DNA of 64,000 bases from Wenzhouxiangella sp. 15190 (GTDB taxonomy: Bacteria > Pseudomonadota > Gammaproteobacteria > Xanthomonadales > Wenzhouxiangellaceae), in the NCBI RefSeq assembly GCF_003417465.1, contig NZ_QVMV01000052.1:62001-126000 (forward strand). Reading direction: 5' to 3'. Shown here piece by piece: positions 1-64,000 of the stretch (positions are counted from its first letter, which is position 1; each line of letters opens with the position of its first letter). Below the pieces are notes generated by a model, which was given only the letters and a program-made list of their open reading frames with translations, was not told where the DNA came from and made no database searches. The position numbers were made by a program, and so were the translations under genes.

Positions 1-647
1 ATCGCAGCTTCGGCCCCCGTCACTACGAACGTCTGGAATTTCTCGGCGACAGCCTGTTGAGCATGGTGATCGCCGAGCAGCTCTTTTGCGACCGGCCCCA
101 TGCCGCCGAAGGCGATCTGAGCCGGCTTCGATCCCGACTCGTGCGCGATGTCACCCTGGCCCGGCTGGCGGGCGAACTGAACCTGGGCGACCATCTCCGA
201 CTGGGTCCGGGTGAACTCAAAAGCGGCGGTTTCCTGCGCGAGTCGATCCTGGCCGATGTGTTCGAGGCCATCATCGGGGCGATCTATCTCGACGGCGGCT
301 TCGCCGAGGCGCGACGCGTGATCTGTGAATTGTTTGCCGGTCGTCTCGCCGACTTGCCGGATGCCGACAGTCTCAAGGATCCGAAGACCCGGCTGCAGGA
401 ACTGTTGCAAGGTCGGGGTTACGAACTCCCCGAATACCGGGTGATTTCGGAGTCCGGCGCCGACCATGCCAAACAGTTCGAGGTGGAATGCCGGGCCGGT
501 TCCCTGCTCGATCCCGTCCGGGCCGAAGCCGGCAGTCGCCGCAAGGCGGAACAGGCGGCTGCCCGGTTGATGCACGACCATCTCAAGGACTTGTTCGAAT
601 CCGGAAGCGGCAAGGCTTCCGTGGGCCGGGCCGGGAAGTATTCATGA
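1..647 (+). CDS. rnc: Ribonuclease III, 3' part (5' end outside window)
   Basis: Endonuclease that cleaves double-stranded RNA, used in rRNA processing and mRNA decay. The window opens inside the gene; the reading frame starts at base 3. The first visible residues include the RNase III signature HYERLEFLGDS, and a second catalytic-domain segment, DVFEAIIGAIYLDGG, follows about 70 residues later. The C-terminal part (from about base 350) fits the double-stranded RNA binding domain: KTRLQELLQGRG early and a closing A-x-R-K-A-E-Q-A-A-A helix. The stop TGA overlaps the era start as ATGA, so the two are probably translationally coupled. The order rnc-era-recO-pdxJ is classical for gammaproteobacteria. 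Identity is firm; only the N-terminal 25 or so residues are missing. Confidence 0.96.
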   Translation, partial: RSFGPRHYERLEFLGDSLLSMVIAEQLFCDRPHAAEGDLSRLRSRLVRDVTLARLAGELNLGDHLRLGPGELKSGGFLRESILADVFEAIIGAIYLDGGFAEARRVICELFAGRLADLPDADSLKDPKTRLQELLQGRGYELPEYRVISESGADHAKQFEVECRAGSLLDPVRAEAGSRRKAEQAAARLMHDHLKDLFESGSGKASVGRAGKYS

Positions 648-1540
648 CTTCTCAGCGCAGTGGTTATGTCGCCTTACTGGGCCGTCCCAATGTCGGCAAG
701 TCGACCCTGATCAACGCCCTCGTGGGCGAACGTGTGGCAATCGTCACGCACAAGCCGCAGACCACCCGACACCGAATTACGGGAATCGTCAACCGCGTGC
801 AGGGTCAGGCGGTGTTCGTGGACACACCGGGCCTGCATCGCCGACGCGATCACGCGCTCAATCGCCGGCTCAACCGGATTGCTGCCGATACCCGCCAGGG
901 TGTGGACCTGGTGGTCATGATGGTGGATGCCACGCGCTGGACTGACGAGGATCGCCGGGTGCTGGAAATGGTGGAGCAGCTCGATGGACCGAAGATGCTC
1001 GCTTTCAACAAGATCGACCTGCTCGATGATCGTACGAAGCTGCTCGAGAAAACCGCGGAACTGAGTTCGGAAGTCGATTTCGACGCCGTGGTCTACCTCT
1101 CGGCGGAGAAGTCGAAGGGGCTCGACGACCTGCTGGAGGAAGTCTTCCGGCATCTGCCCGAAGCCGAGCCCGTGTTCGATCCCGACCTGTTTACCGACAA
1201 GCCCGAGCGATTCCTGGTCGCCGAACTCATTCGTGAGCAGCTCATGCTGCAGTTGCACCAGGAAATCCCTTATGGCACGACGGTCGTCATCGAGCGTTTC
1301 GAGCGCACGGCAAAGCGTGTCGAGATCGATGCGCTGATCCTGGTCGCCAGCGATCGGCACAAGGGGATGGTCATCGGCAAAGGCGGCCAGGTACTCAAGC
1401 GCGTCGGCACGCGGGCGCGTCATCGTATCGCCGACCTGCTCGACGAGCGTGTTCATCTCGAGTTGCACGTCAAGACACGCGCCGACTGGATGGATGACGA
1501 AGCCGCGCTCGACGAGCTCGGCTACCGTCGCGATACCTGA
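644..1540 (+). CDS. era: GTPase Era
   Basis: Essential GTPase that binds the 3' end of 16S rRNA and helps 30S subunit maturation. The 298-residue product has the G1 P-loop GRPNVGKS at 13-20, G3 DTPG at 60-63, G4 NKID at 122-125, and a C-terminal type-II KH domain around 220-290 with VIGKGGQVLKRVG. The length is normal for the family. The ATG at 644 overlaps the rnc stop by four bases (ATGA); a longer in-frame extension upstream lies inside rnc and is not needed. recO follows after 9 bp, so the genes form one operon. Nothing in the protein looks unusual. Confidence 0.98.
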   Translation: MTSQRSGYVALLGRPNVGKSTLINALVGERVAIVTHKPQTTRHRITGIVNRVQGQAVFVDTPGLHRRRDHALNRRLNRIAADTRQGVDLVVMMVDATRWTDEDRRVLEMVEQLDGPKMLAFNKIDLLDDRTKLLEKTAELSSEVDFDAVVYLSAEKSKGLDDLLEEVFRHLPEAEPVFDPDLFTDKPERFLVAELIREQLMLQLHQEIPYGTTVVIERFERTAKRVEIDALILVASDRHKGMVIGKGGQVLKRVGTRARHRIADLLDERVHLELHVKTRADWMDDEAALDELGYRRDT

Positions 1541-1549
1541 GGAACCCTG

Positions 1550-2278
1550 ATGCCCCGCGTCGAGGAGCAGCCGGGCTGGGTTGTCCATCGCCGACCCTGG
1601 CGTGAGTCCAGCCTGCTGATCGAGTTTTTCGCCCGCGAGTACGGGCGTGTCGGCCTCGTGGCGAAAGGTGCGCGATCGGCACGCTCGGCCTGGCGCGGCC
1701 TGGCCGAGCCGTTCGTCCCGTTGGCGGCTTCCTGGTCGAGACGCGGCGAGATGGGCACGCTGACTTCGCTGGATACAACCGGGCCGCGTTATCGACTGAC
1801 GGGTCGGGCGCTGTGGTGCGGTCTTTATGTCAATGAATTGCTGTTGCGCCTGCTTGAGCGTGACGACCCCCATCCACGGCTTTTCGATGCCTGCGATGTG
1901 GTCCTTTCCGGGTTGGCGTCAGGCGAAGTCCCGCAGTCGCTGCTGTTGCGCCGTTTCGAGCTGGTGCTTCTTCGGGATATGGGGGTTGCGCCGGATTTCC
2001 ACAGCGATGCCGAAGGCACGGTCATCGAACCCGACGGGTTGTATCATCTACAGCCGGAAGCCGGTTTCGTGCCGGTCGATCGACCGGGTGGGGCTGTCTT
2101 CAGTGGTGCCGCTATTCGCGCGCTGGAGGCGGGCACCACCGACGAACGTGAAACGGCCCGCGAAATGCGCGAGTTGATGCGGCAATTGATCGATCATCAC
2201 CTGGCCGGCCGCGAGCTGGCCTCGCGCCGGCTGCTCGCCGGCGCAGCGACGGGAAGGACAGGAGGAAGCGAGTCATGA
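1550..2278 (+). CDS. recO: DNA repair protein RecO
   Basis: Recombination mediator that, with RecR, loads RecA on SSB-coated single-stranded DNA and anneals complementary strands. The 242-residue protein matches the usual length. It begins with an OB-fold segment ([20 protein letters not shown]), followed by LVAKGARS, typical of the RecO N-terminal domain, and continues into a helical C-terminal domain with the [11 protein letters not shown] helix. I see no CxxC zinc pair, which many gammaproteobacterial RecO proteins also lack. Its stop overlaps the pdxJ ATG (ATGA), so translation of pdxJ is likely coupled. The position between era and pdxJ supports the call. Confidence 0.95.
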
Positions 2279-2997
2279 GTCAGGCGCTGTTGGGTGTCAA
2301 TATCGACCACGTAGCAACCCTGCGACAGGCCCGGCGCGGGCATCATCCATCGGTCGTGCAGGCCGCGCTCATGGCCGAGCAGGCCGGTGCCGACGCCATC
2401 ACCATTCACCTGCGCGAGGATCGCCGCCACATTCAGGATGACGACGTCCGCCTGCTTTCGGAGACGATTGGCACGCGTATGAACCTCGAACTGGCCGTCA
2501 CCGACGAGATGGTCGGCATCGCCGAGCGCGTACAGCCGAGTGATGTGTGCTTCGTTCCGGAGCGTCGTCAGGAGTTGACCACCGAAGGCGGACTGGACGT
2601 TTCCGCCGGCCGGGAACGTATCGCCGAGGCCTGCGAGCGCCTGGCGGCGGCCGGCATTCGCGTCAGCCTGTTCATCGATCCCGACCCGGTGCAGCTCGAA
2701 CTGGCCGTATCCGTCGGTGCCCCGGTGGTGGAGCTTCACACCGGCGCCTTTGCCGAGGCGCGGGGACGGGCAGCGGCCGAGGAACTAACGCGCCTGCGCC
2801 AGGCGGTTGCGATCGGTCACCGACTCGGCCTGGTGGTCAATGCCGGCCACGGCCTCGATTATCACAACATTCGGCCGGTGGCGGCCATCGACGGCATCGC
2901 CGAATTCAATATCGGCCACGCCATCGTCTCGCGCGCCGTTTTCAGCGGTCTGGATGCGGCGGTTCGGGAAATGCGTCGGCTGATCGCCGATGCCTGA
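2275..2997 (+). CDS. pdxJ: Pyridoxine 5'-phosphate synthase PdxJ
   Basis: Condenses 3-amino-1-hydroxyacetone phosphate with 1-deoxyxylulose 5-phosphate to pyridoxine 5'-phosphate, the last ring-forming step of DXP-dependent vitamin B6 synthesis. The 240-residue TIM-barrel protein starts [18 protein letters not shown], the highly conserved PdxJ N-terminus, and contains [28 protein letters not shown] and [12 protein letters not shown], all conserved active-site or phosphate-binding segments. The ATG overlaps the recO stop. The gene ends 2 bp before the stop of the convergent REC-Hpt gene, with no obvious terminator between them. Confidence 0.98.
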
Positions 2998-2999
2998 AG

Positions 3000-3773
3000 T
3001 CAGACGTGACGCAAGGCCTGCCGGGTTGCGTGGGCGATTCGCAGAAAATTGAGATAGGCGGTGCCCGGTGAGCTGTCCAGCCCGGACAGCAGCCGCTGGC
3101 GCAGCATTCGGCAGGCCTGGGTCATGCGTGTGGCTCCGGCGTAGCCGCCTGCGCCGGCCCACTGGTGCAGCAGTTCGGCCGCCTCGCCGTATTCCCTGGC
3201 GGTCATCATGCGGTCGAGCTCTGGCAGTTTCTCGTCGAGTTCGTTCGACAGCATGTCCTGTAGCCGGCTCGCCAGCTCCGCTTCGCCATTGGCGGCTGCC
3301 AGCGCACGGGTCCGGTCGATGAGCTGCGTCGGGGCCGCCGGCTGTTCCTGCGGTGTGCGGCGGGCGCCCGGATTGAAAAGGGCTTCGATCGCCTCGACCA
3401 GGTCGGGGATGCTGATCGGCTTGTTGAGATAGTCGTCGAAGCCGGCTTCGAGCAGCCTGAATCGTTCCTCGGGCCGGGCGTCGGCCGTCAGCGCAACCAT
3501 CTGTGCGTGCGCAGAGTGAGCGTCGAGATCGCGTATCCTGTTGGCTGTTGCCAGACCGTCCATGCGCGGCATGTGCAGATCCATGAGAATCACATCGAAA
3601 TCCTCACGTTCGCACAGCTCGATCGCGCCCGGTCCGTCCTCGGCCAGCTCGACGCGTCCGGCCACACGGCTCAGGCCCGTGCCGAGAAACTCGCGATTGA
3701 TGCGGTGGTCGTCGACCACCAGCACGCTGAGCGCTTCGATCGAGTAGCGTGATGTTGGCTTCATGGCTGCCAT
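3000..3773 (-). CDS. Response-regulator receiver + Hpt phosphotransfer protein
   Basis: A 257-residue cytoplasmic phosphorelay protein with two domains. Residues 15-133 are a receiver domain: acidic pair D21/D22, phosphoacceptor D65 in VILMDLHMPRMDG, T96 and K118 in YLNKPIS. Residues 150-257 look like a histidine phosphotransfer (Hpt) helical domain with candidate phosphohistidine H203 in LLHQWAGAGGYAGA; the usual H-x-L-K-G is changed to H-Q-W-A-G. There is no DNA-binding output and no kinase beside it, so it probably acts as an intermediate in a multistep relay with a distant hybrid kinase. This resembles the tail of BarA/GacS-type kinases on its own. An internal ATG at codon 4 (3764) is an alternative start. 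The 5' end overlaps the divergent gene at 3752. Confidence 0.8.
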   Translation of the reverse strand: MAAMKPTSRYSIEALSVLVVDDHRINREFLGTGLSRVAGRVELAEDGPGAIELCEREDFDVILMDLHMPRMDGLATANRIRDLDAHSAHAQMVALTADARPEERFRLLEAGFDDYLNKPISIPDLVEAIEALFNPGARRTPQEQPAAPTQLIDRTRALAAANGEAELASRLQDMLSNELDEKLPELDRMMTAREYGEAAELLHQWAGAGGYAGATRMTQACRMLRQRLLSGLDSSPGTAYLNFLRIAHATRQALRHV

Positions 3774-5791
3774 CTTACCCGAGCCGTGCGGCGGGAAGAA
3801 CCGTCGTCTCGCTGATATTGCTGGCGCTGCATGTTACCGCTGTCCAGGCTGAAAACCGTCTCGTGCTGGAGTCGGCGGCCGGCCATGCCGGCCCGGTGAG
3901 CTGGCAGTCGGCGGAAATCGCGCTCGCGCCGTCCCTCGATCCGGAAGCCGGTTCGAGTTGGCGTCTGGAAATCGATGGCCTGGCGGTCGCAGGCTTGCAG
4001 GGTTCGTTGAGCGTGAACTGTTCCCTGGGCGGGCTGCAGGGAGCGTGGCCATGGTGTGCATCGGGGCGGTTTCAGTGGCAGGAGACGCATGGCGGCGCCA
4101 CGCTGGCCGGCCGTTTGAGTCGGCCGGAAACCCGGGCGGGCATTGGCTTCGAGCTGGACGATATCGGCCTTTCCGGCCGGGTCGGCTGGCCGTCCGGCGA
4201 TGTTGATCCATTGCCGCCGGCATCGTTTCGCTTCGATGATTTCGATCTGGCTGCACTGCCGGCGAGTTTGCTCGAGTCGCTGGGCCTGAGTGTTCTCGAG
4301 GGACGGCTGAACGGGTTTGCCGAGCTATCGCAGGGCCTGATGACGTTCGAGCTCGATATCGTCGACACGGGGTTTGACCGCGCCGACGGACGGGTTGCCG
4401 GCGCCGGACTTTCGCTGGGATTGCGCGGGGAGCTGATCGGTCTTGCGGCAGGGGAGCCGCTCGAATTTTCCGCGGCGCTGTCTCAAAGCGCCGGCGAACT
4501 ATTGGCGGGCCCGATTTATCTGCCCCCGCCCGAGCGTCCCCTGACGCTCGATATGGTGGGTGTATTCAAGCCGGGAGAAAACCTGCGCGTCGACTCGCTG
4601 AAGATCGATGACGGTGGTCTGGTCGAGGCCGAGGGTCGACTTGTCCTCCAGGCCGGAGGCGATGGTTGGCGGCTGGCCGAACTCGACATCGACCAGGCGC
4701 GAGTCGACTTTCCCGGTGCCTGGCGGCGCTGGGGAGACGGTCCGGCATCGGCCAGCGGATTGCCGGATCTGGCGACCGAAGGCGAGATGACCGCCTCGCT
4801 TGGATGGCGAACCGGGCGGCTCGAATCGCTGGACCTTCAACTGGACGGTGTCAGCGCCCGCGATGCGGCAGGACGGTTTGCTGTCGACTCCGTGGACGGG
4901 CGTCTGCAGCGTTCGTCGGAACGGCTACTGGCCGACCTGGCCTGGGACGGTCTCGAACTATTCCAACTGGTGTTCGGCGGCTCGCGGCTGACGGCCAGCG
5001 GCAAGCCGGCCGACTGGCAGCTTACCCGGGCCTTGAGGCTGCCGTTGCTCGATGGCGCCGTGGTGGTCGATCGACTGAATCTCGCCGCTGACGACACCGG
5101 CGAACACTCGATCACGCTGGATGCGAGCATTGAGCCGCTCGATTTGGCCGGCTTGACGCAGATGCTCGGCCTGCCGAGTTTTGGCGGTCAATTGTCGGGC
5201 AGTTTTCCGGGTGTGCGCGTCAGCGGTGAGACGATCGCCTTTGACGGCGGCATCGATATCGGGGCATTTTCCGGCGGTATCCGCATGAGCGAGCTGGTCA
5301 TCGAGCGTCCTTTCGGCTCGCTGCCCGCGCTGGCCGCCCAGGTCGAGATCGAGCGACTCGACCTGGCGGAGTTGACCGGCACCTTCAATTTCGGCCACAT
5401 GGAGGGCGAGATGTCGGGCTGGATGCGCGATCTGCGGTTACTCGATTGGCGGCCGGTGGCCATGGATGCACGCCTTTATACGCATGACGACGCCCCGAGC
5501 CGACGCATCAGCCAGCGTGCCGTGGAGAATCTCTCCCGTCTCGGCGGCGGCGCGGCGGCCATCGGCGTCACGGTGTTGCGCATGTTCGAGGAATTTCCGT
5601 ACCGCCGTGCCGGTCTGGCATGCCGCCTGGATCGCAATATCTGTCACATCGACGGCGTCGCGCCACACGAGTCGGGCGGTTTCTACATCGTCGAGGGCCG
5701 CGGCCTGCCGCACCTCGACGTGGTCGGTCATCGTCGCCTGATCGACTGGCCGCGACTGGTCGCGCAGTTGGTGGCGGTCACCAGCGGTTGA
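3752..5791 (+). CDS. Large secreted AsmA/YdbH-like envelope protein
   Basis: A protein of about 680 residues with an N-terminal signal or anchor (hydrophobic VVSLILLALHVTAVQA at about 20-35), then a long beta-rich sequence with recurring patterns such as LDLAGLTQMLG and LDLAELTGTFNFGHMEG. The C-terminal 70 residues (FEEFPYRRAGLACRLD, HIDGV, GFYIVEGRGLP, DWPRLVAQL) look like the end of the YdbH/AsmA-like group, which in Enterobacteria contributes to phospholipid transport across the periplasm. I infer an envelope-lipid role, not a specific reaction. Start choice is uncertain: GTG 3749, ATG 3752 and TTG 3755 are all in frame, and all overlap the divergent REC-Hpt gene. It converges on yfjD with a 1-bp gap. 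Confidence 0.6.
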   Translation: MLASWLPSYPSRAAGRTVVSLILLALHVTAVQAENRLVLESAAGHAGPVSWQSAEIALAPSLDPEAGSSWRLEIDGLAVAGLQGSLSVNCSLGGLQGAWPWCASGRFQWQETHGGATLAGRLSRPETRAGIGFELDDIGLSGRVGWPSGDVDPLPPASFRFDDFDLAALPASLLESLGLSVLEGRLNGFAELSQGLMTFELDIVDTGFDRADGRVAGAGLSLGLRGELIGLAAGEPLEFSAALSQSAGELLAGPIYLPPPERPLTLDMVGVFKPGENLRVDSLKIDDGGLVEAEGRLVLQAGGDGWRLAELDIDQARVDFPGAWRRWGDGPASASGLPDLATEGEMTASLGWRTGRLESLDLQLDGVSARDAAGRFAVDSVDGRLQRSSERLLADLAWDGLELFQLVFGGSRLTASGKPADWQLTRALRLPLLDGAVVVDRLNLAADDTGEHSITLDASIEPLDLAGLTQMLGLPSFGGQLSGSFPGVRVSGETIAFDGGIDIGAFSGGIRMSELVIERPFGSLPALAAQVEIERLDLAELTGTFNFGHMEGEMSGWMRDLRLLDWRPVAMDARLYTHDDAPSRRISQRAVENLSRLGGGAAAIGVTVLRMFEEFPYRRAGLACRLDRNICHIDGVAPHESGGFYIVEGRGLPHLDVVGHRRLIDWPRLVAQLVAVTSG

Positions 5792-5792
5792 G

Positions 5793-7046
5793 TCACCGCA
5801 CCTGCCTGACCTGGACCTTCCGGATGCGCTTGTCGACCATGTCGACGATGGTGAAGATATGGTCACCGATGCGCAGGCTGGTGCGGCCGTCGGGCAAGGA
5901 CTCCAGATGTTCGAGGATCAGGCCGTTGAGCGTCCTGGCGCCGGTGACGGGAAGGCCCCAGTCGAAGCGCCGGTTGAGCATGCGCACGGTCGCGCCGCCG
6001 TCGATGATCCAGTCGCCGTTTTCGAGCTTGCGCATCAGGCGCTGGCGGTTACCGCGCTCGCTGGTGAATTCACCGACGATTTCCTCGAGGATGTCGTCGA
6101 GCGTGACCAGACCCTGGATGTCGCCGTACTCGTCGACAACCAGGCCCAGTCGCCGTTCGCGCGTCTGGAACTCGAGCAGCTGCTGGGTTAGCGGCGTCCC
6201 TTCGGGTACGAAGTAGGCTGACCGGATGGCCTTCTCGAGCGTATCCCGCTGCAGAAGGCCCTGCGTGAGCCCCGGCAGCACGGAACGGATGTGGAGCACG
6301 CCGATCATGTTCTCCAGGTCGCCGCGCCATACCGGCAGGCGTGTGTAGATGCTGGTCTCGAGCGTTTGCAGGATTTCGTCCCAGTCGGCCTCCAGGTCGA
6401 TGCCGACGATGTCCTGGCGGGGCACCATCACGTCGTCGACCGAGCCGTGCTCGAGGTCGAGAATGTTGATCAGCATCTGACGGTGGTCGAGGGAAATGTG
6501 TCGCCCGCCTTCCTTGACCAGGGTGCGCAACTCCTCCCGACTGATGGAGTCCTGGGCGCTGAGCTTGTGGGCGCCGAAGGGGCGCAACAGGGTGGCCGCC
6601 AGCACGTTGACCAGCCAGACTGCCGGGTAGAGCAGCTTCAGCAACGGGACCAGCACATAGCTGGCCGGATAGGCGATGCGCTCGGGTTTGAGTGCGGCCA
6701 GGGTCTTGGGTGCAACCTCTGCGAAGACCAGGATCACGGCAGTCAGCACCAGCGTGGACACCCAGATGCCCGATTCGCCAAGTATCCGGATGGCGATGAC
6801 GGTTGCCACCGAGGCCGCGAGAATGTTGACCATGTTGTTGCCCAGCAGGATGATGCCGAACATCCGATCGGGCTTGGCCAGCAGGCGTTGCGCCAGCTTC
6901 GCGCCGCGGTGGCCGCTATTGGCGTGGTGGCGCATACGGTAACGGTTGAGGGCCACCAGCCCTGTCTCGGAGCTGGAGAAAAAAGCCGACAGCACGATCA
7001 GGATGGCCAGCAGGGTGAACAGTGCGGACAGCGGCGCTTCGGTCAT
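5793..7046 (-). CDS. yfjD: CNNM/CorC-family membrane protein YfjD
   Basis: Integral membrane protein of the HlyC/CorC (CNNM) family, linked to Mg2+/Co2+ transport or resistance. The 417 residues contain an N-terminal DUF21 region of about four membrane helices (residues 5-150, with SAFFSSSETGLVALNRYR and FAEVAPKTLA), two cytoplasmic CBS domains (about 195-320, with DVMVPRQDIVGID and GLVVDEYGDIQGLVTLDDI), and a C-terminal CorC/HlyC domain (about 335-410). The order ffh / ypjD / yfjD is the same as in E. coli. It lies 4 bp downstream of ypjD and is almost certainly co-transcribed with it. Ion specificity cannot be read from the sequence. Confidence 0.9.
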   Translation of the reverse strand: MTEAPLSALFTLLAILIVLSAFFSSSETGLVALNRYRMRHHANSGHRGAKLAQRLLAKPDRMFGIILLGNNMVNILAASVATVIAIRILGESGIWVSTLVLTAVILVFAEVAPKTLAALKPERIAYPASYVLVPLLKLLYPAVWLVNVLAATLLRPFGAHKLSAQDSISREELRTLVKEGGRHISLDHRQMLINILDLEHGSVDDVMVPRQDIVGIDLEADWDEILQTLETSIYTRLPVWRGDLENMIGVLHIRSVLPGLTQGLLQRDTLEKAIRSAYFVPEGTPLTQQLLEFQTRERRLGLVVDEYGDIQGLVTLDDILEEIVGEFTSERGNRQRLMRKLENGDWIIDGGATVRMLNRRFDWGLPVTGARTLNGLILEHLESLPDGRTSLRIGDHIFTIVDMVDKRIRKVQVRQVR

Positions 7047-7050
7047 GACG

Positions 7051-7851
7051 TCAGCCCGGGGGCGGAGCCTGCCAGCTGCGATCCAGGAAAACCTCCAGCA
7101 CCAGCTTGCTGCCGAAGTAGGCCAGCACCAGCACGGCCATGGCGATCAGCGTCCACCGAACCGCCCGGCGGCCGCGCCAGCCCAGCCGCCAGCGGCCGAG
7201 CAGGAGCAGGCCGAACAGTAACCAGGAGAGGATTGACAAGGCACTCTTGTGGACCAGGTGCTGGGCAAACAGGTTGTCGATGAAGAGCATGCCGGATGCC
7301 AGGCTGAGCGTAAGCAGGAGCCATCCCCCCAGAATCAGCCGGAACATGATGGTTTCGATCACTGCCAGCGGCGGCAGGAATTCCAGGCGGTGAACCAGCC
7401 GCGGATGGCGTAGCGCGTAGTCCTGGGCGGCGAGCATCAGCGCGTTGATCGCGGCGATGCTCAAAAGGCTGTAGGCCATCAGCGAGCTGATGATGTGCAA
7501 TCGGGCCGTGGTGGACAACTGACCCAGAATCAGCGGTTCGATCGGCACCAGCCATTGCAGCGCCACACACAGCGCCGCGCCGGGCAGGGCGATCATGCAG
7601 GCTTCGCCCGAGCGCGTCGCGATCGCCGTGACGACGAGCGTGCCCATCACGAGCAGGGCCGAAAGCGACAGCATGTTGATGAAGTTGGAGTCCCACCCGG
7701 CCGGCGTATCGATGGCATGCGACAGGGCGAGGCCGTGCAGAACCACGCCGAGCGCCGCGAAGATGACGCCCGTCTGGCGGAATTGCCGACGGTCGCGCAG
7801 TTCGGCCAGTACCAGGTCGCCCGTGGCGCCCAGGTAGATGGCGATCGGCAT
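7051..7851 (-). CDS. ypjD: YpjD, CcsA/ResC-like inner-membrane protein
   Basis: Polytopic inner-membrane protein of the cytochrome c assembly (CcsA-like) family with about eight predicted hydrophobic helices. Conserved family segments are visible: LHIISSLMAYSLLSIAAIN and HKSALSILSWLLFGLLLLGR, the latter with the conserved histidine near the last helices. In E. coli the homologue sits between ffh and yfjD, exactly as here, and has been tied to Mg2+ handling (CorE); haem handling is the alternative suggested by the fold. I chose ATG 7851 because the family starts directly in the first helix (MPIAIYLGATGDLVLAEL); a TTG at 7878 would add nine residues. Neither has a clear Shine-Dalgarno sequence. 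Confidence 0.85.
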   Translation of the reverse strand: MPIAIYLGATGDLVLAELRDRRQFRQTGVIFAALGVVLHGLALSHAIDTPAGWDSNFINMLSLSALLVMGTLVVTAIATRSGEACMIALPGAALCVALQWLVPIEPLILGQLSTTARLHIISSLMAYSLLSIAAINALMLAAQDYALRHPRLVHRLEFLPPLAVIETIMFRLILGGWLLLTLSLASGMLFIDNLFAQHLVHKSALSILSWLLFGLLLLGRWRLGWRGRRAVRWTLIAMAVLVLAYFGSKLVLEVFLDRSWQAPPPG

Positions 7852-7910
7852 CAGGTGAAACAGAGCGTTCTTGTCCAAGTGATGAGCGACTGCAGAAGAC
7901 TTCGTCCCAG

Positions 7911-7916
7911 TATAAT
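7911..7916 (+). promoter_or_regulatory. Consensus -10 box upstream of ffh
   Basis: A perfect TATAAT lies 31 bp upstream of the ffh ATG in the short divergent gap with ypjD. No good -35 hexamer sits 16-18 bp further upstream, so either an activator helps or the promoter is weak. The transcript would start near 7923 with a leader of about 25 nt. Confidence 0.5.
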
Positions 7917-7947
7917 GTGTTGATACCGATCTGTAAGAAGCATTCTA

Positions 7948-9321
7948 ATGTTCGACCAGCTCAGCAAACGACTGTCCGGTTCGCTGGAACGGCTCAGAAG
8001 CCGCGGCCGGCTGACCGAGGACAATATTCGCGAATCCCTGCGCGAAGTTCGCGTCGCTCTGCTCGAGGCCGACGTCGCGCTGCCCGTGGTCAAGGACTTC
8101 ATCGCTCGTGTCAGCGACCGGGCGGTAGGGCAGGAGGTCACCAGGAGCCTCAAGCCCGGCCAGGCACTGGTCAAGGTCGTGCACGAGGAGCTCAAGCACG
8201 TCCTCGGGGACGAACAGGCACCGCTGAACCTGGAACGTCAGGCGCCGGTGGTCATCCTGTTGGCCGGCCTGCAGGGCGCCGGCAAGACGACCACCGCAGG
8301 CAAGCTGGCCAAGTATCTCCAGGAGCGCGAGAAGAAAAAGGTCATGCTGGCCAGCTGCGACGTCTACCGGCCGGCGGCCATCGATCAGCTCGAAACCCTG
8401 GCCGGCCAGGTCGAGGCCGGATTCTTCCGCTCCGAAGAGGCCGCCGATCCGGTGCGCATTGCCGAAGATGCCGTCGGCCAGGCGCGCAGGCAGTTCGCCG
8501 ACGTCCTGATACTCGATACCGCCGGCCGCCTGGCCGTCGACGAGGCGATGATGGACGAGATTCGCCGCGTGTATGCCGCTGCCGACCCGGCCGAAGTGCT
8601 GTTCGTCGTCGATGCCATGACGGGCCAGGACGCGGCCAACACCGCCAAAGCGTTCCACGAGGCGCTGCCGCTTTCGGGCGTGGTGCTGACCAAGACCGAC
8701 GGCGACGCCCGCGGCGGCGCTGCACTGTCGGTGCGTCACATCACCGGCGCGCCGATCAAGTTCCTCGGCACGGGCGAGAAGATCGACGGGATCGAGCCCT
8801 TCCATCCCGACCGGCTGGCCTCGCGCATCCTGGGTATGGGAGACGTATTGAGTCTGGTCGAGGACGTCGAGCGCACGGTCGATCAGAAGCAGGCGAAGAA
8901 GCTGGCCGGCAAGGTCGGCAAGGGCAGCCGGCGCTTCGGCCTCGACGATTTCCGCGACCAGCTGCTGCAGATGGACAAGCTCGGCGGCATGGGCGCGCTG
9001 ATGGACAAGCTGCCGGGCATGGGCAACCTGCCCGACGCGGTCAAGTCGCAGGTCGACGACAAGCAGACGCGGCGCATGGTGGCCATCATCAACTCGATGA
9101 CGCCCAAGGAGCGCCGCTTTCCCGACATCATCAAGGGCTCGCGCAAGCGTCGCATCGCTGCGGGCTCGGGCCTGCAGATCCAGGACGTCAATCGCCTGCT
9201 CAAACAGCACAAGCAGATGCAGAAGATGATGAAGAAGGTCGGCAACAAGGGTTCGATGGCCAAGATGATGAAGCGCCTGCCGGGCGGCATGCCCGGCGGC
9301 GGGGGTGGAATGCCCTTTTAA
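7948..9321 (+). CDS. ffh: Signal recognition particle protein Ffh
   Basis: GTPase subunit of the bacterial signal recognition particle; with 4.5S RNA it targets nascent inner-membrane proteins to FtsY and SecYEG. The 457-residue protein has an N-terminal helical N domain (to about 90), a G domain with P-loop GLQGAGKTTT at about 107-116, ASCDVYRPAA, DTAGRLAVDE and TKTDGDARGG, and a methionine-rich M domain from about 325 (LLQMDKLGGMGALMDKLPG and QMQKMMKKVGNKG) that binds RNA and signal peptides. It ends in a Gly/Met-rich tail (GGGGGMPF). It is divergent from ypjD and followed by the rpsP operon after 104 bp. No 4.5S RNA gene is visible in the window. Confidence 0.98.
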   Translation: MFDQLSKRLSGSLERLRSRGRLTEDNIRESLREVRVALLEADVALPVVKDFIARVSDRAVGQEVTRSLKPGQALVKVVHEELKHVLGDEQAPLNLERQAPVVILLAGLQGAGKTTTAGKLAKYLQEREKKKVMLASCDVYRPAAIDQLETLAGQVEAGFFRSEEAADPVRIAEDAVGQARRQFADVLILDTAGRLAVDEAMMDEIRRVYAAADPAEVLFVVDAMTGQDAANTAKAFHEALPLSGVVLTKTDGDARGGAALSVRHITGAPIKFLGTGEKIDGIEPFHPDRLASRILGMGDVLSLVEDVERTVDQKQAKKLAGKVGKGSRRFGLDDFRDQLLQMDKLGGMGALMDKLPGMGNLPDAVKSQVDDKQTRRMVAIINSMTPKERRFPDIIKGSRKRRIAAGSGLQIQDVNRLLKQHKQMQKMMKKVGNKGSMAKMMKRLPGGMPGGGGGMPF

Positions 9322-9348
9322 CCCCTTCCATACAGCGTGAGAATCCGC

Positions 9349-9405
9349 TAAAATTGCGGGTTTGCCGAATTCAGCAATTGCAAGCAACGGAGCCGTAGCG
9401 GCTCC
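9349..9405 (+). promoter_or_regulatory. rpsP operon promoter/leader with perfect hairpin
   Basis: The gap before rpsP holds a -10-like box in GCTAAAATTGCG (TAAAAT, about 9349-9354) and, further down, a perfect 7-bp stem (GGAGCCG, 9389-9395, with CGGCTCC, 9399-9405) closed by a 3-nt loop. The stem ends 20 nt before the rpsP ATG, just upstream of the Shine-Dalgarno (AGGAGAG). It could affect mRNA stability or S16 translation; that is inference. Confidence 0.4.
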
Positions 9406-9425
9406 GGGGCGTATCAGGAGAGAGC

Positions 9426-9683
9426 ATGGTCAAGATTCGCATGAGCCGGGGTGGCGCCAAGAAGCAGCCCTTCTATCACATTGTCGTGACCGACAGCCGC
9501 AATGCCCGCGACAGCCGTCCCATCGAACGGCTCGGGTTTTTCAATCCGGTGGCGCGCGGTCAGAACGAGCGCCTGCGACTCGATGTCGAGCGCGTGGAGT
9601 ACTGGCTTGACCAGGGCGCGCAGATTTCCGAGCGCGTTCGCGATCTGGCCAACGAAGCACGCCGGGCGCAGGCCGCGGCCTGA
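9426..9683 (+). CDS. rpsP: 30S ribosomal protein S16
   Basis: Component of the 30S subunit body that stabilises 16S rRNA folding. The 85-residue product has the universal start [20 protein letters not shown] and the conserved [24 protein letters not shown]. The length is normal. A good AGGAGAG Shine-Dalgarno lies just upstream. It is the first gene of rpsP-rimM-trmD-rplS, the same order as in E. coli, and rimM starts 4 bp after its stop. Confidence 0.98.
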
Positions 9684-9687
9684 ACCA

Positions 9688-10203
9688 ATGAGGCCAGACG
9701 AATCGGTCGTCGTCGGCCGATTCAACGGTCCCTGGGGCGTTCGCGGCTGGGTCAAGATCTGGTCCGAAACCCGGCCGCCGACGGCCATCTTCGACTATCA
9801 GCCGTGGCTGGTCGGCGACCGCGGCGATTCCCTCGAAATCGAACAGTGGCAGCAGTCGGGTCCCCGGCTGGTGGCCAAGCTCAGTGGCGTCGACACGCCT
9901 GAACAGGCGACGGCGCTTGGCCGACAGACCATTCGCGTCGCGCGCTCGACGCTGCCCGAGCTCGAACCCGGTGAATACTACTGGCATGATCTGATCGGCC
10001 TGGAGGTGATCAACCTGGAGGGTCACGTCTACGGGCGGGTGGAGAAGATGCAGGAAACGGGCGCCCACGATGTCCTCGAAATCCACGGTGAAGACGGCAT
10101 CGTCCTGATTCCCTTCGTGACCGATGAATTCGTGCGCCAGGTCGACCTGGACGGCGGCCGGATCACCGTCGATTGGCCAGTCGACTGGATCGAGTCGGAG
10201 TGA
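9688..10203 (+). CDS. rimM: Ribosome maturation factor RimM
   Basis: Assembly factor that binds S19 and helps the 30S head mature. The 171-residue protein has an N-terminal RimM domain ([20 protein letters not shown] at about 7-26) and a C-terminal PRC barrel beginning near [16 protein letters not shown], with the conserved ending [17 protein letters not shown] chose the ATG 4 bp after rpsP because the VVGRF segment begins immediately after it; longer in-frame openings lie inside rpsP. trmD follows after 4 bp, so the genes are co-transcribed. Confidence 0.97.
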
Positions 10204-10207
10204 GGTC

Positions 10208-10957
10208 ATGCTCTCGCGCATCGACGTCATCACCCTCTTCCCCGACTGGATCGGTTCGCTCAAGCAGCTCGGTCTGACCGGTCGGGCCATCGCCGACGGC
10301 ACGGTCGAACTGCACTGCTGGAATCCGCGCGATTATGCCGAAGGCGTTCACCGCAGCGTCGACGATCGCCCCTATGGCGGTGGTCCGGGCATGGTGATGC
10401 GGCCGGAACCGCTGGCGAAAGCCATCGAGGCGGCGCGGGGCGGCGACGCGGGAGCGCGCGTCGGCTGCCTGAGTCCGCAGGGCCGCACCCTCGAGCAGGG
10501 GATCGTCCAGGAGCTGGCCGCGCGCGAGCGGCTGATCCTGGTTTGCGGGCGCTACGAAGGCATCGACGAACGTGTGATGGAGACGCTCGTCGACGAGGAA
10601 TGGTCGATCGGCGATTTCGTGCTCTCCGGCGGCGAGCCGGCCGCGGCTGTGATGATCGACGCGGTTGTGCGCCTGCTGCCGGGGGTGCTCGGCCACGAAT
10701 GCTCGGCCGAGCAGGATTCATTCTCCGACGGGCTGCTGGACTGTCCGCATTACACGCGCCCCGAATCCTGGCGGGGGCATGCCGTTCCGGAAATTCTGCT
10801 CAGCGGTGATCATGCCCGTATCGAGCGCTGGCGACGCGCCCAGGCCATCGAGCGGACCCGGCGACGTCGGCCGGATTTGCTCAGCGGGCGTGATCTGGAT
10901 GCCGACGACGAGCAGATCCTGGCGGAATTTTCTGACGCGAAGCGAGACAGGCGCTGA
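10208..10957 (+). CDS. trmD: tRNA (guanine-N1-)-methyltransferase TrmD
   Basis: Uses S-adenosylmethionine to methylate G37 at N1 in tRNAs reading CNN codons, preventing +1 frameshifts; essential in most bacteria. The 249-residue SPOUT-fold protein contains [10 protein letters not shown] at the start, [11 protein letters not shown] near 58-68, the trefoil-knot SAM-binding segments [13 protein letters not shown] and [13 protein letters not shown], and the C-terminal [10 protein letters not shown]. The ATG follows the rimM stop by 4 bp. Length and motifs are normal. Confidence 0.98.
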
Positions 10958-10961
10958 AAAA

Positions 10962-10978
10962 CCGGTTACAATAACCGG
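10962..10978 (+). promoter_or_regulatory. Palindrome containing a -10-like box between trmD and rplS
   Basis: A perfect inverted repeat with 7-bp arms (CCGGTTA / TAACCGG around CAA) starts 4 bp after the trmD stop. The TACAAT across its centre (10967-10972) resembles a -10 box, and a GC-rich CCCCGGGGTGGGG stretch follows before rplS. It could be a weak promoter, an RNA hairpin adjusting rplS expression, or both. Confidence 0.35.
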
Positions 10979-11043
10979 CTTGTCTGCCCCGGGGTGGGGC
11001 AAGAACGCGCCCTCAGTCAAAGCGCCAATGGGAACAAGCAGTC

Positions 11044-11421
11044 ATGAGCAATATCATCGACGAAATCAACAAGGAACAGACCGAACGCGAGATCCCGGAT
11101 TTCGCCGCCGGCGACACGATCGTGGTCAACCTCTGGGTTCGCGAGGGCGACCGTGAGCGCGTGCAGGCCTTCGAAGGGGTGTGCATCGCCAAGCGCAATC
11201 GCGGCGTCAACTCCGCTTTCACGGTGCGCAAGGTGTCTCACGGCACCGGCGTGGAGCGCGTTTTCCAGACCTACAGCCCGCTGATCGAATCGATCAAGGT
11301 CAAGCGCAAGGGCAAGGTGCGTCGCGCCAAGCTGTTCTATCTGCGCGATCTGGAAGGCAAGGCCGCTCGAATCAAGGAAAAGCTCTCGAGTTCGAACCGC
11401 AAGCGGCGCGCCAGCGCCTAA
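11044..11421 (+). CDS. rplS: 50S ribosomal protein L19
   Basis: Large-subunit protein at the interface with the 30S subunit. The 125-residue product carries the family's conserved [20 protein letters not shown] (about 18-37), [20 protein letters not shown] and the C-terminal [20 protein letters not shown], followed by a basic tail. It is the last gene of the rpsP operon; a strong intrinsic terminator follows 25 bp after the stop. Confidence 0.98.
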
Positions 11422-11446
11422 TCCGGACGACGCTGCGAACAAAAAA

Positions 11447-11472
11447 GGCCAGCCGGGCGGCTGGCCTTTTTT
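11447..11472 (+). terminator. Rho-independent terminator after rplS
   Basis: GGCCAGCC and GGCTGGCC form a perfect 8-bp GC-rich stem with loop GGGC, preceded by six A and followed directly by TTTTTT. The A/T tracts make it usable from both strands, but only rplS reads directly into it. Confidence 0.93.
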
Positions 11473-11546
11473 GTGTCTGGAACTGACGGGTGGGAACTTC
11501 GATTAAGGATGGCCGCAAGGCAGGCTGCTTTTTGGCACTAGCTCCG

Positions 11547-11617
11547 GTTTGAAATTTTCAAATTCGAAGCATCAAGTACCAAACAAATTCGAATTTCCGA
11601 AATTCGAATGACCAAAA
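11547..11617. repeat. TTCGAA-word intergenic repeat, copy 1 (single arm)
   Basis: AT-rich stretch in the gap between rplS and the bactofilin gene, built of TTCGAA-type words: AAATTCGAAGCATCAAG, TACCAAACAAATTCGAA, CGAAATTCGAATGACCAAAA. It matches the left arm of the two-armed copies at 34544, 40917, 53495 and 55990, but I see no matching inverted right arm here. It makes no protein and contrasts strongly in GC content with both flanking genes. The rest of the gap (11473-11546) shows nothing recognisable. Confidence 0.75.
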
Positions 11618-11633
11618 CGCCCCATCCGTTTCA

Positions 11634-12089
11634 CTACGAGGCTGCTTTGCTGGTCTTGGCTTCCGGTAATGGCTGTGCTTTTTTCTCTTCTGGCGCTGCC
11701 TTCTTGCGGTCAGCGACAGGCTGTGATCGGTTGTGCGACTCGCGAACCTTGCTGTTGCCGTTGAACAGGGCGCCCGGTTCGATCACCAGTTCGGCGACCG
11801 TGACATCGCCCTCGACCCGGCCGCCGGCGACGATTTCCAGCCTTCTGGCATCGACGTTGCCTTCGAAGCGGCCGCTGACGAGGACGTGCTCGGCCTGCAA
11901 CTCGCCGACGAAATGGCCTTCCTGCCCGATGGCTACCTCCGCCTCGGACTGAACGTTTCCCTCGATTCGACCGTCGACGTGCAGGTTGTCGCTCAGGGCG
12001 AGGTCGCCGACAAGCTTTGAACCTGCTGCAATGACGGTCGTTCCGGCGTTCTGGACGCCGTCCGGACGACCTCGGTTAATGATTCCCAT
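11634..12089 (-). CDS. Bactofilin (polymer-forming cytoskeletal protein)
   Basis: Small protein that self-assembles into filaments without nucleotide and typically positions cell-wall enzymes. The 151 residues have a beta-helical bactofilin domain at about 17-115 with the repeating pattern seen in VGDLALSDNLHVDGRIEGNV, EVAIGQEGHFVGEL and GGRVEGDVTVAELVIEPGAL, then a Lys/Glu/Pro-rich tail (120-151). The ATG at 12089 lies inside the upstream M23 peptidase gene, so the two coding regions overlap by 97 bp in different frames. Bactofilin plus M23 endopeptidase is a known functional pair in cell-shape control (for example CcmA with Csd-type peptidases in Helicobacter), so joint action is a reasonable inference. 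Confidence 0.92.
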   Translation of the reverse strand: MGIINRGRPDGVQNAGTTVIAAGSKLVGDLALSDNLHVDGRIEGNVQSEAEVAIGQEGHFVGELQAEHVLVSGRFEGNVDARRLEIVAGGRVEGDVTVAELVIEPGALFNGNSKVRESHNRSQPVADRKKAAPEEKKAQPLPEAKTSKAAS

Positions 12090-12946
12090 TGAACGCGATC
12101 CTCTTCGCTGAATAGCACATCGTATTCTTCCAGCGACCAGCGCAGGAAGGGTGAAGGGTCGAGGCGGCGCTGCAGGTAGCGAACCTCGTAGTGAAGATGT
12201 GGCGCAGCCGACTGGCCGGTATTGCCGGAATAGCCGAGCAGGTCGCCACGCTTGACGTAGCTGCCCGAGTCGATCTCGATTTCGTCGAGATGGCCGTAGA
12301 TGGTCGAGAAGCCGTAGTTGTGGACCAGCTTGACCATCTTGCCCAGGCCGGAACTCTGATGAACGGCGGCCCATTCGACCACGCCGTCGGCAGTGGCATA
12401 GATGGGGGTGCCGCGCTTGGCGCGCAGGTCCACGCCGCCGTGCAGAGCCTCGTGGTCGTGGATGGGATGCTGGCGCATGCCGAAATCGCTGGTCACACGC
12501 CCGGACTGCACCGGGAAGCCGCTGGGGATCGAGCGCAGCATCAGCCGCTTTTCGAAAGCAGTCTGGGCGGCGGTGTCGATTCTCCGGGCCAGGGGGCGCT
12601 CGTTCGAGGACTCCAGCCCCACCAGGGTTTCGATACGCTGCACCTCGGTGCCGAGAACGGCCAGTTCGCGGCTGCGTTGCCGGACTTCCCGTTCCAGCTC
12701 CCGCCGTTGCCCGGCCAGGCGCTCCTTGTCGGCCCGAATGTTTTCCTTTTCGGCAGCCAGCTCGGCGACCTGGCCGTTGAGCGAGCCGACCTTGTTCGAC
12801 AGCAGCAGGATGCTGACTGCGCCGACGACCATCACCACGGCAAGGCCGATGGCCGCCCCGGCGATGACGCGCCGGACCAGCTGGTCGAGCGTGAAATGAC
12901 GCGAACCCCGGTAGTCGGTGATCGTGACGTAATAGCTTTGCCGCAT
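11993..12946 (-). CDS. Membrane-anchored M23 peptidoglycan endopeptidase
   Basis: Predicted periplasmic zinc metallopeptidase cutting peptidoglycan cross-links, anchored in the inner membrane. From the ATG at 12946 the protein has 317 residues: a short cytoplasmic start (MRQSYYVTITDYRGSRHFTL), one membrane helix at about 26-49, a coiled coil at about 52-105, and an M23/LytM domain with the zinc motif HGGVDLRAKRGTPIYA and HLHYEVRYLQ. Both metal-binding elements are intact, so it should be active, unlike EnvC/NlpD-type activators. A TTG at 13018 would extend the protein, but the added 24 residues look non-native. The last 32 codons overlap the bactofilin gene. Confidence 0.9.
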   Translation of the reverse strand: MRQSYYVTITDYRGSRHFTLDQLVRRVIAGAAIGLAVVMVVGAVSILLLSNKVGSLNGQVAELAAEKENIRADKERLAGQRRELEREVRQRSRELAVLGTEVQRIETLVGLESSNERPLARRIDTAAQTAFEKRLMLRSIPSGFPVQSGRVTSDFGMRQHPIHDHEALHGGVDLRAKRGTPIYATADGVVEWAAVHQSSGLGKMVKLVHNYGFSTIYGHLDEIEIDSGSYVKRGDLLGYSGNTGQSAAPHLHYEVRYLQRRLDPSPFLRWSLEEYDVLFSEEDRVQWESLTEVVRTASRTPERPSLQQVQSLSATSP

Positions 12947-13066
12947 GTGCTGGTGTTGACTTCTTGTTGTTGTAAGGGCCCGATTCGGGACGATTTTGTC
13001 GAACGAGCGGGGCGCCAATTATGCGAGGGCTGCCGCCCGGTTGCAAACGGGCGCGGTTTTGCGGGT

Positions 13067-13072
13067 TAGAAT
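13067..13072 (+). promoter_or_regulatory. Probable -10 box for the HExxH lipoprotein gene
   Basis: TAGAAT in the sequence GGGTTAGAATTCC lies 40 bp before the ATG at 13113. A TTGCAA hexamer at 13041 could act as -35, but the spacing of 20 bp is long. Confidence 0.35.
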
Positions 13073-13112
13073 TCCGGGCATTCCCGAATACCATGTCGAC
13101 GGAGTCCCGGTC

Positions 13113-14834
13113 ATGAGCAAGACGATTTCAGCGCTTTTCCTGTGCCTTTACCTGGCTGCTTGCGGCGGTGTCGGCGATGAGGACGATGCCACCGTTTCCG
13201 ACAGCGGATCGAGTGCAGAGCAGGCGAGTGAACAGTCCTCTGCCGCAACGGAACCGAAAGCGGCCGAAGGCGCGAAGCAGGCCGTGGCCGAGCCGCGGCC
13301 GGAAATCTACTCGGAATTCACCCTCGAGTCGGATCTGGGCCATCTCAGCGATGATCAACGCCGCATGGTGGCCGTGCTCATCGACGCAAGCCGGATCATG
13401 GACGAGCTTTTCTGGCACCAGGCCTTCGGCGAGCGCGATGCCCTGCTCGAACAGATCGATGACGAGCCCACGCGCGAGTTCGCCCGCATCAATTACGGTC
13501 CCTGGGACCGTCTCGCCGGCAACCGGCCTTTCGTGCCGGGATACGGACCCAAGCCGTCGGGCGCCAATTTCTATCCGGCCGACATGAGCGACGCGGAGTT
13601 CGAAGCCCTCGAAGACAGCGGCAAGGACGATCTCTACACCCTGATCCGTCGCGATGAGGCCGGCGAGCTGACGGTCGAGCCCTACAACGAGTTCTACGCA
13701 GAGCGACTGGCCGACGCGGCCGAAATGCTCGAGCGTGCCGCCGAACTGGCCGAGAACGAAAGCTTCGCCCATTACCTGCGGCTGCGGGCCGACGCGCTGG
13801 TGACCAACCGTTACCAGCCCTCCGACCTGGCCTGGATGGATGTCGAGGGCAACAAGGTCGACCTGATCTACGGGCCGATCGAGACCTACGAAGACCAGCG
13901 CTACGGCTACAAGGCGGCCTTCGAGGCTTACGTGCTGATCAAGGATCTCGAGTGGAGCGAGCGTCTGGCGCGCTTTGCCGAGTTCTTGCCCGAGCTGCAG
14001 CGCAACCTGCCCGTACCCGAAGCCTACAAGGCCGAGGAGCCGGGCGGCGACGCCGAGCTCAACGCCTATGACGTGGTCTACTACGCCGGCGACTCCAACG
14101 CCGGCTCGAAGACGATTGCCGTCAACCTGCCCAACGACGAGGAAGTGCAGCTGGCCAAGGGCACGCGCCGCTCGCAGCTGAAGAACGCCATGCGCGCCAA
14201 GTTCGACCGCATCCTACTGCCGATCGCCGATGTGGTCATCGCCGAGGACCAGCGCGAGCACATCAGCTTCGACGCCTTCTTCGGCAATACCATGTTCCAC
14301 GAGGTGGCCCACGGCCTGGGCATCAAGAACCTGGTGGAAGGCGAGGGAACGGTACGCGCCGCGCTCAAGGAGCACGCCAGCCCGCACGAGGAGGGCAAGG
14401 CCGATGTGCTGGGCCTGTACATGGTGCGCGAGCTCAGCGAGGCCGGCGAGCTCGAGGGTGACATCATGGATTACTACGTCACCTTCCTGGCCGGGATCTT
14501 CCGTTCGGTTCGGTTCGGCGCCTCGAGCGCCCACGGCCGCGCCAACATGATGCGCTTCAACTATTTCGCCGACTTCGGCGCCTTCGAACGCGACGAGAAC
14601 GGCCACTACCGCGTCGTGAAGGACCGCTTCAGCGAGGCCATCGACGCGCTCTCGCGCGAAATCCTGGTGATGCAGGGCGACGGCGACTACGACAAGGCCG
14701 ACCGCATGCTCGATGAACTTGGCGTGATCGGCGAGGAACTGCAGTCCGACCTCGACCGCATCGACACCGCCGGTATCCCGGTGGACGTGAAATTCCGACA
14801 GGGAAAGGACGTTCTCGGAATTGGCCTTGAATAG
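13113..14834 (+). CDS. HExxH zinc-metallohydrolase lipoprotein (M49/DPP III-like)
   Basis: A 573-residue predicted lipoprotein: signal peptide MSKTISALFLCLYLAAC with the lipobox LAAC (lipidated C17), then a low-complexity acidic/Ser/Ala linker to about 60. The catalytic part contains HEVAHGLG with H396, E397 and H400, and a probable third zinc-ligand motif EEGKADVLGLYM around E426/E427. The general sequence and the EExxAD motif recall dipeptidyl-peptidase III (M49) relatives, but classical DPP III has HExxGH and a wider gap to the EE motif, so this is a divergent branch. It probably hydrolyses peptides in the periplasm or at the outer membrane. It stands alone between bactofilin/M23 (divergent) and htpG. 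Confidence 0.75.
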   Translation: MSKTISALFLCLYLAACGGVGDEDDATVSDSGSSAEQASEQSSAATEPKAAEGAKQAVAEPRPEIYSEFTLESDLGHLSDDQRRMVAVLIDASRIMDELFWHQAFGERDALLEQIDDEPTREFARINYGPWDRLAGNRPFVPGYGPKPSGANFYPADMSDAEFEALEDSGKDDLYTLIRRDEAGELTVEPYNEFYAERLADAAEMLERAAELAENESFAHYLRLRADALVTNRYQPSDLAWMDVEGNKVDLIYGPIETYEDQRYGYKAAFEAYVLIKDLEWSERLARFAEFLPELQRNLPVPEAYKAEEPGGDAELNAYDVVYYAGDSNAGSKTIAVNLPNDEEVQLAKGTRRSQLKNAMRAKFDRILLPIADVVIAEDQREHISFDAFFGNTMFHEVAHGLGIKNLVEGEGTVRAALKEHASPHEEGKADVLGLYMVRELSEAGELEGDIMDYYVTFLAGIFRSVRFGASSAHGRANMMRFNYFADFGAFERDENGHYRVVKDRFSEAIDALSREILVMQGDGDYDKADRMLDELGVIGEELQSDLDRIDTAGIPVDVKFRQGKDVLGIGLE

Positions 14835-14905
14835 CAAGAGGGCTTGAAAGCCGGGGTGTTTGCGCCCACTTCGTCAGCAGTCCAGACAACTGTAACGACG
14901 CTGCC

Positions 14906-16798
14906 ATGAGTGAAGCAAACGCCCCGGAAACCCACCGTTTCGATACGGAGGTCCATCAGCTACTCAAGCTGATGGTCAACGCGCTTTATTCCAATCGCGA
15001 AATCTTCCTGCGCGAGTTGATCTCCAACGCCTCGGACGCCAGCGACAAGCTGCGCTTCGAGGCACTGACCAACGAAGTACTCAAGGGCGCCGACCAGGAC
15101 CTGGCCATCGATGTCCGGTTCGACAGCAAGGCGGGCACGCTGACGGTCTCCGACCGCGGTATCGGCATGAACCGGGAAGAGGTGATCGACAATCTCGGCA
15201 CCATCGCCCGCTCCGGCACCCGGCAGTTTCTGGAATCACTGTCCGGTGACAAGCAGAAGGATGCCGCGCTGATTGGCCAGTTCGGCGTCGGTTTCTACTC
15301 CGCTTTCATCGTCGCCTCCGAGGTCACGGTCGAAACCCGCCGCGCCGACGATTCGGCCGACAACGGTGTACGCTGGGTTTCGACGGGCGAGGGCGAGTAC
15401 CAGATCGAAGCGATCCGGCGCGACGAGCAGGGCACCACCATCACGCTCACGCTGCATGACGATCACAAGGACCTGCTTTCGGACTGGCAGCTCAAGCGCA
15501 TCATCCGTCACTACTCCAACCACATCGCCTTCCCGATCCGCCTGGCCGAAGCCGGCAAGGACGACGAGCCGGAAACGGTCAATGATTCCAAGGCGCTCTG
15601 GGCGCGGGCGAAGTCGGAAGTCTCCGACGAGGAATACCAGGAGTTCTATACCAGCCTGACCGGCGACGAGGAAAAGCCGCTGAGCTGGGCCCACCATCAC
15701 GTCGAGGGCAGCCAGCGCTACAGCATGCTGCTCTACCTGCCGTCGCAGGCGCCGTTCGACATGCTGATCAACCGTGACGAACGCGAGGGGGTCAAGCTCT
15801 ACATCCAGCGGGTGTTCATCATGGATGCCGCCGAGCAGGTCGTGCCGCGCTACCTGCGATTCATTCGCGGGGTGATCGACTCGGCAGACCTGCCGCTGAA
15901 CATCTCGCGCGAGATCCTGCAGGACAACCCGCTTGTCCGGAAGATTCGCGCCACAGTGATCAAGCGTTCGCTCGATCTGATCGAGAAGCTGGCCGGCGAA
16001 GGCGGCGAGGCCTGGGAAAAATTCCACAAGGCCTTCGGCAGCGTCCTCAAGGAAGGTGTGATCGAGGATTTCGAGCAGCGCGAGCGCATCGCCTCGCTGC
16101 TTCGATTCGCCTCGAGCAAGTCCGACGATGAATCGGTCGGCCTGGACAGCTATGTCGAGAACATGGTCGAGGGTCAGGACACCATCTGGTACCTGACCGC
16201 CGACAGCCTGAAGGTGGCGAAGAACTCCCCCCACCTGGAGGTATTTCGCAAGCGCGGTATCGAGGTGCTGCTGCTGACCGACCGCATCGACGAGTGGCTG
16301 GTCGCCCACCTGCACGAGTACAAGGGCAAGCAGCTCAAGTCCGCGGCCAGCGGCAAGCTCGATCTGGAAGACGACCAGGCCGAGCCGGACGAGTCGGCGA
16401 AGCAACTGGCCGGCCGCATCAAGAAGGCTCTGGGCGAGCAGGTCGGCAACGTGACCGCCGGGTCACGACTGACCGACTCGCCCGGCTGCATCGTCAGCGA
16501 TGACGACGCCATGAGCCTGCAGATGCAGAAAATGCTGCGCCAGGCCGGCCAGGAGGTGCCAGAGACCAAGCCCGACCTCGAAATCAACGCCGCTCACCCG
16601 CTGCTCGAGACCATGGCCGCCGCAGACGACGATTCGCGTTTCAGCGAGCTCTCGCAGCTGCTGTTCGACCAGGCGCTGCTCGCCGAAGGGGGTGAACTGG
16701 CCGACCCGGCCGCCTACGTGAAGCGCGTCAACAGCCTGCTGGTCGATGCCCTGGGCAAGAACGGCGAGAACGACGACGATCATGCCGCCTCGGCCTGA
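14906..16798 (+). CDS. htpG: Molecular chaperone HtpG (Hsp90)
   Basis: ATP-dependent cytosolic chaperone of the Hsp90 family. The 630-residue product has the N-terminal GHKL ATPase domain with REIFLRELISNASDASDKLR (E37 and N41 contact Mg-ATP), VSDRGIGMNREEV, IGQFGVGFYSAF, then the middle domain with LPLNISREILQDNPLVRKIR, and the C-terminal dimerisation domain. Length is normal. The acidic end (ENDDDHAASA) overlaps the start of the sodium channel gene by 17 bp. I did not find a sigma-32 promoter in the 71-bp upstream gap. Confidence 0.98.
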   Translation: MSEANAPETHRFDTEVHQLLKLMVNALYSNREIFLRELISNASDASDKLRFEALTNEVLKGADQDLAIDVRFDSKAGTLTVSDRGIGMNREEVIDNLGTIARSGTRQFLESLSGDKQKDAALIGQFGVGFYSAFIVASEVTVETRRADDSADNGVRWVSTGEGEYQIEAIRRDEQGTTITLTLHDDHKDLLSDWQLKRIIRHYSNHIAFPIRLAEAGKDDEPETVNDSKALWARAKSEVSDEEYQEFYTSLTGDEEKPLSWAHHHVEGSQRYSMLLYLPSQAPFDMLINRDEREGVKLYIQRVFIMDAAEQVVPRYLRFIRGVIDSADLPLNISREILQDNPLVRKIRATVIKRSLDLIEKLAGEGGEAWEKFHKAFGSVLKEGVIEDFEQRERIASLLRFASSKSDDESVGLDSYVENMVEGQDTIWYLTADSLKVAKNSPHLEVFRKRGIEVLLLTDRIDEWLVAHLHEYKGKQLKSAASGKLDLEDDQAEPDESAKQLAGRIKKALGEQVGNVTAGSRLTDSPGCIVSDDDAMSLQMQKMLRQAGQEVPETKPDLEINAAHPLLETMAAADDDSRFSELSQLLFDQALLAEGGELADPAAYVKRVNSLLVDALGKNGENDDDHAASA

Positions 16799-17624
16799 CG
16801 GGGGAGCGCTGGCGCCGGCTGCCGCCGGCGGCTGGCGCGAGCGGCTGGGCCGCTGGGTCGAGGGCCGGGCCTTCAGTCGCTTCATTATCGCGCTGATCGT
16901 CGTCAACGCGATCATCCTCGGCCTGGAAACCTCGTCCGCGGTAATGGCTCGTGCTGGCGACTTGTTGCTCGCGGCCAACACCGTCATTCTCGGCGTATTC
17001 ATCGTCGAGATCGGGCTCAAGCTCATCGCTTTCGGTCCGCGTTTCTTTCGCTCTGGCTGGAACGTGTTCGATTTTCTGGTCGTCGGTGCTTCGCTTGTGC
17101 CCACGGCCGGTCCGCTGGAAATCCTGCGCGCGCTTCGTGTCTTGCGGGTGCTGCGCCTGCTCTCGCAGGTGCCCAAGCTCAGGGTGATCATCGAGTCGCT
17201 CCTGCGCGCGCTGCCGGGCATGGGCTGGACGGCCCTGCTGTTGTTGCTGGTCTTCTATGTCTTCGCCGTGATGGGCACCATGCTCTTCGGTGAACGGTTC
17301 CCCGAGTACTGGGGTAGCCTGGGGGCGAGCCTGTTTTCGCTGTTCCAGATCATGACCCTCGAGTCGTGGTCCTCGGGCATCGCGCGGCCGATGATGGAAG
17401 CCATTCCCTGGGCCTGGGTCTTCTTCGTGCCGTTCATCCTGGTCTCGAGCTTCATGGTGCTCAACCTGTTCATCGCGATCATCGTGACCGCTACCCAGTC
17501 CATTCACCAGGACGAAGAGGACCTGGAGCGCCGACAGTTGCTCGAGGAGCTACGCTCGATCAACCAAAGACTCGCGCAGCTGGAGCGATTCCCGATAAAC
17601 GAACAGAAAGACAAAACACAGTAA
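16782..17624 (+). CDS. NaChBac-type voltage-gated sodium channel
   Basis: One-domain, six-helix voltage-gated channel; four subunits form the pore. In the 280 residues: S1 about 31-49, S2 65-84, S3 93-108, voltage sensor S4 112-134 with arginines R116, R119, R122 and R125 every third residue, S5 147-168, selectivity filter TLESWSS at 192-198, S6 213-236 with the conserved NLFIAIIV, and a C-terminal coiled coil at about 245-268. The filter is the sodium-selective type of NaChBac and NavAb (TLESWAS/TLESWSM). In alkaliphilic and marine bacteria such channels serve pH homeostasis and motility. The ATG at 16782 overlaps the htpG end; the first 28 residues are not membrane-spanning. A repeat element follows the stop. 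Confidence 0.93.
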   Translation: MPPRPDGGALAPAAAGGWRERLGRWVEGRAFSRFIIALIVVNAIILGLETSSAVMARAGDLLLAANTVILGVFIVEIGLKLIAFGPRFFRSGWNVFDFLVVGASLVPTAGPLEILRALRVLRVLRLLSQVPKLRVIIESLLRALPGMGWTALLLLLVFYVFAVMGTMLFGERFPEYWGSLGASLFSLFQIMTLESWSSGIARPMMEAIPWAWVFFVPFILVSSFMVLNLFIAIIVTATQSIHQDEEDLERRQLLEELRSINQRLAQLERFPINEQKDKTQ

Positions 17625-17698
17625 CCACGGAAGGGCACGGAATGCACGGATAGAACGTTTTTGGTTTTGTTCCGTGTTTTCCGTGTCTTCAGTGGTTT
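17623..17698. repeat. CACGGAA-word inverted repeat, copy 1
   Basis: Left arm AACCACGGAAGGGCACGGAA then TGCACGG (17623-17649) faces right arm TTCCGTGTTTTCCGTGTCTT then CAGTGGTTT (17670-17698), its imperfect reverse complement, around a 20-nt spacer. It starts at the last base of the sodium channel stop codon. The same words form the element at 26334-26467. Confidence 0.8.
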
Positions 17699-17700
17699 CA

Positions 17701-17728
17701 GGGTTTTGGGTTTTGGGTTTTGGGTTTT
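17701..17728. repeat. Heptamer tandem repeat (GGGTTTT) x4
   Basis: Four perfect copies of GGGTTTT directly after the inverted repeat and 43 bp before hslR. It is short enough to vary by slippage and its G-runs could form a G-quadruplex; no function is evident. Confidence 0.85.
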
Positions 17729-17771
17729 CGAGACCTTTAAACTCGATGATCGCAAAAGAAGGTTGTTGCCC

Positions 17772-18155
17772 ATGTCAGAAGCCGTAAGACTCGACAAGTG
17801 GCTCTGGGCCACGCGTTTTTTCAAGACGCGCGGCAAGGCCCAGCAGGCCATCAAGGGCGGCAAGGTCGATATCAACGGCCACGCTCCGAAAGCCTCGCGG
17901 CTGGTCCGCCGCGGCGATCGTCTGGAGATCACCAAGGGCGAGATGCGATTCGAGATCATCGTCGACGAGGTGGGTGAAAAGCGCGTATCCGCGCCGGTGG
18001 CCCAGACCATGTACACCGAAACCGAGGCCGGTCGAAAGGCGCGGGAACGTCGAATGGAGGAGCGCCGCCTCAAACAGGCCGCCGGTGTCGCCCCGGCACG
18101 CCGCCCGGACAAGCGCGAGCGCCGCCAGTTGCGCAAGTTCAACCGGGGCGGCTGA
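17772..18155 (+). CDS. hslR: S4-domain heat-shock protein Hsp15-like
   Basis: Small RNA-binding protein that in E. coli recognises stalled 50S subunits carrying nascent chain-tRNA. The 127 residues begin with VRLDKWLWATRFFKTRGKA, the canonical S4 domain start, and AIKGGKVDINGHAPKASRLV, followed by an extended basic tail (ERRMEERRLKQAAG, RPDKRERRQLRKFNRGG) typical of Hsp15. The ATG at 17772 was chosen because the S4 domain begins five residues later. The 148-bp gap upstream is filled by repeats. Pairing with the htpG region fits a stress-protein neighbourhood but no shared promoter is seen. Confidence 0.9.
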   Translation: MSEAVRLDKWLWATRFFKTRGKAQQAIKGGKVDINGHAPKASRLVRRGDRLEITKGEMRFEIIVDEVGEKRVSAPVAQTMYTETEAGRKARERRMEERRLKQAAGVAPARRPDKRERRQLRKFNRGG

Positions 18156-18189
18156 GTGCGCACTCGTCACCAGGCCGGTAGTTCGTCGT

Positions 18190-19395
18190 ATGTCTGAACC
18201 TCAACCGACCGGCTTGCCGCCGGCCGGCCGTTTCGCGTTTCTGGCCGCGCTTTTCTCGTCGTTCGGACAGACGTTCTACATCGGTTTGTTCGGTTCGGAC
18301 TTCCGGACCGGCTTCGAGCTGAGCGAAACCGCACTGGGAGCACTGTACGGTTCGGCCACCCTGATCAGCGGCCTGGCCATGTTCTGGCTCGGCGCCATGG
18401 CCGACCACCTGACCTTGCGCAAGGCCATTGCCCTGACCATGGCCCTGCTGGCGGGTGGAGCGGCGATGATTGCCTGGTCGCCGCATGTGGCACTGCTGTT
18501 TGCCGGGCTGTTCATGGTGCGCCTGGCCGGGCAGGGCCTGACCGGCCACCTGGCCGTGGTCGCTGCCGCGCGCTATGCGGTACGCCGGCGTGGTCGGGCC
18601 GTGGCCATGGTCAGCTATGGCTTCATCGCCGGCGAGGCCTTGCTGCCGCCGCTGGTCGCGGGGTTGCTGGGCTGGCTCGATTGGCGCTCGGTGTGGTGGT
18701 TGGCTGCCGCCACCGTGCTTTTCGTCGCCATTCCCCTGTTGGTCACGCTGGCGCGGCCGCTGGTCGGGGCCGGGCCGGTGGCGGCCGACGCGCAGCCGGG
18801 GAATGCAACGGTGCCGTTCACGCGCCGCAAGCTGTTCGTCCACGGGCGCTTCCTGCGCGTTCTGGCCGTCGTGCTGGTTTCACCCCTGATTGTCACTGCA
18901 CTCTTCCTGCATCAGGGTTCGCTGGCCGAGCGTCTGGGCTGGCCGTTGCCCATGGTCGCGTCCGGTTTCGTGCTGTTCGCCGGCATGCAGGCCCTGGCGG
19001 CTTTCGCCGGCGGCTGGCTGATCGACCGCTTCAGTGCCTGCGGATTGCTGCGTTTCTATCTCCTGCCCCTCGGGGTCGGCGTGCTGGCGCTGGGCATCCT
19101 GCCGCCGACGGCGGCCCTGTGGACGATGTTCGCCGGACTGGGATTGACGGCCGGGGTCAACGGCGTGGTCAGCGGTGCGGTCTGGGTCGAACTGTTCGGT
19201 ACCGAGCGCCTGGGCATGATCCGCGGCGTCTATGCGTCGCTGATGGTGCTGTCGACCGCCGCCGGCCCGGTCGTGCTGGGTGGCTTGCTCGAGCGCGACG
19301 TCGCACTGGTGACGATCGGGACGTTCTGCCTGGCCTATGCAGTGATCGTTCCGCCGATCGCCGCCGCGCGGTTGCGGCCCACGTCGACCGGCTGA
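18190..19395 (+). CDS. Major facilitator superfamily transporter
   Basis: Inner-membrane secondary transporter of 401 residues with about 12 hydrophobic helices arranged as two six-helix halves. The loop between helices 2 and 3 has the MFS-like pattern GAMADHLTLRKAIALT, and RRRGRAVAMVSYGFIAGEAL matches the loop 4-5 region. The second half begins near residue 215 after a cytoplasmic loop (FTRRKLFVHGRFLRVL). Substrate cannot be deduced. The gene is convergent with the P-type ATPase; its last codons lie inside the shared hairpin at 19383-19420. No regulator is adjacent. Confidence 0.85.
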   Translation: MSEPQPTGLPPAGRFAFLAALFSSFGQTFYIGLFGSDFRTGFELSETALGALYGSATLISGLAMFWLGAMADHLTLRKAIALTMALLAGGAAMIAWSPHVALLFAGLFMVRLAGQGLTGHLAVVAAARYAVRRRGRAVAMVSYGFIAGEALLPPLVAGLLGWLDWRSVWWLAAATVLFVAIPLLVTLARPLVGAGPVAADAQPGNATVPFTRRKLFVHGRFLRVLAVVLVSPLIVTALFLHQGSLAERLGWPLPMVASGFVLFAGMQALAAFAGGWLIDRFSACGLLRFYLLPLGVGVLALGILPPTAALWTMFAGLGLTAGVNGVVSGAVWVELFGTERLGMIRGVYASLMVLSTAAGPVVLGGLLERDVALVTIGTFCLAYAVIVPPIAAARLRPTSTG

Positions 19396-19420
19396 ATAGG
19401 TCGGCATTCAGCCGGTCGAC
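19383..19420. terminator. Bidirectional hairpin spanning the ends of two convergent genes
   Basis: GTCGACCGGCTGAAT (19383-19397) and its exact reverse complement (19406-19420) form a perfect 15-bp stem with an 8-nt loop. The left arm encodes the last residues and stop of the MFS gene (S-T-G-stop); the right arm, read on the other strand, encodes the same S-T-G-stop for the ATPase. There is no U-tract, so it may stop transcription through Rho, pausing or collision control rather than classical intrinsic termination. Confidence 0.6.
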
Positions 19421-22035
19421 GCGCGCGGTTCCTTGCGCCGGCGCCAAAGCCACTTTTCCGCTTCCACCAGCAGCAAAAGAGGCAGCACCAGCACGGCGAT
19501 CAGCAGCCAGTGCCGGGCCCCCAGGCCGGTGGTGCCGAACACCAGCTGGGCGGCAGGCAGATAGGTGAAGCCGGCCTGCATGACGAGCAAGATGCCGACC
19601 AGCAACCAGGCCCAGCGATTGGCGAGCAGGGCCTCGAATGTCAGGCTCGGCGCGAGCCAGCGGCGGCAGTTGAACAGATAGACAATTTCGCCCGCGACCA
19701 GCAGGTTGACTGCAAGCGTACGTGCCAGGGCCTCGTCGCCGTTTCCGGTCATGCTCCAGTGGAACAGGGCGAATGTCAGGCCGGTGAGCACCACTCCGAC
19801 CCAGAGAATGCGCAGGGCGACGAACCGAGTGATCAGTCCCTCTTCGGGCGGACGGGGCGGACGCTCCATGACTTCGCCCTCGGTCGGTTCGAAGGCCAGT
19901 GCCAGTGCCAGCGTGACGGCCGTGGCCATGTTGACCCAGAGAATCTGCACCGGGGTGATCGGCAACACGAAGCCGGCCATCACCGCCAGCGCGATCACCA
20001 GCCCTTCGGCGGCGTTGGTCGGCAGTATGAACAGAATCGCCTTGCGGATATTGTCGTAGACGCCCCGGCCTTCCTCGATACCCGAGGCGATGCTGGCGAA
20101 GTTGTCGTCGCCCAGCACCATCTCCGCGGCCTGGCGCGAGGCTTCGGTCCCCTTGATGCCCATGGCCACGCCGATATCGGCGCGCTTGAGGGCCGGCGCG
20201 TCGTTGGCCCCGTCGCCGGTCATGGCGACGACCTCGTCATGGGCCTGCAGGGCCTTGACCAGCCTGAGCTTGTGTTCCGGGGAAGTGCGCGCATAAACGT
20301 TGGTGGCGCCCACCCGGTCGATCAGCGTCGCGTCGTCGAGCCGTTCCAGCTCGGGACCGGTCAGCGTGCTTGCGTTGCCCTCGATGCCGAGCTTGCGTGC
20401 GATGGCACTGGCCGTGGCGGCATGATCGCCGGTGATCATCTTGACCGTGATGCCGGCGCGGTGGCAGGCGACGATGGCAGCCGGCACCTGGTCGCGCGGC
20501 GGATCCTCGAACGCGACCAGGCCGAGCAGGCAGAGTTTCGCATCGATGTCGTCGGGCTCGAAGGAATCGCCCGGGTCCGGGGCATCGCGTTCCTCGGCCA
20601 GCGCCAGTACGCGCAACCCGTCGGCCGCGAGCCTTTCGAGTTCGCTGTCCCACCAGGCCTGATCGAGTGCCTCGCGACCGTCCTCGCCGAGCTGTCCATT
20701 GCAGCGCGCGAGAATGGTTTCCGGCGCGCCCTTGGCGATCAGACGCCGTTCGTGGGCGGTGGCCATGAACTTGTGTTCGGACGAAAACGGCAGAACCGCC
20801 CGTCGCGGATTGGACTCACGTAATTGTTCAATGTCTATTCCGGCCGGTTCGGCCAGCGCCAGCAGCGCCTTCTCGATCGGATCGCCTTCCTCGCTGTCGG
20901 GTTCGGCGTCATTGCAAAGCACGGCGGCTTCCGCGACGGCCCGTACGATCGGGTTGTCCCCGGCCGGTTCTTCGGCATCACGGTCGTCTCCGGCGATGAC
21001 CACGCGGGCGGCCTTGAGGATGTTGCGTGTCAGGGTCCCCGTCTTGTCCGAGCAGATGGTGGTGACCGAACCCAGGGTTTCCACCGCCGGCAGCAGGCGC
21101 ACGATGGCATTGCGGCCGGCCATGCGCTGGACACCGACGGCCAGCGTGATGCTGATGATCGCCGGCAGACCCTCGGGAATGGCGGCCACGATCAGTGCCA
21201 CCCCGGCGAGGAATCCTTCCTCGACCGATATGTCGTGGACCACCAGCGCGAGGCCGACGACCACGGCGGTAAAGGCGATCAGGGTGATCGTCAGGATGTG
21301 TCCGAAGTGATTGATCTGGCGCAGAAGCGGGGTGGTCAGCTTCTCGACCCCTTCGAGCATGACGCTGATCTTTCCCAGCTCGGTTTCGCTGCCGATGGTG
21401 GTCACGACGCCGATGGCCTTGCCGCCGGTCACGATGGTGCCCGAATAGGCCATGCCGCGCCGATCGGCCAGCGCGGCTTCCTCGTCGACCGCTTCGCGGG
21501 TCCGGCTCACCGGCACGGATTCGCCGGTCAGCGCGGCCTGATCGACGCGCAGTCCATGGGCTTCGATCAGGCGCAAGTCGGCCGGAATACGGTCGCCGGC
21601 CTGGAGTTCGACGATATCGCCCGGAACCAGGTCCTCGGCTGGAATGGTGCGCCACTTGCCATCGCGACGCACCTTGGCCCTGAGGGCGAGCATCTGGCCG
21701 ATGGCGTCCATGGCCTTTTCGGCCTTGCCTTCCTGGACCAGGCCGATGATGGCGTTGACCAGTACCACCGCAGCGATGACGCCGGCGTCGATCCAGTGAC
21801 CGAGTGCTGCGGCGAGGGTGGCCGCGACGATCAGGACATAGATCAGGACATTGTGAAACTGCGCCAGAAAGCGCAGCCAGAGCGGGCGGGCCGCCTTGGT
21901 GGGGAGGCTGTTGGGGCCATATCGGTGCTGACGCTCTTCGGCTTCGGCCGATTCGAGCCCTTGCGGGGCGCTGTCAAGGCGGCCCAGGGCGTCTTGGGCA
22001 TCCAGGGTGTGCCAGGATGTGGTTTCTCGTTCCAT
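19408..22035 (-). CDS. P-type cation ATPase (P2/PMCA-like)
   Basis: ATP-driven cation pump of about 875 residues. Visible elements: N-terminal cation-ATPase segment (LDAQDALGRLDSAPQGL), actuator domain with TGESVPVS, membrane motif IPEGLPAI (the P2-type PEGL), phosphorylation site CSDKTGTLTRN with D330, nucleotide-binding KGAPE, hinge MITGDH and TGDGANDAPALKRADIGVAM, and C-terminal helices with cation-transport ATPase features. PEGL puts it with Ca2+/Na+ pumps and the bacterial relatives loosely named MgtA/PacL; the ion is not certain. Start: ATG 22035 is preferred because the slyD terminator (22073-22102) overlaps the longer options at 22089 and abuts the one at 22068. It is convergent with the MFS gene. 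Confidence 0.88.
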   Translation of the reverse strand: MERETTSWHTLDAQDALGRLDSAPQGLESAEAEERQHRYGPNSLPTKAARPLWLRFLAQFHNVLIYVLIVAATLAAALGHWIDAGVIAAVVLVNAIIGLVQEGKAEKAMDAIGQMLALRAKVRRDGKWRTIPAEDLVPGDIVELQAGDRIPADLRLIEAHGLRVDQAALTGESVPVSRTREAVDEEAALADRRGMAYSGTIVTGGKAIGVVTTIGSETELGKISVMLEGVEKLTTPLLRQINHFGHILTITLIAFTAVVVGLALVVHDISVEEGFLAGVALIVAAIPEGLPAIISITLAVGVQRMAGRNAIVRLLPAVETLGSVTTICSDKTGTLTRNILKAARVVIAGDDRDAEEPAGDNPIVRAVAEAAVLCNDAEPDSEEGDPIEKALLALAEPAGIDIEQLRESNPRRAVLPFSSEHKFMATAHERRLIAKGAPETILARCNGQLGEDGREALDQAWWDSELERLAADGLRVLALAEERDAPDPGDSFEPDDIDAKLCLLGLVAFEDPPRDQVPAAIVACHRAGITVKMITGDHAATASAIARKLGIEGNASTLTGPELERLDDATLIDRVGATNVYARTSPEHKLRLVKALQAHDEVVAMTGDGANDAPALKRADIGVAMGIKGTEASRQAAEMVLGDDNFASIASGIEEGRGVYDNIRKAILFILPTNAAEGLVIALAVMAGFVLPITPVQILWVNMATAVTLALALAFEPTEGEVMERPPRPPEEGLITRFVALRILWVGVVLTGLTFALFHWSMTGNGDEALARTLAVNLLVAGEIVYLFNCRRWLAPSLTFEALLANRWAWLLVGILLVMQAGFTYLPAAQLVFGTTGLGARHWLLIAVLVLPLLLLVEAEKWLWRRRKEPRASTG

Positions 22036-22072
22036 CGGCGGGCATCGCGGAGATCGTGCATCGATCATAACC

Positions 22073-22102
22073 AAAAAGAGCCCTTCCACGGGGAAGGGCT
22101 CT
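22073..22102 (-). terminator. Rho-independent terminator after slyD
   Basis: Read on the minus strand: AGAGCCCTTCC, loop CCGT, GGAAGGGCTCT, then TTTTTGG. The 11-bp perfect stem plus U-tract lies 30 bp after the slyD stop and before the ATPase gene, so the two minus-strand genes are separate transcription units. Confidence 0.92.
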
Positions 22103-22131
22103 CAAAGGGTCGTGCTCGCCGCAGGCGCGGG

Positions 22132-22596
22132 TCAGGCCGCGACCGTGCCCTGCGAGACTTCTTCCTCGGTGGCTTCGCGCACGCCCTTGATGGCGACCTG
22201 GAAGTTGAGCGTCTGGCCGGCGAGCATGTGATTGCCGTCGACCTTGACCGTTTCGTCGCCCACTTCCTTGACGGTGACCGTCATCGGGCCGGCATTGGAC
22301 TCGGCGCGGAATGTCATGCCCGGTTCGACCTTGTCGACACCGTCGAAGGCTTCCTTGGGTACGTCCTGAACCAACTCGTCGCGATACGGGCCGTAGCCTT
22401 CCTCGGGCTCGACCGCCACTTCCAGTTCATCGCCTTCGGCCTTGCCCTCGATGGCCTTCTCGAGCCCCGGAATGATGTTCTGGTGGCCGTGAAGGTATTC
22501 GAGTGGCTCGCGTCCTTCCGAGGTGTCGATGACCTGGCCGTCGTCTCCGGTCAGGGTGTAGTCGATGCTGACGACGGTGTTGTTGGCAATTTCCAT
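22132..22596 (-). CDS. slyD: FKBP-type peptidyl-prolyl isomerase (SlyD-like)
   Basis: Cytosolic proline isomerase and folding helper. The 154 residues begin MEIANNTVVSIDYTLTGDDG, then the FKBP pocket IDTSEGREPLEYLHGHQNII and the inserted-flap (IF) domain with PEEGYGPYRDELVQDVPKE, ending around the family motif VDGNHMLAGQTLNFQVAI. The C-terminus is a short acidic tail, not the His/Cys-rich nickel-binding tail of E. coli SlyD, so a hydrogenase-metallochaperone role is unlikely. ATG 22596 has AGGATC as Shine-Dalgarno; longer in-frame starts add a non-homologous leader. Confidence 0.93.
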   Translation of the reverse strand: MEIANNTVVSIDYTLTGDDGQVIDTSEGREPLEYLHGHQNIIPGLEKAIEGKAEGDELEVAVEPEEGYGPYRDELVQDVPKEAFDGVDKVEPGMTFRAESNAGPMTVTVKEVGDETVKVDGNHMLAGQTLNFQVAIKGVREATEEEVSQGTVAA

Positions 22597-22677
22597 GATG
22601 ATCCTGCTTTGTAGATTGGTGAACAAACTAACATGGAGCATGCCTCCGGCGCTTTCAACCGCCCCGATTACGAGCGA

Positions 22678-24345
22678 TCAGGCAGGAAAAGTTCGCTCCA
22701 CGATTGCCGTCGAATCAGTAGCTTGCGGGAGGTCGCCGTAGAGCCCGGCACCGCGCGGCGTCAGTCGGGCCTCGCAGAAGGCTTCGGCCAGCGGGCTGTC
22801 TGCCTCGATGAGGACCGTGGCCTGCAGGCACAGCACGAGATCTTCGGTCAGCTTGCGGGCCCGGGGCACGGCTTCGTCGGGACGATGCAGGATTTGCTTG
22901 ACCTCGTCCAGGCGACTCGCCAGGCCCTCGTGTGCCCCGTGCTGGGCTTCGAGCCGGTCGACCAGGGCCTCGATCGAGCGCGGATCGCGCGTGGCCGCGC
23001 GCAGCACGTCCAGGCACTGGACGTTGCCCGAGCCCTCCCAGATGGCATTGACCGGTGCCTCGCGGTAGAGCCGGGGAAGGATGCTTTCCTCGACGTAGCC
23101 GGCGCCGCCCAGGCATTCCTGGGCCTCGTTAATCGCGCCCACGGCGCGCTTGCAGACCCAGTACTTGGCCACCGGCGTGGCGATGCGGGCCAGCAATTCG
23201 GCTTGCTCGTCGCCGCCGCTGGCGCGCTCGAACTGGCCGGCCAGGAACATCGCCAGGGTCATGGAAGCTTCCGACTCGATCGACAGGTCGGCGAGCACGT
23301 TGCTCATCAGCGGCTGGTCGATCAGGGTGGCGCCGAAGGCCTCGCGGCCGCGGCAGTAGTGGCTGGCTTCGACGACGGCCTTGTGGATCAAGGAGGCCGA
23401 GCCGATCACGCAGTCCAGGCGCGTCTCGGCCACCATGCGAATGATGGTGGCCACGCCGCGGCCGGGTTCGCCCACCATTCGCGCCCAGGTGCCGGGATAC
23501 TCGATTTCCGAGGATGCATTGGAGCGATTGCCGAGCTTGTCCTTGAGCCGCATGATGTGGAACGGGTTGACCGAACCGTCGGGCCTGAAGCGCGGCACCA
23601 GGAAGCAGCTCAGGCCCTCGTCGGTCTGCGCCAGGGTCAGGAAGGCGTCGCACATCGGCGCCGAGCAGAACCACTTGTGGCCGACCAGGTCGTATTCAGC
23701 GCCGGGGCCACCCGAACCGAGCGGCGTGGCGCGCGTGGTGTTGGCGCGCACGTCCGAACCGCCCTGTTTTTCCGTCATCGCCATGCCCAGGGTCACGCCC
23801 CGTTTCTGCTCCGGCGGGCGAAAGCGCGAATCATAGGTCGAGGCCAGCACGCGCGGCTCCCATTCGGCCGCGATTTCGGGCTGCGCGCGCAGGGCAGGGA
23901 CGACCGCGTGGGTCATGGTGATCGGGCACATCGTGCCGGCTTCGAACTGGTTGTGCAGGAACATCATTGCCGAGCGCGCGATGCGTCCGCCGGGCTTGTC
24001 CGACCAGGTCAGGCTGGCCAGGCCGTGGCCCAGCCCAATCTCCATGATGCGGTGATAGGCGGGGTGATAATCCACCCGGTCGATGCGATGGCCGAATCGG
24101 TCGTGCGTTCTGAGTCTGGGCGTGTACTCGTTGGCATCGAAGCCCAGCGGGCCGATCTCCGAAGCGGCGAGGCGGCCGAAGTCGCGGACTTCGCGTTCGA
24201 AAGCACCACCTCCTTCGCGTACCAGAGATTCCTGCAGGGCGGGATGAGCCTCGTAGGGATCGTAGTCGGTCAGGGCCTGGGGCTGGTTGAAGACCTCGTG
24301 GGTGTCCAGCTGGGACATTCGAGCGTCAGTAGAGTCGCGTGGCAT
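22678..24345 (-). CDS. aidB: AidB-type acyl-CoA dehydrogenase
   Basis: Flavoprotein of the AidB branch of acyl-CoA dehydrogenases, in E. coli part of the adaptive response to alkylation and able to bind DNA. The 555 residues are longer than ordinary acyl-CoA dehydrogenases, as expected. Seen: an N-terminal domain starting LDTHEVFNQPQALTDYDPY, the FAD/substrate segment GMAMTEKQGGSDVRANTT, HKWFCSAPMCDAFLTLAQT, and YREAPVNAIWEGSGNVQCLD with the family's catalytic-position Glu. It is divergent from nsrR across 72 bp, and followed by slyD in the same direction after 81 bp. No ada-like regulator is nearby; whether NsrR controls it cannot be told from the sequence. Confidence 0.9.
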   Translation of the reverse strand: MPRDSTDARMSQLDTHEVFNQPQALTDYDPYEAHPALQESLVREGGGAFEREVRDFGRLAASEIGPLGFDANEYTPRLRTHDRFGHRIDRVDYHPAYHRIMEIGLGHGLASLTWSDKPGGRIARSAMMFLHNQFEAGTMCPITMTHAVVPALRAQPEIAAEWEPRVLASTYDSRFRPPEQKRGVTLGMAMTEKQGGSDVRANTTRATPLGSGGPGAEYDLVGHKWFCSAPMCDAFLTLAQTDEGLSCFLVPRFRPDGSVNPFHIMRLKDKLGNRSNASSEIEYPGTWARMVGEPGRGVATIIRMVAETRLDCVIGSASLIHKAVVEASHYCRGREAFGATLIDQPLMSNVLADLSIESEASMTLAMFLAGQFERASGGDEQAELLARIATPVAKYWVCKRAVGAINEAQECLGGAGYVEESILPRLYREAPVNAIWEGSGNVQCLDVLRAATRDPRSIEALVDRLEAQHGAHEGLASRLDEVKQILHRPDEAVPRARKLTEDLVLCLQATVLIEADSPLAEAFCEARLTPRGAGLYGDLPQATDSTAIVERTFPA

Positions 24346-24405
24346 GGGGCCCCCGAAAATGATGATCGTGTCGGTTCACTATACAAAAGCTGGCAGGCGG
24401 CGGGT

Positions 24406-24411
24406 TAGAAT
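24406..24411 (+). promoter_or_regulatory. -10-like box giving a near-leaderless nsrR transcript
   Basis: TAGAAT in GGGTTAGAATC ends 6 bp before the preferred nsrR ATG. If used, transcription would begin at or next to the start codon, giving a leaderless mRNA. No clear -35 or Shine-Dalgarno is present, which fits that idea but does not prove it. Confidence 0.4.
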
Positions 24412-24417
24412 CTCGTG

Positions 24418-24867
24418 ATGCGACTGACCCAATACACTGACTTCTCCCTGCGCGTGCTCATCTACCTGGGCCTGCACGACGATCGCCGCTGTACGATTCG
24501 CGAGATTTCCGACGCCTACCGTATTTCCCGCAATCACCTGATGAAAGTCGTGCAGCAACTCGCCGCCGAGGGATTCATCGACTCGGTCCGTGGCGTGGGC
24601 GGGGGTCTGACCCTGTCGGCCGACGCCAATAGCCTGAATGTGGGGCGGATCGTACGGGCCATGGAACCGGATCTGGGTCTGGTCGAATGCATGCGCCCGG
24701 GCAACGAGTGCGTGATCACGCCGGCCTGTGAGCTGACCGGCATGCTGGTCGATGCGCGCAAGGCCTTTCTCGACGTTCTTGATGGCTACACCCTGGGCGA
24801 TATCCTGGCGCCGCCGCGGCGCCGGGAACTCTCGCGCCTGCTTGATATCCGGGTCGAGTCGGCCTGA
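24418..24867 (+). CDS. nsrR: Rrf2-family nitric-oxide sensor NsrR
   Basis: Iron-sulfur transcription repressor that loses DNA binding when its cluster reacts with nitric oxide. The 149 residues start MRLTQYTDFSLRVLIYLGLH, the NsrR N-terminus, with a winged-helix domain including RISRNHLMKVVQQLA and VRGVGGGLTL. Three cysteines C91, C98 and C104 (C-X6-C-X5-C) match the spacing in Neisseria NsrR rather than IscR (X5, X5); D8 corresponds to the aspartate that completes the cluster in Streptomyces NsrR. A GTG one codon upstream is also possible. In E. coli nsrR sits just after purA; here it sits upstream of amiB at the other end of the same cluster. Confidence 0.92.
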   Translation: MRLTQYTDFSLRVLIYLGLHDDRRCTIREISDAYRISRNHLMKVVQQLAAEGFIDSVRGVGGGLTLSADANSLNVGRIVRAMEPDLGLVECMRPGNECVITPACELTGMLVDARKAFLDVLDGYTLGDILAPPRRRELSRLLDIRVESA

Positions 24868-25001
24868 CAGAAGCACCGCGGAGTTGGCGAGCCTTTCCGA
24901 GGTCAGTTCTGGAAAGTAATTGCAAGCCTCCGATTTGGCTTGAAAAATTATATCCATCGGTGCATGATTGGGGGGAACTTGCGGCCGAGGGTCGATTCCA
25001 C

Positions 25002-26312
25002 ATGCGCAAGCTGTTAGGTCTGATCGCGTTTCTGCTGGTGGCGGTGACTGTCTCCGCTGCAGCCGGCGAAGTGCGCAATCTGCGCGTCTGGGCCGGCCCG
25101 GAAAGCACGCGCGCGGTCCTCGATCTGGGCCAGCGCGTGGACTATCGCCTGTTCACCCTTGACGATCCCTCACGCGTGGTCATCGATATCGACGGCGTCG
25201 ATCTCGAGCGGTCGCTGGATCTCGACGAAGAGCACAGCGGCGTCATCCGGCGCGTTCGCCACGGTGTACGTGAGGGCAACGATCTGCGCGTGGTGCTCGA
25301 CCTGGAAGAGCAGGCGCGCCCGCAGAGCTTCCTGCTCGCCCCGGCCGGCGAGTACGGGCATCGACTGGTCGTCGATCTCTATCCCGAAGACGCCCAGTCG
25401 CCCGGCGAGCGTGTTCGCGAAGCCGTGCAGTCGGCCATGGACGGCGAGCGGGACATGATCGTGGCTGTTGATGCCGGGCACGGCGGTGAGGACCCAGGCG
25501 CGATCGGTCCGTCGGGCACCCACGAGAAGAATGTCGCGCTGGCCCTGGCGCGCGAACTCAAGCAGCGGATCGATGACGAGCCGGGCATGCGCGGTGTGCT
25601 GATTCGCACCGGCGACTACTACATTCCGCTCGAAGAGCGTTACGCCCGGGCACGCGAGGCCCGGGCCGACCTGTTCCTGTCGATCCACGCCGACGCCTTC
25701 CGGGATCGCCGCGTGCGCGGCAGTTCGGTTTACGTGCTTTCGCGTAGCGGCGCTTCCAGCGAAGCGGCCCGCCTGCTGGCCAGGAGCGAAAACCGTTCGG
25801 ATCTCGTCGGTGGTGTCAAGCTCGACCGCGGCGACGATGTGCTCAGTTCGGTTCTGCTGGATTTGTCGCAGAACGTGGCCATGGAATACAGCGCCGAGGC
25901 GGCCGAAGCCATCCTCGGGCAACTCGCCCGGGTCGGCAAGCAGCATCGCGACCGGGTCGAGCGCGCCAATTTCGTCGTCTTGCGCTCGCCCGATGTCCCG
26001 AGCGTGCTGGTGGAAGTCGGCTTCATCAGCAATCCCCACGATGAGGCCAATCTCAATAGCGGTTCGCATCGCCGCCGGGTGTCCGAAGCCATCGTCAATG
26101 GCGTGCGCAAGCACTTCTTCGAAACCGCGCCGCAGGGGACCTGGATTGCCGCCAACCGTGATGGCAGCCGGCATGTCGTCGAGCGCGGCGAATCCCTGGG
26201 CGTGATCGCGCAGAAATACCGCACCAGCGTGTCGCGCATTCGCCAGGCCAACAACATCGACGGCGACGTCATCCATCCGGGCGCCGTGCTGGTCATCCCG
26301 GCCGGGTCCTGA
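25002..26312 (+). CDS. amiB: N-acetylmuramoyl-L-alanine amidase AmiB-type
   Basis: Periplasmic zinc amidase that removes stem peptides from peptidoglycan, chiefly during septum splitting. The 436 residues show a signal peptide (1-21, MRKLLGLIAFLLVAVTVSAA), an AMIN domain at about 24-125 for septal targeting, an Amidase_3 domain at about 148-372 with VDAGHGGEDPGAIGP (zinc ligand H160), LFLSIHADAF and VEVGFISNPHDE, and one C-terminal LysM domain (RHVVERGESLGVIAQKY to the end). The LysM and the mutL neighbour point to AmiB rather than AmiC. The usual tsaE/nnrD genes upstream are absent. A GTGCATG further upstream would extend the protein, but the signal peptide fixes the start. Confidence 0.95.
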   Translation: MRKLLGLIAFLLVAVTVSAAAGEVRNLRVWAGPESTRAVLDLGQRVDYRLFTLDDPSRVVIDIDGVDLERSLDLDEEHSGVIRRVRHGVREGNDLRVVLDLEEQARPQSFLLAPAGEYGHRLVVDLYPEDAQSPGERVREAVQSAMDGERDMIVAVDAGHGGEDPGAIGPSGTHEKNVALALARELKQRIDDEPGMRGVLIRTGDYYIPLEERYARAREARADLFLSIHADAFRDRRVRGSSVYVLSRSGASSEAARLLARSENRSDLVGGVKLDRGDDVLSSVLLDLSQNVAMEYSAEAAEAILGQLARVGKQHRDRVERANFVVLRSPDVPSVLVEVGFISNPHDEANLNSGSHRRRVSEAIVNGVRKHFFETAPQGTWIAANRDGSRHVVERGESLGVIAQKYRTSVSRIRQANNIDGDVIHPGAVLVIPAGS

Positions 26313-26333
26313 GCCAGTCCCGAGAAAACCTGG

Positions 26334-26467
26334 AACCACGGAAAGCACGGAAAACACGGAGTTAAATCAGCCTGGCGGCTGGGGCACCTGCTTCCTGCCA
26401 TGCGCGCCGGCCTGTCTTGACGATTCAAGTCGGCATTTTCCGTGAAGTTCCGTGATTTCCGTGGTTA
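26334..26467. repeat. CACGGAA-word inverted repeat, copy 2
   Basis: Left arm AACCACGGAAAGCACGGAAA then ACACGGAG (26334-26362); right arm TTTTCCGTGAAGTTCCGTGA then TTTCCGTGGTTA (26436-26467), imperfect reverse complements around a 73-nt GC-rich spacer. It fills the amiB-mutL gap (220 bp); a short T-rich tract follows the right arm (CTTTTTTGGTTTTT), so transcripts from amiB may end here. Confidence 0.8.
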
Positions 26468-26520
26468 CGCTTTTTTGGTTTTTCCGAACGAAGCCCCGCC
26501 ATCGAGGCAGCCGCAATCGG

Positions 26521-26526
26521 TAAACT
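26521..26526 (+). promoter_or_regulatory. -10-like box giving a near-leaderless mutL transcript
   Basis: TAAACT lies 6 bp before the mutL ATG at 26533, the same arrangement as TAGAAT before nsrR. No Shine-Dalgarno precedes the ATG. A start at or beside the ATG is inferred. Confidence 0.35.
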
Positions 26527-26532
26527 GTGCGC

Positions 26533-28293
26533 ATGCCGATTCGCAAGCTGCCCGCTCATCTCGTCAACCAGATTGCCGCCGGTGAAGTCATCGAGCGGCC
26601 CGCTTCGATCGTCAAGGAACTGGTCGAAAACAGCCTCGATGCCGGCGGTCGGCGGATTCGCGTCGAGGTCGAACGGGGCGGGGCGCGGCGCATCCGCGTA
26701 ACCGATGATGGCAGCGGCATCGGGCCCGATGAACTGGCACTGGCGCTGAGCGCCCACGCCACCAGCAAGATCGAGTCGCTCGATGATCTCGAGGGCGTGG
26801 CCACCCTGGGCTTCCGGGGCGAGGCCCTGCCTTCGATCGCCTCGGTCTCGAGGCTGCGCCTGGCCTCGCGCAGGGCCGGCGATGACAGCGGCTATGAGGT
26901 CGAAGCCGAAGGCGGGACGATCGGCGAGGTCAAGCCGGCCGGCATGCCCGAAGGCACGGTCGTCGACGTGCGCGATCTCTTCTACAACACACCTGCGCGC
27001 CGGAAATTCATGCGCACCGAGCGAACCGAATTCGGTCACATCGACGACCTGCTCAAACGCCTGGCACTGGCACGCATGGACGTGGGCCTGGACCTGGGCC
27101 ACGACGGGCGCATGGTGCGCAGCCTGGCACCGGCCGCCGACGATGCCTCGCGCAACCGCCGCGTGGCCGCCGTCTGTGGCGAAGCCTTCATGGAGCAGGC
27201 CATTTTGCTCGACGAGGCCCATGCGGGTCTGCGGCTGACCGGCTGGATCGCGCGTCCCGGCTTTTCGCGCAGTCAGGCCGACCTGCAGTTTTTCTTCGTC
27301 AACGGCCGCCTGGTACGCGACCGCCTGGTGGCGCACGCGGTGCGCCAGGCTTATCGCGATGTGCTCTTCCATGGCCGTCATCCGGCTTTCGCGCTGATGC
27401 TCGAACTCGACCCGCAGCGCGTCGATGTCAACGTCCACCCGCAGAAACACGAAGTGCGTTTCCGTGACGGCAGGCTGGTACACGATTTCCTGTTCAAGAC
27501 CATCCACCATGCCCTGTCGGATACCCGTCCGGGTGGCGAGGCCGCGCAGACGGCGGCTGCCTCGCGCGCCCATGCCGCCGCACCATCGGCGTTCGGGCAG
27601 CAGCAGGGCGCGGGCCAGGCCGGGCTGGGCCTGGGTGTCGCCGAGACCGTCTCGCGCTACGCCGAGCTGGCAAGCGCCCCGCGCCCGATGAACGACGCCG
27701 ACGCCGACATTCCGCCCCTGGGCTTCGCTGTGGCTCAGATTCACGGCGTGTTCGTGCTGGCGGAGAATGCCGACGGCCTGGTCGTCGTCGACATGCATGC
27801 CGCGCACGAGCGCATTGTCTACGAGCAGCTCAAGCAGGCCTGGCGCGAAGAACGGGTCCGTTCGCAGCAATTGCTGGTACCGGAGAAGATCGCCGTGTCC
27901 GAGCGCGAGGCGCAGACGCTCGAGTCGCATGTTGACGATCTCCGGCGGCTCGGCTTCGAACTCGGCCTGGCCGGCCCCGAGGCGGTCGTGATCCGCTCGG
28001 TTCCGGCGCTGCTGGCGCGTGCCGACGGCCAGGGCCTGGTACGCGACGTGCTGGCCGACCTGGTCGAACTGGGTGAGAGCCAACGTGTCGAGACGGTACT
28101 CGACGAACTGCTCTCGACCATTGCATGCCACGGTTCGGTGCGCGCCAACCGCCGCCTGAATATCGACGAAATGAACGCCCTGCTGCGCGACATGGAGCGC
28201 ACCGAACGCTCGGATCAGTGCAACCACGGCCGGCCGACCTGGGTCCAGCTCGACATGAAGGCGCTTGATCGGCTCTTTCTGCGTGGCCAGTAG
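26533..28293 (+). CDS. mutL: DNA mismatch repair protein MutL
   Basis: Links mismatch recognition by MutS to strand incision. The 586 residues have the GHKL ATPase N-domain ([31 protein letters not shown] with E29 and N33, [25 protein letters not shown]), a transducer domain, a Pro/Ala/Gln-rich linker around 330-370, and a C-terminal dimerisation domain. That domain holds [12 protein letters not shown] (from about 420), a near match to the metal-binding endonuclease motif DQHA-x2-E-x4-E, plus ACHGSVRA and QCNHGRPTW, which correspond to the other conserved endonuclease elements. It therefore looks like a nicking MutL, not the E. coli type that depends on MutH. A GTG at 26527 is an alternative start. 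Confidence 0.96.
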
Positions 28294-29260
28294 GCCTCCG
28301 CTTCGGCGCGAACTCCCGCAGGCGGTGTTCCTGATGGGGCCCACGGCGGCCGGCAAGACGGCGGCCGCCTTCGCGCTACATGATCATTTTCCCGTCGAGT
28401 TGGTCAGCGTCGATTCCGCCCAGGTCTATCGCGGGCTCGACATCGGTTCGGCCAAGCCCGATGCGGCAACGCTGGCGCGCCATCCGCACGCCCTGATCGA
28501 TATCCGGAACCCGGAAGACACCTACTCGGCGGCCGACTTCGCCATCGACGCTGAAACCGAGATCCGGCGTATCCATGCAGCCGGTCGCTGGCCGGTGCTG
28601 GTCGGCGGCACCATGCTTTACTATCGCGCCCTGCTCTACGGTCTCGATCCCATGCCGCCGGCCGACCCCGAGCTGCGCCGGGCCCTGGCGGCTGAGGCGC
28701 GGGAGCGGGGCTGGAACGCACTGCACAGCGAACTGGCACGCCACGACCCGGCCGCGGCGGCGGCCATCAAACCCGGCGATACCCAGCGTATTCAGCGCGC
28801 GATCGAGATCCTGCGCCTGACCGGCGCCGGTCCCAGCGCTCACCATGGTCACAACCGCTATCCGCGCCTGAATGCCCTGCGCCTTGTCCTGACGCCTCGT
28901 GACCGCCATATTCTCCATCGACGGATTGAAACGCGCTTCGACGAGATGCTCGAGCGTGATTTCGTTGCCGAAGTCGAGCGCCTGAAGGCCCGGCCCGGTC
29001 TGAGTGCCGATCACGCCTCGATGAAGAGCGTCGGCTATCGTCAGGTCTGGGCGCATCTCGAAGGCGCCGGTGACATACATGAATGTCGTCGCCAGGCGGT
29101 GGCGGCCACGCGGCAGTTGGCCAAGCGTCAGCTCACCGCGTTGCGGCGAATGCAGGGCACGCTCTGGCACGATTCGCTGCAAAAACGTACAATTGACTTG
29201 ATTTTAAGGCAGGTAGGAAGCTTTTTCGCACAAGGGCAGGATTGGCCATCGTCCGCTTGA
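28283..29260 (+). CDS. miaA: tRNA dimethylallyltransferase MiaA
   Basis: Transfers the dimethylallyl group to N6 of A37 in tRNAs reading UNN codons. The 325 residues contain the P-loop [31 protein letters not shown], the family ILVGGTxxYY-type element here as [16 protein letters not shown], and [15 protein letters not shown] near the C-terminus. The start is uncertain: GTG 28283 (overlapping the mutL end by 11 bp) or TTG 28265; no ATG lies upstream of the P-loop. The C-terminus is extended relative to E. coli. It is followed by a 100-bp gap before hfq containing a small GC-rich hairpin (CCGGCC/GGCCGG at 29268-29282). Confidence 0.95.
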
Positions 29261-29360
29261 CTGTGCCCCGGCCCGAGGCCGGTTCCCGACCTGGCGTCGA
29301 CCCCCGTTACCACACGATAACAACAACCAGATCGAATAAGAACTTCCAAGGAGCGTCAAG

Positions 29361-29603
29361 ATGTCAAAGGGTCAGTCGTTGCAGGATCCGTTTCTCAATG
29401 CATTGCGCCGCGAACGTGTACCGGTATCGATCTTTCTGGTCAACGGCATAAAGCTGCAGGGTCAGATCGAGTCGTTCGACAACTTCGTGGTGCTGCTGAA
29501 GAATTCGGTCAGCCAGATGATCTACAAGCATGCCATTTCCACCATCGTGCCGGCGCGCAACGTGCACATGGGTGAGATGGCGGAGGAAGACAACCCTGAT
29601 TGA
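29361..29603 (+). CDS. hfq: RNA chaperone Hfq
   Basis: Hexameric Sm-like protein that pairs small RNAs with target mRNAs. The 80 residues match the core: [20 protein letters not shown] (proximal-face Q8, D9, F39-type residues), [20 protein letters not shown] and the Sm2 motif [14 protein letters not shown]. The C-terminal tail is short ([11 protein letters not shown]) compared with E. coli's 102 residues. AAGGAGCG provides a strong Shine-Dalgarno. It overlaps hflX. Confidence 0.98.
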
Positions 29604-30903
29604 AGATTTCGCGCCATCGGTTGCCGCCGGCGCTTCTAGAACACTGCTGCTGCATCCGCTGCTCGGCCCGGAGCAGAGCAAAGAATCGCGTATCGAATTT
29701 CGCCTGCTGGCCCGGTCGGCCGGTCTCGAGGTGGTCGATGAAGTGCTTGCCCCGCGAGATGCGCCGGATCCCAAGTACCTGGTCGGCAGCGGCAAGGTCG
29801 ACGAGGTGCGTGAACGCGCCGAAGCCTGCGGGGCCCAACTGGTGCTGGTCAATGCCCGACTGAGTCCCGTGCAGGAGCGAAACCTCGCCCGCAGTCTGGA
29901 GCGCGGCGTGCTTGATCGGACGACCCTGATTCTCGACATCTTTGCGCAGCGCGCACGCTCCCACGAAGGCAAACTGCAGGTCGAATTGGCCCAGCTTCGT
30001 CATCTGTCCACGCGCCTGGTGCGCGGCTGGACCCACCTCGAGCGCCAGCGCGGCGGGATCGGCATGCGCGGCCCCGGCGAGACCCAGCTCGAGACCGACC
30101 GGCGCCTGCTGGGCACCCGCATCCGGCAGCTCACCGCCCGGCTGGAGAAGGTCCAGCAGCGGCGCGAGCAGGGCCGGCGGGCGCGCAACCGCAGCGAGGT
30201 GCCGCTGGTGGCCCTGGTCGGCTACACCAACGCCGGCAAGTCGACGCTGTTCAATCGCCTGACTTCCAGCGAGGTGATGACGCGTAACCAGCTTTTCGCC
30301 ACGCTCGATCCGACGGTACGCCGTATTGAAGGCCTGGCCGGCTCGTCGGTGCTGATGTCGGACACCGTCGGTTTCATCCGGGAATTGCCGCACGAGCTGG
30401 TCGCCGCCTTTCGCTCGACGCTGGAGGAAACGCTGTCGGCCAGTCTGGTCGTACACGTCATCGATGCGGCCGATCCGGACCGGTTGCAGCAGCAGTCGGT
30501 CGTCGAGGAGGTGCTCGAAGACATCGGTGCCGGAGATCTGCCCATGCTCAAGGTCTTCAACAAGGTGGACCTGACCGAGCGGCAGGCCGGCCTGGAACGA
30601 GATTCGGCCGGCCGGATTACCTCGGTATGGCTCTCGGCCGAGTCCGGAGACGGACTCGAGGACCTGGCGACCGCGCTGACGGAGCGATTGACCGAAGGTC
30701 GCATCCGGCGTCGGATTCATGTTCCGGTCGAGGGGCAGCGGCTGCGCTCACGCCTGTTCGATCTCGGCGTTGTGCTCGACGAACAGGTCGAAGACGACGG
30801 CTCGAGTCGCCTCGATGTTGATCTCGATCAGCGCGACGCCCGGAAACTGGCTCGATTGAAGGGCGCGGATGGACAACTGGCCGAGCAACTCCTGTTAAAC
30901 TAA
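29572..30903 (+). CDS. hflX: Ribosome-splitting GTPase HflX
   Basis: GTPase that dissociates stalled ribosomes, especially after heat stress. The protein has the HflX N-terminal domain ([40 protein letters not shown]), the subfamily signature [20 protein letters not shown], a G domain with GYTNAGKST, the G3 element [18 protein letters not shown] and NKVD, and a C-terminal domain. The start is unusual: the conserved part begins about at IEDFAPS next to the hfq stop, but the codons there are CTG (29596) and ATT (29599). The nearest standard start is GTG 29572, giving a 32-bp overlap with hfq; ATG 29530 is further in. Coordinates take the GTG. Confidence 0.92.
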
Positions 30904-31008
30904 ACCGTTCCGAGCTTCGGGCATCGCCGGGTCTTATTCGGCGACTGGAATACGGTGGCATTCGGCGCACCGGCCGCCCGACGGCAGGACGACATCACGG
31001 AGAGATCA

Positions 31009-32178
31009 ATGCCCTGGAATGAACCCGGACGCGGCAGTGGCGGCGGCGGTGATCGCGATCCCTGGAAAGGGGGCAACGGTCAGCAACCGCCCGACCTGGA
31101 CGAAGTGTTTGCCAACGTACAGCGACGCCTGAAGAAGATCATGGGCGGCGGTGGCGACGACGGCGGTGGCGGCAAGGGCGGCTCGGGCGGCGGTTCGTTC
31201 GCGCCCATCATCGGCCTGATCGTGCTGCTGCTGGTCGTCTGGATCGCCTGGAGCTCGATCCACATCATCGACGAATCCGAGCGCGGCGTCGTCTTGCGCT
31301 TCGGTGAATACAACCGCACGCTCAACCCGGGCCTGAAATTCACCTTTCCGCAGCCCGTCGAAGAATTGCAGACAGTCAATGTCAGCCGGGTGCGCTCGCT
31401 GGAAAATTCCAGCCGCATGCTGACCGGTGACGAAAACATCATCGATCTGGCCTACGCCGTCCAGTACCGCGTGCTGGTGCCGGAAGATTTCCTGTTCAAT
31501 GTCTCGCAGCCCGAAGTGTCGCTGTCGCATGCGGCCGACAGCGCCATTCGAGAGATCGTGGGCACCAACAACATGGATTTCATCCTCGAGATCGGTCGCG
31601 GCCAGATCGCGCTGGATACCCAGGCTTTGCTGGAGGAAATCATCGCCCGCTATGAGGTCGGCATCGAGATCACCTCGTTCAACCTGCAACAGGTGCGGCC
31701 TCCTTCGCAGGTCCGCCAGGCCTTCGATGACGTCGTACGGGCACGCGAGGACCAGATTCGCTTTGCCAACGAGGCGCAGGCCTACGCCAATCAGGAAGTG
31801 CCGGAGGCGCGAGGTCGCGCCGCCCGCATTCTGGAAGAGGCGGAAGGCTATCGCGATTCCAAGATTGCCCAGGCGACGGGTGAGGCGGATCGCTTCCAAG
31901 CCCTGCTGGCCGAGTATGAGCAAGCGCCGGAAGTGACCCGAGAGCGCCTCTACCTCGAGACGCTGGAAACCGTCTTCGGACGCTCGGCCAAGGTGCTGCT
32001 GGATGTCGATTCGAGCAACAACATGCTCTACCTGCCGCTCGATCGAATCCGCGACGGCAACCCGGCGCTTTCGGCGCCGCCGATGATGACGCCGGAGGAA
32101 CAGCAACGGGGGCAGAGCTCGGGGCCGACCTCCGGCCGCGACGATTCACGTGGCCGCACCGGCAGGGAGGACCGCTGA
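31009..32178 (+). CDS. hflK: FtsH protease modulator HflK
   Basis: Inner-membrane SPFH-domain protein that with HflC forms the cage around FtsH and restricts its substrates. The 389 residues begin with a Gly-rich cytoplasmic segment (GRGSGGGGDRDPWKGGNG; about 1-65), one membrane helix at about 67-85 (PIIGLIVLLLVVWIAW), then the periplasmic SPFH domain (IDESERGVVLRFGEYNRTLN, NVSRVRSLENSSRMLTGDEN), a long coiled coil and a C-terminal Gly/Ser/Arg tail. ATG 31009 is preceded by GGAGAG. hflC begins 1 bp after its stop. Confidence 0.97.
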   Translation: MPWNEPGRGSGGGGDRDPWKGGNGQQPPDLDEVFANVQRRLKKIMGGGGDDGGGGKGGSGGGSFAPIIGLIVLLLVVWIAWSSIHIIDESERGVVLRFGEYNRTLNPGLKFTFPQPVEELQTVNVSRVRSLENSSRMLTGDENIIDLAYAVQYRVLVPEDFLFNVSQPEVSLSHAADSAIREIVGTNNMDFILEIGRGQIALDTQALLEEIIARYEVGIEITSFNLQQVRPPSQVRQAFDDVVRAREDQIRFANEAQAYANQEVPEARGRAARILEEAEGYRDSKIAQATGEADRFQALLAEYEQAPEVTRERLYLETLETVFGRSAKVLLDVDSSNNMLYLPLDRIRDGNPALSAPPMMTPEEQQRGQSSGPTSGRDDSRGRTGREDR

Positions 32179-32179
32179 T

Positions 32180-33037
32180 ATGAGACTTGTCATACCCATT
32201 CTCGTGATCGTCGCGCTGGTCGTCGGCATCAGCAGTCTGTTCATCGTCAAGGAGACCGAATACGCGATCCGGTTCCGGCTCGGTGAGGTCGTCAGGGCCG
32301 ACTACGAGCCCGGACTGCACCTCAAGGTCCCCTTCATCAACAATATCCGCAAGTTCGATCGGCGCATCATGACCATGGACATGCGGCCCGAGCAGATGAA
32401 CACCGCCGAGCAGAAGTTCGTCGAGGTGGACTATTACGTGAAGTGGCGCATCGTGGATCCGCGCGACTACTACGTGGCAACCCGTGGCGACCAGGTGTTC
32501 ACCCGTGCGCGTTTATCCGAGTTGATCCGCAACGACCTGCGTGACGAGTTTGCTCAGCGCACGCTCAGTGAAGTCGTCTCCGAGCAGCGCCGCGATATGA
32601 TGGAAGAACTGCTGATCCGCGCCGACCGGCGCTTCGAGGATTTCGGGATCGACGTCGTCGATGTGCGGATCAAGAAGATCGAGCTGACGGACGAAGTGCT
32701 CGGTTCGGTCTTCGATCGCATGGAAACGCAGCGTACCGAGTATGCCAACGAACTGCGCTCACTCGGCCGCGAGGAAGCCGAGCGGATTCGCGCCGACGCC
32801 GATCGCCGGGTTCGCATCCTGCTGGCCGAGGCCGAGCACGACGGGCAGCGGTTGCGCGGTGAGGGCGATGCCCAGTCCGCGGAGATCTATGCCGAGGCGT
32901 TCAACCAGAACCGTAGTTTCTACTCGTTCTGGCGCAGTCTCGAGGCTTACGACCAGAGCATCGGCAAGGATAACGATGTCATGCTGCTCGATGCCGAGTC
33001 GGACTTCTTCCGCTACTTCGACAAGCAGCAGGACTGA
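32180..33037 (+). CDS. hflC: FtsH protease modulator HflC
   Basis: Partner of HflK in the FtsH-regulating complex. The 285 residues have an N-terminal membrane helix (MRLVIPILVIVALVVGISSL), SPFH domain (VKETEYAIRFRLGEVVRADY, EPGLHLKVPFINNIRKFDRR), and a helical tail with ERIRADADRRVRILLAEAE. The ATG lies 1 bp after the hflK stop. Its own stop overlaps the next ATG (TGATG), so hflK-hflC and the DUF2065 gene form a tight unit. Confidence 0.97.
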   Translation: MRLVIPILVIVALVVGISSLFIVKETEYAIRFRLGEVVRADYEPGLHLKVPFINNIRKFDRRIMTMDMRPEQMNTAEQKFVEVDYYVKWRIVDPRDYYVATRGDQVFTRARLSELIRNDLRDEFAQRTLSEVVSEQRRDMMEELLIRADRRFEDFGIDVVDVRIKKIELTDEVLGSVFDRMETQRTEYANELRSLGREEAERIRADADRRVRILLAEAEHDGQRLRGEGDAQSAEIYAEAFNQNRSFYSFWRSLEAYDQSIGKDNDVMLLDAESDFFRYFDKQQD

Positions 33038-33222
33038 TGTGGAATGACCTCCTGTTGGCAGGCAGCCTGGTGCTGATCATCGAAGGGTTGATGCCGGCCA
33101 TCAGCCCCCGTAGCTGGCGCAATATGGTCAGCCAGGTCGCCGACCTGCCCGATCGCAGTCTGCGAGCGGGCGGTGTGGCGCTGATTCTTATCGGCGCGGT
33201 GGTATTCCACCTCGTCGGCTGA
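33037..33222 (+). CDS. DUF2065 small membrane protein (YjeT-like)
   Basis: A 61-residue protein with two hydrophobic helices (LLLAGSLVLIIEGLMPAI and ALILIGAVVFHLVG) around a basic loop with SPRSWRNM. In gammaproteobacteria this family (YjeT) sits between hflC and purA, exactly as here; its function is unknown. The ATG overlaps the hflC stop by one base, suggesting translational coupling and perhaps a role with the HflKC/FtsH complex (inference). Confidence 0.92.
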   Translation: MWNDLLLAGSLVLIIEGLMPAISPRSWRNMVSQVADLPDRSLRAGGVALILIGAVVFHLVG

Positions 33223-34530
<1,308 letters not shown>

Positions 34531-34543
34531 GGGTAAGGCGCTT

Positions 34544-34717
34544 AAAATTCGAAATCCGAAGCACCAAATCCGAAACAAATCCGAAATTCTAATGTTCAAA
34601 ACAGGCTTTTCCTTTTGCCGTGCAGCACGGAGTGTGACGTTGCCGAAGCGACTTCAGTTAGTTTCAAATTTGGTGCTTCGAATTTGTTTCGGATTTCGAG
34701 TTTCGGATTTCGAATTT
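34544..34717. repeat. TTCGAA-word inverted repeat, copy 2
   Basis: Left arm 34544-34603: AAATTCGAAATCCGAAGCAC, CAAATCCGAAACAAATCCGA, AATTCTAATGTTCAAAA. Right arm 34661-34717 is its approximate reverse complement: TTTCAAATTTGGTGCTTCGA, ATTTGTTTCGGATTTCGAG, TTTCGGATTTCGAATTTCG. The 57-nt spacer begins ACAGGCTTTTCC. The element occupies the gap between purA and serS; the right arm ends about 30 bp before the serS ATG, beside a -10-like TATAGA (34728-34733). Confidence 0.85.
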
Positions 34718-34736
34718 CGCGCACAGCTATAGATGA

Positions 34737-36026
<1,290 letters not shown>

Positions 36027-36033
36027 AACCTAG

Positions 36034-37101
36034 ATGACGATCCACAATTTCTCCGCCGGTCCGTCGATGCTGCCGCTGGAAGTGCGCGAGCGGTTGAGCG
36101 AGGCACTGGCGCCGTCGGCCGACGGGGCGCCTTCGATTGCCGAGATTTCGCATCGCGGTCCGCGCTTCATGGCGGTGGCCGAGGAGCTGCATCAGCGCCT
36201 GCGCGATCTGACGGGGGTTGGCGAGGAGCATGCGGTGCTGCTGCTGCACGGCGGTGCCAACTGCCAGTTTGCCCAACTGCCGATGAACCTGGCCGCTGAT
36301 CGCACGGCCGCCTACCTGATATCCGGCCACTGGGGAAAGAAGGCCCTGGCCGAAGCTGAGCGCATTACGGGCGTGGAAGTGGTTGGCAACAGCGAGAATG
36401 TCGACTTCACCGATTTACCCGAAATGGGGCACCTGCCGACCGACTGTGCCTACCTGCATTACACCGGCAACGAAACCATTCACGGCATCCAGTACGAACG
36501 ACCGCCGACCGTGGCGGTGCCCCTGGCTGCCGATCTGTCCTCGGAATTCCTGTCCCGGCCCTATCCTTACAGCGATATTGCGGTCACTTACGCGGGTGCG
36601 CAGAAGAACCTGGGAATCGCCGGGTTGACGGTGGTGCTCATCCGGCGCGATCTCCTCGAACGTATCCCCGAGAATCTGCCGCGTTTTCTGGACTATCGCA
36701 GTTGGGCGAAGGATCTGAGTCTCTACAACACGCCGGCCGGCCTGGCCTGGTTTGCCGCGCTCGAGATGCTTCGCTGGATCGAGCGTCGGGGGGGGCTGGG
36801 AGCCGTCGCCGAGCGCAACCGCGCCAAGGCCGGGCTGCTTTATCACACCATCGACGAATCCGGCTTCTGGTCCAATCCGGTAGCCGAGCATTGTCGTTCG
36901 GTGATGAATGTGCCGTTCTGGCCGGCCGACGAGGCGCTGGTGCCGAGTTTCGTCGAGCAAGCCGAGCAAGCCGGCCTTCAGGGACTGAAGGGGCATCGCG
37001 CCCTCGGCGGCCTGCGGGCCAGCCTGTACAATGCTCAGACCCTTGACGCGGTGGAGACCCTCGTTGACTTCATGCGGGAATTCGAACGACGGCACGGATA
37101 A
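36034..37101 (+). CDS. serC: Phosphoserine aminotransferase
   Basis: PLP enzyme converting 3-phosphohydroxypyruvate to phosphoserine; also used for 4-phosphohydroxythreonine in B6 synthesis, which fits pdxJ in the same window. The 355 residues begin HNFSAGPSMLPLEV, the SerC signature, include EISHRGPRFMAVAEE and HGGANCQFAQLPMNL, the PLP lysine segment VTYAGAQKNLGIAGLTVVLI, and end GHRALGGLRASLYNA. The 3' end overlaps pheA by 38 bp. Confidence 0.98.
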   Translation: MTIHNFSAGPSMLPLEVRERLSEALAPSADGAPSIAEISHRGPRFMAVAEELHQRLRDLTGVGEEHAVLLLHGGANCQFAQLPMNLAADRTAAYLISGHWGKKALAEAERITGVEVVGNSENVDFTDLPEMGHLPTDCAYLHYTGNETIHGIQYERPPTVAVPLAADLSSEFLSRPYPYSDIAVTYAGAQKNLGIAGLTVVLIRRDLLERIPENLPRFLDYRSWAKDLSLYNTPAGLAWFAALEMLRWIERRGGLGAVAERNRAKAGLLYHTIDESGFWSNPVAEHCRSVMNVPFWPADEALVPSFVEQAEQAGLQGLKGHRALGGLRASLYNAQTLDAVETLVDFMREFERRHG

Positions 37102-38200
37102 GGTCGACCTCGGCGAGGTTCGACAAAAGATCGACCAGCTCGACGAGCGGATCCAGGCCCTGATCGCCGAGCGCGCCGGGCTGGCCCAGACCGTGCGTTC
37201 GGCCAAGGGTGAGGCGGCCACGCCCGCCGAATACTATCGACCCGATCGTGAAGCCCAGGTTCTGCGCCGCGTGATCGAGCGCAACACCGGTCCGCTGGCC
37301 GACTCGGTCATGCTGCGGCTGTTTCGCGAAATTATGTCGGCCTGCCTGGCCCAGCAGGAGCCGTTGCGCGTGGCTTATCTGGGACCGGAAGGCACCTTTA
37401 CCCAGCAGGCGGTGTTCACCCAGTTCGGGCACTCGGTCAGCGCCAGTTCCGAGACCGGCATCGACGAAGTGTTTCGGCGCGTGCAGGGCGGCGAGGTCGA
37501 TTTCGGCGTCGTGCCGGTTGAAAACTCTTCGCAGGGTATCGTCACGCACACGCTCGACATGTTCATGCATTCCGATGTCCGCATCGCCGCCGAGGTCGAG
37601 TTGCGCATTCATCAGCACCTTCTGACCGGGGCCCGGTCGCTGGACGATATCGAGCGTGTCTACGCGCATCAGCAGTCCCTGTCGCAGTGCCGGATGTGGC
37701 TGGCCGGGCACCTGGAGCACGCCGAACTGATCGCGGTTTCCAGCAATGCCGAGGCAGCACGACGGGTACGCCACGCACCGGACGCGGCGGCGATCGCCGG
37801 GCGCAACGCCGCCGAGATTTACGGCATTCCCGTGCTGTTTGCCAATATCGAGGATCACGCCGACAATACGACGCGCTTTCTCGTGCTGGGTCGGGAACTA
37901 TTGCCGCCCTCGGGCGAGGACAAGACCACGCTGATGGTCGCCGGCCTGGACGGGCCGGGCGCATTGTTCGGCCTGATCGAACCGCTGTCGAAGCACGGCG
38001 TCAACATGACCCGCATCGAGTCACGCCCCTCGCGCGAGCGCCGCTGGGATTACGTGTTTTTCATCGACATGGAAGGGCACGTCGATGATCCGGGACTCAA
38101 GGAAGCCCTGGCCGAAATCGAGTCCCGCGCCGCCCAGGTCCGCATCCTCGGCTGCTACCCCCGCGCCGTCGTCGGCCGCCTGCCGGGGGAGCAGGAGTGA
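37064..38200 (+). CDS. pheA: Bifunctional chorismate mutase / prephenate dehydratase
   Basis: Converts chorismate to prephenate and on to phenylpyruvate for phenylalanine. The 378 residues contain a chorismate mutase domain (about 10-95: VRQKIDQLDERIQALIAERA, YYRPDREAQVLRRVI), prephenate dehydratase domain (VAYLGPEGTFTQQAVFTQFG; VPVENSSQGIVTHTLDMF; NTTRFLVLG) and a C-terminal ACT domain with the phenylalanine-binding ESRPSRERRWDYVFF. There is no ATG near the mutase domain. TTG 37064, inside serC, has GGAG 7 nt upstream and gives a sensible N-terminus, so I chose it over ATG 37031, which lacks a ribosome-binding site. Confidence 0.93.
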   Translation: MTSCGNSNDGTDKVDLGEVRQKIDQLDERIQALIAERAGLAQTVRSAKGEAATPAEYYRPDREAQVLRRVIERNTGPLADSVMLRLFREIMSACLAQQEPLRVAYLGPEGTFTQQAVFTQFGHSVSASSETGIDEVFRRVQGGEVDFGVVPVENSSQGIVTHTLDMFMHSDVRIAAEVELRIHQHLLTGARSLDDIERVYAHQQSLSQCRMWLAGHLEHAELIAVSSNAEAARRVRHAPDAAAIAGRNAAEIYGIPVLFANIEDHADNTTRFLVLGRELLPPSGEDKTTLMVAGLDGPGALFGLIEPLSKHGVNMTRIESRPSRERRWDYVFFIDMEGHVDDPGLKEALAEIESRAAQVRILGCYPRAVVGRLPGEQE

Positions 38201-38240
38201 TCCGATAAGTCAAAAAGAATCAAAATCAAAAAAAATAAAA

Positions 38241-38447
38241 TTGTCCACAGATGAACACAGATGAACACAGATAAAACCCTAGAAGAAAATAGAAAAAAGA
38301 GAAAAGAGAAAGGAAAGATCATTGGGTGTTTCGGTTTGCAAGCGGCAGGCAGTGGTCTATCGCCCGCCAGACGCTCGGCCCGTTCTTGTTTTTCATCTGT
38401 GTTCATCTGTGTTCATCTGTGTTCATCTGTGTTTATCTGTGGACAAA
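38241..38447. repeat. AACACAGATG-word inverted repeat
   Basis: Left arm 38241-38276: TTGTCCACAGATGAACACAG then ATGAACACAGATAAAA. Right arm 38391-38447: TTTCATCTGTG, then the decamer TTCATCTGTG three more times, then TTTATCTGTGGACAAAT, i.e. the reverse complement with more decamer copies. The spacer is A-rich then GC-rich. It fills the pheA-hisC gap (285 bp) and ends about 40 bp before hisC. The unequal decamer number (2 against 4) suggests slippage. Confidence 0.85.
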
Positions 38448-38485
38448 TAGGTTTTAAGGTTTTTGATGTTTTTGAAGGAAGTTGA

Positions 38486-39607
38486 ATGAAGCAACGCGAC
38501 TACTCTGACCTGGCCGCGCCGGGTGTGCGGGAGTTGATGCCCTACCTGCCGGGCAAGCCGATTTCGGAGCTCGAGCGCGAGTACGGCGTGAGCGACTCAA
38601 TCAAGCTCGCCTCCAACGAGAATCCGCTCGGTGCCAGTCCGAAGGCCATCGAGGCTGCCCGTGCCGAGCTCGATGACGCCTGGCTGTACCCGGACGCCAA
38701 CGGCTTCCATCTCAAGCAGGCCCTGGCCGAGAAGCACGGCGTACCGGTGGAGGCGATCACCCTGGGCAATGGCTCCAACGATGTGCTGGTCTTCCTGGCG
38801 CAGGCTTTCCTGCAGCCGGGGCTTGAGTCGGTGTTCTCGCAGTACGCCTTCGCCGTATACCCGATCGCCACGCAGATGGTGGGCGCGAAGGCCAACATCG
38901 CCCCGGCGCTGCCGGCCGACCACCCGGGCATGCCGCTGGGCCACGACCTCAGGGGGCTGTTCGAGCGCGTCGGCGACGATACCCGCCTGGTCTTCGTCGC
39001 CAATCCGAACAATCCCACCGGGACCTGGCTCGACAAGAACCGCCTGAAGGATTTCATCGGCTCTCTGCCGCCGCATGTCATCTGCGTGGTCGACGAGGCC
39101 TACACCGAGTACGCCGAGTCGGACACGCTCGGGGATGCTTCGACCTGGCTGGAGGAATTCCCCAACCTGGTCGTCACGCGCACCTTCTCCAAGGCTTACG
39201 GCCTGGCCGGCCTGCGCGTGGGTTATGCGTTGTCGAACCCCGGCATTGCCGATTTACTCAATCGCGTGCGCCCGCCCTTCAACGTCAATGCCCCGGCACT
39301 GGCGGCGGCCCGGGCAGCCCTGGACGATCATGAGTTCATCGAGCGAACGCGACGCATGAACAGTGCCGGCATGAAGCAGCTTGCCGAGGGTTTCGAAAAG
39401 CTCGGATTGACCGTCATTCCGTCGGCCGCCAATTTCCTGCTGGTCGGTTTCGAGCGTGCTGGCGCCGAACTCAACGAACCGCTGCTCAAGCGCGGCGTGA
39501 TCGTGCGCCCGGTGGGCAACTACGGCCTGGACAACTATCTGCGCATCACCATCGGTACACCGGAGCAGAATGAACGGTTGCTCGCCGCGCTGTCAGAAGT
39601 GCTCTAG
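38486..39607 (+). CDS. hisC: Histidinol-phosphate aminotransferase
   Basis: PLP enzyme of histidine synthesis; in this operon context it may also transaminate aromatic keto acids. The 373 residues include IKLASNENPLGASPKAIEAA, LGNGSNDVLVFLAQAF, FVANPNNPTGTWLD, VVDEAYTEYAE and the PLP-lysine segment RTFSKAYGLAGLRVGYAL. AAGGAAG just upstream of the ATG is a good Shine-Dalgarno. It lies between pheA and aroA, as in Pseudomonas and Xanthomonas, but no tyrA is present next to it. Confidence 0.96.
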   Translation: MKQRDYSDLAAPGVRELMPYLPGKPISELEREYGVSDSIKLASNENPLGASPKAIEAARAELDDAWLYPDANGFHLKQALAEKHGVPVEAITLGNGSNDVLVFLAQAFLQPGLESVFSQYAFAVYPIATQMVGAKANIAPALPADHPGMPLGHDLRGLFERVGDDTRLVFVANPNNPTGTWLDKNRLKDFIGSLPPHVICVVDEAYTEYAESDTLGDASTWLEEFPNLVVTRTFSKAYGLAGLRVGYALSNPGIADLLNRVRPPFNVNAPALAAARAALDDHEFIERTRRMNSAGMKQLAEGFEKLGLTVIPSAANFLLVGFERAGAELNEPLLKRGVIVRPVGNYGLDNYLRITIGTPEQNERLLAALSEVL

Positions 39608-39610
39608 CCG

Positions 39611-40906
39611 ATGCGGCTGATCGTCCGTCCCGCAGCCCGGGCACTGAATGGCCGCTACCGCCCGCCGGGCGACAAGTCGGTGTCGCACCGGGCCGCGATT
39701 CTCGGCGGGCTGGCCGGCGGCGAGACCGAGATCCACGGATTTCTCGACAGTGCCGACACGCACGCCACGCTGTCGGCGATGCAACAGCTGGGCGCCCGCG
39801 TTGAAGAATCGAATGGCGTGATCCGAATGCGGGGCGGCTCGCTTCGTTCACCGACGGGACCGCTCGATCTCGGGAATTCCGGGACCGGCATGCGGCTGCT
39901 GGCCGGCGCCCTGGCGGGGCATCCGGACCTGCAGGAGAGCCGGATCGAACTGATCGGGGATGCATCGTTGTCGCGTCGGCCGATGAGTCGCATCATCGAC
40001 CCGCTGGCCCTCATGGGCGCACGGATCGACAGCCAGGAAAGCAGGGCGCCGCTGGTTATTGAGCCGAGTCCCCTGAACGGGAGACGGCATGCGCTGAATG
40101 TCGCCAGCGCCCAGGTCAAGTCGGCCATTCTTCTGGCAGGCCTGAATGCCGAGGGGGAAACCGTGGTGGTCGAGCCGGGCGTGAGCCGGGACCATACCGA
40201 GCGCATGCTGCCGGCCTTTGGTGCGTCACTGCACGACGGCGACCCGGGCGTGGCCATCCATGGTGGGCAGTCGCTGTCGGGCTGCCGCATCGACGTTCCG
40301 GGCGACCTGTCCTCGGCCGCATTCGCCCTGGCCGCCGGCTTGATGGTGGAAGGTTCGGAAATCGAACTGGATGGCGTCGGCCTCAACCCGACCCGCAGCG
40401 GCGTGATCGAAGTCGTCCAGGCCATGGGCGCAGGCCTGGTCATCGAAGGCGACCAGACCGAAGGCGGAGAGCCGCTCGGCCGCTTGACCGTTTCAGCCAG
40501 TTCCATATCCGGCGTGGATATCGCGCCCGAGCTGGTGCCCCTGGCCATCGACGAGTTTCCCCTGATCATGGCGCTCGCCGCCGCGGCCGACGGACGGACC
40601 CGGATTCGCGGCGCGAGCGAGTTGCGCGTCAAGGAATCCGACCGCATCGCCGTGATGTGCCGTGAACTGGCCCGGCTGGGCGTTGAACTGGAAGAACTCG
40701 ACGACGGCGCCATCATCACCGGCGGCCGGATCCACGGCGGGAACGTCGATAGCCACGGCGACCACCGCGTGGCCATGAGCCTGGCGGTGCTGGGCCTCGT
40801 CGCCGAGGGCCCGGTCACGATCGACAATGCCGAGTGGATTCGGACGAGTTATCCGGGGTTCGTGGATGACATGAGAGCGTTGGGGGCGGAGATGGAGTGG
40901 GAGTGA
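39611..40906 (+). CDS. aroA: 3-phosphoshikimate 1-carboxyvinyltransferase (EPSP synthase)
   Basis: Sixth step of the shikimate pathway, joining phosphoenolpyruvate and shikimate 3-phosphate. The 431 residues contain PPGDKSVSHRAAILGGLAGG, LDLGNSGTGMRLLAGALAGH, the active-site segment GDASLSRRPMSRII, LVPLAIDEFPLIMALAAAAD, RVKESDRIAVMCREL and GDHRVAMSLAVLGL. The PPGDKS/LGNSGT patterns are those of the class II-like group seen in Xanthomonadales and Bacilli rather than the E. coli type; that is a judgement from motif wording. It begins 3 bp after hisC and is not fused to tyrA. Confidence 0.96.
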   Translation: MRLIVRPAARALNGRYRPPGDKSVSHRAAILGGLAGGETEIHGFLDSADTHATLSAMQQLGARVEESNGVIRMRGGSLRSPTGPLDLGNSGTGMRLLAGALAGHPDLQESRIELIGDASLSRRPMSRIIDPLALMGARIDSQESRAPLVIEPSPLNGRRHALNVASAQVKSAILLAGLNAEGETVVVEPGVSRDHTERMLPAFGASLHDGDPGVAIHGGQSLSGCRIDVPGDLSSAAFALAAGLMVEGSEIELDGVGLNPTRSGVIEVVQAMGAGLVIEGDQTEGGEPLGRLTVSASSISGVDIAPELVPLAIDEFPLIMALAAAADGRTRIRGASELRVKESDRIAVMCRELARLGVELEELDDGAIITGGRIHGGNVDSHGDHRVAMSLAVLGLVAEGPVTIDNAEWIRTSYPGFVDDMRALGAEMEWE

Positions 40907-40916
40907 CGGTTGGAAG

Positions 40917-41051
40917 ATTCAAATTCGAAATTCGAAGCACCAAACTCGAAACAAATCCGAAATCCGAAATTCGAAAAGCCTGATTTCGAGCGTTTTGGGA
41001 TTTTTGTCATTCGTGCTTGTTTCGGATTTAGTGCTTCGAATTTCGTGCTTG
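40917..41051. repeat. TTCGAA-word inverted repeat, copy 3
   Basis: Left arm 40917-40977: ATTCAAATTCGAAATTCGAA, GCACCAAACTCGAAACAAAT, CCGAAATCCGAAATTCGAAA. Right arm about 41008-41051: TCATTCGTGCTTGTTTCGGA, TTTAGTGCTTCGAATTTCGT. The 30-nt spacer contains AAAGCCTGATTTCGAGCG. It lies between aroA and cmk, whose -10-like GATAAT (41060-41065) follows directly. Confidence 0.82.
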
Positions 41052-41094
41052 AGATCGTCGATAATGTCGCCACCCCGGAATCCCAGACAGACGC

Positions 41095-41799
41095 ATGACT
41101 GAAACCGCAGATAATCCAGTTCCCGTTCTCACCATCGACGGCCCCTCCGGCGCCGGAAAGGGGGCGGTTTCGGCGATCGTGGCCGAGCGCCTGGGGTGGC
41201 ACCTGCTCGATTCCGGGGCGGTTTACCGGGCGGTGGCGCTGGCCGCGCTCGACCGTGGCGTCGATCCCGAGGACGAAGCGGCCCTGACGGCATTGTGTGA
41301 AACGCTGGATCTTGAATTCCGCGCGGGCGAGGACGGCATCATCGTCCTGCTCGACGGCCGTGCCGTCGACGAGCGGCTGCGCAGCGAAGCGGTGTCGCTC
41401 ATGGCTTCCCGGGTCGCCTCCAATCCGGCCGTGCGTCGGGCCTTGTTGGGTCTGCAGCGGGATTTTCGGCAGTTGCCGGGCCTGGTGGCCGATGGTCGGG
41501 ACATGGGTACGGTGGTATTTTCCGATGCCCCGGTGAAGGTCTTTCTGGACGCCAGCGTGGAAGAACGTGCACGACGCCGGCATAAACAGTTGAAAGAAAA
41601 AGGAGAAAGTGTTAAATTCTCCCGTCTTTTTCACGACCTTGCCGAGCGCGACCGCAGGGATCGGGAACGAGCCGTCTCGCCGACGGTTCCGGCATCGGAC
41701 GCGACGGTCATCGATTCGACCGATCTGACGCTGGAGCAGGTGGTCGAACGGATTCTCGATCTGGTCGCCAATCGACCGGGTGGTGAAAGGAAAATCTGA
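41095..41799 (+). CDS. cmk: Cytidylate kinase
   Basis: Phosphorylates CMP and dCMP with ATP. The 234 residues carry the P-loop [59 protein letters not shown] and [20 protein letters not shown], all typical of Cmk. It precedes rpsA, the conserved gammaproteobacterial pair, with a 136-bp structured leader between. Confidence 0.97.
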
Positions 41800-41807
41800 A
41801 GCGAAGT

Positions 41808-41866
41808 CCCGGCCCCGCGGTTCGCGGCGGTCGGATTTTTTCACGAGCGTCTGTCTGATCAGACGC
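41808..41866 (+). promoter_or_regulatory. Structured rpsA leader: attenuator-like hairpin plus perfect stem
   Basis: After cmk, a GC-rich imperfect hairpin (about 41808-41834) is followed by TTTTTT (41836-41841), resembling an intrinsic terminator or attenuator. Next comes a perfect 7-bp stem GCGTCTG / CAGACGC (41847-41853 and 41860-41866). In E. coli S1 represses its own translation by binding a structured rpsA leader, so a similar role is plausible. Confidence 0.45.
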
Positions 41867-41935
41867 AGAAACCAGAGAGACAAGCGCACCTTGAATGCCA
41901 ACGCCGCGCAGATCTTGCAGGAAGAATCAAGCGTA

Positions 41936-43615
41936 ATGACCGAATCATTTGCCGAATTATTTGAACAGAGTATTGCCGAGAAGGACCTTCGCCCCGGTGC
42001 GATCGTCATGGGCAAGATTGTCGATATCCGCGACGACGTGGTCGTCGTCAATGCCGGGCTGAAGTCCGAGGGTATCGTTCCCATTCACCAGTTCCGAAAG
42101 CCGGACGGCGAACTGGAAGTGGAAGTGGGCGACGAGGTGGAAGTGGCGCTGGATGCCGTCGAGGACGGATTCGGTGAAACCCGCCTGTCGCGCGAGAAGG
42201 CCAAGCGGGCCCGGGTCTGGACCAAGCTGGAACAGGCCTACGAAAACGAAGACAACGTGATCGGTCAGATCTCCGGCAAGGTCAAGGGTGGCTTCACGGT
42301 CAACATCGACGGCATTCGGGCGTTCCTGCCCGGTTCGCTGGTCGACGTTCGTCCTGTTCGCGACCCCGCTTACCTCGAGGGCAAGGATCTCGAGTTCAAG
42401 ATCATCAAGCTCGATCGTCGCCGCAACAACCTGGTGGTCAGCCGCCGAGCGGTGGTTGAACACGAATACGCCGCCGAGCGCGAAGACCTGATCGAACGCC
42501 TGACCGAAGGTGCCGTGGTCAAGGGCGTGGTCAAGAACCTGACCGATTACGGTGCGTTCCTGGATCTGGGCGGTATCGACGGTCTGCTGCACATCACCGA
42601 CATGGCCTGGAAGCGCGTGCGCCATCCGTCCGAAGTGGTGGAAGTGGGTGACGAGCTGGAAGTGCGCGTGCTGCGCTTCGACCGCGAACGCATGCGCGTC
42701 TCGCTGGGCCTCAAGCAGCTTGGTGACGATCCCTGGGAAAACATCGATCGCCGCTATCCGCCGACGACCCGCCTGTTCGGCAAGGTGACCAACATCACCG
42801 ACTACGGCTGCTTCGTCGAGATCGAAGACGGCGTCGAAGGTCTGGTTCACGTCTCCGAAATGGACTGGACCAACAAGAACGTCAACCCGGCCAAGATGGT
42901 TCATGTGGGCCAGGAAGTCGAAGTCATGGTGCTGGATGTCGACGAAGAACGTCGCCGCATCTCCCTGGGCATGAAGCAGTGCACGCCCAATCCCTGGGAA
43001 GCCTTTGCCGCCACGCACAACAAGGGCGACAAGGTTTCGGGTGCCATCAAGTCGATCACCGACTTCGGTATCTTCATCGGCCTGGAAGGCGGTATCGACG
43101 GCTTGGTTCACCTGTCCGACATCTCCTGGATGACGCCGGGCGAAGAGGCCATTCGCAACTTCCGAAAGGGCGAAGAAGTCGAGGCCGTGGTGCTGGCCGT
43201 CGACCCCGAGCGCGAGCGCATCTCGCTGGGTATCAAGCAACTCGAGCAGGATCCGTTTGCCACCTACATGGCCGAGCACCCGCGCGGTTCCATCGTCACC
43301 GGCAAGGTCAAGGAAGTTGATCCCAAGGGTGCCGTGGTCGAACTGGCCGATGGTGTGGACGGTTACATCAAGGCTTCCGACCTGGCCAAGGAACGCGTCG
43401 ACGACGCCACCAAAGTTGTGTCGGAGGGCGATGAGATCGAAGCCAAGTTCGTTGCGCTGGATCGCAAGACCCGCAATCTGACCCTGTCGGTTCGGGCCAA
43501 GGATCACGACGAGCTTTCCGACGCGGTCGACCAGTACAAGCACACCGGAAGCGGTGGCGGCAGCACCACGCTGGGTGACCTGCTCAAGGAGCAGCTCGAG
43601 AACAAGGACGACTGA
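41936..43615 (+). CDS. rpsA: 30S ribosomal protein S1
   Basis: RNA-binding protein that feeds mRNA onto the ribosome. The 559 residues (E. coli 557) contain six S1 domains; recurring pieces include [80 protein letters not shown] and [20 protein letters not shown]. The start [20 protein letters not shown] matches the family; longer in-frame starts lie in the leader. It is followed by ihfB. Confidence 0.98.
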
Positions 43616-43682
43616 GACCGACGCTACCGATCAAGGCGCTATCCACCGTGATGGCGCCGAATCGGTACCGCGGGGAGGGGTA

Positions 43683-43976
43683 ATGACCAAATCCGAATTG
43701 ATCGAACGTATGGCCGGAGAGCAGAACCACCTCAGCCAGGCCGACGTTGAACTTGCGGTTCGCTGCGTACTCGAGCAGATGAGCCGTGCGTTGTCGGAAG
43801 GGGAGCGAATCGAGATCCGCGGATTTGGCAGTTTCTCACTGCACTATCGCCCGCCGCGCATGGGGCGCAATCCCCGAACAGGCGAATCGGTGGCCCTGCC
43901 GGGCAAGTATGTGCCGCACTTCAAACCGGGCAAGGCACTGCGTGAGCGGGTCAACGACGGATCGTCGTCGGACTGA
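43683..43976 (+). CDS. ihfB: Integration host factor beta subunit
   Basis: DNA-bending nucleoid protein, acting with IHF-alpha. The 97 residues show the family start [20 protein letters not shown], the beta-arm region [20 protein letters not shown] with [20 protein letters not shown], and a C-terminal [21 protein letters not shown] gives a strong Shine-Dalgarno. The rpsA-ihfB order is conserved in gammaproteobacteria. Confidence 0.97.
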
Positions 43977-43983
43977 TGGGTGC

Positions 43984-44259
43984 ATGTTCCGCTGGCTCCT
44001 GATTCTGCTTGTTCTCCTTGCCGCCGTAGCCGGGCTGCTGATCGGCGTACTGAATGCCGATGCAGTGACCCTGAACCTGCTCGCTTTCCAGGTCTCCCTG
44101 CCGCTTGGTGCACTGGTGTTACTGGCGCTCGTGCTGGGGTTGCTTGTCGGCCTGGTGCTGGCCTGGTTACTGTTCTTCCTGCCCGGCCGGTTGCGGCGTT
44201 CAAACCGATCCCGCAGCAATGAAAAGGGGACCGACCTGACTGATCGGCCCAATGGCTGA
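43984..44259 (+). CDS. lapA: LapA-like membrane protein (DUF1049)
   Basis: Small inner-membrane protein of 91 residues with two hydrophobic helices (LLILLVLLAAVAGLLIGVLN and ALVLLALVLGLLVGLVLAWL) joined by NADAVTLNLLAFQVSLPLG, the signature of the LapA/YciS family, and a basic/polar tail. LapA works with LapB in control of lipopolysaccharide synthesis through LpxC turnover by FtsH. It sits 7 bp after ihfB and overlaps lapB by 8 bp. Confidence 0.88.
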   Translation: MFRWLLILLVLLAAVAGLLIGVLNADAVTLNLLAFQVSLPLGALVLLALVLGLLVGLVLAWLLFFLPGRLRRSNRSRSNEKGTDLTDRPNG

Positions 44260-45421
44260 ACTGTTCGTTCTCTTTCTACTTTTGCCGATTGCCGCCGCGA
44301 GCGGCTGGTACCTGGCCCGGTTTCAGACTGCGCGTCGCCACCGAAAGCGTGCCAACGCCTTTTCCAGCAATTATTTTCGCGGGCTCAACTACCTGCTCAA
44401 CGAGCAGCCCGACAAGGCCATCGAGGTCTTCCTCAAGCTCGTCGAGGTCAATCCCGACACGGTTGAAACGCATCTGGCCCTGGGCAGCCTGTTCCGGCGG
44501 CGGGGCGAAATGGACAAGGCCATTCGCTTCCACAAGCACATCATCACCCGCCCGGGACTGACCGATGAGCAGCGTGCCCAGGCCCTCATGGAGTTGGGCG
44601 AAGACTACATGCAGGCGGGCCTGCTCGATCGTGCCGAGTACCTGTTCTCGGACCTGCTCGATCACGACGACTCCCACCTCCGGCCCGTGCGCCAGCTGCT
44701 TGACATCTACCAGCAGGAAAAGGACTGGGAGAAAGCCATTGTGCAGGCCCGTCGACTGCGTGAGGTTGATGGTGAGCGTTCGACGTCCCTGATCGCGAGT
44801 TTTCACTGCGAACTGGCCCGCCAGGCGCTGGATGGGGGCGATATCGAAGGGGCGCGCCGCTCGATCAGGCAGGCTCGGCGCTATGATCCGGGTAGTGTCC
44901 GCGCGCACCTCATTCAGGCCGAACTCGCCGCGCGGGACGAGGAGTGGGAAGATGCCGCCGAGCACCACCGTCAGGCCTGCGAGATCGATCCGGACTGCCT
45001 GAGCTTTGCCTTCGACGCCATACTCGAGAGTCATCAGCGCGCCGATCGCATGGCGGAGTTCGAGTCCTGGCTCGAAGCCCTGGTCGAGCGCAGCCCGATG
45101 ACGACCGCGATTCTGGCCCTGGCCCGCATGAAGGCCGCGCACGACCCGCGTTCCGCAGTCGCCTTTCTGCTCACTCATCTCTCGCGTCGCCCTACTGTGC
45201 GGGGTCTGGACTATCTCATCGATCTCGTCTATCGGCAGGGGGCGAGCCTGGACGAAGTGGGTCCGGAACTGATTCAGGATATTCTGCAGCGCTTGCTGGA
45301 AGATCAACCGCGATACCGCTGTGAGCACTGCGGGTTCAGCGGCAGCTCCTGGCACTGGCTGTGCCCGGGCTGTCGCCGCTGGAACACCACCCGCGCGATC
45401 ACGGGTGTGCTTGGCGAGTGA
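44252..45421 (+). CDS. lapB: Lipopolysaccharide assembly protein LapB
   Basis: Membrane-anchored TPR protein that presents LpxC to FtsH and so limits lipid A synthesis. The 389 residues have an N-terminal membrane helix (ELFVLFLLLPIAAASGWYLA), about nine TPR repeats (for example YFRGLNYLLNEQPDKAIEVF, ALGSLFRRRGEMDKAIRFHK), and a C-terminal rubredoxin-like metal site CEHCGFSGSSWHWLCPGC. All four cysteines are present. The overlap with lapA and the one-base overlap with the next gene point to one operon. Confidence 0.95.
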   Translation: MAELFVLFLLLPIAAASGWYLARFQTARRHRKRANAFSSNYFRGLNYLLNEQPDKAIEVFLKLVEVNPDTVETHLALGSLFRRRGEMDKAIRFHKHIITRPGLTDEQRAQALMELGEDYMQAGLLDRAEYLFSDLLDHDDSHLRPVRQLLDIYQQEKDWEKAIVQARRLREVDGERSTSLIASFHCELARQALDGGDIEGARRSIRQARRYDPGSVRAHLIQAELAARDEEWEDAAEHHRQACEIDPDCLSFAFDAILESHQRADRMAEFESWLEALVERSPMTTAILALARMKAAHDPRSAVAFLLTHLSRRPTVRGLDYLIDLVYRQGASLDEVGPELIQDILQRLLEDQPRYRCEHCGFSGSSWHWLCPGCRRWNTTRAITGVLGE

Positions 45422-46440
45422 TGTTCTATCCGGCGGCCTGGCTTTTCCTTGCCAGCGCGGTGATTTCGGCCGTTCTTACCTGGCCGCTGCGCAGGCGCCT
45501 GTTGCGTGAACGGCTGCTGGATTTCCCGGGCGCGCGCCGAAGCCACGCCGAGCCGACGCCTCGCGGTGGCGGACTGGCCATCGTCGTCGCTCTGGCGCTG
45601 ATCTGGGTGCTCTGGCCCGGTGCATTGACCGACTGGTGGCAGCCCATGATCGCCGTGTTGTTCATGGCCCTTATCGGCTGGCTGGAAGATCGACATCAAC
45701 TGCTTGCCCGGTGGCGGTTTCTCTCACAATTTGCGCTAGCGCTGGTCTTGTTGTATTCCGTCGGCGGTCTGCATAGCGTTTCGGTATTCGGCGTACCGTT
45801 CGAGGCCGCCTGGTTGTGGAGCGGCCTCGGCATCGTGGCCGTGATCTGGTTGATCAATCTCTACAATTTCATGGACGGCTCGGACGGCATGGCAGCAGGG
45901 CAGGGGGTCTGGGTCGGCGTGACTAGCGCCGTACTTTTCGAACTGGGCGGACAGTCGGAGCTAGCGACCTTCGGGCTTGCGGCCGGCGGTGCCTGGGGCG
46001 GGTTCCTGCTCTGGAATCGCCCCCCCGCCCGCATCTTCATGGGGGATGTCGGTTCGCTTTCGCTGGGCGCCATGGTGGCCAGTTGCGCCGTACTGGGTGC
46101 GGCGACCGGTGCCATCAGCATCTGGGTGAGCTTCATGATTTCATCGTTGTTCGTGGTCGACACGACCGCGACCCTGGTGGCACGCGTCCTCTGGGGGGAG
46201 CGATGGTATACTGCGCATCGGCAGCATGCGTATCAGCGGTTGCTCGACTTGGGTTGGAGTCATGCCCGGGTGCTCGGGCTTTACCAGCTGATCAACGTGC
46301 TCGTGGTGTTGCCGATCATCGCGGCCGTCGTTCGCTGGCCGCATCTGGACACCGTGCTGGCTGCCGGTCTGGCGGTATTTCTTGCCGTGGGGTGGCGGGT
46401 CGTCCAGTCGGCTGCGACAGTGAATAACCACAAGGCGTGA
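45421..46440 (+). CDS. Polyprenyl-phosphate sugar-1-phosphate transferase (WecA/WbpL family)
   Basis: Integral-membrane enzyme that starts O-antigen or capsule repeat synthesis by moving a HexNAc-1-phosphate onto undecaprenyl phosphate. The 339 residues have about ten hydrophobic helices. Motifs: PRGGGLAIVVALALIWVLW near the start, INLYNFMDGSDGMAAGQG (the N-x-x-DG-x-DG element), IFMGDVGSLSLG and the cytoplasmic TAHRQHAYQRLLDLG, matching the HxH-type loop of the family. It is coupled by a one-base overlap (TGATG) to lapB and followed by a wbpM/capD-like gene, a typical pair for polysaccharide initiation. Confidence 0.88.
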   Translation: MFYPAAWLFLASAVISAVLTWPLRRRLLRERLLDFPGARRSHAEPTPRGGGLAIVVALALIWVLWPGALTDWWQPMIAVLFMALIGWLEDRHQLLARWRFLSQFALALVLLYSVGGLHSVSVFGVPFEAAWLWSGLGIVAVIWLINLYNFMDGSDGMAAGQGVWVGVTSAVLFELGGQSELATFGLAAGGAWGGFLLWNRPPARIFMGDVGSLSLGAMVASCAVLGAATGAISIWVSFMISSLFVVDTTATLVARVLWGERWYTAHRQHAYQRLLDLGWSHARVLGLYQLINVLVVLPIIAAVVRWPHLDTVLAAGLAVFLAVGWRVVQSAATVNNHKA

Positions 46441-48329
46441 TCGTGACCGAACAGCCGGAAAAGCGAGGGGCGTTTCTCAACCTGCGTGCATTGGTCGTCG
46501 CCCATGACCTTGTCATGGTCGTCGCTGCGTGGCTGCTGGCCCGATTGGCATCGCTATGGCTGTTGGGCAGTCCGTCCATGGATTGGCAACAGGTGGTTAT
46601 CGAGGCCAACCTGATCATCATTCTCCAGGGTTTTCTGCACTGGCGTGCCGGTCTTTACCGCGGTGTGTGGCGCTTTGCCAGCCTGCCGGACCTGGGCAAC
46701 CTGATTCGTGCCGCGGTTCTGGCCGCCGTTTCCGGAGCCGCCGTCCTGCTGGTCATGGAAGCGCCGCTGGAACTTATGGTCCTGATGGTGTGGCTGTTCC
46801 CGGCCCTGCTTCTGTTCAACCTGGGCGTACCCCGGTTGATGTATCGCGTGTTCAAGGACATGCGCCTGGAGGTCCACCGCCGGCGCCAGACGCATCGCAC
46901 GGTCATTCTCGGTGCGGGGCGTTCGGGCCGCTTACTGCTGCCGGAACTGCGTCGTCGGGGCGGTTTCGACATCGTCGGGTATCTCGACGACGATTCGAGC
47001 CTGAGAAACACCGAAATCGACGGCGTGCCGGTACTCGGCGACATTGCCGGTTTGCCCCGCATCGCCCGCGAGGCCGATCTCGACATGGCGGCGATTGCCA
47101 TCCCCTCTGCGACCAATGCGCAGATGCAGCGCGTCGTCGAGATCTGCGAACGCGCCGGTGTCGAATTTCGTACCGTGCCGACGCTCAAGGAACTGGGCGC
47201 GACGCTGACACGGTTCGACGATCTCAAGCCGGTCGCCATCGACGACCTGCTTGGACGCGAGCCCGTGTCCCTGGACTGGGAATCGATCCGTGCCGGTCTT
47301 GCCGGCAAGCGTGTTCTGGTGACCGGCGGCGGTGGATCCATCGGGGCCGAACTGTGCCGGCAAATCGCTCGACTGGATCCGGCTGGCCTGGTGGTTCTCG
47401 ACAACAGCGAATTCAATCTCTACCGCATCGATTATCGGCTCAAGGCGGAGTTTCCCGACCTGATGGTCGAGGCCGTGCTCGGCGATGTCTGTGATTCGGC
47501 CACGGTGGAGACGGTGATCAAGCGGGCCCGTCCCGAAGTGGTCTTTCACGCCGCCGCATACAAGCACCTTCCGATGCTGCAGAATCAGGTGCGAGAGGCG
47601 TTTCGCAACAACGTGGTGGGTACGCGGCGCGTGGCCGATGCCGCGGTGCGCTACGGCGTCGGCACTTTCGTGTTGATTTCGACCGACAAGGCCGTCAACC
47701 CCTGCAACGTCATGGGGGCGACCAAGCGCATTGCCGAGCTCTATGCGCAGCACCTCAATCATTCCTCGGAGACGAAGTTCATCACCGTGCGTTTCGGCAA
47801 CGTACTCAATTCCACCGGCTCGGTTGTCCCCTTGTTCAACGAGCAGATTCGCCGCGGTGGACCGGTGACCGTCACGCATCCTGAAATCACCCGCTACTTC
47901 ATGACCATTGCCGAGGCCGGCCAGCTCATTCTGCAGGCGGGTGTACTCGGTCGTGGTGGCGAGGTATTCGTTCTCGATATGGGCGAGCCGGTGCGGATCA
48001 GCTTCCTGGCCGAGCAGCTTATTCGTCTCGCCGGAAAGGAGCCCGGCCGGGATGTCGAGATCGTTTATACGGGGCTGCGTCCCGGGGAAAAACTGTTTGA
48101 GGAACTGTTCCACGAAGACGAGTCGTACGCCACGACCGCTCATGAGAAGATTTTCCTCTCGCGTGGAGCGAGTCAAGGCCTGGACGGCATCGACGAGAGA
48201 CTGCGCCGGGCCGAGGCCGCCGTCATGCGCTACGACAACAGCGAACTCAGAAGCATCCTGCTCGAACTTGTGCCCGAGTTGGGCAAGGTGCCGCAACGCG
48301 ATCGAAAGGTGATCCCGCTCAGCGGCTGA
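46437..48329 (+). CDS. Membrane UDP-sugar 4,6-dehydratase (WbpM/CapD/FlaA1 type)
   Basis: Makes a 4-keto-6-deoxy UDP-HexNAc intermediate for surface glycans. The 630 residues have four N-terminal hydrophobic helices (about 18-130), a first Rossmann-like domain with VILGAGRSGRLLLPEL, and the dehydratase domain from about 290 with VTGGGGSIGAELCRQIARLD, VVFHAAAYKHLPMLQNQV, STDKAVNPCNVMGATKRIAE (M-x-x-x-K in place of Y-x-x-x-K, as in WbpM) and TGLRPGEKLFEELF. It starts at GTG 46437 (GTGA with the previous stop) or GTG 46443. No further glycan genes follow, so the locus looks incomplete here. Confidence 0.92.
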   Translation: MIVTEQPEKRGAFLNLRALVVAHDLVMVVAAWLLARLASLWLLGSPSMDWQQVVIEANLIIILQGFLHWRAGLYRGVWRFASLPDLGNLIRAAVLAAVSGAAVLLVMEAPLELMVLMVWLFPALLLFNLGVPRLMYRVFKDMRLEVHRRRQTHRTVILGAGRSGRLLLPELRRRGGFDIVGYLDDDSSLRNTEIDGVPVLGDIAGLPRIAREADLDMAAIAIPSATNAQMQRVVEICERAGVEFRTVPTLKELGATLTRFDDLKPVAIDDLLGREPVSLDWESIRAGLAGKRVLVTGGGGSIGAELCRQIARLDPAGLVVLDNSEFNLYRIDYRLKAEFPDLMVEAVLGDVCDSATVETVIKRARPEVVFHAAAYKHLPMLQNQVREAFRNNVVGTRRVADAAVRYGVGTFVLISTDKAVNPCNVMGATKRIAELYAQHLNHSSETKFITVRFGNVLNSTGSVVPLFNEQIRRGGPVTVTHPEITRYFMTIAEAGQLILQAGVLGRGGEVFVLDMGEPVRISFLAEQLIRLAGKEPGRDVEIVYTGLRPGEKLFEELFHEDESYATTAHEKIFLSRGASQGLDGIDERLRRAEAAVMRYDNSELRSILLELVPELGKVPQRDRKVIPLSG

Positions 48330-48390
48330 CCCAGTCACAGGGTGCATCGCGATCAACCCGCCGAGAACGCCTGATTCCGGAGGAATAGTC

Positions 48391-49422
48391 ATGTCGAGAC
48401 TTCGCCCCGATTCCGCTGCCCGTCGCGGGCGGGTGGTCTCGTTCGACCACCATTCCCGCCTGCTGGAGGGAAATCCCCTGGATGACCCGGCACAGCGCAA
48501 ACATCCTGTCTATCTGCCGGCGGGCTACGATGACAGCGATCAGCATTATCCGGTGCTCTGGTGTCTGGCCGCCTATACCAACGCCGGGCCGGGCCAGGTG
48601 AACTGGCGCAACCACGGCGAAAATCTCCCCGAGCGACTCGATCGCCTGATCGAGACCGGTGCAATGCCGCCGGTCATCGTCGTTTTTCCCGACTGCTATA
48701 CGAGTCTTGGCGGCAACCAGTACGTCAACACGCCGGCAATGGGCGCCTACGCGGATTATCTGACCGAAGAATTGATTCCGGCCATCGACGGTGCTTTCCG
48801 GACCTTTCCCGAGCCCTCGGCCCGGGCGGTTTTCGGCAAGTCCTCCGGCGGGTTCGGGGCGCTCCATCTGAGCCTGTCGCATCCGGGCCACTGGGCGGCG
48901 GCTGCCAGCCATGCCGGCGACGCCGGCTTCGACCGCGCCTATCTGGGTGATTTTCCACAGGCCGCCGGCGTGCTGGCCCGCCACGACGGCGACATCGAGC
49001 ACTTCGTGCGAACCTTCTGGCGTGACAAGCGGCCGGGCGGAGCGGCCTTCCATACCATGATGACCTTGTGCCTGGCGGCAAGTTACTCGCCGGATCAGTC
49101 CTGCCCGCTGGGCCTGCGTCTGCCTTTCGATTTGTATACCTGCCAGCTCGACGAAGCCGTTTGGCAACAATGGCTGACCTACGATCCGGCCCGGCGTGCG
49201 GCGAGCGAATCAGATCGGCTGGCCGATCTGGCAGGCTTGTGGATCGACGTGGGCAGCCGCGACCAGTATTTCATCCAGTACGGTACCCGGCAGATGCACC
49301 AGGCCCTCGATGAGCAGGGCGTGAATCATCATTTCGAGGAGTTCGACGGGACTCATTCGGGCATCGACTGGCGTTATGATCATTCACTGCCCTGGCTGGC
49401 CGCGCGCTTGAAAGCGGACTGA
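48391..49422 (+). CDS. Alpha/beta-hydrolase esterase (esterase D-like)
   Basis: Cytosolic serine hydrolase of 343 residues. The fold's features are an N-terminal HPVYLPAGYDDSDQHYPVLW strand-helix pair, a nucleophile elbow GKSSGGFGALHLSL with S151, a likely acid D in VGSRDQYF and a histidine in FDGTHSGIDW near the C-terminus. This pattern matches the putative esterase family that includes S-formylglutathione hydrolase and enterochelin esterase-like proteins. No signal peptide is present. A Shine-Dalgarno (GGAGGA) lies just upstream, 61 bp after the dehydratase. Substrate is unknown. Confidence 0.8.
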   Translation: MSRLRPDSAARRGRVVSFDHHSRLLEGNPLDDPAQRKHPVYLPAGYDDSDQHYPVLWCLAAYTNAGPGQVNWRNHGENLPERLDRLIETGAMPPVIVVFPDCYTSLGGNQYVNTPAMGAYADYLTEELIPAIDGAFRTFPEPSARAVFGKSSGGFGALHLSLSHPGHWAAAASHAGDAGFDRAYLGDFPQAAGVLARHDGDIEHFVRTFWRDKRPGGAAFHTMMTLCLAASYSPDQSCPLGLRLPFDLYTCQLDEAVWQQWLTYDPARRAASESDRLADLAGLWIDVGSRDQYFIQYGTRQMHQALDEQGVNHHFEEFDGTHSGIDWRYDHSLPWLAARLKAD

Positions 49423-49466
49423 GCCGACGGCACATACTTGTCACACCCTCATTACGGGATCGCAGC

Positions 49467-50042
49467 ATGCTGACTGTCACACCTTCGGCCCGCGACTATT
49501 TCTCCGACCTCCTCGGCCAGCAGCCCGACGGCACCAACCTGCGTCTGCGCGTGACCAACCCGGGCACGCCCTCGGCGGACGTGGAACTGACCTATTGTGG
49601 CCCGGGCGAGCAGGCCGACAGCGACGAGGCTGTCGACTGCCAGGTGTTCACGCTGTTCGTTGATCAAACATCGGCCGAAACCCTCGACGGGGCCATGATC
49701 GATTTCGAGACCAACCGGATGGGCGGCGAATTGTGCATCCGTGCGCCCGGCCTGAAGGGGCATGCGCCGTCTGACGACGCCCCGCTGGAAGAGCGCGTGG
49801 CCTGGGTGCTGGAGACGAAGGTCAATCCCATGGTCGCGTCCCACGGCGGCCAGGTCGGCCTGGTGGAAGTCACCGACGACAACGACGTCGTGCTGCAATT
49901 CGGCGGCGGCTGCCACGGCTGCGGAATGGTCGACGTCACCCTCAAGCAGGGTATCGAGACGACGCTCCGGCAAGCCGTGCCCGAGGTGCGACAGGTGGTT
50001 GATGCCACTGATCACGCCGCTGGGGAGAATCCCTACTACTAA
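49467..50042 (+). CDS. nfuA: Fe-S biogenesis protein NfuA
   Basis: Carries and delivers 4Fe-4S clusters to target enzymes. The 191 residues have an N-terminal degenerate A-type domain (LTVTPSARDYFSDLLGQQPD, no cluster cysteines) and a C-terminal Nfu domain starting about ERVAWVLETKVNPMVASHGG with the cluster motif GGGCHGCGMVDVTLKQGIE (C-x2-C). Length equals E. coli NfuA. It is followed by the long non-coding region. Confidence 0.95.
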   Translation: MLTVTPSARDYFSDLLGQQPDGTNLRLRVTNPGTPSADVELTYCGPGEQADSDEAVDCQVFTLFVDQTSAETLDGAMIDFETNRMGGELCIRAPGLKGHAPSDDAPLEERVAWVLETKVNPMVASHGGQVGLVEVTDDNDVVLQFGGGCHGCGMVDVTLKQGIETTLRQAVPEVRQVVDATDHAAGENPYY

Positions 50043-50151
50043 AGGGGCGCTTTAAGTCCGGGGGTGCTGGGCCGGTTGGCACCACCGGGTGCTTCGGTGG
50101 CCTCGACACTTCAAAGGCTGTTTCGCCCGGCGCTTCGCGCTCTTGCGGCGA

Positions 50152-50181
50152 ATTCCTTTTACCTCGCGCGGTAAAAGGAAT
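50152..50181. repeat. Perfect 12-bp hairpin in left arm
   Basis: ATTCCTTTTACC (50152-50163), loop TCGCGC, GGTAAAAGGAAT (50170-50181). Together with the downstream CAAAAGCGCGC it forms the left-arm counterpart of the hairpin at 50587-50618. Confidence 0.85.
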
Positions 50182-50586
50182 CAAAAGCGCGCTGAAAAGA
50201 TTGCGGAGGCGCCGCAGGACAAACGGGACATGCGGGCTTCAGTATTCTGCTTGCGTCTTCGATTGGGCTCCGTCTAGACACATGGCGTCTCCGACGTCCC
50301 TGGGGCGTAATCTGCATTCTGACGGCACGACCTCGATCACCCCCGGCTTCGGCGAGGCTGCTGAAGATGGCTTCGGGTGAATGAGCGTTAGCTTCAAACC
50401 CGAGGCACGGCCCTCGAAGGCTCGCTTTCGAAGTCGTGAGGCTGCGTGCGGGCCTGATAATGTGGACGTCGTAAGCCCGCCTGCGTCTCAGAGAGTCAGA
50501 ACGAAGCCCCAGACAAAATACTGAAGCCACTCCCGCTGCAACTCCCGAGAGGAAAATCGCGCGCTTTTGACTTTAAGCGCGCTTTT

Positions 50587-50618
50587 GGTGACTTTTCTCG
50601 CGCAAGAGAAAAGTTACC
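50587..50618. repeat. 13-bp hairpin in right arm
   Basis: GGTGACTTTTCTC (50587-50599), loop GCGCAA, GAGAAAAGTTACC (50606-50618), with one G-T pair. It follows GCGCGCTTTTG, itself present twice (from about 50559 and 50578). Confidence 0.85.
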
Positions 50619-50627
50619 CGCCATCAG

Positions 50628-50780
50628 CCTGCGAAGCAGGCGGGCGGAACAGAAGTTGACTTGTCGAAGTCCGCACAGCGGCCTTGGGGCAACAAGTTGT
50701 TTGCCGACAAGGCAGTGAAGGCGCCGCCGCAAGAGCCTGCGAAGCAGGCCGGGCGAAACCGCCTTTGACTTGTCGAGGCT
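50628..50780. repeat. Direct repeats of the CCTGCGAAGCAGG module, period 108 bp
   Basis: Two copies: CCTGCGAAGCAGGCGGGCGG (50628) and CCTGCGAAGCAGGCCGGGCG (50736), each followed within 20 bp by a TTGACTTGTCGA block. A decayed third copy (GCGGAGCAGGCAAGAGAAAC) lies near 50836. Each CCTGCGAAGCAGG is itself a small hairpin. Confidence 0.75.
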
Positions 50781-50876
50781 CGCACCGCTTGCGGCGACAT
50801 CAATCAGCCCAGCGGCAGCGAAGTTGAATCCGCCCGCGGAGCAGGCAAGAGAAACCGCCCTGGATACATCCGGCTG

Positions 50877-51215
50877 TTACTCGTCGATTTGCGGCGTGAC
50901 CAGTCCTTCCTGGCTGGCGTACCAGGCTGCCAGATCGGCGATGTCCTGGTCGCTGAGGCCGCTGGCGAAACCCTGCATCTGCGCGTTCTGGCGTTCGCCG
51001 GAGCGGTATTGCTTGAGGGCGTATTCCAGGTAGCCGGCATGCTGGCCGCCGAGCTTCGGCGTGTCCGGCGTGGCGGTCATGTTGCCGTCCTTGCCGTGGC
51101 AGGCCTGGCAGGACTGGGATTTTTCGAGTCCGCGGCTGGCATTGCCGGCGGCCAGCGCATCGTTGCCGATCAGCAGAAGCAGGGAGGCGGCGAGAGTCAG
51201 GGCAAACGGCTTCAT
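50877..51215 (-). CDS. Small periplasmic cytochrome c
   Basis: Secreted monohaem cytochrome c of 112 residues: signal peptide (MKPFALTLAASLLLLIGNDA-LA), haem motif CQACHGKDG, and a probable methionine ligand in the NAQMQGFASGLSDQDIADLA segment. The sequence resembles class I cytochromes of the c553/c4-domain type. It overlaps the preceding cytochrome gene by four bases, so the two are made together, probably as one electron-transfer pair comparable to the two domains of cytochrome c4. Confidence 0.92.
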   Translation of the reverse strand: MKPFALTLAASLLLLIGNDALAAGNASRGLEKSQSCQACHGKDGNMTATPDTPKLGGQHAGYLEYALKQYRSGERQNAQMQGFASGLSDQDIADLAAWYASQEGLVTPQIDE

Positions 51216-51550
51216 GAGTCGTCTCCTTGGTTCAGGCTGACGAAATAGGCGGCAATGTCGCGAATGTCTTCATCGCTGAGGGTGTTGGCCTGTGCCTCCA
51301 TCGTCGGGTGCTGACGGTCGCCCGCGCGGTACGCCTTCAGCGCCGAGACCAGGTAGCCGTATGTCTGGCCGCCGATCTTGGGCACCGGATAGGTCGGGTA
51401 GACGTTTTTCTGATAGGGGATGCCGTGGCAGCCGAAACAGGTGTAGGCAATTACGCGACCGCGTTCGGCGTCGCCTTCGTTCTGGTTTTGCGCCAGCGCG
51501 CCGTGGCTTAACATCGCCGCGAGCGCAACGACAAGAATTCGCTTCAGCAT
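51212..51550 (-). CDS. Small periplasmic cytochrome c
   Basis: Secreted monohaem cytochrome c of 112 residues with signal peptide (MLKRILVVALAAMLSHGALA), haem motif CFGCHGIPYQKNVYPTYPVP and a methionine ligand candidate in HPTMEAQANTLSDEDIRDIA. Sequence similarity with the downstream cytochrome (YLxxALKxYRxGxRQ...MxxxAxxLSDxDIxDxAAxxxS) indicates an old duplication. A TATAAT at 51584-51589 on this strand is the probable promoter for the pair. The partner oxidase or dehydrogenase is not in this window. Confidence 0.92.
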   Translation of the reverse strand: MLKRILVVALAAMLSHGALAQNQNEGDAERGRVIAYTCFGCHGIPYQKNVYPTYPVPKIGGQTYGYLVSALKAYRAGDRQHPTMEAQANTLSDEDIRDIAAYFVSLNQGDDS

Positions 51551-51583
51551 TTGGTTCGCCAGTGAGAAATGGTGAAACCCGTA

Positions 51584-51589
51584 TTATAC
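51584..51589 (-). promoter_or_regulatory. -10 box for the cytochrome c pair
   Basis: Perfect TATAAT on the minus strand 34 bp upstream of the first cytochrome start. No good -35 hexamer is seen at the right distance. Confidence 0.5.
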
Positions 51590-51648
51590 CCAGCCGGCCG
51601 GGGAGGGGGAACTCCCGGGGCGTCGGGTGGCGTGCGATTGCCGGGTGA

Positions 51649-51669
51649 GGGCGGCCGGGGCGGCCGCCC
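51649..51669 (-). terminator. GC-rich hairpin after the secreted unknown gene
   Basis: GGGCGGCC and GGCCGCCC form a perfect 8-bp stem 19 bp past the stop of the minus-strand gene at 51688. No U-tract follows, so termination is only possible, not certain. Confidence 0.35.
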
Positions 51670-51687
51670 CGAATCGTTATTCCCGGG

Positions 51688-52080
51688 TCATTCGGCTTCT
51701 TCGATAATCAGCTCGTAGGGCTTTTTGAAATCGGTCCGGTGCCACTTGGCGCGAACACGGTAATCCTTCCCGGCCTCGAGCGTAATGTCGAAGTCCACTT
51801 CCTCGTCAACGCGGCGCATGCGCTGCCCCACGGCGGGCTCGGTCAGCTGGGCCGGTACGCGGGCAGTGAGGGTGTAGTCGCCCGGCTCGAGCGTAAGCAT
51901 GCTGCGCGGACCGATGTATTCGCCGTCGACGGCGGTCAGTTCGACCTCGTATACGTACTGCGCCTGGTTCGGCGGACCACCGAAGACGCGGGCCTCGGCA
52001 AGCTCTCCGTTGGCGGCGATGGCCAACTGGCAAAGGGCGGCCAGCGTGAAGCCGGTGAGAAGGGTCGTTGCATGTTTCAT
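51688..52080 (-). CDS. Secreted protein of unknown function
   Basis: A 130-residue protein I do not recognise. It has a clear signal peptide (MKHATTLLTGFTLAALCQLA-IA) and no lipobox cysteine, so it should be soluble in the periplasm. The mature part is beta-rich with a PEGA-like tone: YEVELTAVDGEYIGPRSMLT, LEPGDYTLTARVPAQLTEPA, FDITLEAGKDYRVRAKWHRT. Such domains are often small surface or periplasmic binding modules. It stands alone, divergent from the glutaryl-CoA dehydrogenase gene across a 228-bp gap that holds that gene's promoter. Confidence 0.8.
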   Translation of the reverse strand: MKHATTLLTGFTLAALCQLAIAANGELAEARVFGGPPNQAQYVYEVELTAVDGEYIGPRSMLTLEPGDYTLTARVPAQLTEPAVGQRMRRVDEEVDFDITLEAGKDYRVRAKWHRTDFKKPYELIIEEAE

Positions 52081-52274
52081 GGTTGCACCTCAACATCAAT
52101 TGACTGCCGGGTTGGAGGTGACGGAATGTCAGCCTGACTGAATGCGCAAGATGTCACCGATCGCTAATGCCCGACAGCCTTATAGATACCACAGCGCCCC
52201 GGACCCGTCAAAAAGGCTCTGCAGCGATCCGGCGCCAGGACATCGAATCCGGTGCTTGCGTGGGTTCCATCACG

Positions 52275-52280
52275 TACAAT
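52275..52280 (+). promoter_or_regulatory. -10-like box for glutaryl-CoA dehydrogenase
   Basis: TACAAT 28 bp upstream of the ATG. TTGCGT at 52256 is too close (13 bp) to be a standard -35. Nothing else is recognised in the 52081-52308 gap. Confidence 0.35.
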
Positions 52281-52308
52281 AACAAGGATTGTCCCAATCC
52301 ATCCCAGA

Positions 52309-53478
52309 ATGACCATGCGCTCACTCGATCCACTCGATCTCTTTGATGTCGACGACCTGCTGACCGACGAAGAACGGATGATCCGCGACTCGGTCGCGCG
52401 CTTCGTCGACGAAAAGGCCCTGCCGCTGATTCCGAAGTGCTTCGACGAGGCCCGTTTCCCCGACGAACTGATCCCGGAAATCGCGGATCTCGGTCTGCTC
52501 GGATCGAGCCTGGAAGGCTACGGCTGCGCCGGCCTGAATGCCGTCAGCTACGGCCTGATCTGCCAGGAGCTCGAGCGCGGCGACTCGGGGCTGCGCAGCT
52601 TCGTGTCGGTGCAGTCCTCGCTGTGCATGTACCCGATCCACGCCTTCGGTTCCGAGGAGCAGAAGGAGCGCTGGTTGCCGGAAATGGCCGCTGGCCGGGT
52701 GATCGGCTGCTTCGGCCTGACCGAACCGCAGGGCGGTTCTGATCCGTCCAACATGAAGACGCGGGCGAAGCGCGACGGCGACGACTGGATTCTCAACGGT
52801 TCCAAGATGTGGATCACCAACGGCGGTATCGCCGACATCGCCATCGTCTGGGCGCAGACCGACGACGGCGTGCAGGGGTTTATCGTGGAAGAGGATTTCG
52901 ATGGATACGAGACGCGCGATATTCACGCCAAGATGTCGCTGCGGGCCTCGATCACTTCCGAGCTCTACTTCGACAACGTTCGCGTGCCCGACGCCAACCG
53001 CCTGCCGGAGGTCAAGGGACTCAAGGGTCCGCTGTCCTGTCTCAACCAGGCGCGCTACGGCATCACCTGGGGGCCAATCGGAGCGGCCACGGCTTGCCTG
53101 AAAGAGGCACTCGATTATTGCGAGGAGCGCGAATTGTTCGGGCGCCCGGTATCGGCCACGCAGAGCGCCCAGCTCAAGCTTGCCGACATGGCACGCCGCA
53201 TCACCAGCGCCAAGCTGCTGTCATGGCGTCTGGGCCGGCTCAAGGACGAGGGCAGGCTGCATCCCAGCCAGGTCTCGCTGGCCAAGTGGAACAACGTGCG
53301 CATGGCGATCGACATCGCCCGCGAATGTCGCGACCTGCTCGGCGGCTCCGGCATCACGCTCGAGTACTCGGCCATCCGCCATGCCCTCAACCTCGAGTCG
53401 GTGATCACCTATGAGGGCACCGAGACGGTGCACCAGCTGATCATCGGTCGAGAGCTTACCGGGCATAACGCGTTTTGA
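52309..53478 (+). CDS. gcdH: Glutaryl-CoA dehydrogenase
   Basis: FAD enzyme that oxidises and decarboxylates glutaryl-CoA to crotonyl-CoA in lysine and tryptophan breakdown. The 389 residues show features specific to this branch: GCFGLTEPQGGSDPSNMKTR, LNGSKMWITNGGIADIAIVW, NQARYGITWGPIGAATACLK, DMLGG-type segment RDLLGGSGITLEYSAIRHAL and the catalytic glutamate in VITYEGTETVHQLIIGRELT. ATG 52309 or 52315 (two codons later) both work. It is followed by a repeat element. Confidence 0.92.
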   Translation: MTMRSLDPLDLFDVDDLLTDEERMIRDSVARFVDEKALPLIPKCFDEARFPDELIPEIADLGLLGSSLEGYGCAGLNAVSYGLICQELERGDSGLRSFVSVQSSLCMYPIHAFGSEEQKERWLPEMAAGRVIGCFGLTEPQGGSDPSNMKTRAKRDGDDWILNGSKMWITNGGIADIAIVWAQTDDGVQGFIVEEDFDGYETRDIHAKMSLRASITSELYFDNVRVPDANRLPEVKGLKGPLSCLNQARYGITWGPIGAATACLKEALDYCEERELFGRPVSATQSAQLKLADMARRITSAKLLSWRLGRLKDEGRLHPSQVSLAKWNNVRMAIDIARECRDLLGGSGITLEYSAIRHALNLESVITYEGTETVHQLIIGRELTGHNAF

Positions 53479-53494
53479 CGCGTTCTGGCGAACG

Positions 53495-53685
53495 CGAAAT
53501 CCGAAATTCGAAGCACCAAATCCGAAACAAAACCCAATGACCAAAATCGCAATGACCGAAACGAAACCGTGCCAAGCCTTCGTTTCGTTGCTGTAGATCC
53601 TCTGTGGGAGTTTGTTTGAAATTTGGAATTTCGAACATTCGAATTTGTTTCGGATTTGGTGCTTGAGATTTCGAATTTGAGGCAT
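53495..53685. repeat. TTCGAA-word inverted repeat, copy 4
   Basis: Left arm 53495-53562: CGAAATCCGAAATTCGAAGC, ACCAAATCCGAAACAAAACC, CAATGACCAAAATCGCAATG, ACCGAAACG. Right arm about 53610-53685: TTTGTTTGAAATTTGGAATT, TCGAACATTCGAATTTGTTT, CGGATTTGGTGCTTGAGATT, TCGAATTTG. The spacer contains AAACGAAACC facing TTCGTTTCG. It fills the gap between gcdH and the E1 gene. Confidence 0.82.
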
Positions 53686-53729
53686 TCGATTATGCCCGGG
53701 CGATCGTAATATCTTCACCGGCCAGATTC

Positions 53730-55973
53730 ATGAACAAATCTACGCAGTCCCGTAATATCAATCGAGCTGAGGTCGTCGACCAGAACTTCCTCGACCATCT
53801 CACTGCGATCGAGGAAGGCCGGGTGGCGGTCTTTGATCGGCCCGGCGTGCCCAATTCCGACCTGCTCGAGCTGTTCGACAGCCAGATGGTCTCGCGCCAG
53901 CTCGACCTGATGGCGCGTATCAAGCGCCTCGAGAACAAGGTTTTCTACACCATCGGCTCTTCGGGGCACGAGGGCAACGCGCTGGTCGGGCGGTTGACCC
54001 GGGCCACCGATCCCGCCTTCCTGCACTACCGTTCCGGGGGCTTCATGGCCGAGCGCTATCGCAAGCGTGAGGGTCTGGATTTCATTCGCGATACTTGCCT
54101 GAGCTTTGCCGCCGCGCGCGAGGACGTGGCCTCGGGCGGGCGGCACAAGGTCTGGGGTCATCCCGACCTGTGGGTGCTGCCGCAGACCTCGACCATCGCC
54201 AGCCACCTGCCCAAGGCGGTCGGCACGGCCTTGGCGATCGCCCACGGCAGCGGGGGACAGCACGAGCTGCCGGTGCCTTCGGACTCGATCGTGGTTTGCA
54301 GTTTCGGGGATGCCGGCCTCAATCACGCCGCCGCCCAGACGGCGATCAATTCCTGCGCCTGGTCGCGCCACCAGAGCCTGCCGGTACCCGTGCTGCTGGT
54401 CTGCGAAGACAACGACATCGGTATTTCCGTACCCACCCCCACCAACTGGGTGGCCGACAGCATGCGCAATCGCCACGGCATCAGCTATCACTACGCCAAC
54501 GGCCTGGACCTGGTGGAGGGGCATGACGCGGTCAGGCGCGCCGTGGAAGAGTGCCGCACGCGTCGCCGCCCGGTTTTCCTGCACTTGAAGACCACGCGTC
54601 TGATGGGGCATGCCGGCACCGACTTCGAGATCGAGTACCGCCCCGGCGCCGAGCTCGAATCCGCCGAGGCACGCGATCCGCTCAAGATCTCGGCCGAGGC
54701 GCTGGTCGGACGCGGCTTGATGACGCCGGCCCAGATCCGGGAGCGTTATCGTGCGCTTGCCGAGCGCTGCCTGGCCGAGGCCGACCGCGCCGACGGGGCG
54801 GGGCGTATCACCACCCGCGACGAGGTCATGAAGCCCCTGGCGCCGTTCAGTCCCGACGCGGTGGCCGAAGAAGCCGCTCGCATGCCGAAGCAGGAGGAGC
54901 GCACGCGCGTATTCGGCAACGAGCGCCTGTTGCCGGAGCATCAGCCGGTCAAGCACCTGGCGGTCCAAATCAACCGTGCGCTGACCGACCTGATGGTCAA
55001 GTATCCCGAAGCGCTGGCCTTCGGCGAGGACGTGGCGCGCAAGGGCGGCGTATACACCGTTACCAAGGGACTGGCCTGGCGTTTCGGCCCGCGCCGGGTC
55101 TTCAATACCCTCCTCGACGAGACCACCATCCTCGGCCTGGCCCAGGGCTGCGGCGCCATGGGCTACCTGCCCATCCCCGAAATCCAGTACCTGGCCTACT
55201 TCCACAACGCCTGCGACCAGATTCGCGGCGAGGCCTGCTCGCTGCAGTATTTCTCCAACAACCGCTTTCGTAACCCGATGGTGATGCGCATCGCCAGCCT
55301 GGGTTACCAGAAGGGTTTCGGCGGGCACTTCCACAACGATAATTCCATCGCCGCCCTGCGCGATATCCCCGGCCTGATTGTCGGTTGTCCCTCCAGGGGC
55401 GATGACGCGGTCACGATGCTGCGAACCATGATGGCCTTGGGCAAGGTCGACGGGCGCGTGTCGGCTTTCCTCGAGCCGATCGCCCTGTATATGAGCAAGG
55501 ATCTGCACGAGAAAGACGACGGGCAATGGAGCTTCCGCTATCCCGCCCCGGGCAAGCATCTCGTGCCTTTTTCGCCACGTATCTACAACGAGTCGGCGGA
55601 CGACCTGCTCATCGTTACCTTCGGCAACGGCGTGCCCATGGCGCTGCGGTGCGCTCGTGAACTCGAAATCGAGCGTGGTATCGCGGTTCGCGTGCTGGAT
55701 CTGCGCTGGCTCAAGCCGCTGGATAGCGAAGCCGTTGCGCGCCATGCCGGCGAATGCCGCTCGGTGGTGGTGTTCGACGAGGGCCGGCCCGACGGCGGCA
55801 TCGGCGAGGCGGTGATGACCGCGCTGGTCGAGGCCGGCGTGGCCGACCGGCCCGTGCGGCGGCTGACGGGGGCGGACTGCTACATACCGCTGGGGGATGC
55901 AGCGAATCTGATTCTGGCCACCGAGGCGGAGTTGCTTGGTAAATGCCTTGATGTGCTCGGAAAAGCGGAGTAG
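53730..55973 (+). CDS. Fused alpha/beta E1 of a 2-oxoacid dehydrogenase (branched-chain type)
   Basis: Thiamine-diphosphate E1 with alpha and beta subunits in one 747-residue chain. Alpha half (about 1-390): YTIGSSGHEGNALVGRLTRA, FGDAGLNHAAAQTAINSCAW and CEDNDIGISVPTPTNW (cofactor binding), KTTRLMGHAGTD. Beta half (about 420-747): AFGEDVARKGGVYTVTKGLA, RVFNTLLDETTILGLAQGCG, GFGGHFHNDNSIAALRDIPG and VVVFDEGRPDGGIGEAVMT. The layout recalls branched-chain 2-oxoacid dehydrogenase-like E1 fusions. No E2 (lipoyl) or E3 gene is adjacent, so it must use partners encoded elsewhere; the exact substrate is open. TTCGAA-type repeats flank the gene on both sides. Confidence 0.87.
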   Translation: MNKSTQSRNINRAEVVDQNFLDHLTAIEEGRVAVFDRPGVPNSDLLELFDSQMVSRQLDLMARIKRLENKVFYTIGSSGHEGNALVGRLTRATDPAFLHYRSGGFMAERYRKREGLDFIRDTCLSFAAAREDVASGGRHKVWGHPDLWVLPQTSTIASHLPKAVGTALAIAHGSGGQHELPVPSDSIVVCSFGDAGLNHAAAQTAINSCAWSRHQSLPVPVLLVCEDNDIGISVPTPTNWVADSMRNRHGISYHYANGLDLVEGHDAVRRAVEECRTRRRPVFLHLKTTRLMGHAGTDFEIEYRPGAELESAEARDPLKISAEALVGRGLMTPAQIRERYRALAERCLAEADRADGAGRITTRDEVMKPLAPFSPDAVAEEAARMPKQEERTRVFGNERLLPEHQPVKHLAVQINRALTDLMVKYPEALAFGEDVARKGGVYTVTKGLAWRFGPRRVFNTLLDETTILGLAQGCGAMGYLPIPEIQYLAYFHNACDQIRGEACSLQYFSNNRFRNPMVMRIASLGYQKGFGGHFHNDNSIAALRDIPGLIVGCPSRGDDAVTMLRTMMALGKVDGRVSAFLEPIALYMSKDLHEKDDGQWSFRYPAPGKHLVPFSPRIYNESADDLLIVTFGNGVPMALRCARELEIERGIAVRVLDLRWLKPLDSEAVARHAGECRSVVVFDEGRPDGGIGEAVMTALVEAGVADRPVRRLTGADCYIPLGDAANLILATEAELLGKCLDVLGKAE

Positions 55974-55989
55974 GTAGAGGACTGGTCAA

Positions 55990-56170
55990 GCACGAAATTC
56001 GAAGTACCAAATTCGAAACAAATTCGAATGACAGAAAGCCAAATGACAGAAACAGGCTTTCGTCTTCACTCGTAGCGACAGCCTATCCACGTGGCCGGTG
56101 TTCGTTTCGGGCATTGGCATTTTGAACATTCGAGCTTGTTTCGAATTTGGTGCTTCGGATTTCGAGTTTC
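55990..56170. repeat. TTCGAA-word inverted repeat, copy 5
   Basis: Left arm 55990-56055: AGCACGAAATTCGAAGTACC, AAATTCGAAACAAATTCGAA, TGACAGAAAGCCAAATGACA. Right arm about 56101-56170: TTCGTTTCGGGCATTGGCAT, TTTGAACATTCGAGCTTGTT, TCGAATTTGGTGCTTCGGAT, TTCGAGTTT. The spacer begins ACAGGCTTTCG, the same ACAGGCTTT seen in copy 2 (34601-34609). Confidence 0.85.
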
Positions 56171-56191
56171 CCACCTTGTGCTCCTTCTGAA

Positions 56192-56217
56192 TTGAAAATT
56201 GCCACCGGTGGTAAAAT
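56192..56217 (+). promoter_or_regulatory. icd promoter with a palindrome
   Basis: TAAAAT (56212-56217) is a good -10, 30 bp before the icd ATG. TTGAAA at 56192 could be a -35 with a short 14-bp spacing. The perfect palindrome CCACCGGTGG (56202-56211) touches the -10, where a repressor could block RNA polymerase. Confidence 0.42.
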
Positions 56218-56247
56218 GACCGTTTTGGATCACCATAAGGACAAGAA

Positions 56248-57501
<1,254 letters not shown>

Positions 57502-57507
57502 TCGGTC

Positions 57508-58308
57508 GTGGCAACGCCTGTTGCCCCCACCCTCGAGGTCGGCCTGGTCCAGGCCGACCTGGCCTGGCAGGATCCCGAAACCAATCGCCACCGCCTGGCG
57601 GCGATGATGGATACCCAGCCGCGCTGCGATCTGTATGTCATTCCCGAGACCTTTTCCACCGGCTTTCTCGGCGACGCCGGCCTGGAAGCCGAGACGATGG
57701 ACGGGCCCAGCGTCGCCTGGATGCGCGAGCAGGCCCGCTCGCGTGCCGCGGCCTTGACTGGCAGCCTGGTTATCGACGACGGCAGCGGACGACGATTCAA
57801 CCGGATGGTGTTCATGTCGCCCGAAGGTGAGGCCACCTGCTACGACAAGCGTCATCGCTTCGGATTCGGCGGTGAAAGCCAGCGTTACACCGCCGGCGAG
57901 CGACAGGTGGTGGTCGAGTGGCGGGGATGGCGCATCGACCTGCAGATCTGCTTCGATCTGCGCTTTCCCGTGTGGTGTCGCAACGACCGTAACTTCGACA
58001 TCCAGCTTTTCGTTGCCAACTGGCCGGCGCCGCGAGCCGACCACTGGTCGGCGTTGCTCCGGGCAAGGGCAATCGAGAACCAGGCTTTTGTCATCGCCGT
58101 CAACCGGGCGGGGGTCGACGGCAATGAAGTGGAATACCCGGGCTGTTCATCGGTCTGGGATGCCGCTGGCAAGCGCGTGGTTGAGCTGGGCGAGGACGAG
58201 GCCACCGCCCGGGTGAGTCTGTCGCGGCAGGCGCTGACGTCGGTGCGCACGCGCTTCCCGTTTCTTGCGGATGCCGACCGCTTCAAGCTGGGAAAACCGG
58301 ATCTCTGA
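57508..58308 (+). CDS. Nitrilase-superfamily amidase (omega-amidase/YafV-like)
   Basis: Cytosolic C-N hydrolase of 266 residues with the complete catalytic triad: E47 in YVIPETFSTGF, K114 in CYDKRHRFGF, and C148 in LQICFDLRFPVWCRND. Together with the overall length and the short C-terminal tail this resembles YafV, which hydrolyses 2-oxoglutaramate and 2-oxosuccinamate after glutamine or asparagine transaminase reactions. The product 2-oxoglutarate would fit its position 6 bp after icd, but that link is inference. The start codon is GTG. Confidence 0.88.
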   Translation: MATPVAPTLEVGLVQADLAWQDPETNRHRLAAMMDTQPRCDLYVIPETFSTGFLGDAGLEAETMDGPSVAWMREQARSRAAALTGSLVIDDGSGRRFNRMVFMSPEGEATCYDKRHRFGFGGESQRYTAGERQVVVEWRGWRIDLQICFDLRFPVWCRNDRNFDIQLFVANWPAPRADHWSALLRARAIENQAFVIAVNRAGVDGNEVEYPGCSSVWDAAGKRVVELGEDEATARVSLSRQALTSVRTRFPFLADADRFKLGKPDL

Positions 58309-58615
58309 AGGCTAACCGGGGCAAGTAGTGCTTGCGCTGGCTGTTCCGAGATTGTAAAGTTTGCGTATCGACGGCGTAACGAAAGTTTAATCTTGGCCGT
58401 GCGATAAGCGCCTTTATGCTATTAAGTGATTGATTGCCGGAGCATTTTGATCACTTCGAGCAGGGGGAGAGGAGTAGCAGATGGACGGCGTCCAGACGTG
58501 GGATCCGACTCTTATCCTGATTTGAGTGCGTTTCATTTGGGAAGTTTGGGCCGGTTTCGAGCCGGAAAATGACCTAAAGCGGCAACTACAGACATCAACT
58601 TTAGGAGATTTTAAA
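58309..58615. promoter_or_regulatory. Leader region of the TonB receptor gene
   Basis: 307 bp without a normal gene. It is less GC-rich than its neighbours and includes AT-rich stretches (AAGTTTAATC, CTTTATGCTATTAAGTGATT) where a promoter could lie; a confident -35/-10 pair is not seen. It holds the small open frame at 58481 and ends with the strong TTAGGAG Shine-Dalgarno (58601-58607) for the receptor. Confidence 0.5.
58481..58525 (+). CDS. Possible 14-residue leader peptide
   Basis: ATG with a strong Shine-Dalgarno (GGGGGAGAGGAG, starting 18 nt upstream) opens a frame for MDGVQTWDPTLILI, ending TGA at 58523-58525. Immediately after the stop, GTG 58526 is in frame with the TonB receptor. 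Ribosomes finishing the short peptide could reinitiate or expose the receptor's own start 90 nt later. It may be chance; conservation is the test. Confidence 0.3.
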   Translation: MDGVQTWDPTLILI

Positions 58616-61594
58616 GTGAATACTCCGTTCAAGAAGAGCTTGCTCTACACGGCAATTATTGCCGGGCTCGTCCTGGCCGGTGTCAGTTCGACGCCAGCGT
58701 GGGCCCAGGAAAACGACGATGACGAGGCTCAGTCCGAGGTGACTGAAGCTCAAGACCAGCAAGAGGAGGACCAAGAGGGAGAGGACACGCTCGATCGCGT
58801 GCAGGTCACTGGCTCGCTGTTGAGGCGGGAGGACTTTAGCTCCGTGTCGCCGATGCAGGTCATCACAGCCGAAACCCAGTTCCAGGCAGGGCAGTTGACC
58901 ACCTCGGACGTCCTGCAGAATTCTACGGTTGCTTCCGGCACCACGCAGTTGAACAACCAGTTCGGCGGTTTCGTGGTTCAGGGCGGCACGGGTGTGCAGA
59001 CACTCGACCTGCGAGGGCTGGGCACTACGCGCACCCTGACCCTTCTCAATGGGCGGCGCCCGGGCGGTTCCGGAACGCGTGGTCAAGTGCAAGCGGTCGA
59101 CCTTTCCATGATTCCCGATATCGCGGTGAATCGTTTCGAAGTGGTTCTGGATGGCAGTTCTTCAATCTACGGGTCCGATGCCGTGGCTGGTGTGGCCAAT
59201 ATCATCACCCGTCGGTCGGTTGACCGATCGGAAGTGAACGTTTCCGCCGATGTTCCAATTGACGGTGGCGGCGAGTTCTATCGCCTGGGTGCGATTACCG
59301 GCGCCAACTTCGACAACGGCAGCATGACATTCTCGGCCCAGTTGACGAAGCGGGAGGCGCTTCGGACGGGCGACCGTGATTTCCTGGGATGTTCGCAGGA
59401 TATGGTCAGGGATTCCAGCGGAAACCGGATCGACCGGGAAGACCGGTCCTCGATCGCCGGTACCGAGGGAGCCGGCTGCTACAACATGTGGTACGACTCG
59501 ATTATCGACGCTGCCACCGGCACGCGATGGATCACCTCTCCGGATGGTGAAATAAACGGGCCTTTCCCCGGTCGCCGGGCTCGCCAGAACAACGCATATG
59601 ACGAGGATCCTCTTGGCGAGGCCTGGTACGAAACCGTCCGTTTCGGGGATTTCCTGCTTTCGGAGTCGGCGATCAACGAGCAGGAGCGCATGAATGTCTA
59701 CGCTACGGCCGACTTTACCTTCGGCGATGTCGAGTGGGACGCCGATGTGCTCTACAGCAATCGTGAAACGACACGCACCGGCTGGCGGCAGTTCTTCCCG
59801 TTGATCGGCGGGGCTCAGGCGGCGTCTCTGTTCGGTACCTCCTTTTACTCCTACGACAATGACCCGGACTACAATCCGGTCGACCCGGCAGCATCACCGG
59901 TCGAAGGGCAGTTGACTCAGCCGATCTATCCTTACCCGCTCAATTCGAACATCGATGTGGACTACTACTTTGCATCGACGGGGCTTTCGGGCGAGTTGCC
60001 AACCTCGAACTACTGGTCGTGGCGGGTCCAGGGCAGCTACTCCCGTTCAGACGGCGATTACGCACAGAACGCCATTGATCAGTCGCGCTCGGGTGATGTC
60101 CAGTACGACCCTAATCCGCCCACCTATGACCCGTTCGATCCGGCTCTCCTGGACGGGTCCGGCATGTCACAACTGATCGATGCGGTCGGCGCCAACACGC
60201 TCGGCAACACGGTTTATGATCAGTGGACGGTAAGCGGGATCCTCGCTGGCGATCTGTTCGAGCTGCCCGCCGGTACCGTGGGTACAGCCTTCGGGGTGGA
60301 GTACCGGGACTTCAGCATCGACGACAATCCTGATCCCCTGTCGCAGGCCGGCCAATCCTGGGGCCTGACCTCGGCGACGGTCACCAAGGGCAGTAACAAC
60401 GTCTCTGAAGCATTCGCGGAAGTGGAAGTTCCGATCCTGGCAGGGGTTCCCGGGTTCGAGTCTCTCACCTTCAACGGATCCGCCCGCTACTTCGATTATG
60501 ATCGTGGCGGTGATGATGTGGTGTGGAAGGCCGGCCTGAACTGGCAGATCGTGCCTACCGTGCGACTTCGCTCCACGGTCGGGACGTCTTACCGCGCCCC
60601 GGCGCTGTTCGAGCAGTTCCTGGGTGACCAGACCGGTTTCCAGGGACAGGCTCTTGATCCCTGCATCGAATGGGAGGACAGCACCAACGAGAATGTCCGT
60701 AACAACTGCGCCGCGGCCGGTATCCCGTCGGACTATGCAGGCGTCGGCTCTTCCATCACGGTGATCTCTGGCGGTGGCGTTGAAAACCTGGAGTCCGAGA
60801 CGTCCGATGCAACCAATTTCGGGATTGTCTGGACACCGGAGTTTACAAACCTGAACGTTGCGCTGGACTGGTACCAGATCGAAGTCAACGACCAGATCGC
60901 TCAGTTGGGTGCGAGCGCCATTGCTTCCGGCTGCTACACGGGTGAGAACTTCCCCAACCAGTTCTGTGAGTTGATCGAGCGTAACAGCGGGGATGACCCG
61001 ACCGGGGCCTACAACATCGCCAGCATCAATGACAGTTTCGTCAACATCAACACTCAAAAAGTGGAAGGTCTCGACCTGAACATGACCTGGCAGGGTGATT
61101 TCGACTGGGGTAGCCTGAACGTGGAATCCCAGACCACCCGGCAGCGCGAGAACCTGTTCCAGCTGTTTGCTCCGGGTACCGTGGCCGGGTTCGACGATCT
61201 GGACGTGGTGGGCGATATCGGCACCCCCGAAATCGTCAGCAACCTCCGCGCTACCGCGCAGCGAGGCGACTGGTCCGCGACCTATTACACGCAGTACGCC
61301 TCCTCAACGGATGCTTCCCGGTTCGCTGATGAAGAGATCAACTATTTCGGTGAAGAGAACGCCGTTCGTGACATCAAGTTCGACGCGTGGTGGCAGCACA
61401 ACCTGTCCATCCTGTACCGACAAGACAAGTGGGACCTGCTCATCGGGATCAACAACCTCTTCAATGAGGAGCCCGATCTGGTATCCGCCGGTGCGGCTGG
61501 TGCAGTTTCCACGCGCGGTAATGTTCCGATCAACGGCACCCAGGCCAGCCTGCTGGGGCGTCGGGTCTTCGGTCGTATCAACTATCGTTTCTGA
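58616..61594 (+). CDS. TonB-dependent outer-membrane receptor
   Basis: Outer-membrane transporter of 992 residues energised by TonB-ExbBD. Signal peptide at about 1-30 (FKKSLLYTAIIAGLVLAGVS to AWA), then an unusually acidic stretch (QENDDDEAQSEVTEAQDQQE), a TonB-box-like DRVQVTGSL, the plug domain (VITAETQFQAGQLTTSDVLQ; GLGTTRTLTLLNGRR; VLDGSSSIYGSDAVAGVANI) and a long beta-barrel ending in ...GRINYRF with C-terminal Phe. The GTG start has TTAGGAG 8 nt upstream. The next gene encodes a secreted S9 peptidase, suggesting uptake or processing of peptides. No signalling (STN) domain is present. Confidence 0.92.
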   Translation: MNTPFKKSLLYTAIIAGLVLAGVSSTPAWAQENDDDEAQSEVTEAQDQQEEDQEGEDTLDRVQVTGSLLRREDFSSVSPMQVITAETQFQAGQLTTSDVLQNSTVASGTTQLNNQFGGFVVQGGTGVQTLDLRGLGTTRTLTLLNGRRPGGSGTRGQVQAVDLSMIPDIAVNRFEVVLDGSSSIYGSDAVAGVANIITRRSVDRSEVNVSADVPIDGGGEFYRLGAITGANFDNGSMTFSAQLTKREALRTGDRDFLGCSQDMVRDSSGNRIDREDRSSIAGTEGAGCYNMWYDSIIDAATGTRWITSPDGEINGPFPGRRARQNNAYDEDPLGEAWYETVRFGDFLLSESAINEQERMNVYATADFTFGDVEWDADVLYSNRETTRTGWRQFFPLIGGAQAASLFGTSFYSYDNDPDYNPVDPAASPVEGQLTQPIYPYPLNSNIDVDYYFASTGLSGELPTSNYWSWRVQGSYSRSDGDYAQNAIDQSRSGDVQYDPNPPTYDPFDPALLDGSGMSQLIDAVGANTLGNTVYDQWTVSGILAGDLFELPAGTVGTAFGVEYRDFSIDDNPDPLSQAGQSWGLTSATVTKGSNNVSEAFAEVEVPILAGVPGFESLTFNGSARYFDYDRGGDDVVWKAGLNWQIVPTVRLRSTVGTSYRAPALFEQFLGDQTGFQGQALDPCIEWEDSTNENVRNNCAAAGIPSDYAGVGSSITVISGGGVENLESETSDATNFGIVWTPEFTNLNVALDWYQIEVNDQIAQLGASAIASGCYTGENFPNQFCELIERNSGDDPTGAYNIASINDSFVNINTQKVEGLDLNMTWQGDFDWGSLNVESQTTRQRENLFQLFAPGTVAGFDDLDVVGDIGTPEIVSNLRATAQRGDWSATYYTQYASSTDASRFADEEINYFGEENAVRDIKFDAWWQHNLSILYRQDKWDLLIGINNLFNEEPDLVSAGAAGAVSTRGNVPINGTQASLLGRRVFGRINYRF

Positions 61595-61632
61595 TCGACC
61601 GTCGTATCGGAATGGCTTAACAGGCCTTTTCA

Positions 61633-61658
61633 CAAGTGGCGCCTCCGGGCGCCACTTG
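61633..61658 (+). terminator. Strong hairpin after the TonB receptor gene
   Basis: CAAGTGGCGCC and GGCGCCACTTG form a perfect 11-bp stem with a 4-nt loop 38 bp after the stop. Only a weak T-rich tail (GCTTATGG) follows, so it may terminate weakly or protect the mRNA 3' end. Confidence 0.6.
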
Positions 61659-61672
61659 CTTATGGGGCCAGG

Positions 61673-61678
61673 TATAAT
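61673..61678 (+). promoter_or_regulatory. -10 box for the S9 peptidase gene
   Basis: Perfect TATAAT 69 bp before the ATG, just after the hairpin at 61633-61658. No good -35 is present. It implies that the peptidase can be transcribed apart from the receptor. Confidence 0.5.
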
Positions 61679-61747
61679 TTAGGACTTCATTGGAAAGCGC
61701 TCGCTGGCCAGCGGCAGAGCAAGTCTTTGACAGGACAGGAAAAAATC

Positions 61748-63769
61748 ATGATGAACCTCCTCTTGCGCCTTACCATACTTTCTCTCGCGCTGATCGTATC
61801 GGCGCTGCACGCAGCGCCCATCTCCATCGAGTCCATAGCCCGACAGCCGGCGATCAGTTCCGTGTCCATGAGCGTCGATGGAAAGCATCTGGCGGCCATA
61901 GTGAGCGCGCCCGGCAGCGAACATCGCGATACCGCCCTGGCCACCTGGGATCTGGACAACATTGACAAGGGCCCCGTAATCACCCCTAGCGGCGACAAAA
62001 TGAAGTTCATCCGAGCTCGCGCCCTCAAGGCCGGCAAGGTGAGCGTGACCGGCAGGCAGGAAATGACTGCGGCACTCGGAGGATGCGGGGAAGGTAACGA
62101 CCTTGGAGCGGAAGCAACCTTCATCTTCAAGACTTATCTGACCGACTCGGATCATTCGGAATTCGAGGAAGCCTTCGAGTCGGGTGACCGCATGCTGGGC
62201 GCCAGCCAGACGACCAAGCGCTGCGCCGAACTCACTACCACGGCAGGCATGGTCAGTCTTATGCCGCTGGACCCCAAAAATGTCATTATCCGACGCACCA
62301 ACATGCTGGACTTCACCAGCAACTACTACGAGTACGATCTAACCAGCGGCAAGATCGACTTGCGTTTCCGGGGCAGTCCCGAAGCTTCCCCCGGCCTGTT
62401 TCATCCGCGCACTGGAAAATTGCTCACGCGCACCGCGATGAAGTCAAAAGGGGGCAATGAGTACGAGCGGAGCATCGAGATTCGCAATCCGGAGACTGGG
62501 GAGTTCGAAGTCCACGAACCCCTGACCACGATGCTGACGGATCGTGTCCAGATGCAGGTTGTCGGCATCGACGACGATACGGGCAAGTATTACGTGCTGA
62601 CCGACAAGTTCTCGAATCTCGTCCAGGCCTGGACGTATGACCCGAAGGCACGCAGCTTCGCGGACGAAGCGCTGCTGGCTCACCCGAAATTCTCGATCGC
62701 CAGCCTGGGTTTTGATTCCAGGCCGGATAGCTTCAACGAGATTATTTCCTTTACCGTCGCAGGCCCGGTTTACGAGACCACCTATGTGGAGCCGGAGATG
62801 CGTTCCATCCACGAAGGGCTCAAGCAAGCCTTCCCCGACCGGAACGTCTCGATAACCAACTACAACAACGATCTTTCCCGCGTGCTCTTCCAGACGTCCA
62901 GCAACCGGCATCCCGTCGGCTACCACATTCTTGAGGACCGGAAGTCGGTCAAGAACCTGGGAAATCAGCGCCCGTGGATCGAACCGGAAGACCTCGGTGA
63001 ACAGAGCTGGATCACCTATGAGGCCCGGGACGGCATGGAGATACCTGCCTTGCTCGACCTGCCGGCGGGCTGGAACGAGGAAGAGGATGATCCCCTGCCG
63101 CTGGTGGTCAATCCCCACGGTGGTCCGTGGAGTCGCGACTTTGGCGGCTGGGATGCTTCCGGCTGGGTGCCGTTTCTCACTTCCCGCGGCTTCGCGGTGC
63201 TTCGCCCGCAATACCGTGGCAGCCAGGGCCTGGGTCGGGACTTGTGGGTTGCCGGTGATGCCGAGTGGGGCCAGAAGATGCAGGACGACAAGGCGGACGG
63301 CGCGAAGTGGCTGGTCGAGCAAGGCATTGCCGATTCGGATCGGATGGTTATTTTCGGCTATTCCTACGGAGGTTTTGCCGCTGCGGCTGCTACCGTCAGA
63401 CCCGATACGCCTTTCCGTTGTGCGATCTCCGGAGCGCCCGTAACCAATCTCACGCGCCTGGGCAACCGTTGGAGCCAGAACCGCACGCAACGCTTGCTGC
63501 AGGGCGTTACGGTGCGTGGAATGGACCCCACGAAGAACGCCGACAAGGCGCATATCCCCATATTGCTTTACGTGGGAAGCCGCGACGTACGAACGCCTGA
63601 CCGGCATGCCCAGGAGTTCTACAAGGCGGTCAAGGACAGGGTGCCCGCCCGTCTGGAGATCATCGAGGATATGCCCCACCAGATGCCCTGGTACTACAGG
63701 CATCATGAGGAGACCCTGACGCTTATCGAGGGTTTTCTCGAGGACGAGTGCGGCCTGGGCGAGATTTAG
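61748..63769 (+). CDS. Secreted prolyl oligopeptidase-family (S9) peptidase
   Basis: Serine peptidase of 673 residues with a signal peptide (MMNLLLRLTILSLALIVSAL-HA). The N-terminal part (about 30-400) fits a beta-propeller; the C-terminal alpha/beta-hydrolase domain has VVNPHGGPWSRDFGGWDASG, YRGSQGLGRDLW, the nucleophile elbow FGYSYGGFAA with S539, a catalytic-Asp segment VGSRDVRTPDRHAQEF and the catalytic His in EDMPHQMPW. It probably cuts short peptides in the periplasm. Pairing with a TonB receptor is common in Xanthomonadales-like bacteria and also typical of lasso-peptide isopeptidase loci, though no lasso genes are seen. ATG 61751 is an equal alternative. Confidence 0.9.
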   Translation: MMNLLLRLTILSLALIVSALHAAPISIESIARQPAISSVSMSVDGKHLAAIVSAPGSEHRDTALATWDLDNIDKGPVITPSGDKMKFIRARALKAGKVSVTGRQEMTAALGGCGEGNDLGAEATFIFKTYLTDSDHSEFEEAFESGDRMLGASQTTKRCAELTTTAGMVSLMPLDPKNVIIRRTNMLDFTSNYYEYDLTSGKIDLRFRGSPEASPGLFHPRTGKLLTRTAMKSKGGNEYERSIEIRNPETGEFEVHEPLTTMLTDRVQMQVVGIDDDTGKYYVLTDKFSNLVQAWTYDPKARSFADEALLAHPKFSIASLGFDSRPDSFNEIISFTVAGPVYETTYVEPEMRSIHEGLKQAFPDRNVSITNYNNDLSRVLFQTSSNRHPVGYHILEDRKSVKNLGNQRPWIEPEDLGEQSWITYEARDGMEIPALLDLPAGWNEEEDDPLPLVVNPHGGPWSRDFGGWDASGWVPFLTSRGFAVLRPQYRGSQGLGRDLWVAGDAEWGQKMQDDKADGAKWLVEQGIADSDRMVIFGYSYGGFAAAAATVRPDTPFRCAISGAPVTNLTRLGNRWSQNRTQRLLQGVTVRGMDPTKNADKAHIPILLYVGSRDVRTPDRHAQEFYKAVKDRVPARLEIIEDMPHQMPWYYRHHEETLTLIEGFLEDECGLGEI

Positions 63770-63791
63770 CGAGCGTTGGTGGCGGGAGCGC

Positions 63792-64000
63792 TCAGGCTCC
63801 CTGAAAGGCGCGAATCGTGCCGACGGCCAGCCCCTCGATCGCGAAATCACTGCCCGGTTTGACATGGATGCTGGCGTAGGCGGGATTTTCACTGTCCAGA
63901 TAGATACCCCGGCCCTTTCGTCGAAGTCGCTTGACGGTGACTTCGTCGTTGATGCGCGCAACCACGACCTGTCCGGCGCGCGCCTCCGGTGTCCGGTGCA
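63792..64000 (-). CDS. lexA: LexA repressor, C-terminal part (5' end outside window)
   Basis: SOS-response repressor that cleaves itself when RecA is activated. Only the last 69 codons lie in the window, read on the minus strand. They show [20 protein letters not shown], which contains the catalytic lysine of the Ser-Lys dyad (K156 in E. coli numbering, VTVKRL), and the ending [16 protein letters not shown], matching the LexA C-terminal peptidase domain. UmuD has similar parts, but the VKRL wording and the [11 protein letters not shown] end fit LexA better. The gene is convergent with the S9 peptidase; a small hairpin (GGGAGC/GCTCCC, 63784-63801) covers its stop codon. Confidence 0.9.

Follow-up and report, generated by a model that had tools for sequence, protein, structure and literature searches.

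What are the short, AT-rich inverted repeats of TTCGAA-type words that recur between the genes of Wenzhouxiangella sp. 15190? An initial annotation of one 64,000-nucleotide stretch of DNA (here, the window; bases 62001–126000 of contig 53 in a 3.13 Mb genome of 55 contigs) had listed five copies, and had offered RNA hairpins, transcription stops and protein-binding arrays as possible roles. The reading we favor, with a probability of roughly 60%, is that the five are non-autonomous copies, lacking the gene, of a dispersed small mobile element that resembles an IVS and whose protein recognizes its own word. The kinship of the window copies with a full-length element is well supported, and from the patterns described below we infer a mechanism of movement.

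A dispersed family of inverted word repeats

All five copies (at 11547, 34544, 40917, 53495 and 55990) are present, and each lies within a gap between the gene models used, as the initial annotation had stated. The pattern GAAGCACCAAANNCGAAACAAA, allowing up to three mismatches, was matched ten times in the window; 100 dinucleotide shuffles gave no match. The phrase said to be common to all five copies stands as a mark of the family, but it is not exact in every one, with three mismatches at 11547 and one at 55990. The second, inverted arm that had been claimed for four copies was found in those four (arms of 56–66 nt, complementarity of 73–80%, spacing of 16–70 nt; Table 1), and the 11547 copy is a single arm, one of many copies of this kind. 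The inner motif AATGNNCN(N)AAAC occurs four times on the two strands of the 64 kb window, each time within a family copy, and Rfam yielded no match in the window. These results support a true multi-copy, intergenic and inverted family.

The window carries two more word families, CACGGAAA and ACACAGATGA, that the initial annotation had left unnamed. Another CACGGAA array with an inverted partner lies at 17617–17728, beside four perfect GGGTTTT heptamers. Non-word inverted repeats of the CCCGCCTGCTTCGCAGGC type, found at 50042–50877 and at the same junction in the relative G024, form a separate repeat family.

Table 1 Word-repeat features of the window
Feature	Position	Strand	Remark
One-armed copy	11547..11619	+	terminates in AATGACCAAAACG (11607–11619)
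Related design, other word family (CACGGAAA), gene-less	26337..26463	.	arms 26337–26360 and 26437–26463
Left arm, two-armed gene-less copy, purA-serS junction	34545..34600	+	inner AATGTTCAAAAC at 34591
Right arm, purA-serS junction copy	34662..34717	-	arms 80% complementary
Related design, other word family (ACACAGATGA)	38245..38442	.	arms 38245–38272 and 38392–38442
Left arm, aroA-cmk junction copy	40919..40977	+	
Right arm, aroA-cmk junction copy	40994..41052	-	arms 73% complementary
Left arm, 53.5 kb copy	53497..53552	+	
AATGACCGAAACG in 53.5 kb copy	53551..53563	+	identical to the four-helix-bundle gene start of full-length element L035
Right arm, 53.5 kb copy	53623..53678	-	arms 79% complementary
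Left arm, 56.0 kb copy	55988..56053	+	
Right arm, 56.0 kb copy	56104..56169	-	inner AATGCCCGAAAC at 56104; arms 77% complementary

The phrase extends beyond the window: a genome-wide pattern search returned 93 matches in 69 places, and the reversed control pattern returned none. Two arms are present at 34 places, with a median length of 152 nt (inner gap, 35 nt), and one arm at the other 35. Longer DNA (2.0–5.0 kb) around 13 of the supposed one-armed places contained a single arm in 11 cases and a further arm pair in two. A loose form of the inner motif, which is also the gene-start motif of the full-length element, was present in 14 of the 34 two-armed and 21 of the 35 one-armed places.

A tree built from four coding blocks unites ten species, this one included, in a single clade (support 1.0). 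The TTCGAA phrase was detected in 8 of 30 genomes, GTGTGAAG in five and TTGGCTGG in nine; the backwards control of the GTGTGAAG search itself gives matches, because the control pattern is part of the GTGTGAAG array. The word families tried are restricted to a part of the genus: every genome that has them belongs to the ten-species clade, apart from G008, which is not placed in the tree.

A full-length element with a four-helix-bundle gene

The absence of a transposase noted in the initial annotation holds for the five copies, and they are probably partnered by a four-helix-bundle gene at another place in this genome. PF05635 (23S rRNA-intervening sequence protein, four-helix bundle) is represented by five genes in this genome and by none in 14 control genomes. 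One of the five, locus L035, lies outside the window at the spoT-ridA junction, between two TTCGAA-family arms that include GAAGCACCAAAT(A/C)CGAAACAAA; its product scores 51.5 bits against PF05635 and 66 bits against TIGR02436. The gene starts with GAATGACCGAAACG, which has counterparts in the window at 53551 and 11607 (Table 1). The full-length form is a word arm, a four-helix-bundle gene and an inverted word arm, together about 0.5 kb, and the mobile-element reading gains from the presence, around a PF05635 gene, of the arms and the inner phrase seen in the window copies. The remaining four PF05635 genes are likewise enclosed by inverted word arms, with the words AATAGAA, GCTGGTTG, TCTGTGG and GTGTGAA; arms around five of five such genes, together with an inner motif confined to family copies in the window, favor the same reading.

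A gene of the L035 type occupies the same spoT-ridA junction in three species (this genome, G016 and G010), with more diverged arms in G016 and G010. The dN/dS of 0.089 between the G016 and G010 genes indicates purifying selection, so that the protein retains its function as the arms drift. The values for four other orthologous PF05635 pairs were 0.112, 0.199, 0.212 and 0.018; a further three comparisons reached saturation. Retention of a selected gene at one junction in three species adds to the case for a mobile element. Two independent insertions, one for L035 and one for the G016/G010 genes, were considered and dropped, as the genes share one junction; that the three form one orthologous locus counts against the mobile-element reading. 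Also against it, G024 (97% complete) has ten pattern matches, yet its sole PF05635 match does not score as one of the L035 type. Viral contigs contained six stretches of the pattern and no relative of the L035 protein, and in a phylum sample such relatives were found in 5 of 299 genomes, its own included.

Solved structures related by sequence are 2GSC (XCC0516) and 2RLD. Avd, a nucleic-acid-binding accessory protein of diversity-generating retroelements, forms a pentamer and has a related four-helix-bundle fold; it was not among the matches of the PDB sequence searches. The accessible text of PMC4990558 describes 2GSC as a homopentamer and the S23 four-helix-bundle family as having no known function.

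Word arms around PF05635 genes in other genomes

Matches to PF05635 were present in 47 of 101 genomes of a set of relatives. Among the matches listed, this genome and its relatives contributed 34 loci, of which eight at contig ends were dropped; 23 of the 26 scorable loci outscored each of their own four shifted-window controls, and L040, L046 and L061 failed. A set of named loci comprised the best 80 of 577, less two with short flanks, and in 61 of the 78 scored the arm match exceeded the 99% level of swapped arms (median 37.5 vs. 19). The best word period among these 61 was 7 in 45, 8 in 11, 9 in three and another value in two, and their record titles span some 20 phylum-level names, many of them MAGs. 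With far flanks as the control, 53 of 66 loci lay above the 99% level and 48 above the maximum. All three arm tests argue for the mobile-element reading, and the 17 of 78 named loci that fail, like the three nearer ones, count against it.

Outside their arms, L070 and L078 have unlike surroundings, and they are 71% alike over about 490 nt bounded by the arms; this likeness, limited to arm, gene and arm, again supports a mobile element. L069 and L080 have the left arm and the gene in common, and their right arms did not align, a point against that reading; five further close PF05635 pairs are orthologous loci. PF05635 genes appear on plasmids in 23 records. In three relatives of the same order, PF05635 genes are flanked by GGGATTC/GGGAATC arms (L047, L053 and L060). 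In one relative, three PF05635 genes fall inside 3 kb (G034:C50:24262-27154). The loci L073 and L074, titled Chloroflexi and Bacteroidetes, were considered as a case of inter-phylum transfer, which was dropped: their flanks align over 2.5 kb at 83%, so that one bin is probably mislabelled (a misbinned MAG contig).

Protein pairs of at least 70% identity had a mean word similarity of 0.54 (10 pairs, three above 0.6), and pairs of 40–50% identity one of 0.17 (1585 pairs). Words are thus on average closer between close proteins, in keeping with the mobile-element reading, and L076 and L089, both within the closest group, have quite different words. Since few close pairs have similar words and most of the compared close pairs are orthologous, the co-drift of protein and word is weakly tested by these figures, which counts against the reading. 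Both arms changed in concert clearly in one of five orthologous pairs (L117/L124), and concerted rewriting of both arms was accordingly abandoned as a rule.

Word turnover at fixed junctions

That the words change while the inverted design is kept had been proposed from the window copies, and comparison of the same junction across species bears this out. At three junctions (aroA-cmk, purA-serS and spoT-ridA), at which the words were read by eye, related species carry arms of different words. At aroA-cmk (21 species), a repeat is present in all nine clade members with data; eight are two-armed, with six different words, and G027 has another tandem repeat. Outside the clade, where the two genes often overlap or nearly touch, none of 12 species is two-armed, three are one-armed (other words) and nine have nothing. 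The purA-serS junction (17 species) is two-armed in seven of ten clade members (TTCGAA in four, AAGGCGC words in three) and in none of seven species outside the clade, the remaining three clade members having one arm or a possible remnant. At spoT-ridA (21 species), three species have a gene between the arms, four are two-armed with other words, five have one arm or a remnant, G013 has four arrays, G003 has a possible relic, three have none and four have ridA with other neighbours. The G013 arrays (L349; GGTGAAA, GACGGGA, CCGTAAA and CCCTGAA) stand in a row and resemble stacked layers of successive elements.

Fifteen junctions, with a gap of 45 bp or more in each genome, were compared between the window and G024, omitting two junctions with non-word inverted repeats and those unmapped or too far apart; shuffled gaps score at most 27. 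Five were occupied in both genomes with different words, one in ours only, none in G024 only and nine in neither (G000/G024 co-occupancy, one-sided Fisher calculated by hand, 6/3003 = 0.002). At aroA-cmk, a promoter-like TATAAT(G), identified by eye, lies outside the arms in G000 and G016 and between them in G003 and G024, a difference in placement that points to separate insertions. Also by eye, the arms at this junction (window 40906–41095; L198) look exchanged between G000 and G016, the left arm of each being similar to the other's right arm, as though recombination between the arms had inverted the interior. Orthologous sites are too diverged for exact element ends to be set, and hence no target-site duplication was established; this counts against the mobile-element reading, as does the fact that no movement was observed.

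RNA and terminator tests

Two of the roles that had been suggested for the repeats gained no support. Within copies, no compensatory base change was found beyond that of swapped arms (own arms 29.41, swapped 29.43, p = 0.48), which argues against an RNA hairpin held by such change, and 84 elements gave no wobble bias (wobble 105 vs. anti-wobble 101, p = 0.83); both results are expected of DNA sites and not of an RNA stem. Folded as RNA, 34544–34717 reached −65.6 kcal/mol (z = −7.2), a strong hairpin potential that is expected of any inverted pair. A role as transcription stop found no support either, as the two-armed copies at 34.5, 40.9, 53.5 and 56.0 kb lack a terminator-like site, that is, an intrinsic terminator of a GC-rich stem followed by a T run.

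An array recognized by a protein is the best of the three suggestions, and we infer that the arms are DNA recognition arrays for the element's own protein. Under the refuting condition set in the initial annotation, the element would count as low-complexity drift, but that label does not suit it, since a specific phrase is shared and the full-length arms enclose a conserved gene. Taken together, the inverted family and the changing words of the initial annotation are supported, its protein array is the most likely of the three roles, and its RNA hairpin and transcription stop are not supported.

A second protein family in the same design

Word arrays are known to accompany GxxExxY genes, a lead that was tested in this analysis. 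Genes of this family (PF13366, PDDEXK_3) were found in 28 of 61 genomes, as well as in three of the 14 controls. Thirty loci, less four partial matches and one with a short flank, left 25, of which 24 had an arm score of at least 31 (median of the 25, 50; swapped median, 22); the test was judged by medians because these loci are not oriented to the gene strand, which makes the swapped-arm 99% limit unusable. The best period was 9 or 10 in 18 of the 24 loci; L262 fails the arm test and L247 is doubtful. The window arrays at 26.3 and 38.2 kb have words of the PF13366-associated kind, and ACACAGATGA words also flank a GxxExxY gene (L251) in the relative G003. An unrelated family within the same design means that the genes could be passengers of arms made otherwise, which counts against the mobile-element reading.

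A proposed mechanism and its alternatives

In the mechanism we propose, the protein would bind DNA at the short words that make up the two arms of its element. The bound arms would be paired, and some activity, of the host or of unknown origin, would copy the intervening stretch or transfer it to a different intergenic site. No catalytic motif or centre is, to our knowledge, known in the PF05635 family, which counts against the mobile-element reading; the chemistry would thus fall to a host nuclease, a replication fork or a polymerase. Mobilization in trans might then also act on single arms and on copies with internal deletions, and so produce the one-armed and two-armed copies, as their shared arms suggest. 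Protein and word would drift together towards a private word per lineage, a step supported mainly by vertical comparison. Junctions once opened may be struck repeatedly, which would account for the observed turnover of words at one site between species.

The same copies could instead be useful to the host as 3′ hairpins, with a two-armed copy stabilizing the upstream message or insulating the downstream gene, and with the site kept and the word free, whatever the origin. The strong fold, the intergenic position and the repeat at aroA-cmk in every clade species with data despite differing words would suit such a role, but a long stem is impossible at the 35 of 69 places that are one-armed, the two-armed copies have no terminator-like site, and neither covariation nor wobble bias is seen; we consider this explanation unlikely. 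Equally improbable, in our view, is that replication made the arms through short-word slippage and template switching across inverted repeats, the genes being passengers that settled in the loops. Polymerase slippage is cited for heptamers in the available part of PMC4692102, word arrays appear by eye to expand and mix, as in the four-array row of G013, the L117/L124 arms changed in concert, and two unrelated gene families lie within the same design. Against this stand one specific phrase common to 69 dispersed places, one gene family with flanking arms in records whose titles cover some 20 phylum-level names, and an arm-gene-arm unit common to unlike sites (one full case), and concerted change was clear in only one of five orthologous pairs.

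By far the least probable alternative is that a RAYT (Y1/HUH) transposase acting in trans mobilizes the copies as REPINs. Two inverted units, singlets, extragenic position and high copy number make for a similar layout, and the genome has three Y1 genes, two of them in frames of 237 and 270 aa; however, no TTCGAA arm lies within 1.5 kb on each side of the three (best scores 17–25, compared with 76 and 95 at L035), and two are flanked by arms that differ in sequence (scores 28 and 38). Y1 (RAYT-type) genes without TTCGAA arms in turn favor the mobile-element reading with a four-helix-bundle partner. The other, weaker arms at the RAYT-like Y1 loci L352 and L353 (GTAGGTCG... and ACAGATGCGTT...) perhaps represent a separate repeat system.

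More tentatively than for the five copies, we suggest that these data could reflect a class of bacterial mobile elements that has so far gone undescribed as a class, has no known transposase and is present in records with some 20 phylum-level names in their titles. Its four-helix-bundle protein, pentameric in a solved relative, would recognize a private word of 7–8 bp in two inverted arms and move or copy what they enclose; the Xanthomonas and cyanobacterial heptamers and the rRNA IVS might be gene-less and rRNA-borne forms, and GxxExxY (PDDEXK_3) would run the same design, mostly with 9–10 bp words. Among the open-licence papers listed, none linking PF05635 genes to dispersed word arms was found, an absence that is weak evidence. 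The S23 family is common and has a solved structure; linking it to the word arms, as a putative specific DNA partner, opens the way to a direct binding test. If the proposal is true, separately described repeats (the Xanthomonas and Nostoc heptamers, possibly STRR, and rRNA IVS) would have one cause, and word replacement at fixed junctions would be a natural record of element turnover inside genomes.

Comparison with known systems

REPIN-RAYT systems comprise two inverted units and singlets in extragenic positions, with one protein gene flanked by its own repeat. The layout of the present family is of this type, given its two-armed and one-armed places and the extragenic position, which was checked for the five window copies, and none of the three Y1 genes is flanked by the same repeat. 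The REPIN-RAYT protein is a Y1/HUH transposase, whereas the protein here is PF05635. Nor do the copies have terminal repeats in common with a transposase element, as MITEs do, when Y1 transposases alone are considered; the partner found carries PF05635.

Cyanobacterial STRR, as described in the available text of PMC2670836, are repeats of about 7 bp able to form hairpins and in that description resemble the present words; unlike for the present family, no protein link is given there. The Xanthomonas and Nostoc heptamers, GGGNATC and GGGGA(C/T)T, are mostly intergenic, are arranged in two of the Xanthomonas genomes as inverted pairs (70 and 75), keep their sites while varying in sequence and length, and are read as G-quadruplex sequences of unknown function (PMC4692102, in its accessible part, where the terms 'four helix' and 'S23' are absent). 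They share with the present family the 7-bp words, the intergenic place and the inverted pairing. The word is free here, however, and AT-rich in the window, and TTCGAA and TCCGAA contain no run of three G, whereas G-quadruplex heptamers have G tracts in every word.

The element shares its protein family with the 23S rRNA IVS, for example that of Coxiella burnetii, which, in the available text of PMC4990558, has inverted ends around one small ORF, is likewise sporadic in spread and suspected to be mobile, and has tandem heptamers immediately before the ORF. The full-length element has an S23/23S_rRNA_IVP ORF inside and inverted terminal repeats around the insert, and the five window copies are without the ORF. 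IVS are inserted into helices of the 23S rRNA, from which RNase III excises them; the present copies and their full-length element, in contrast, lie between protein genes, and the family includes gene-less and one-armed copies without an RNA-stem signal.
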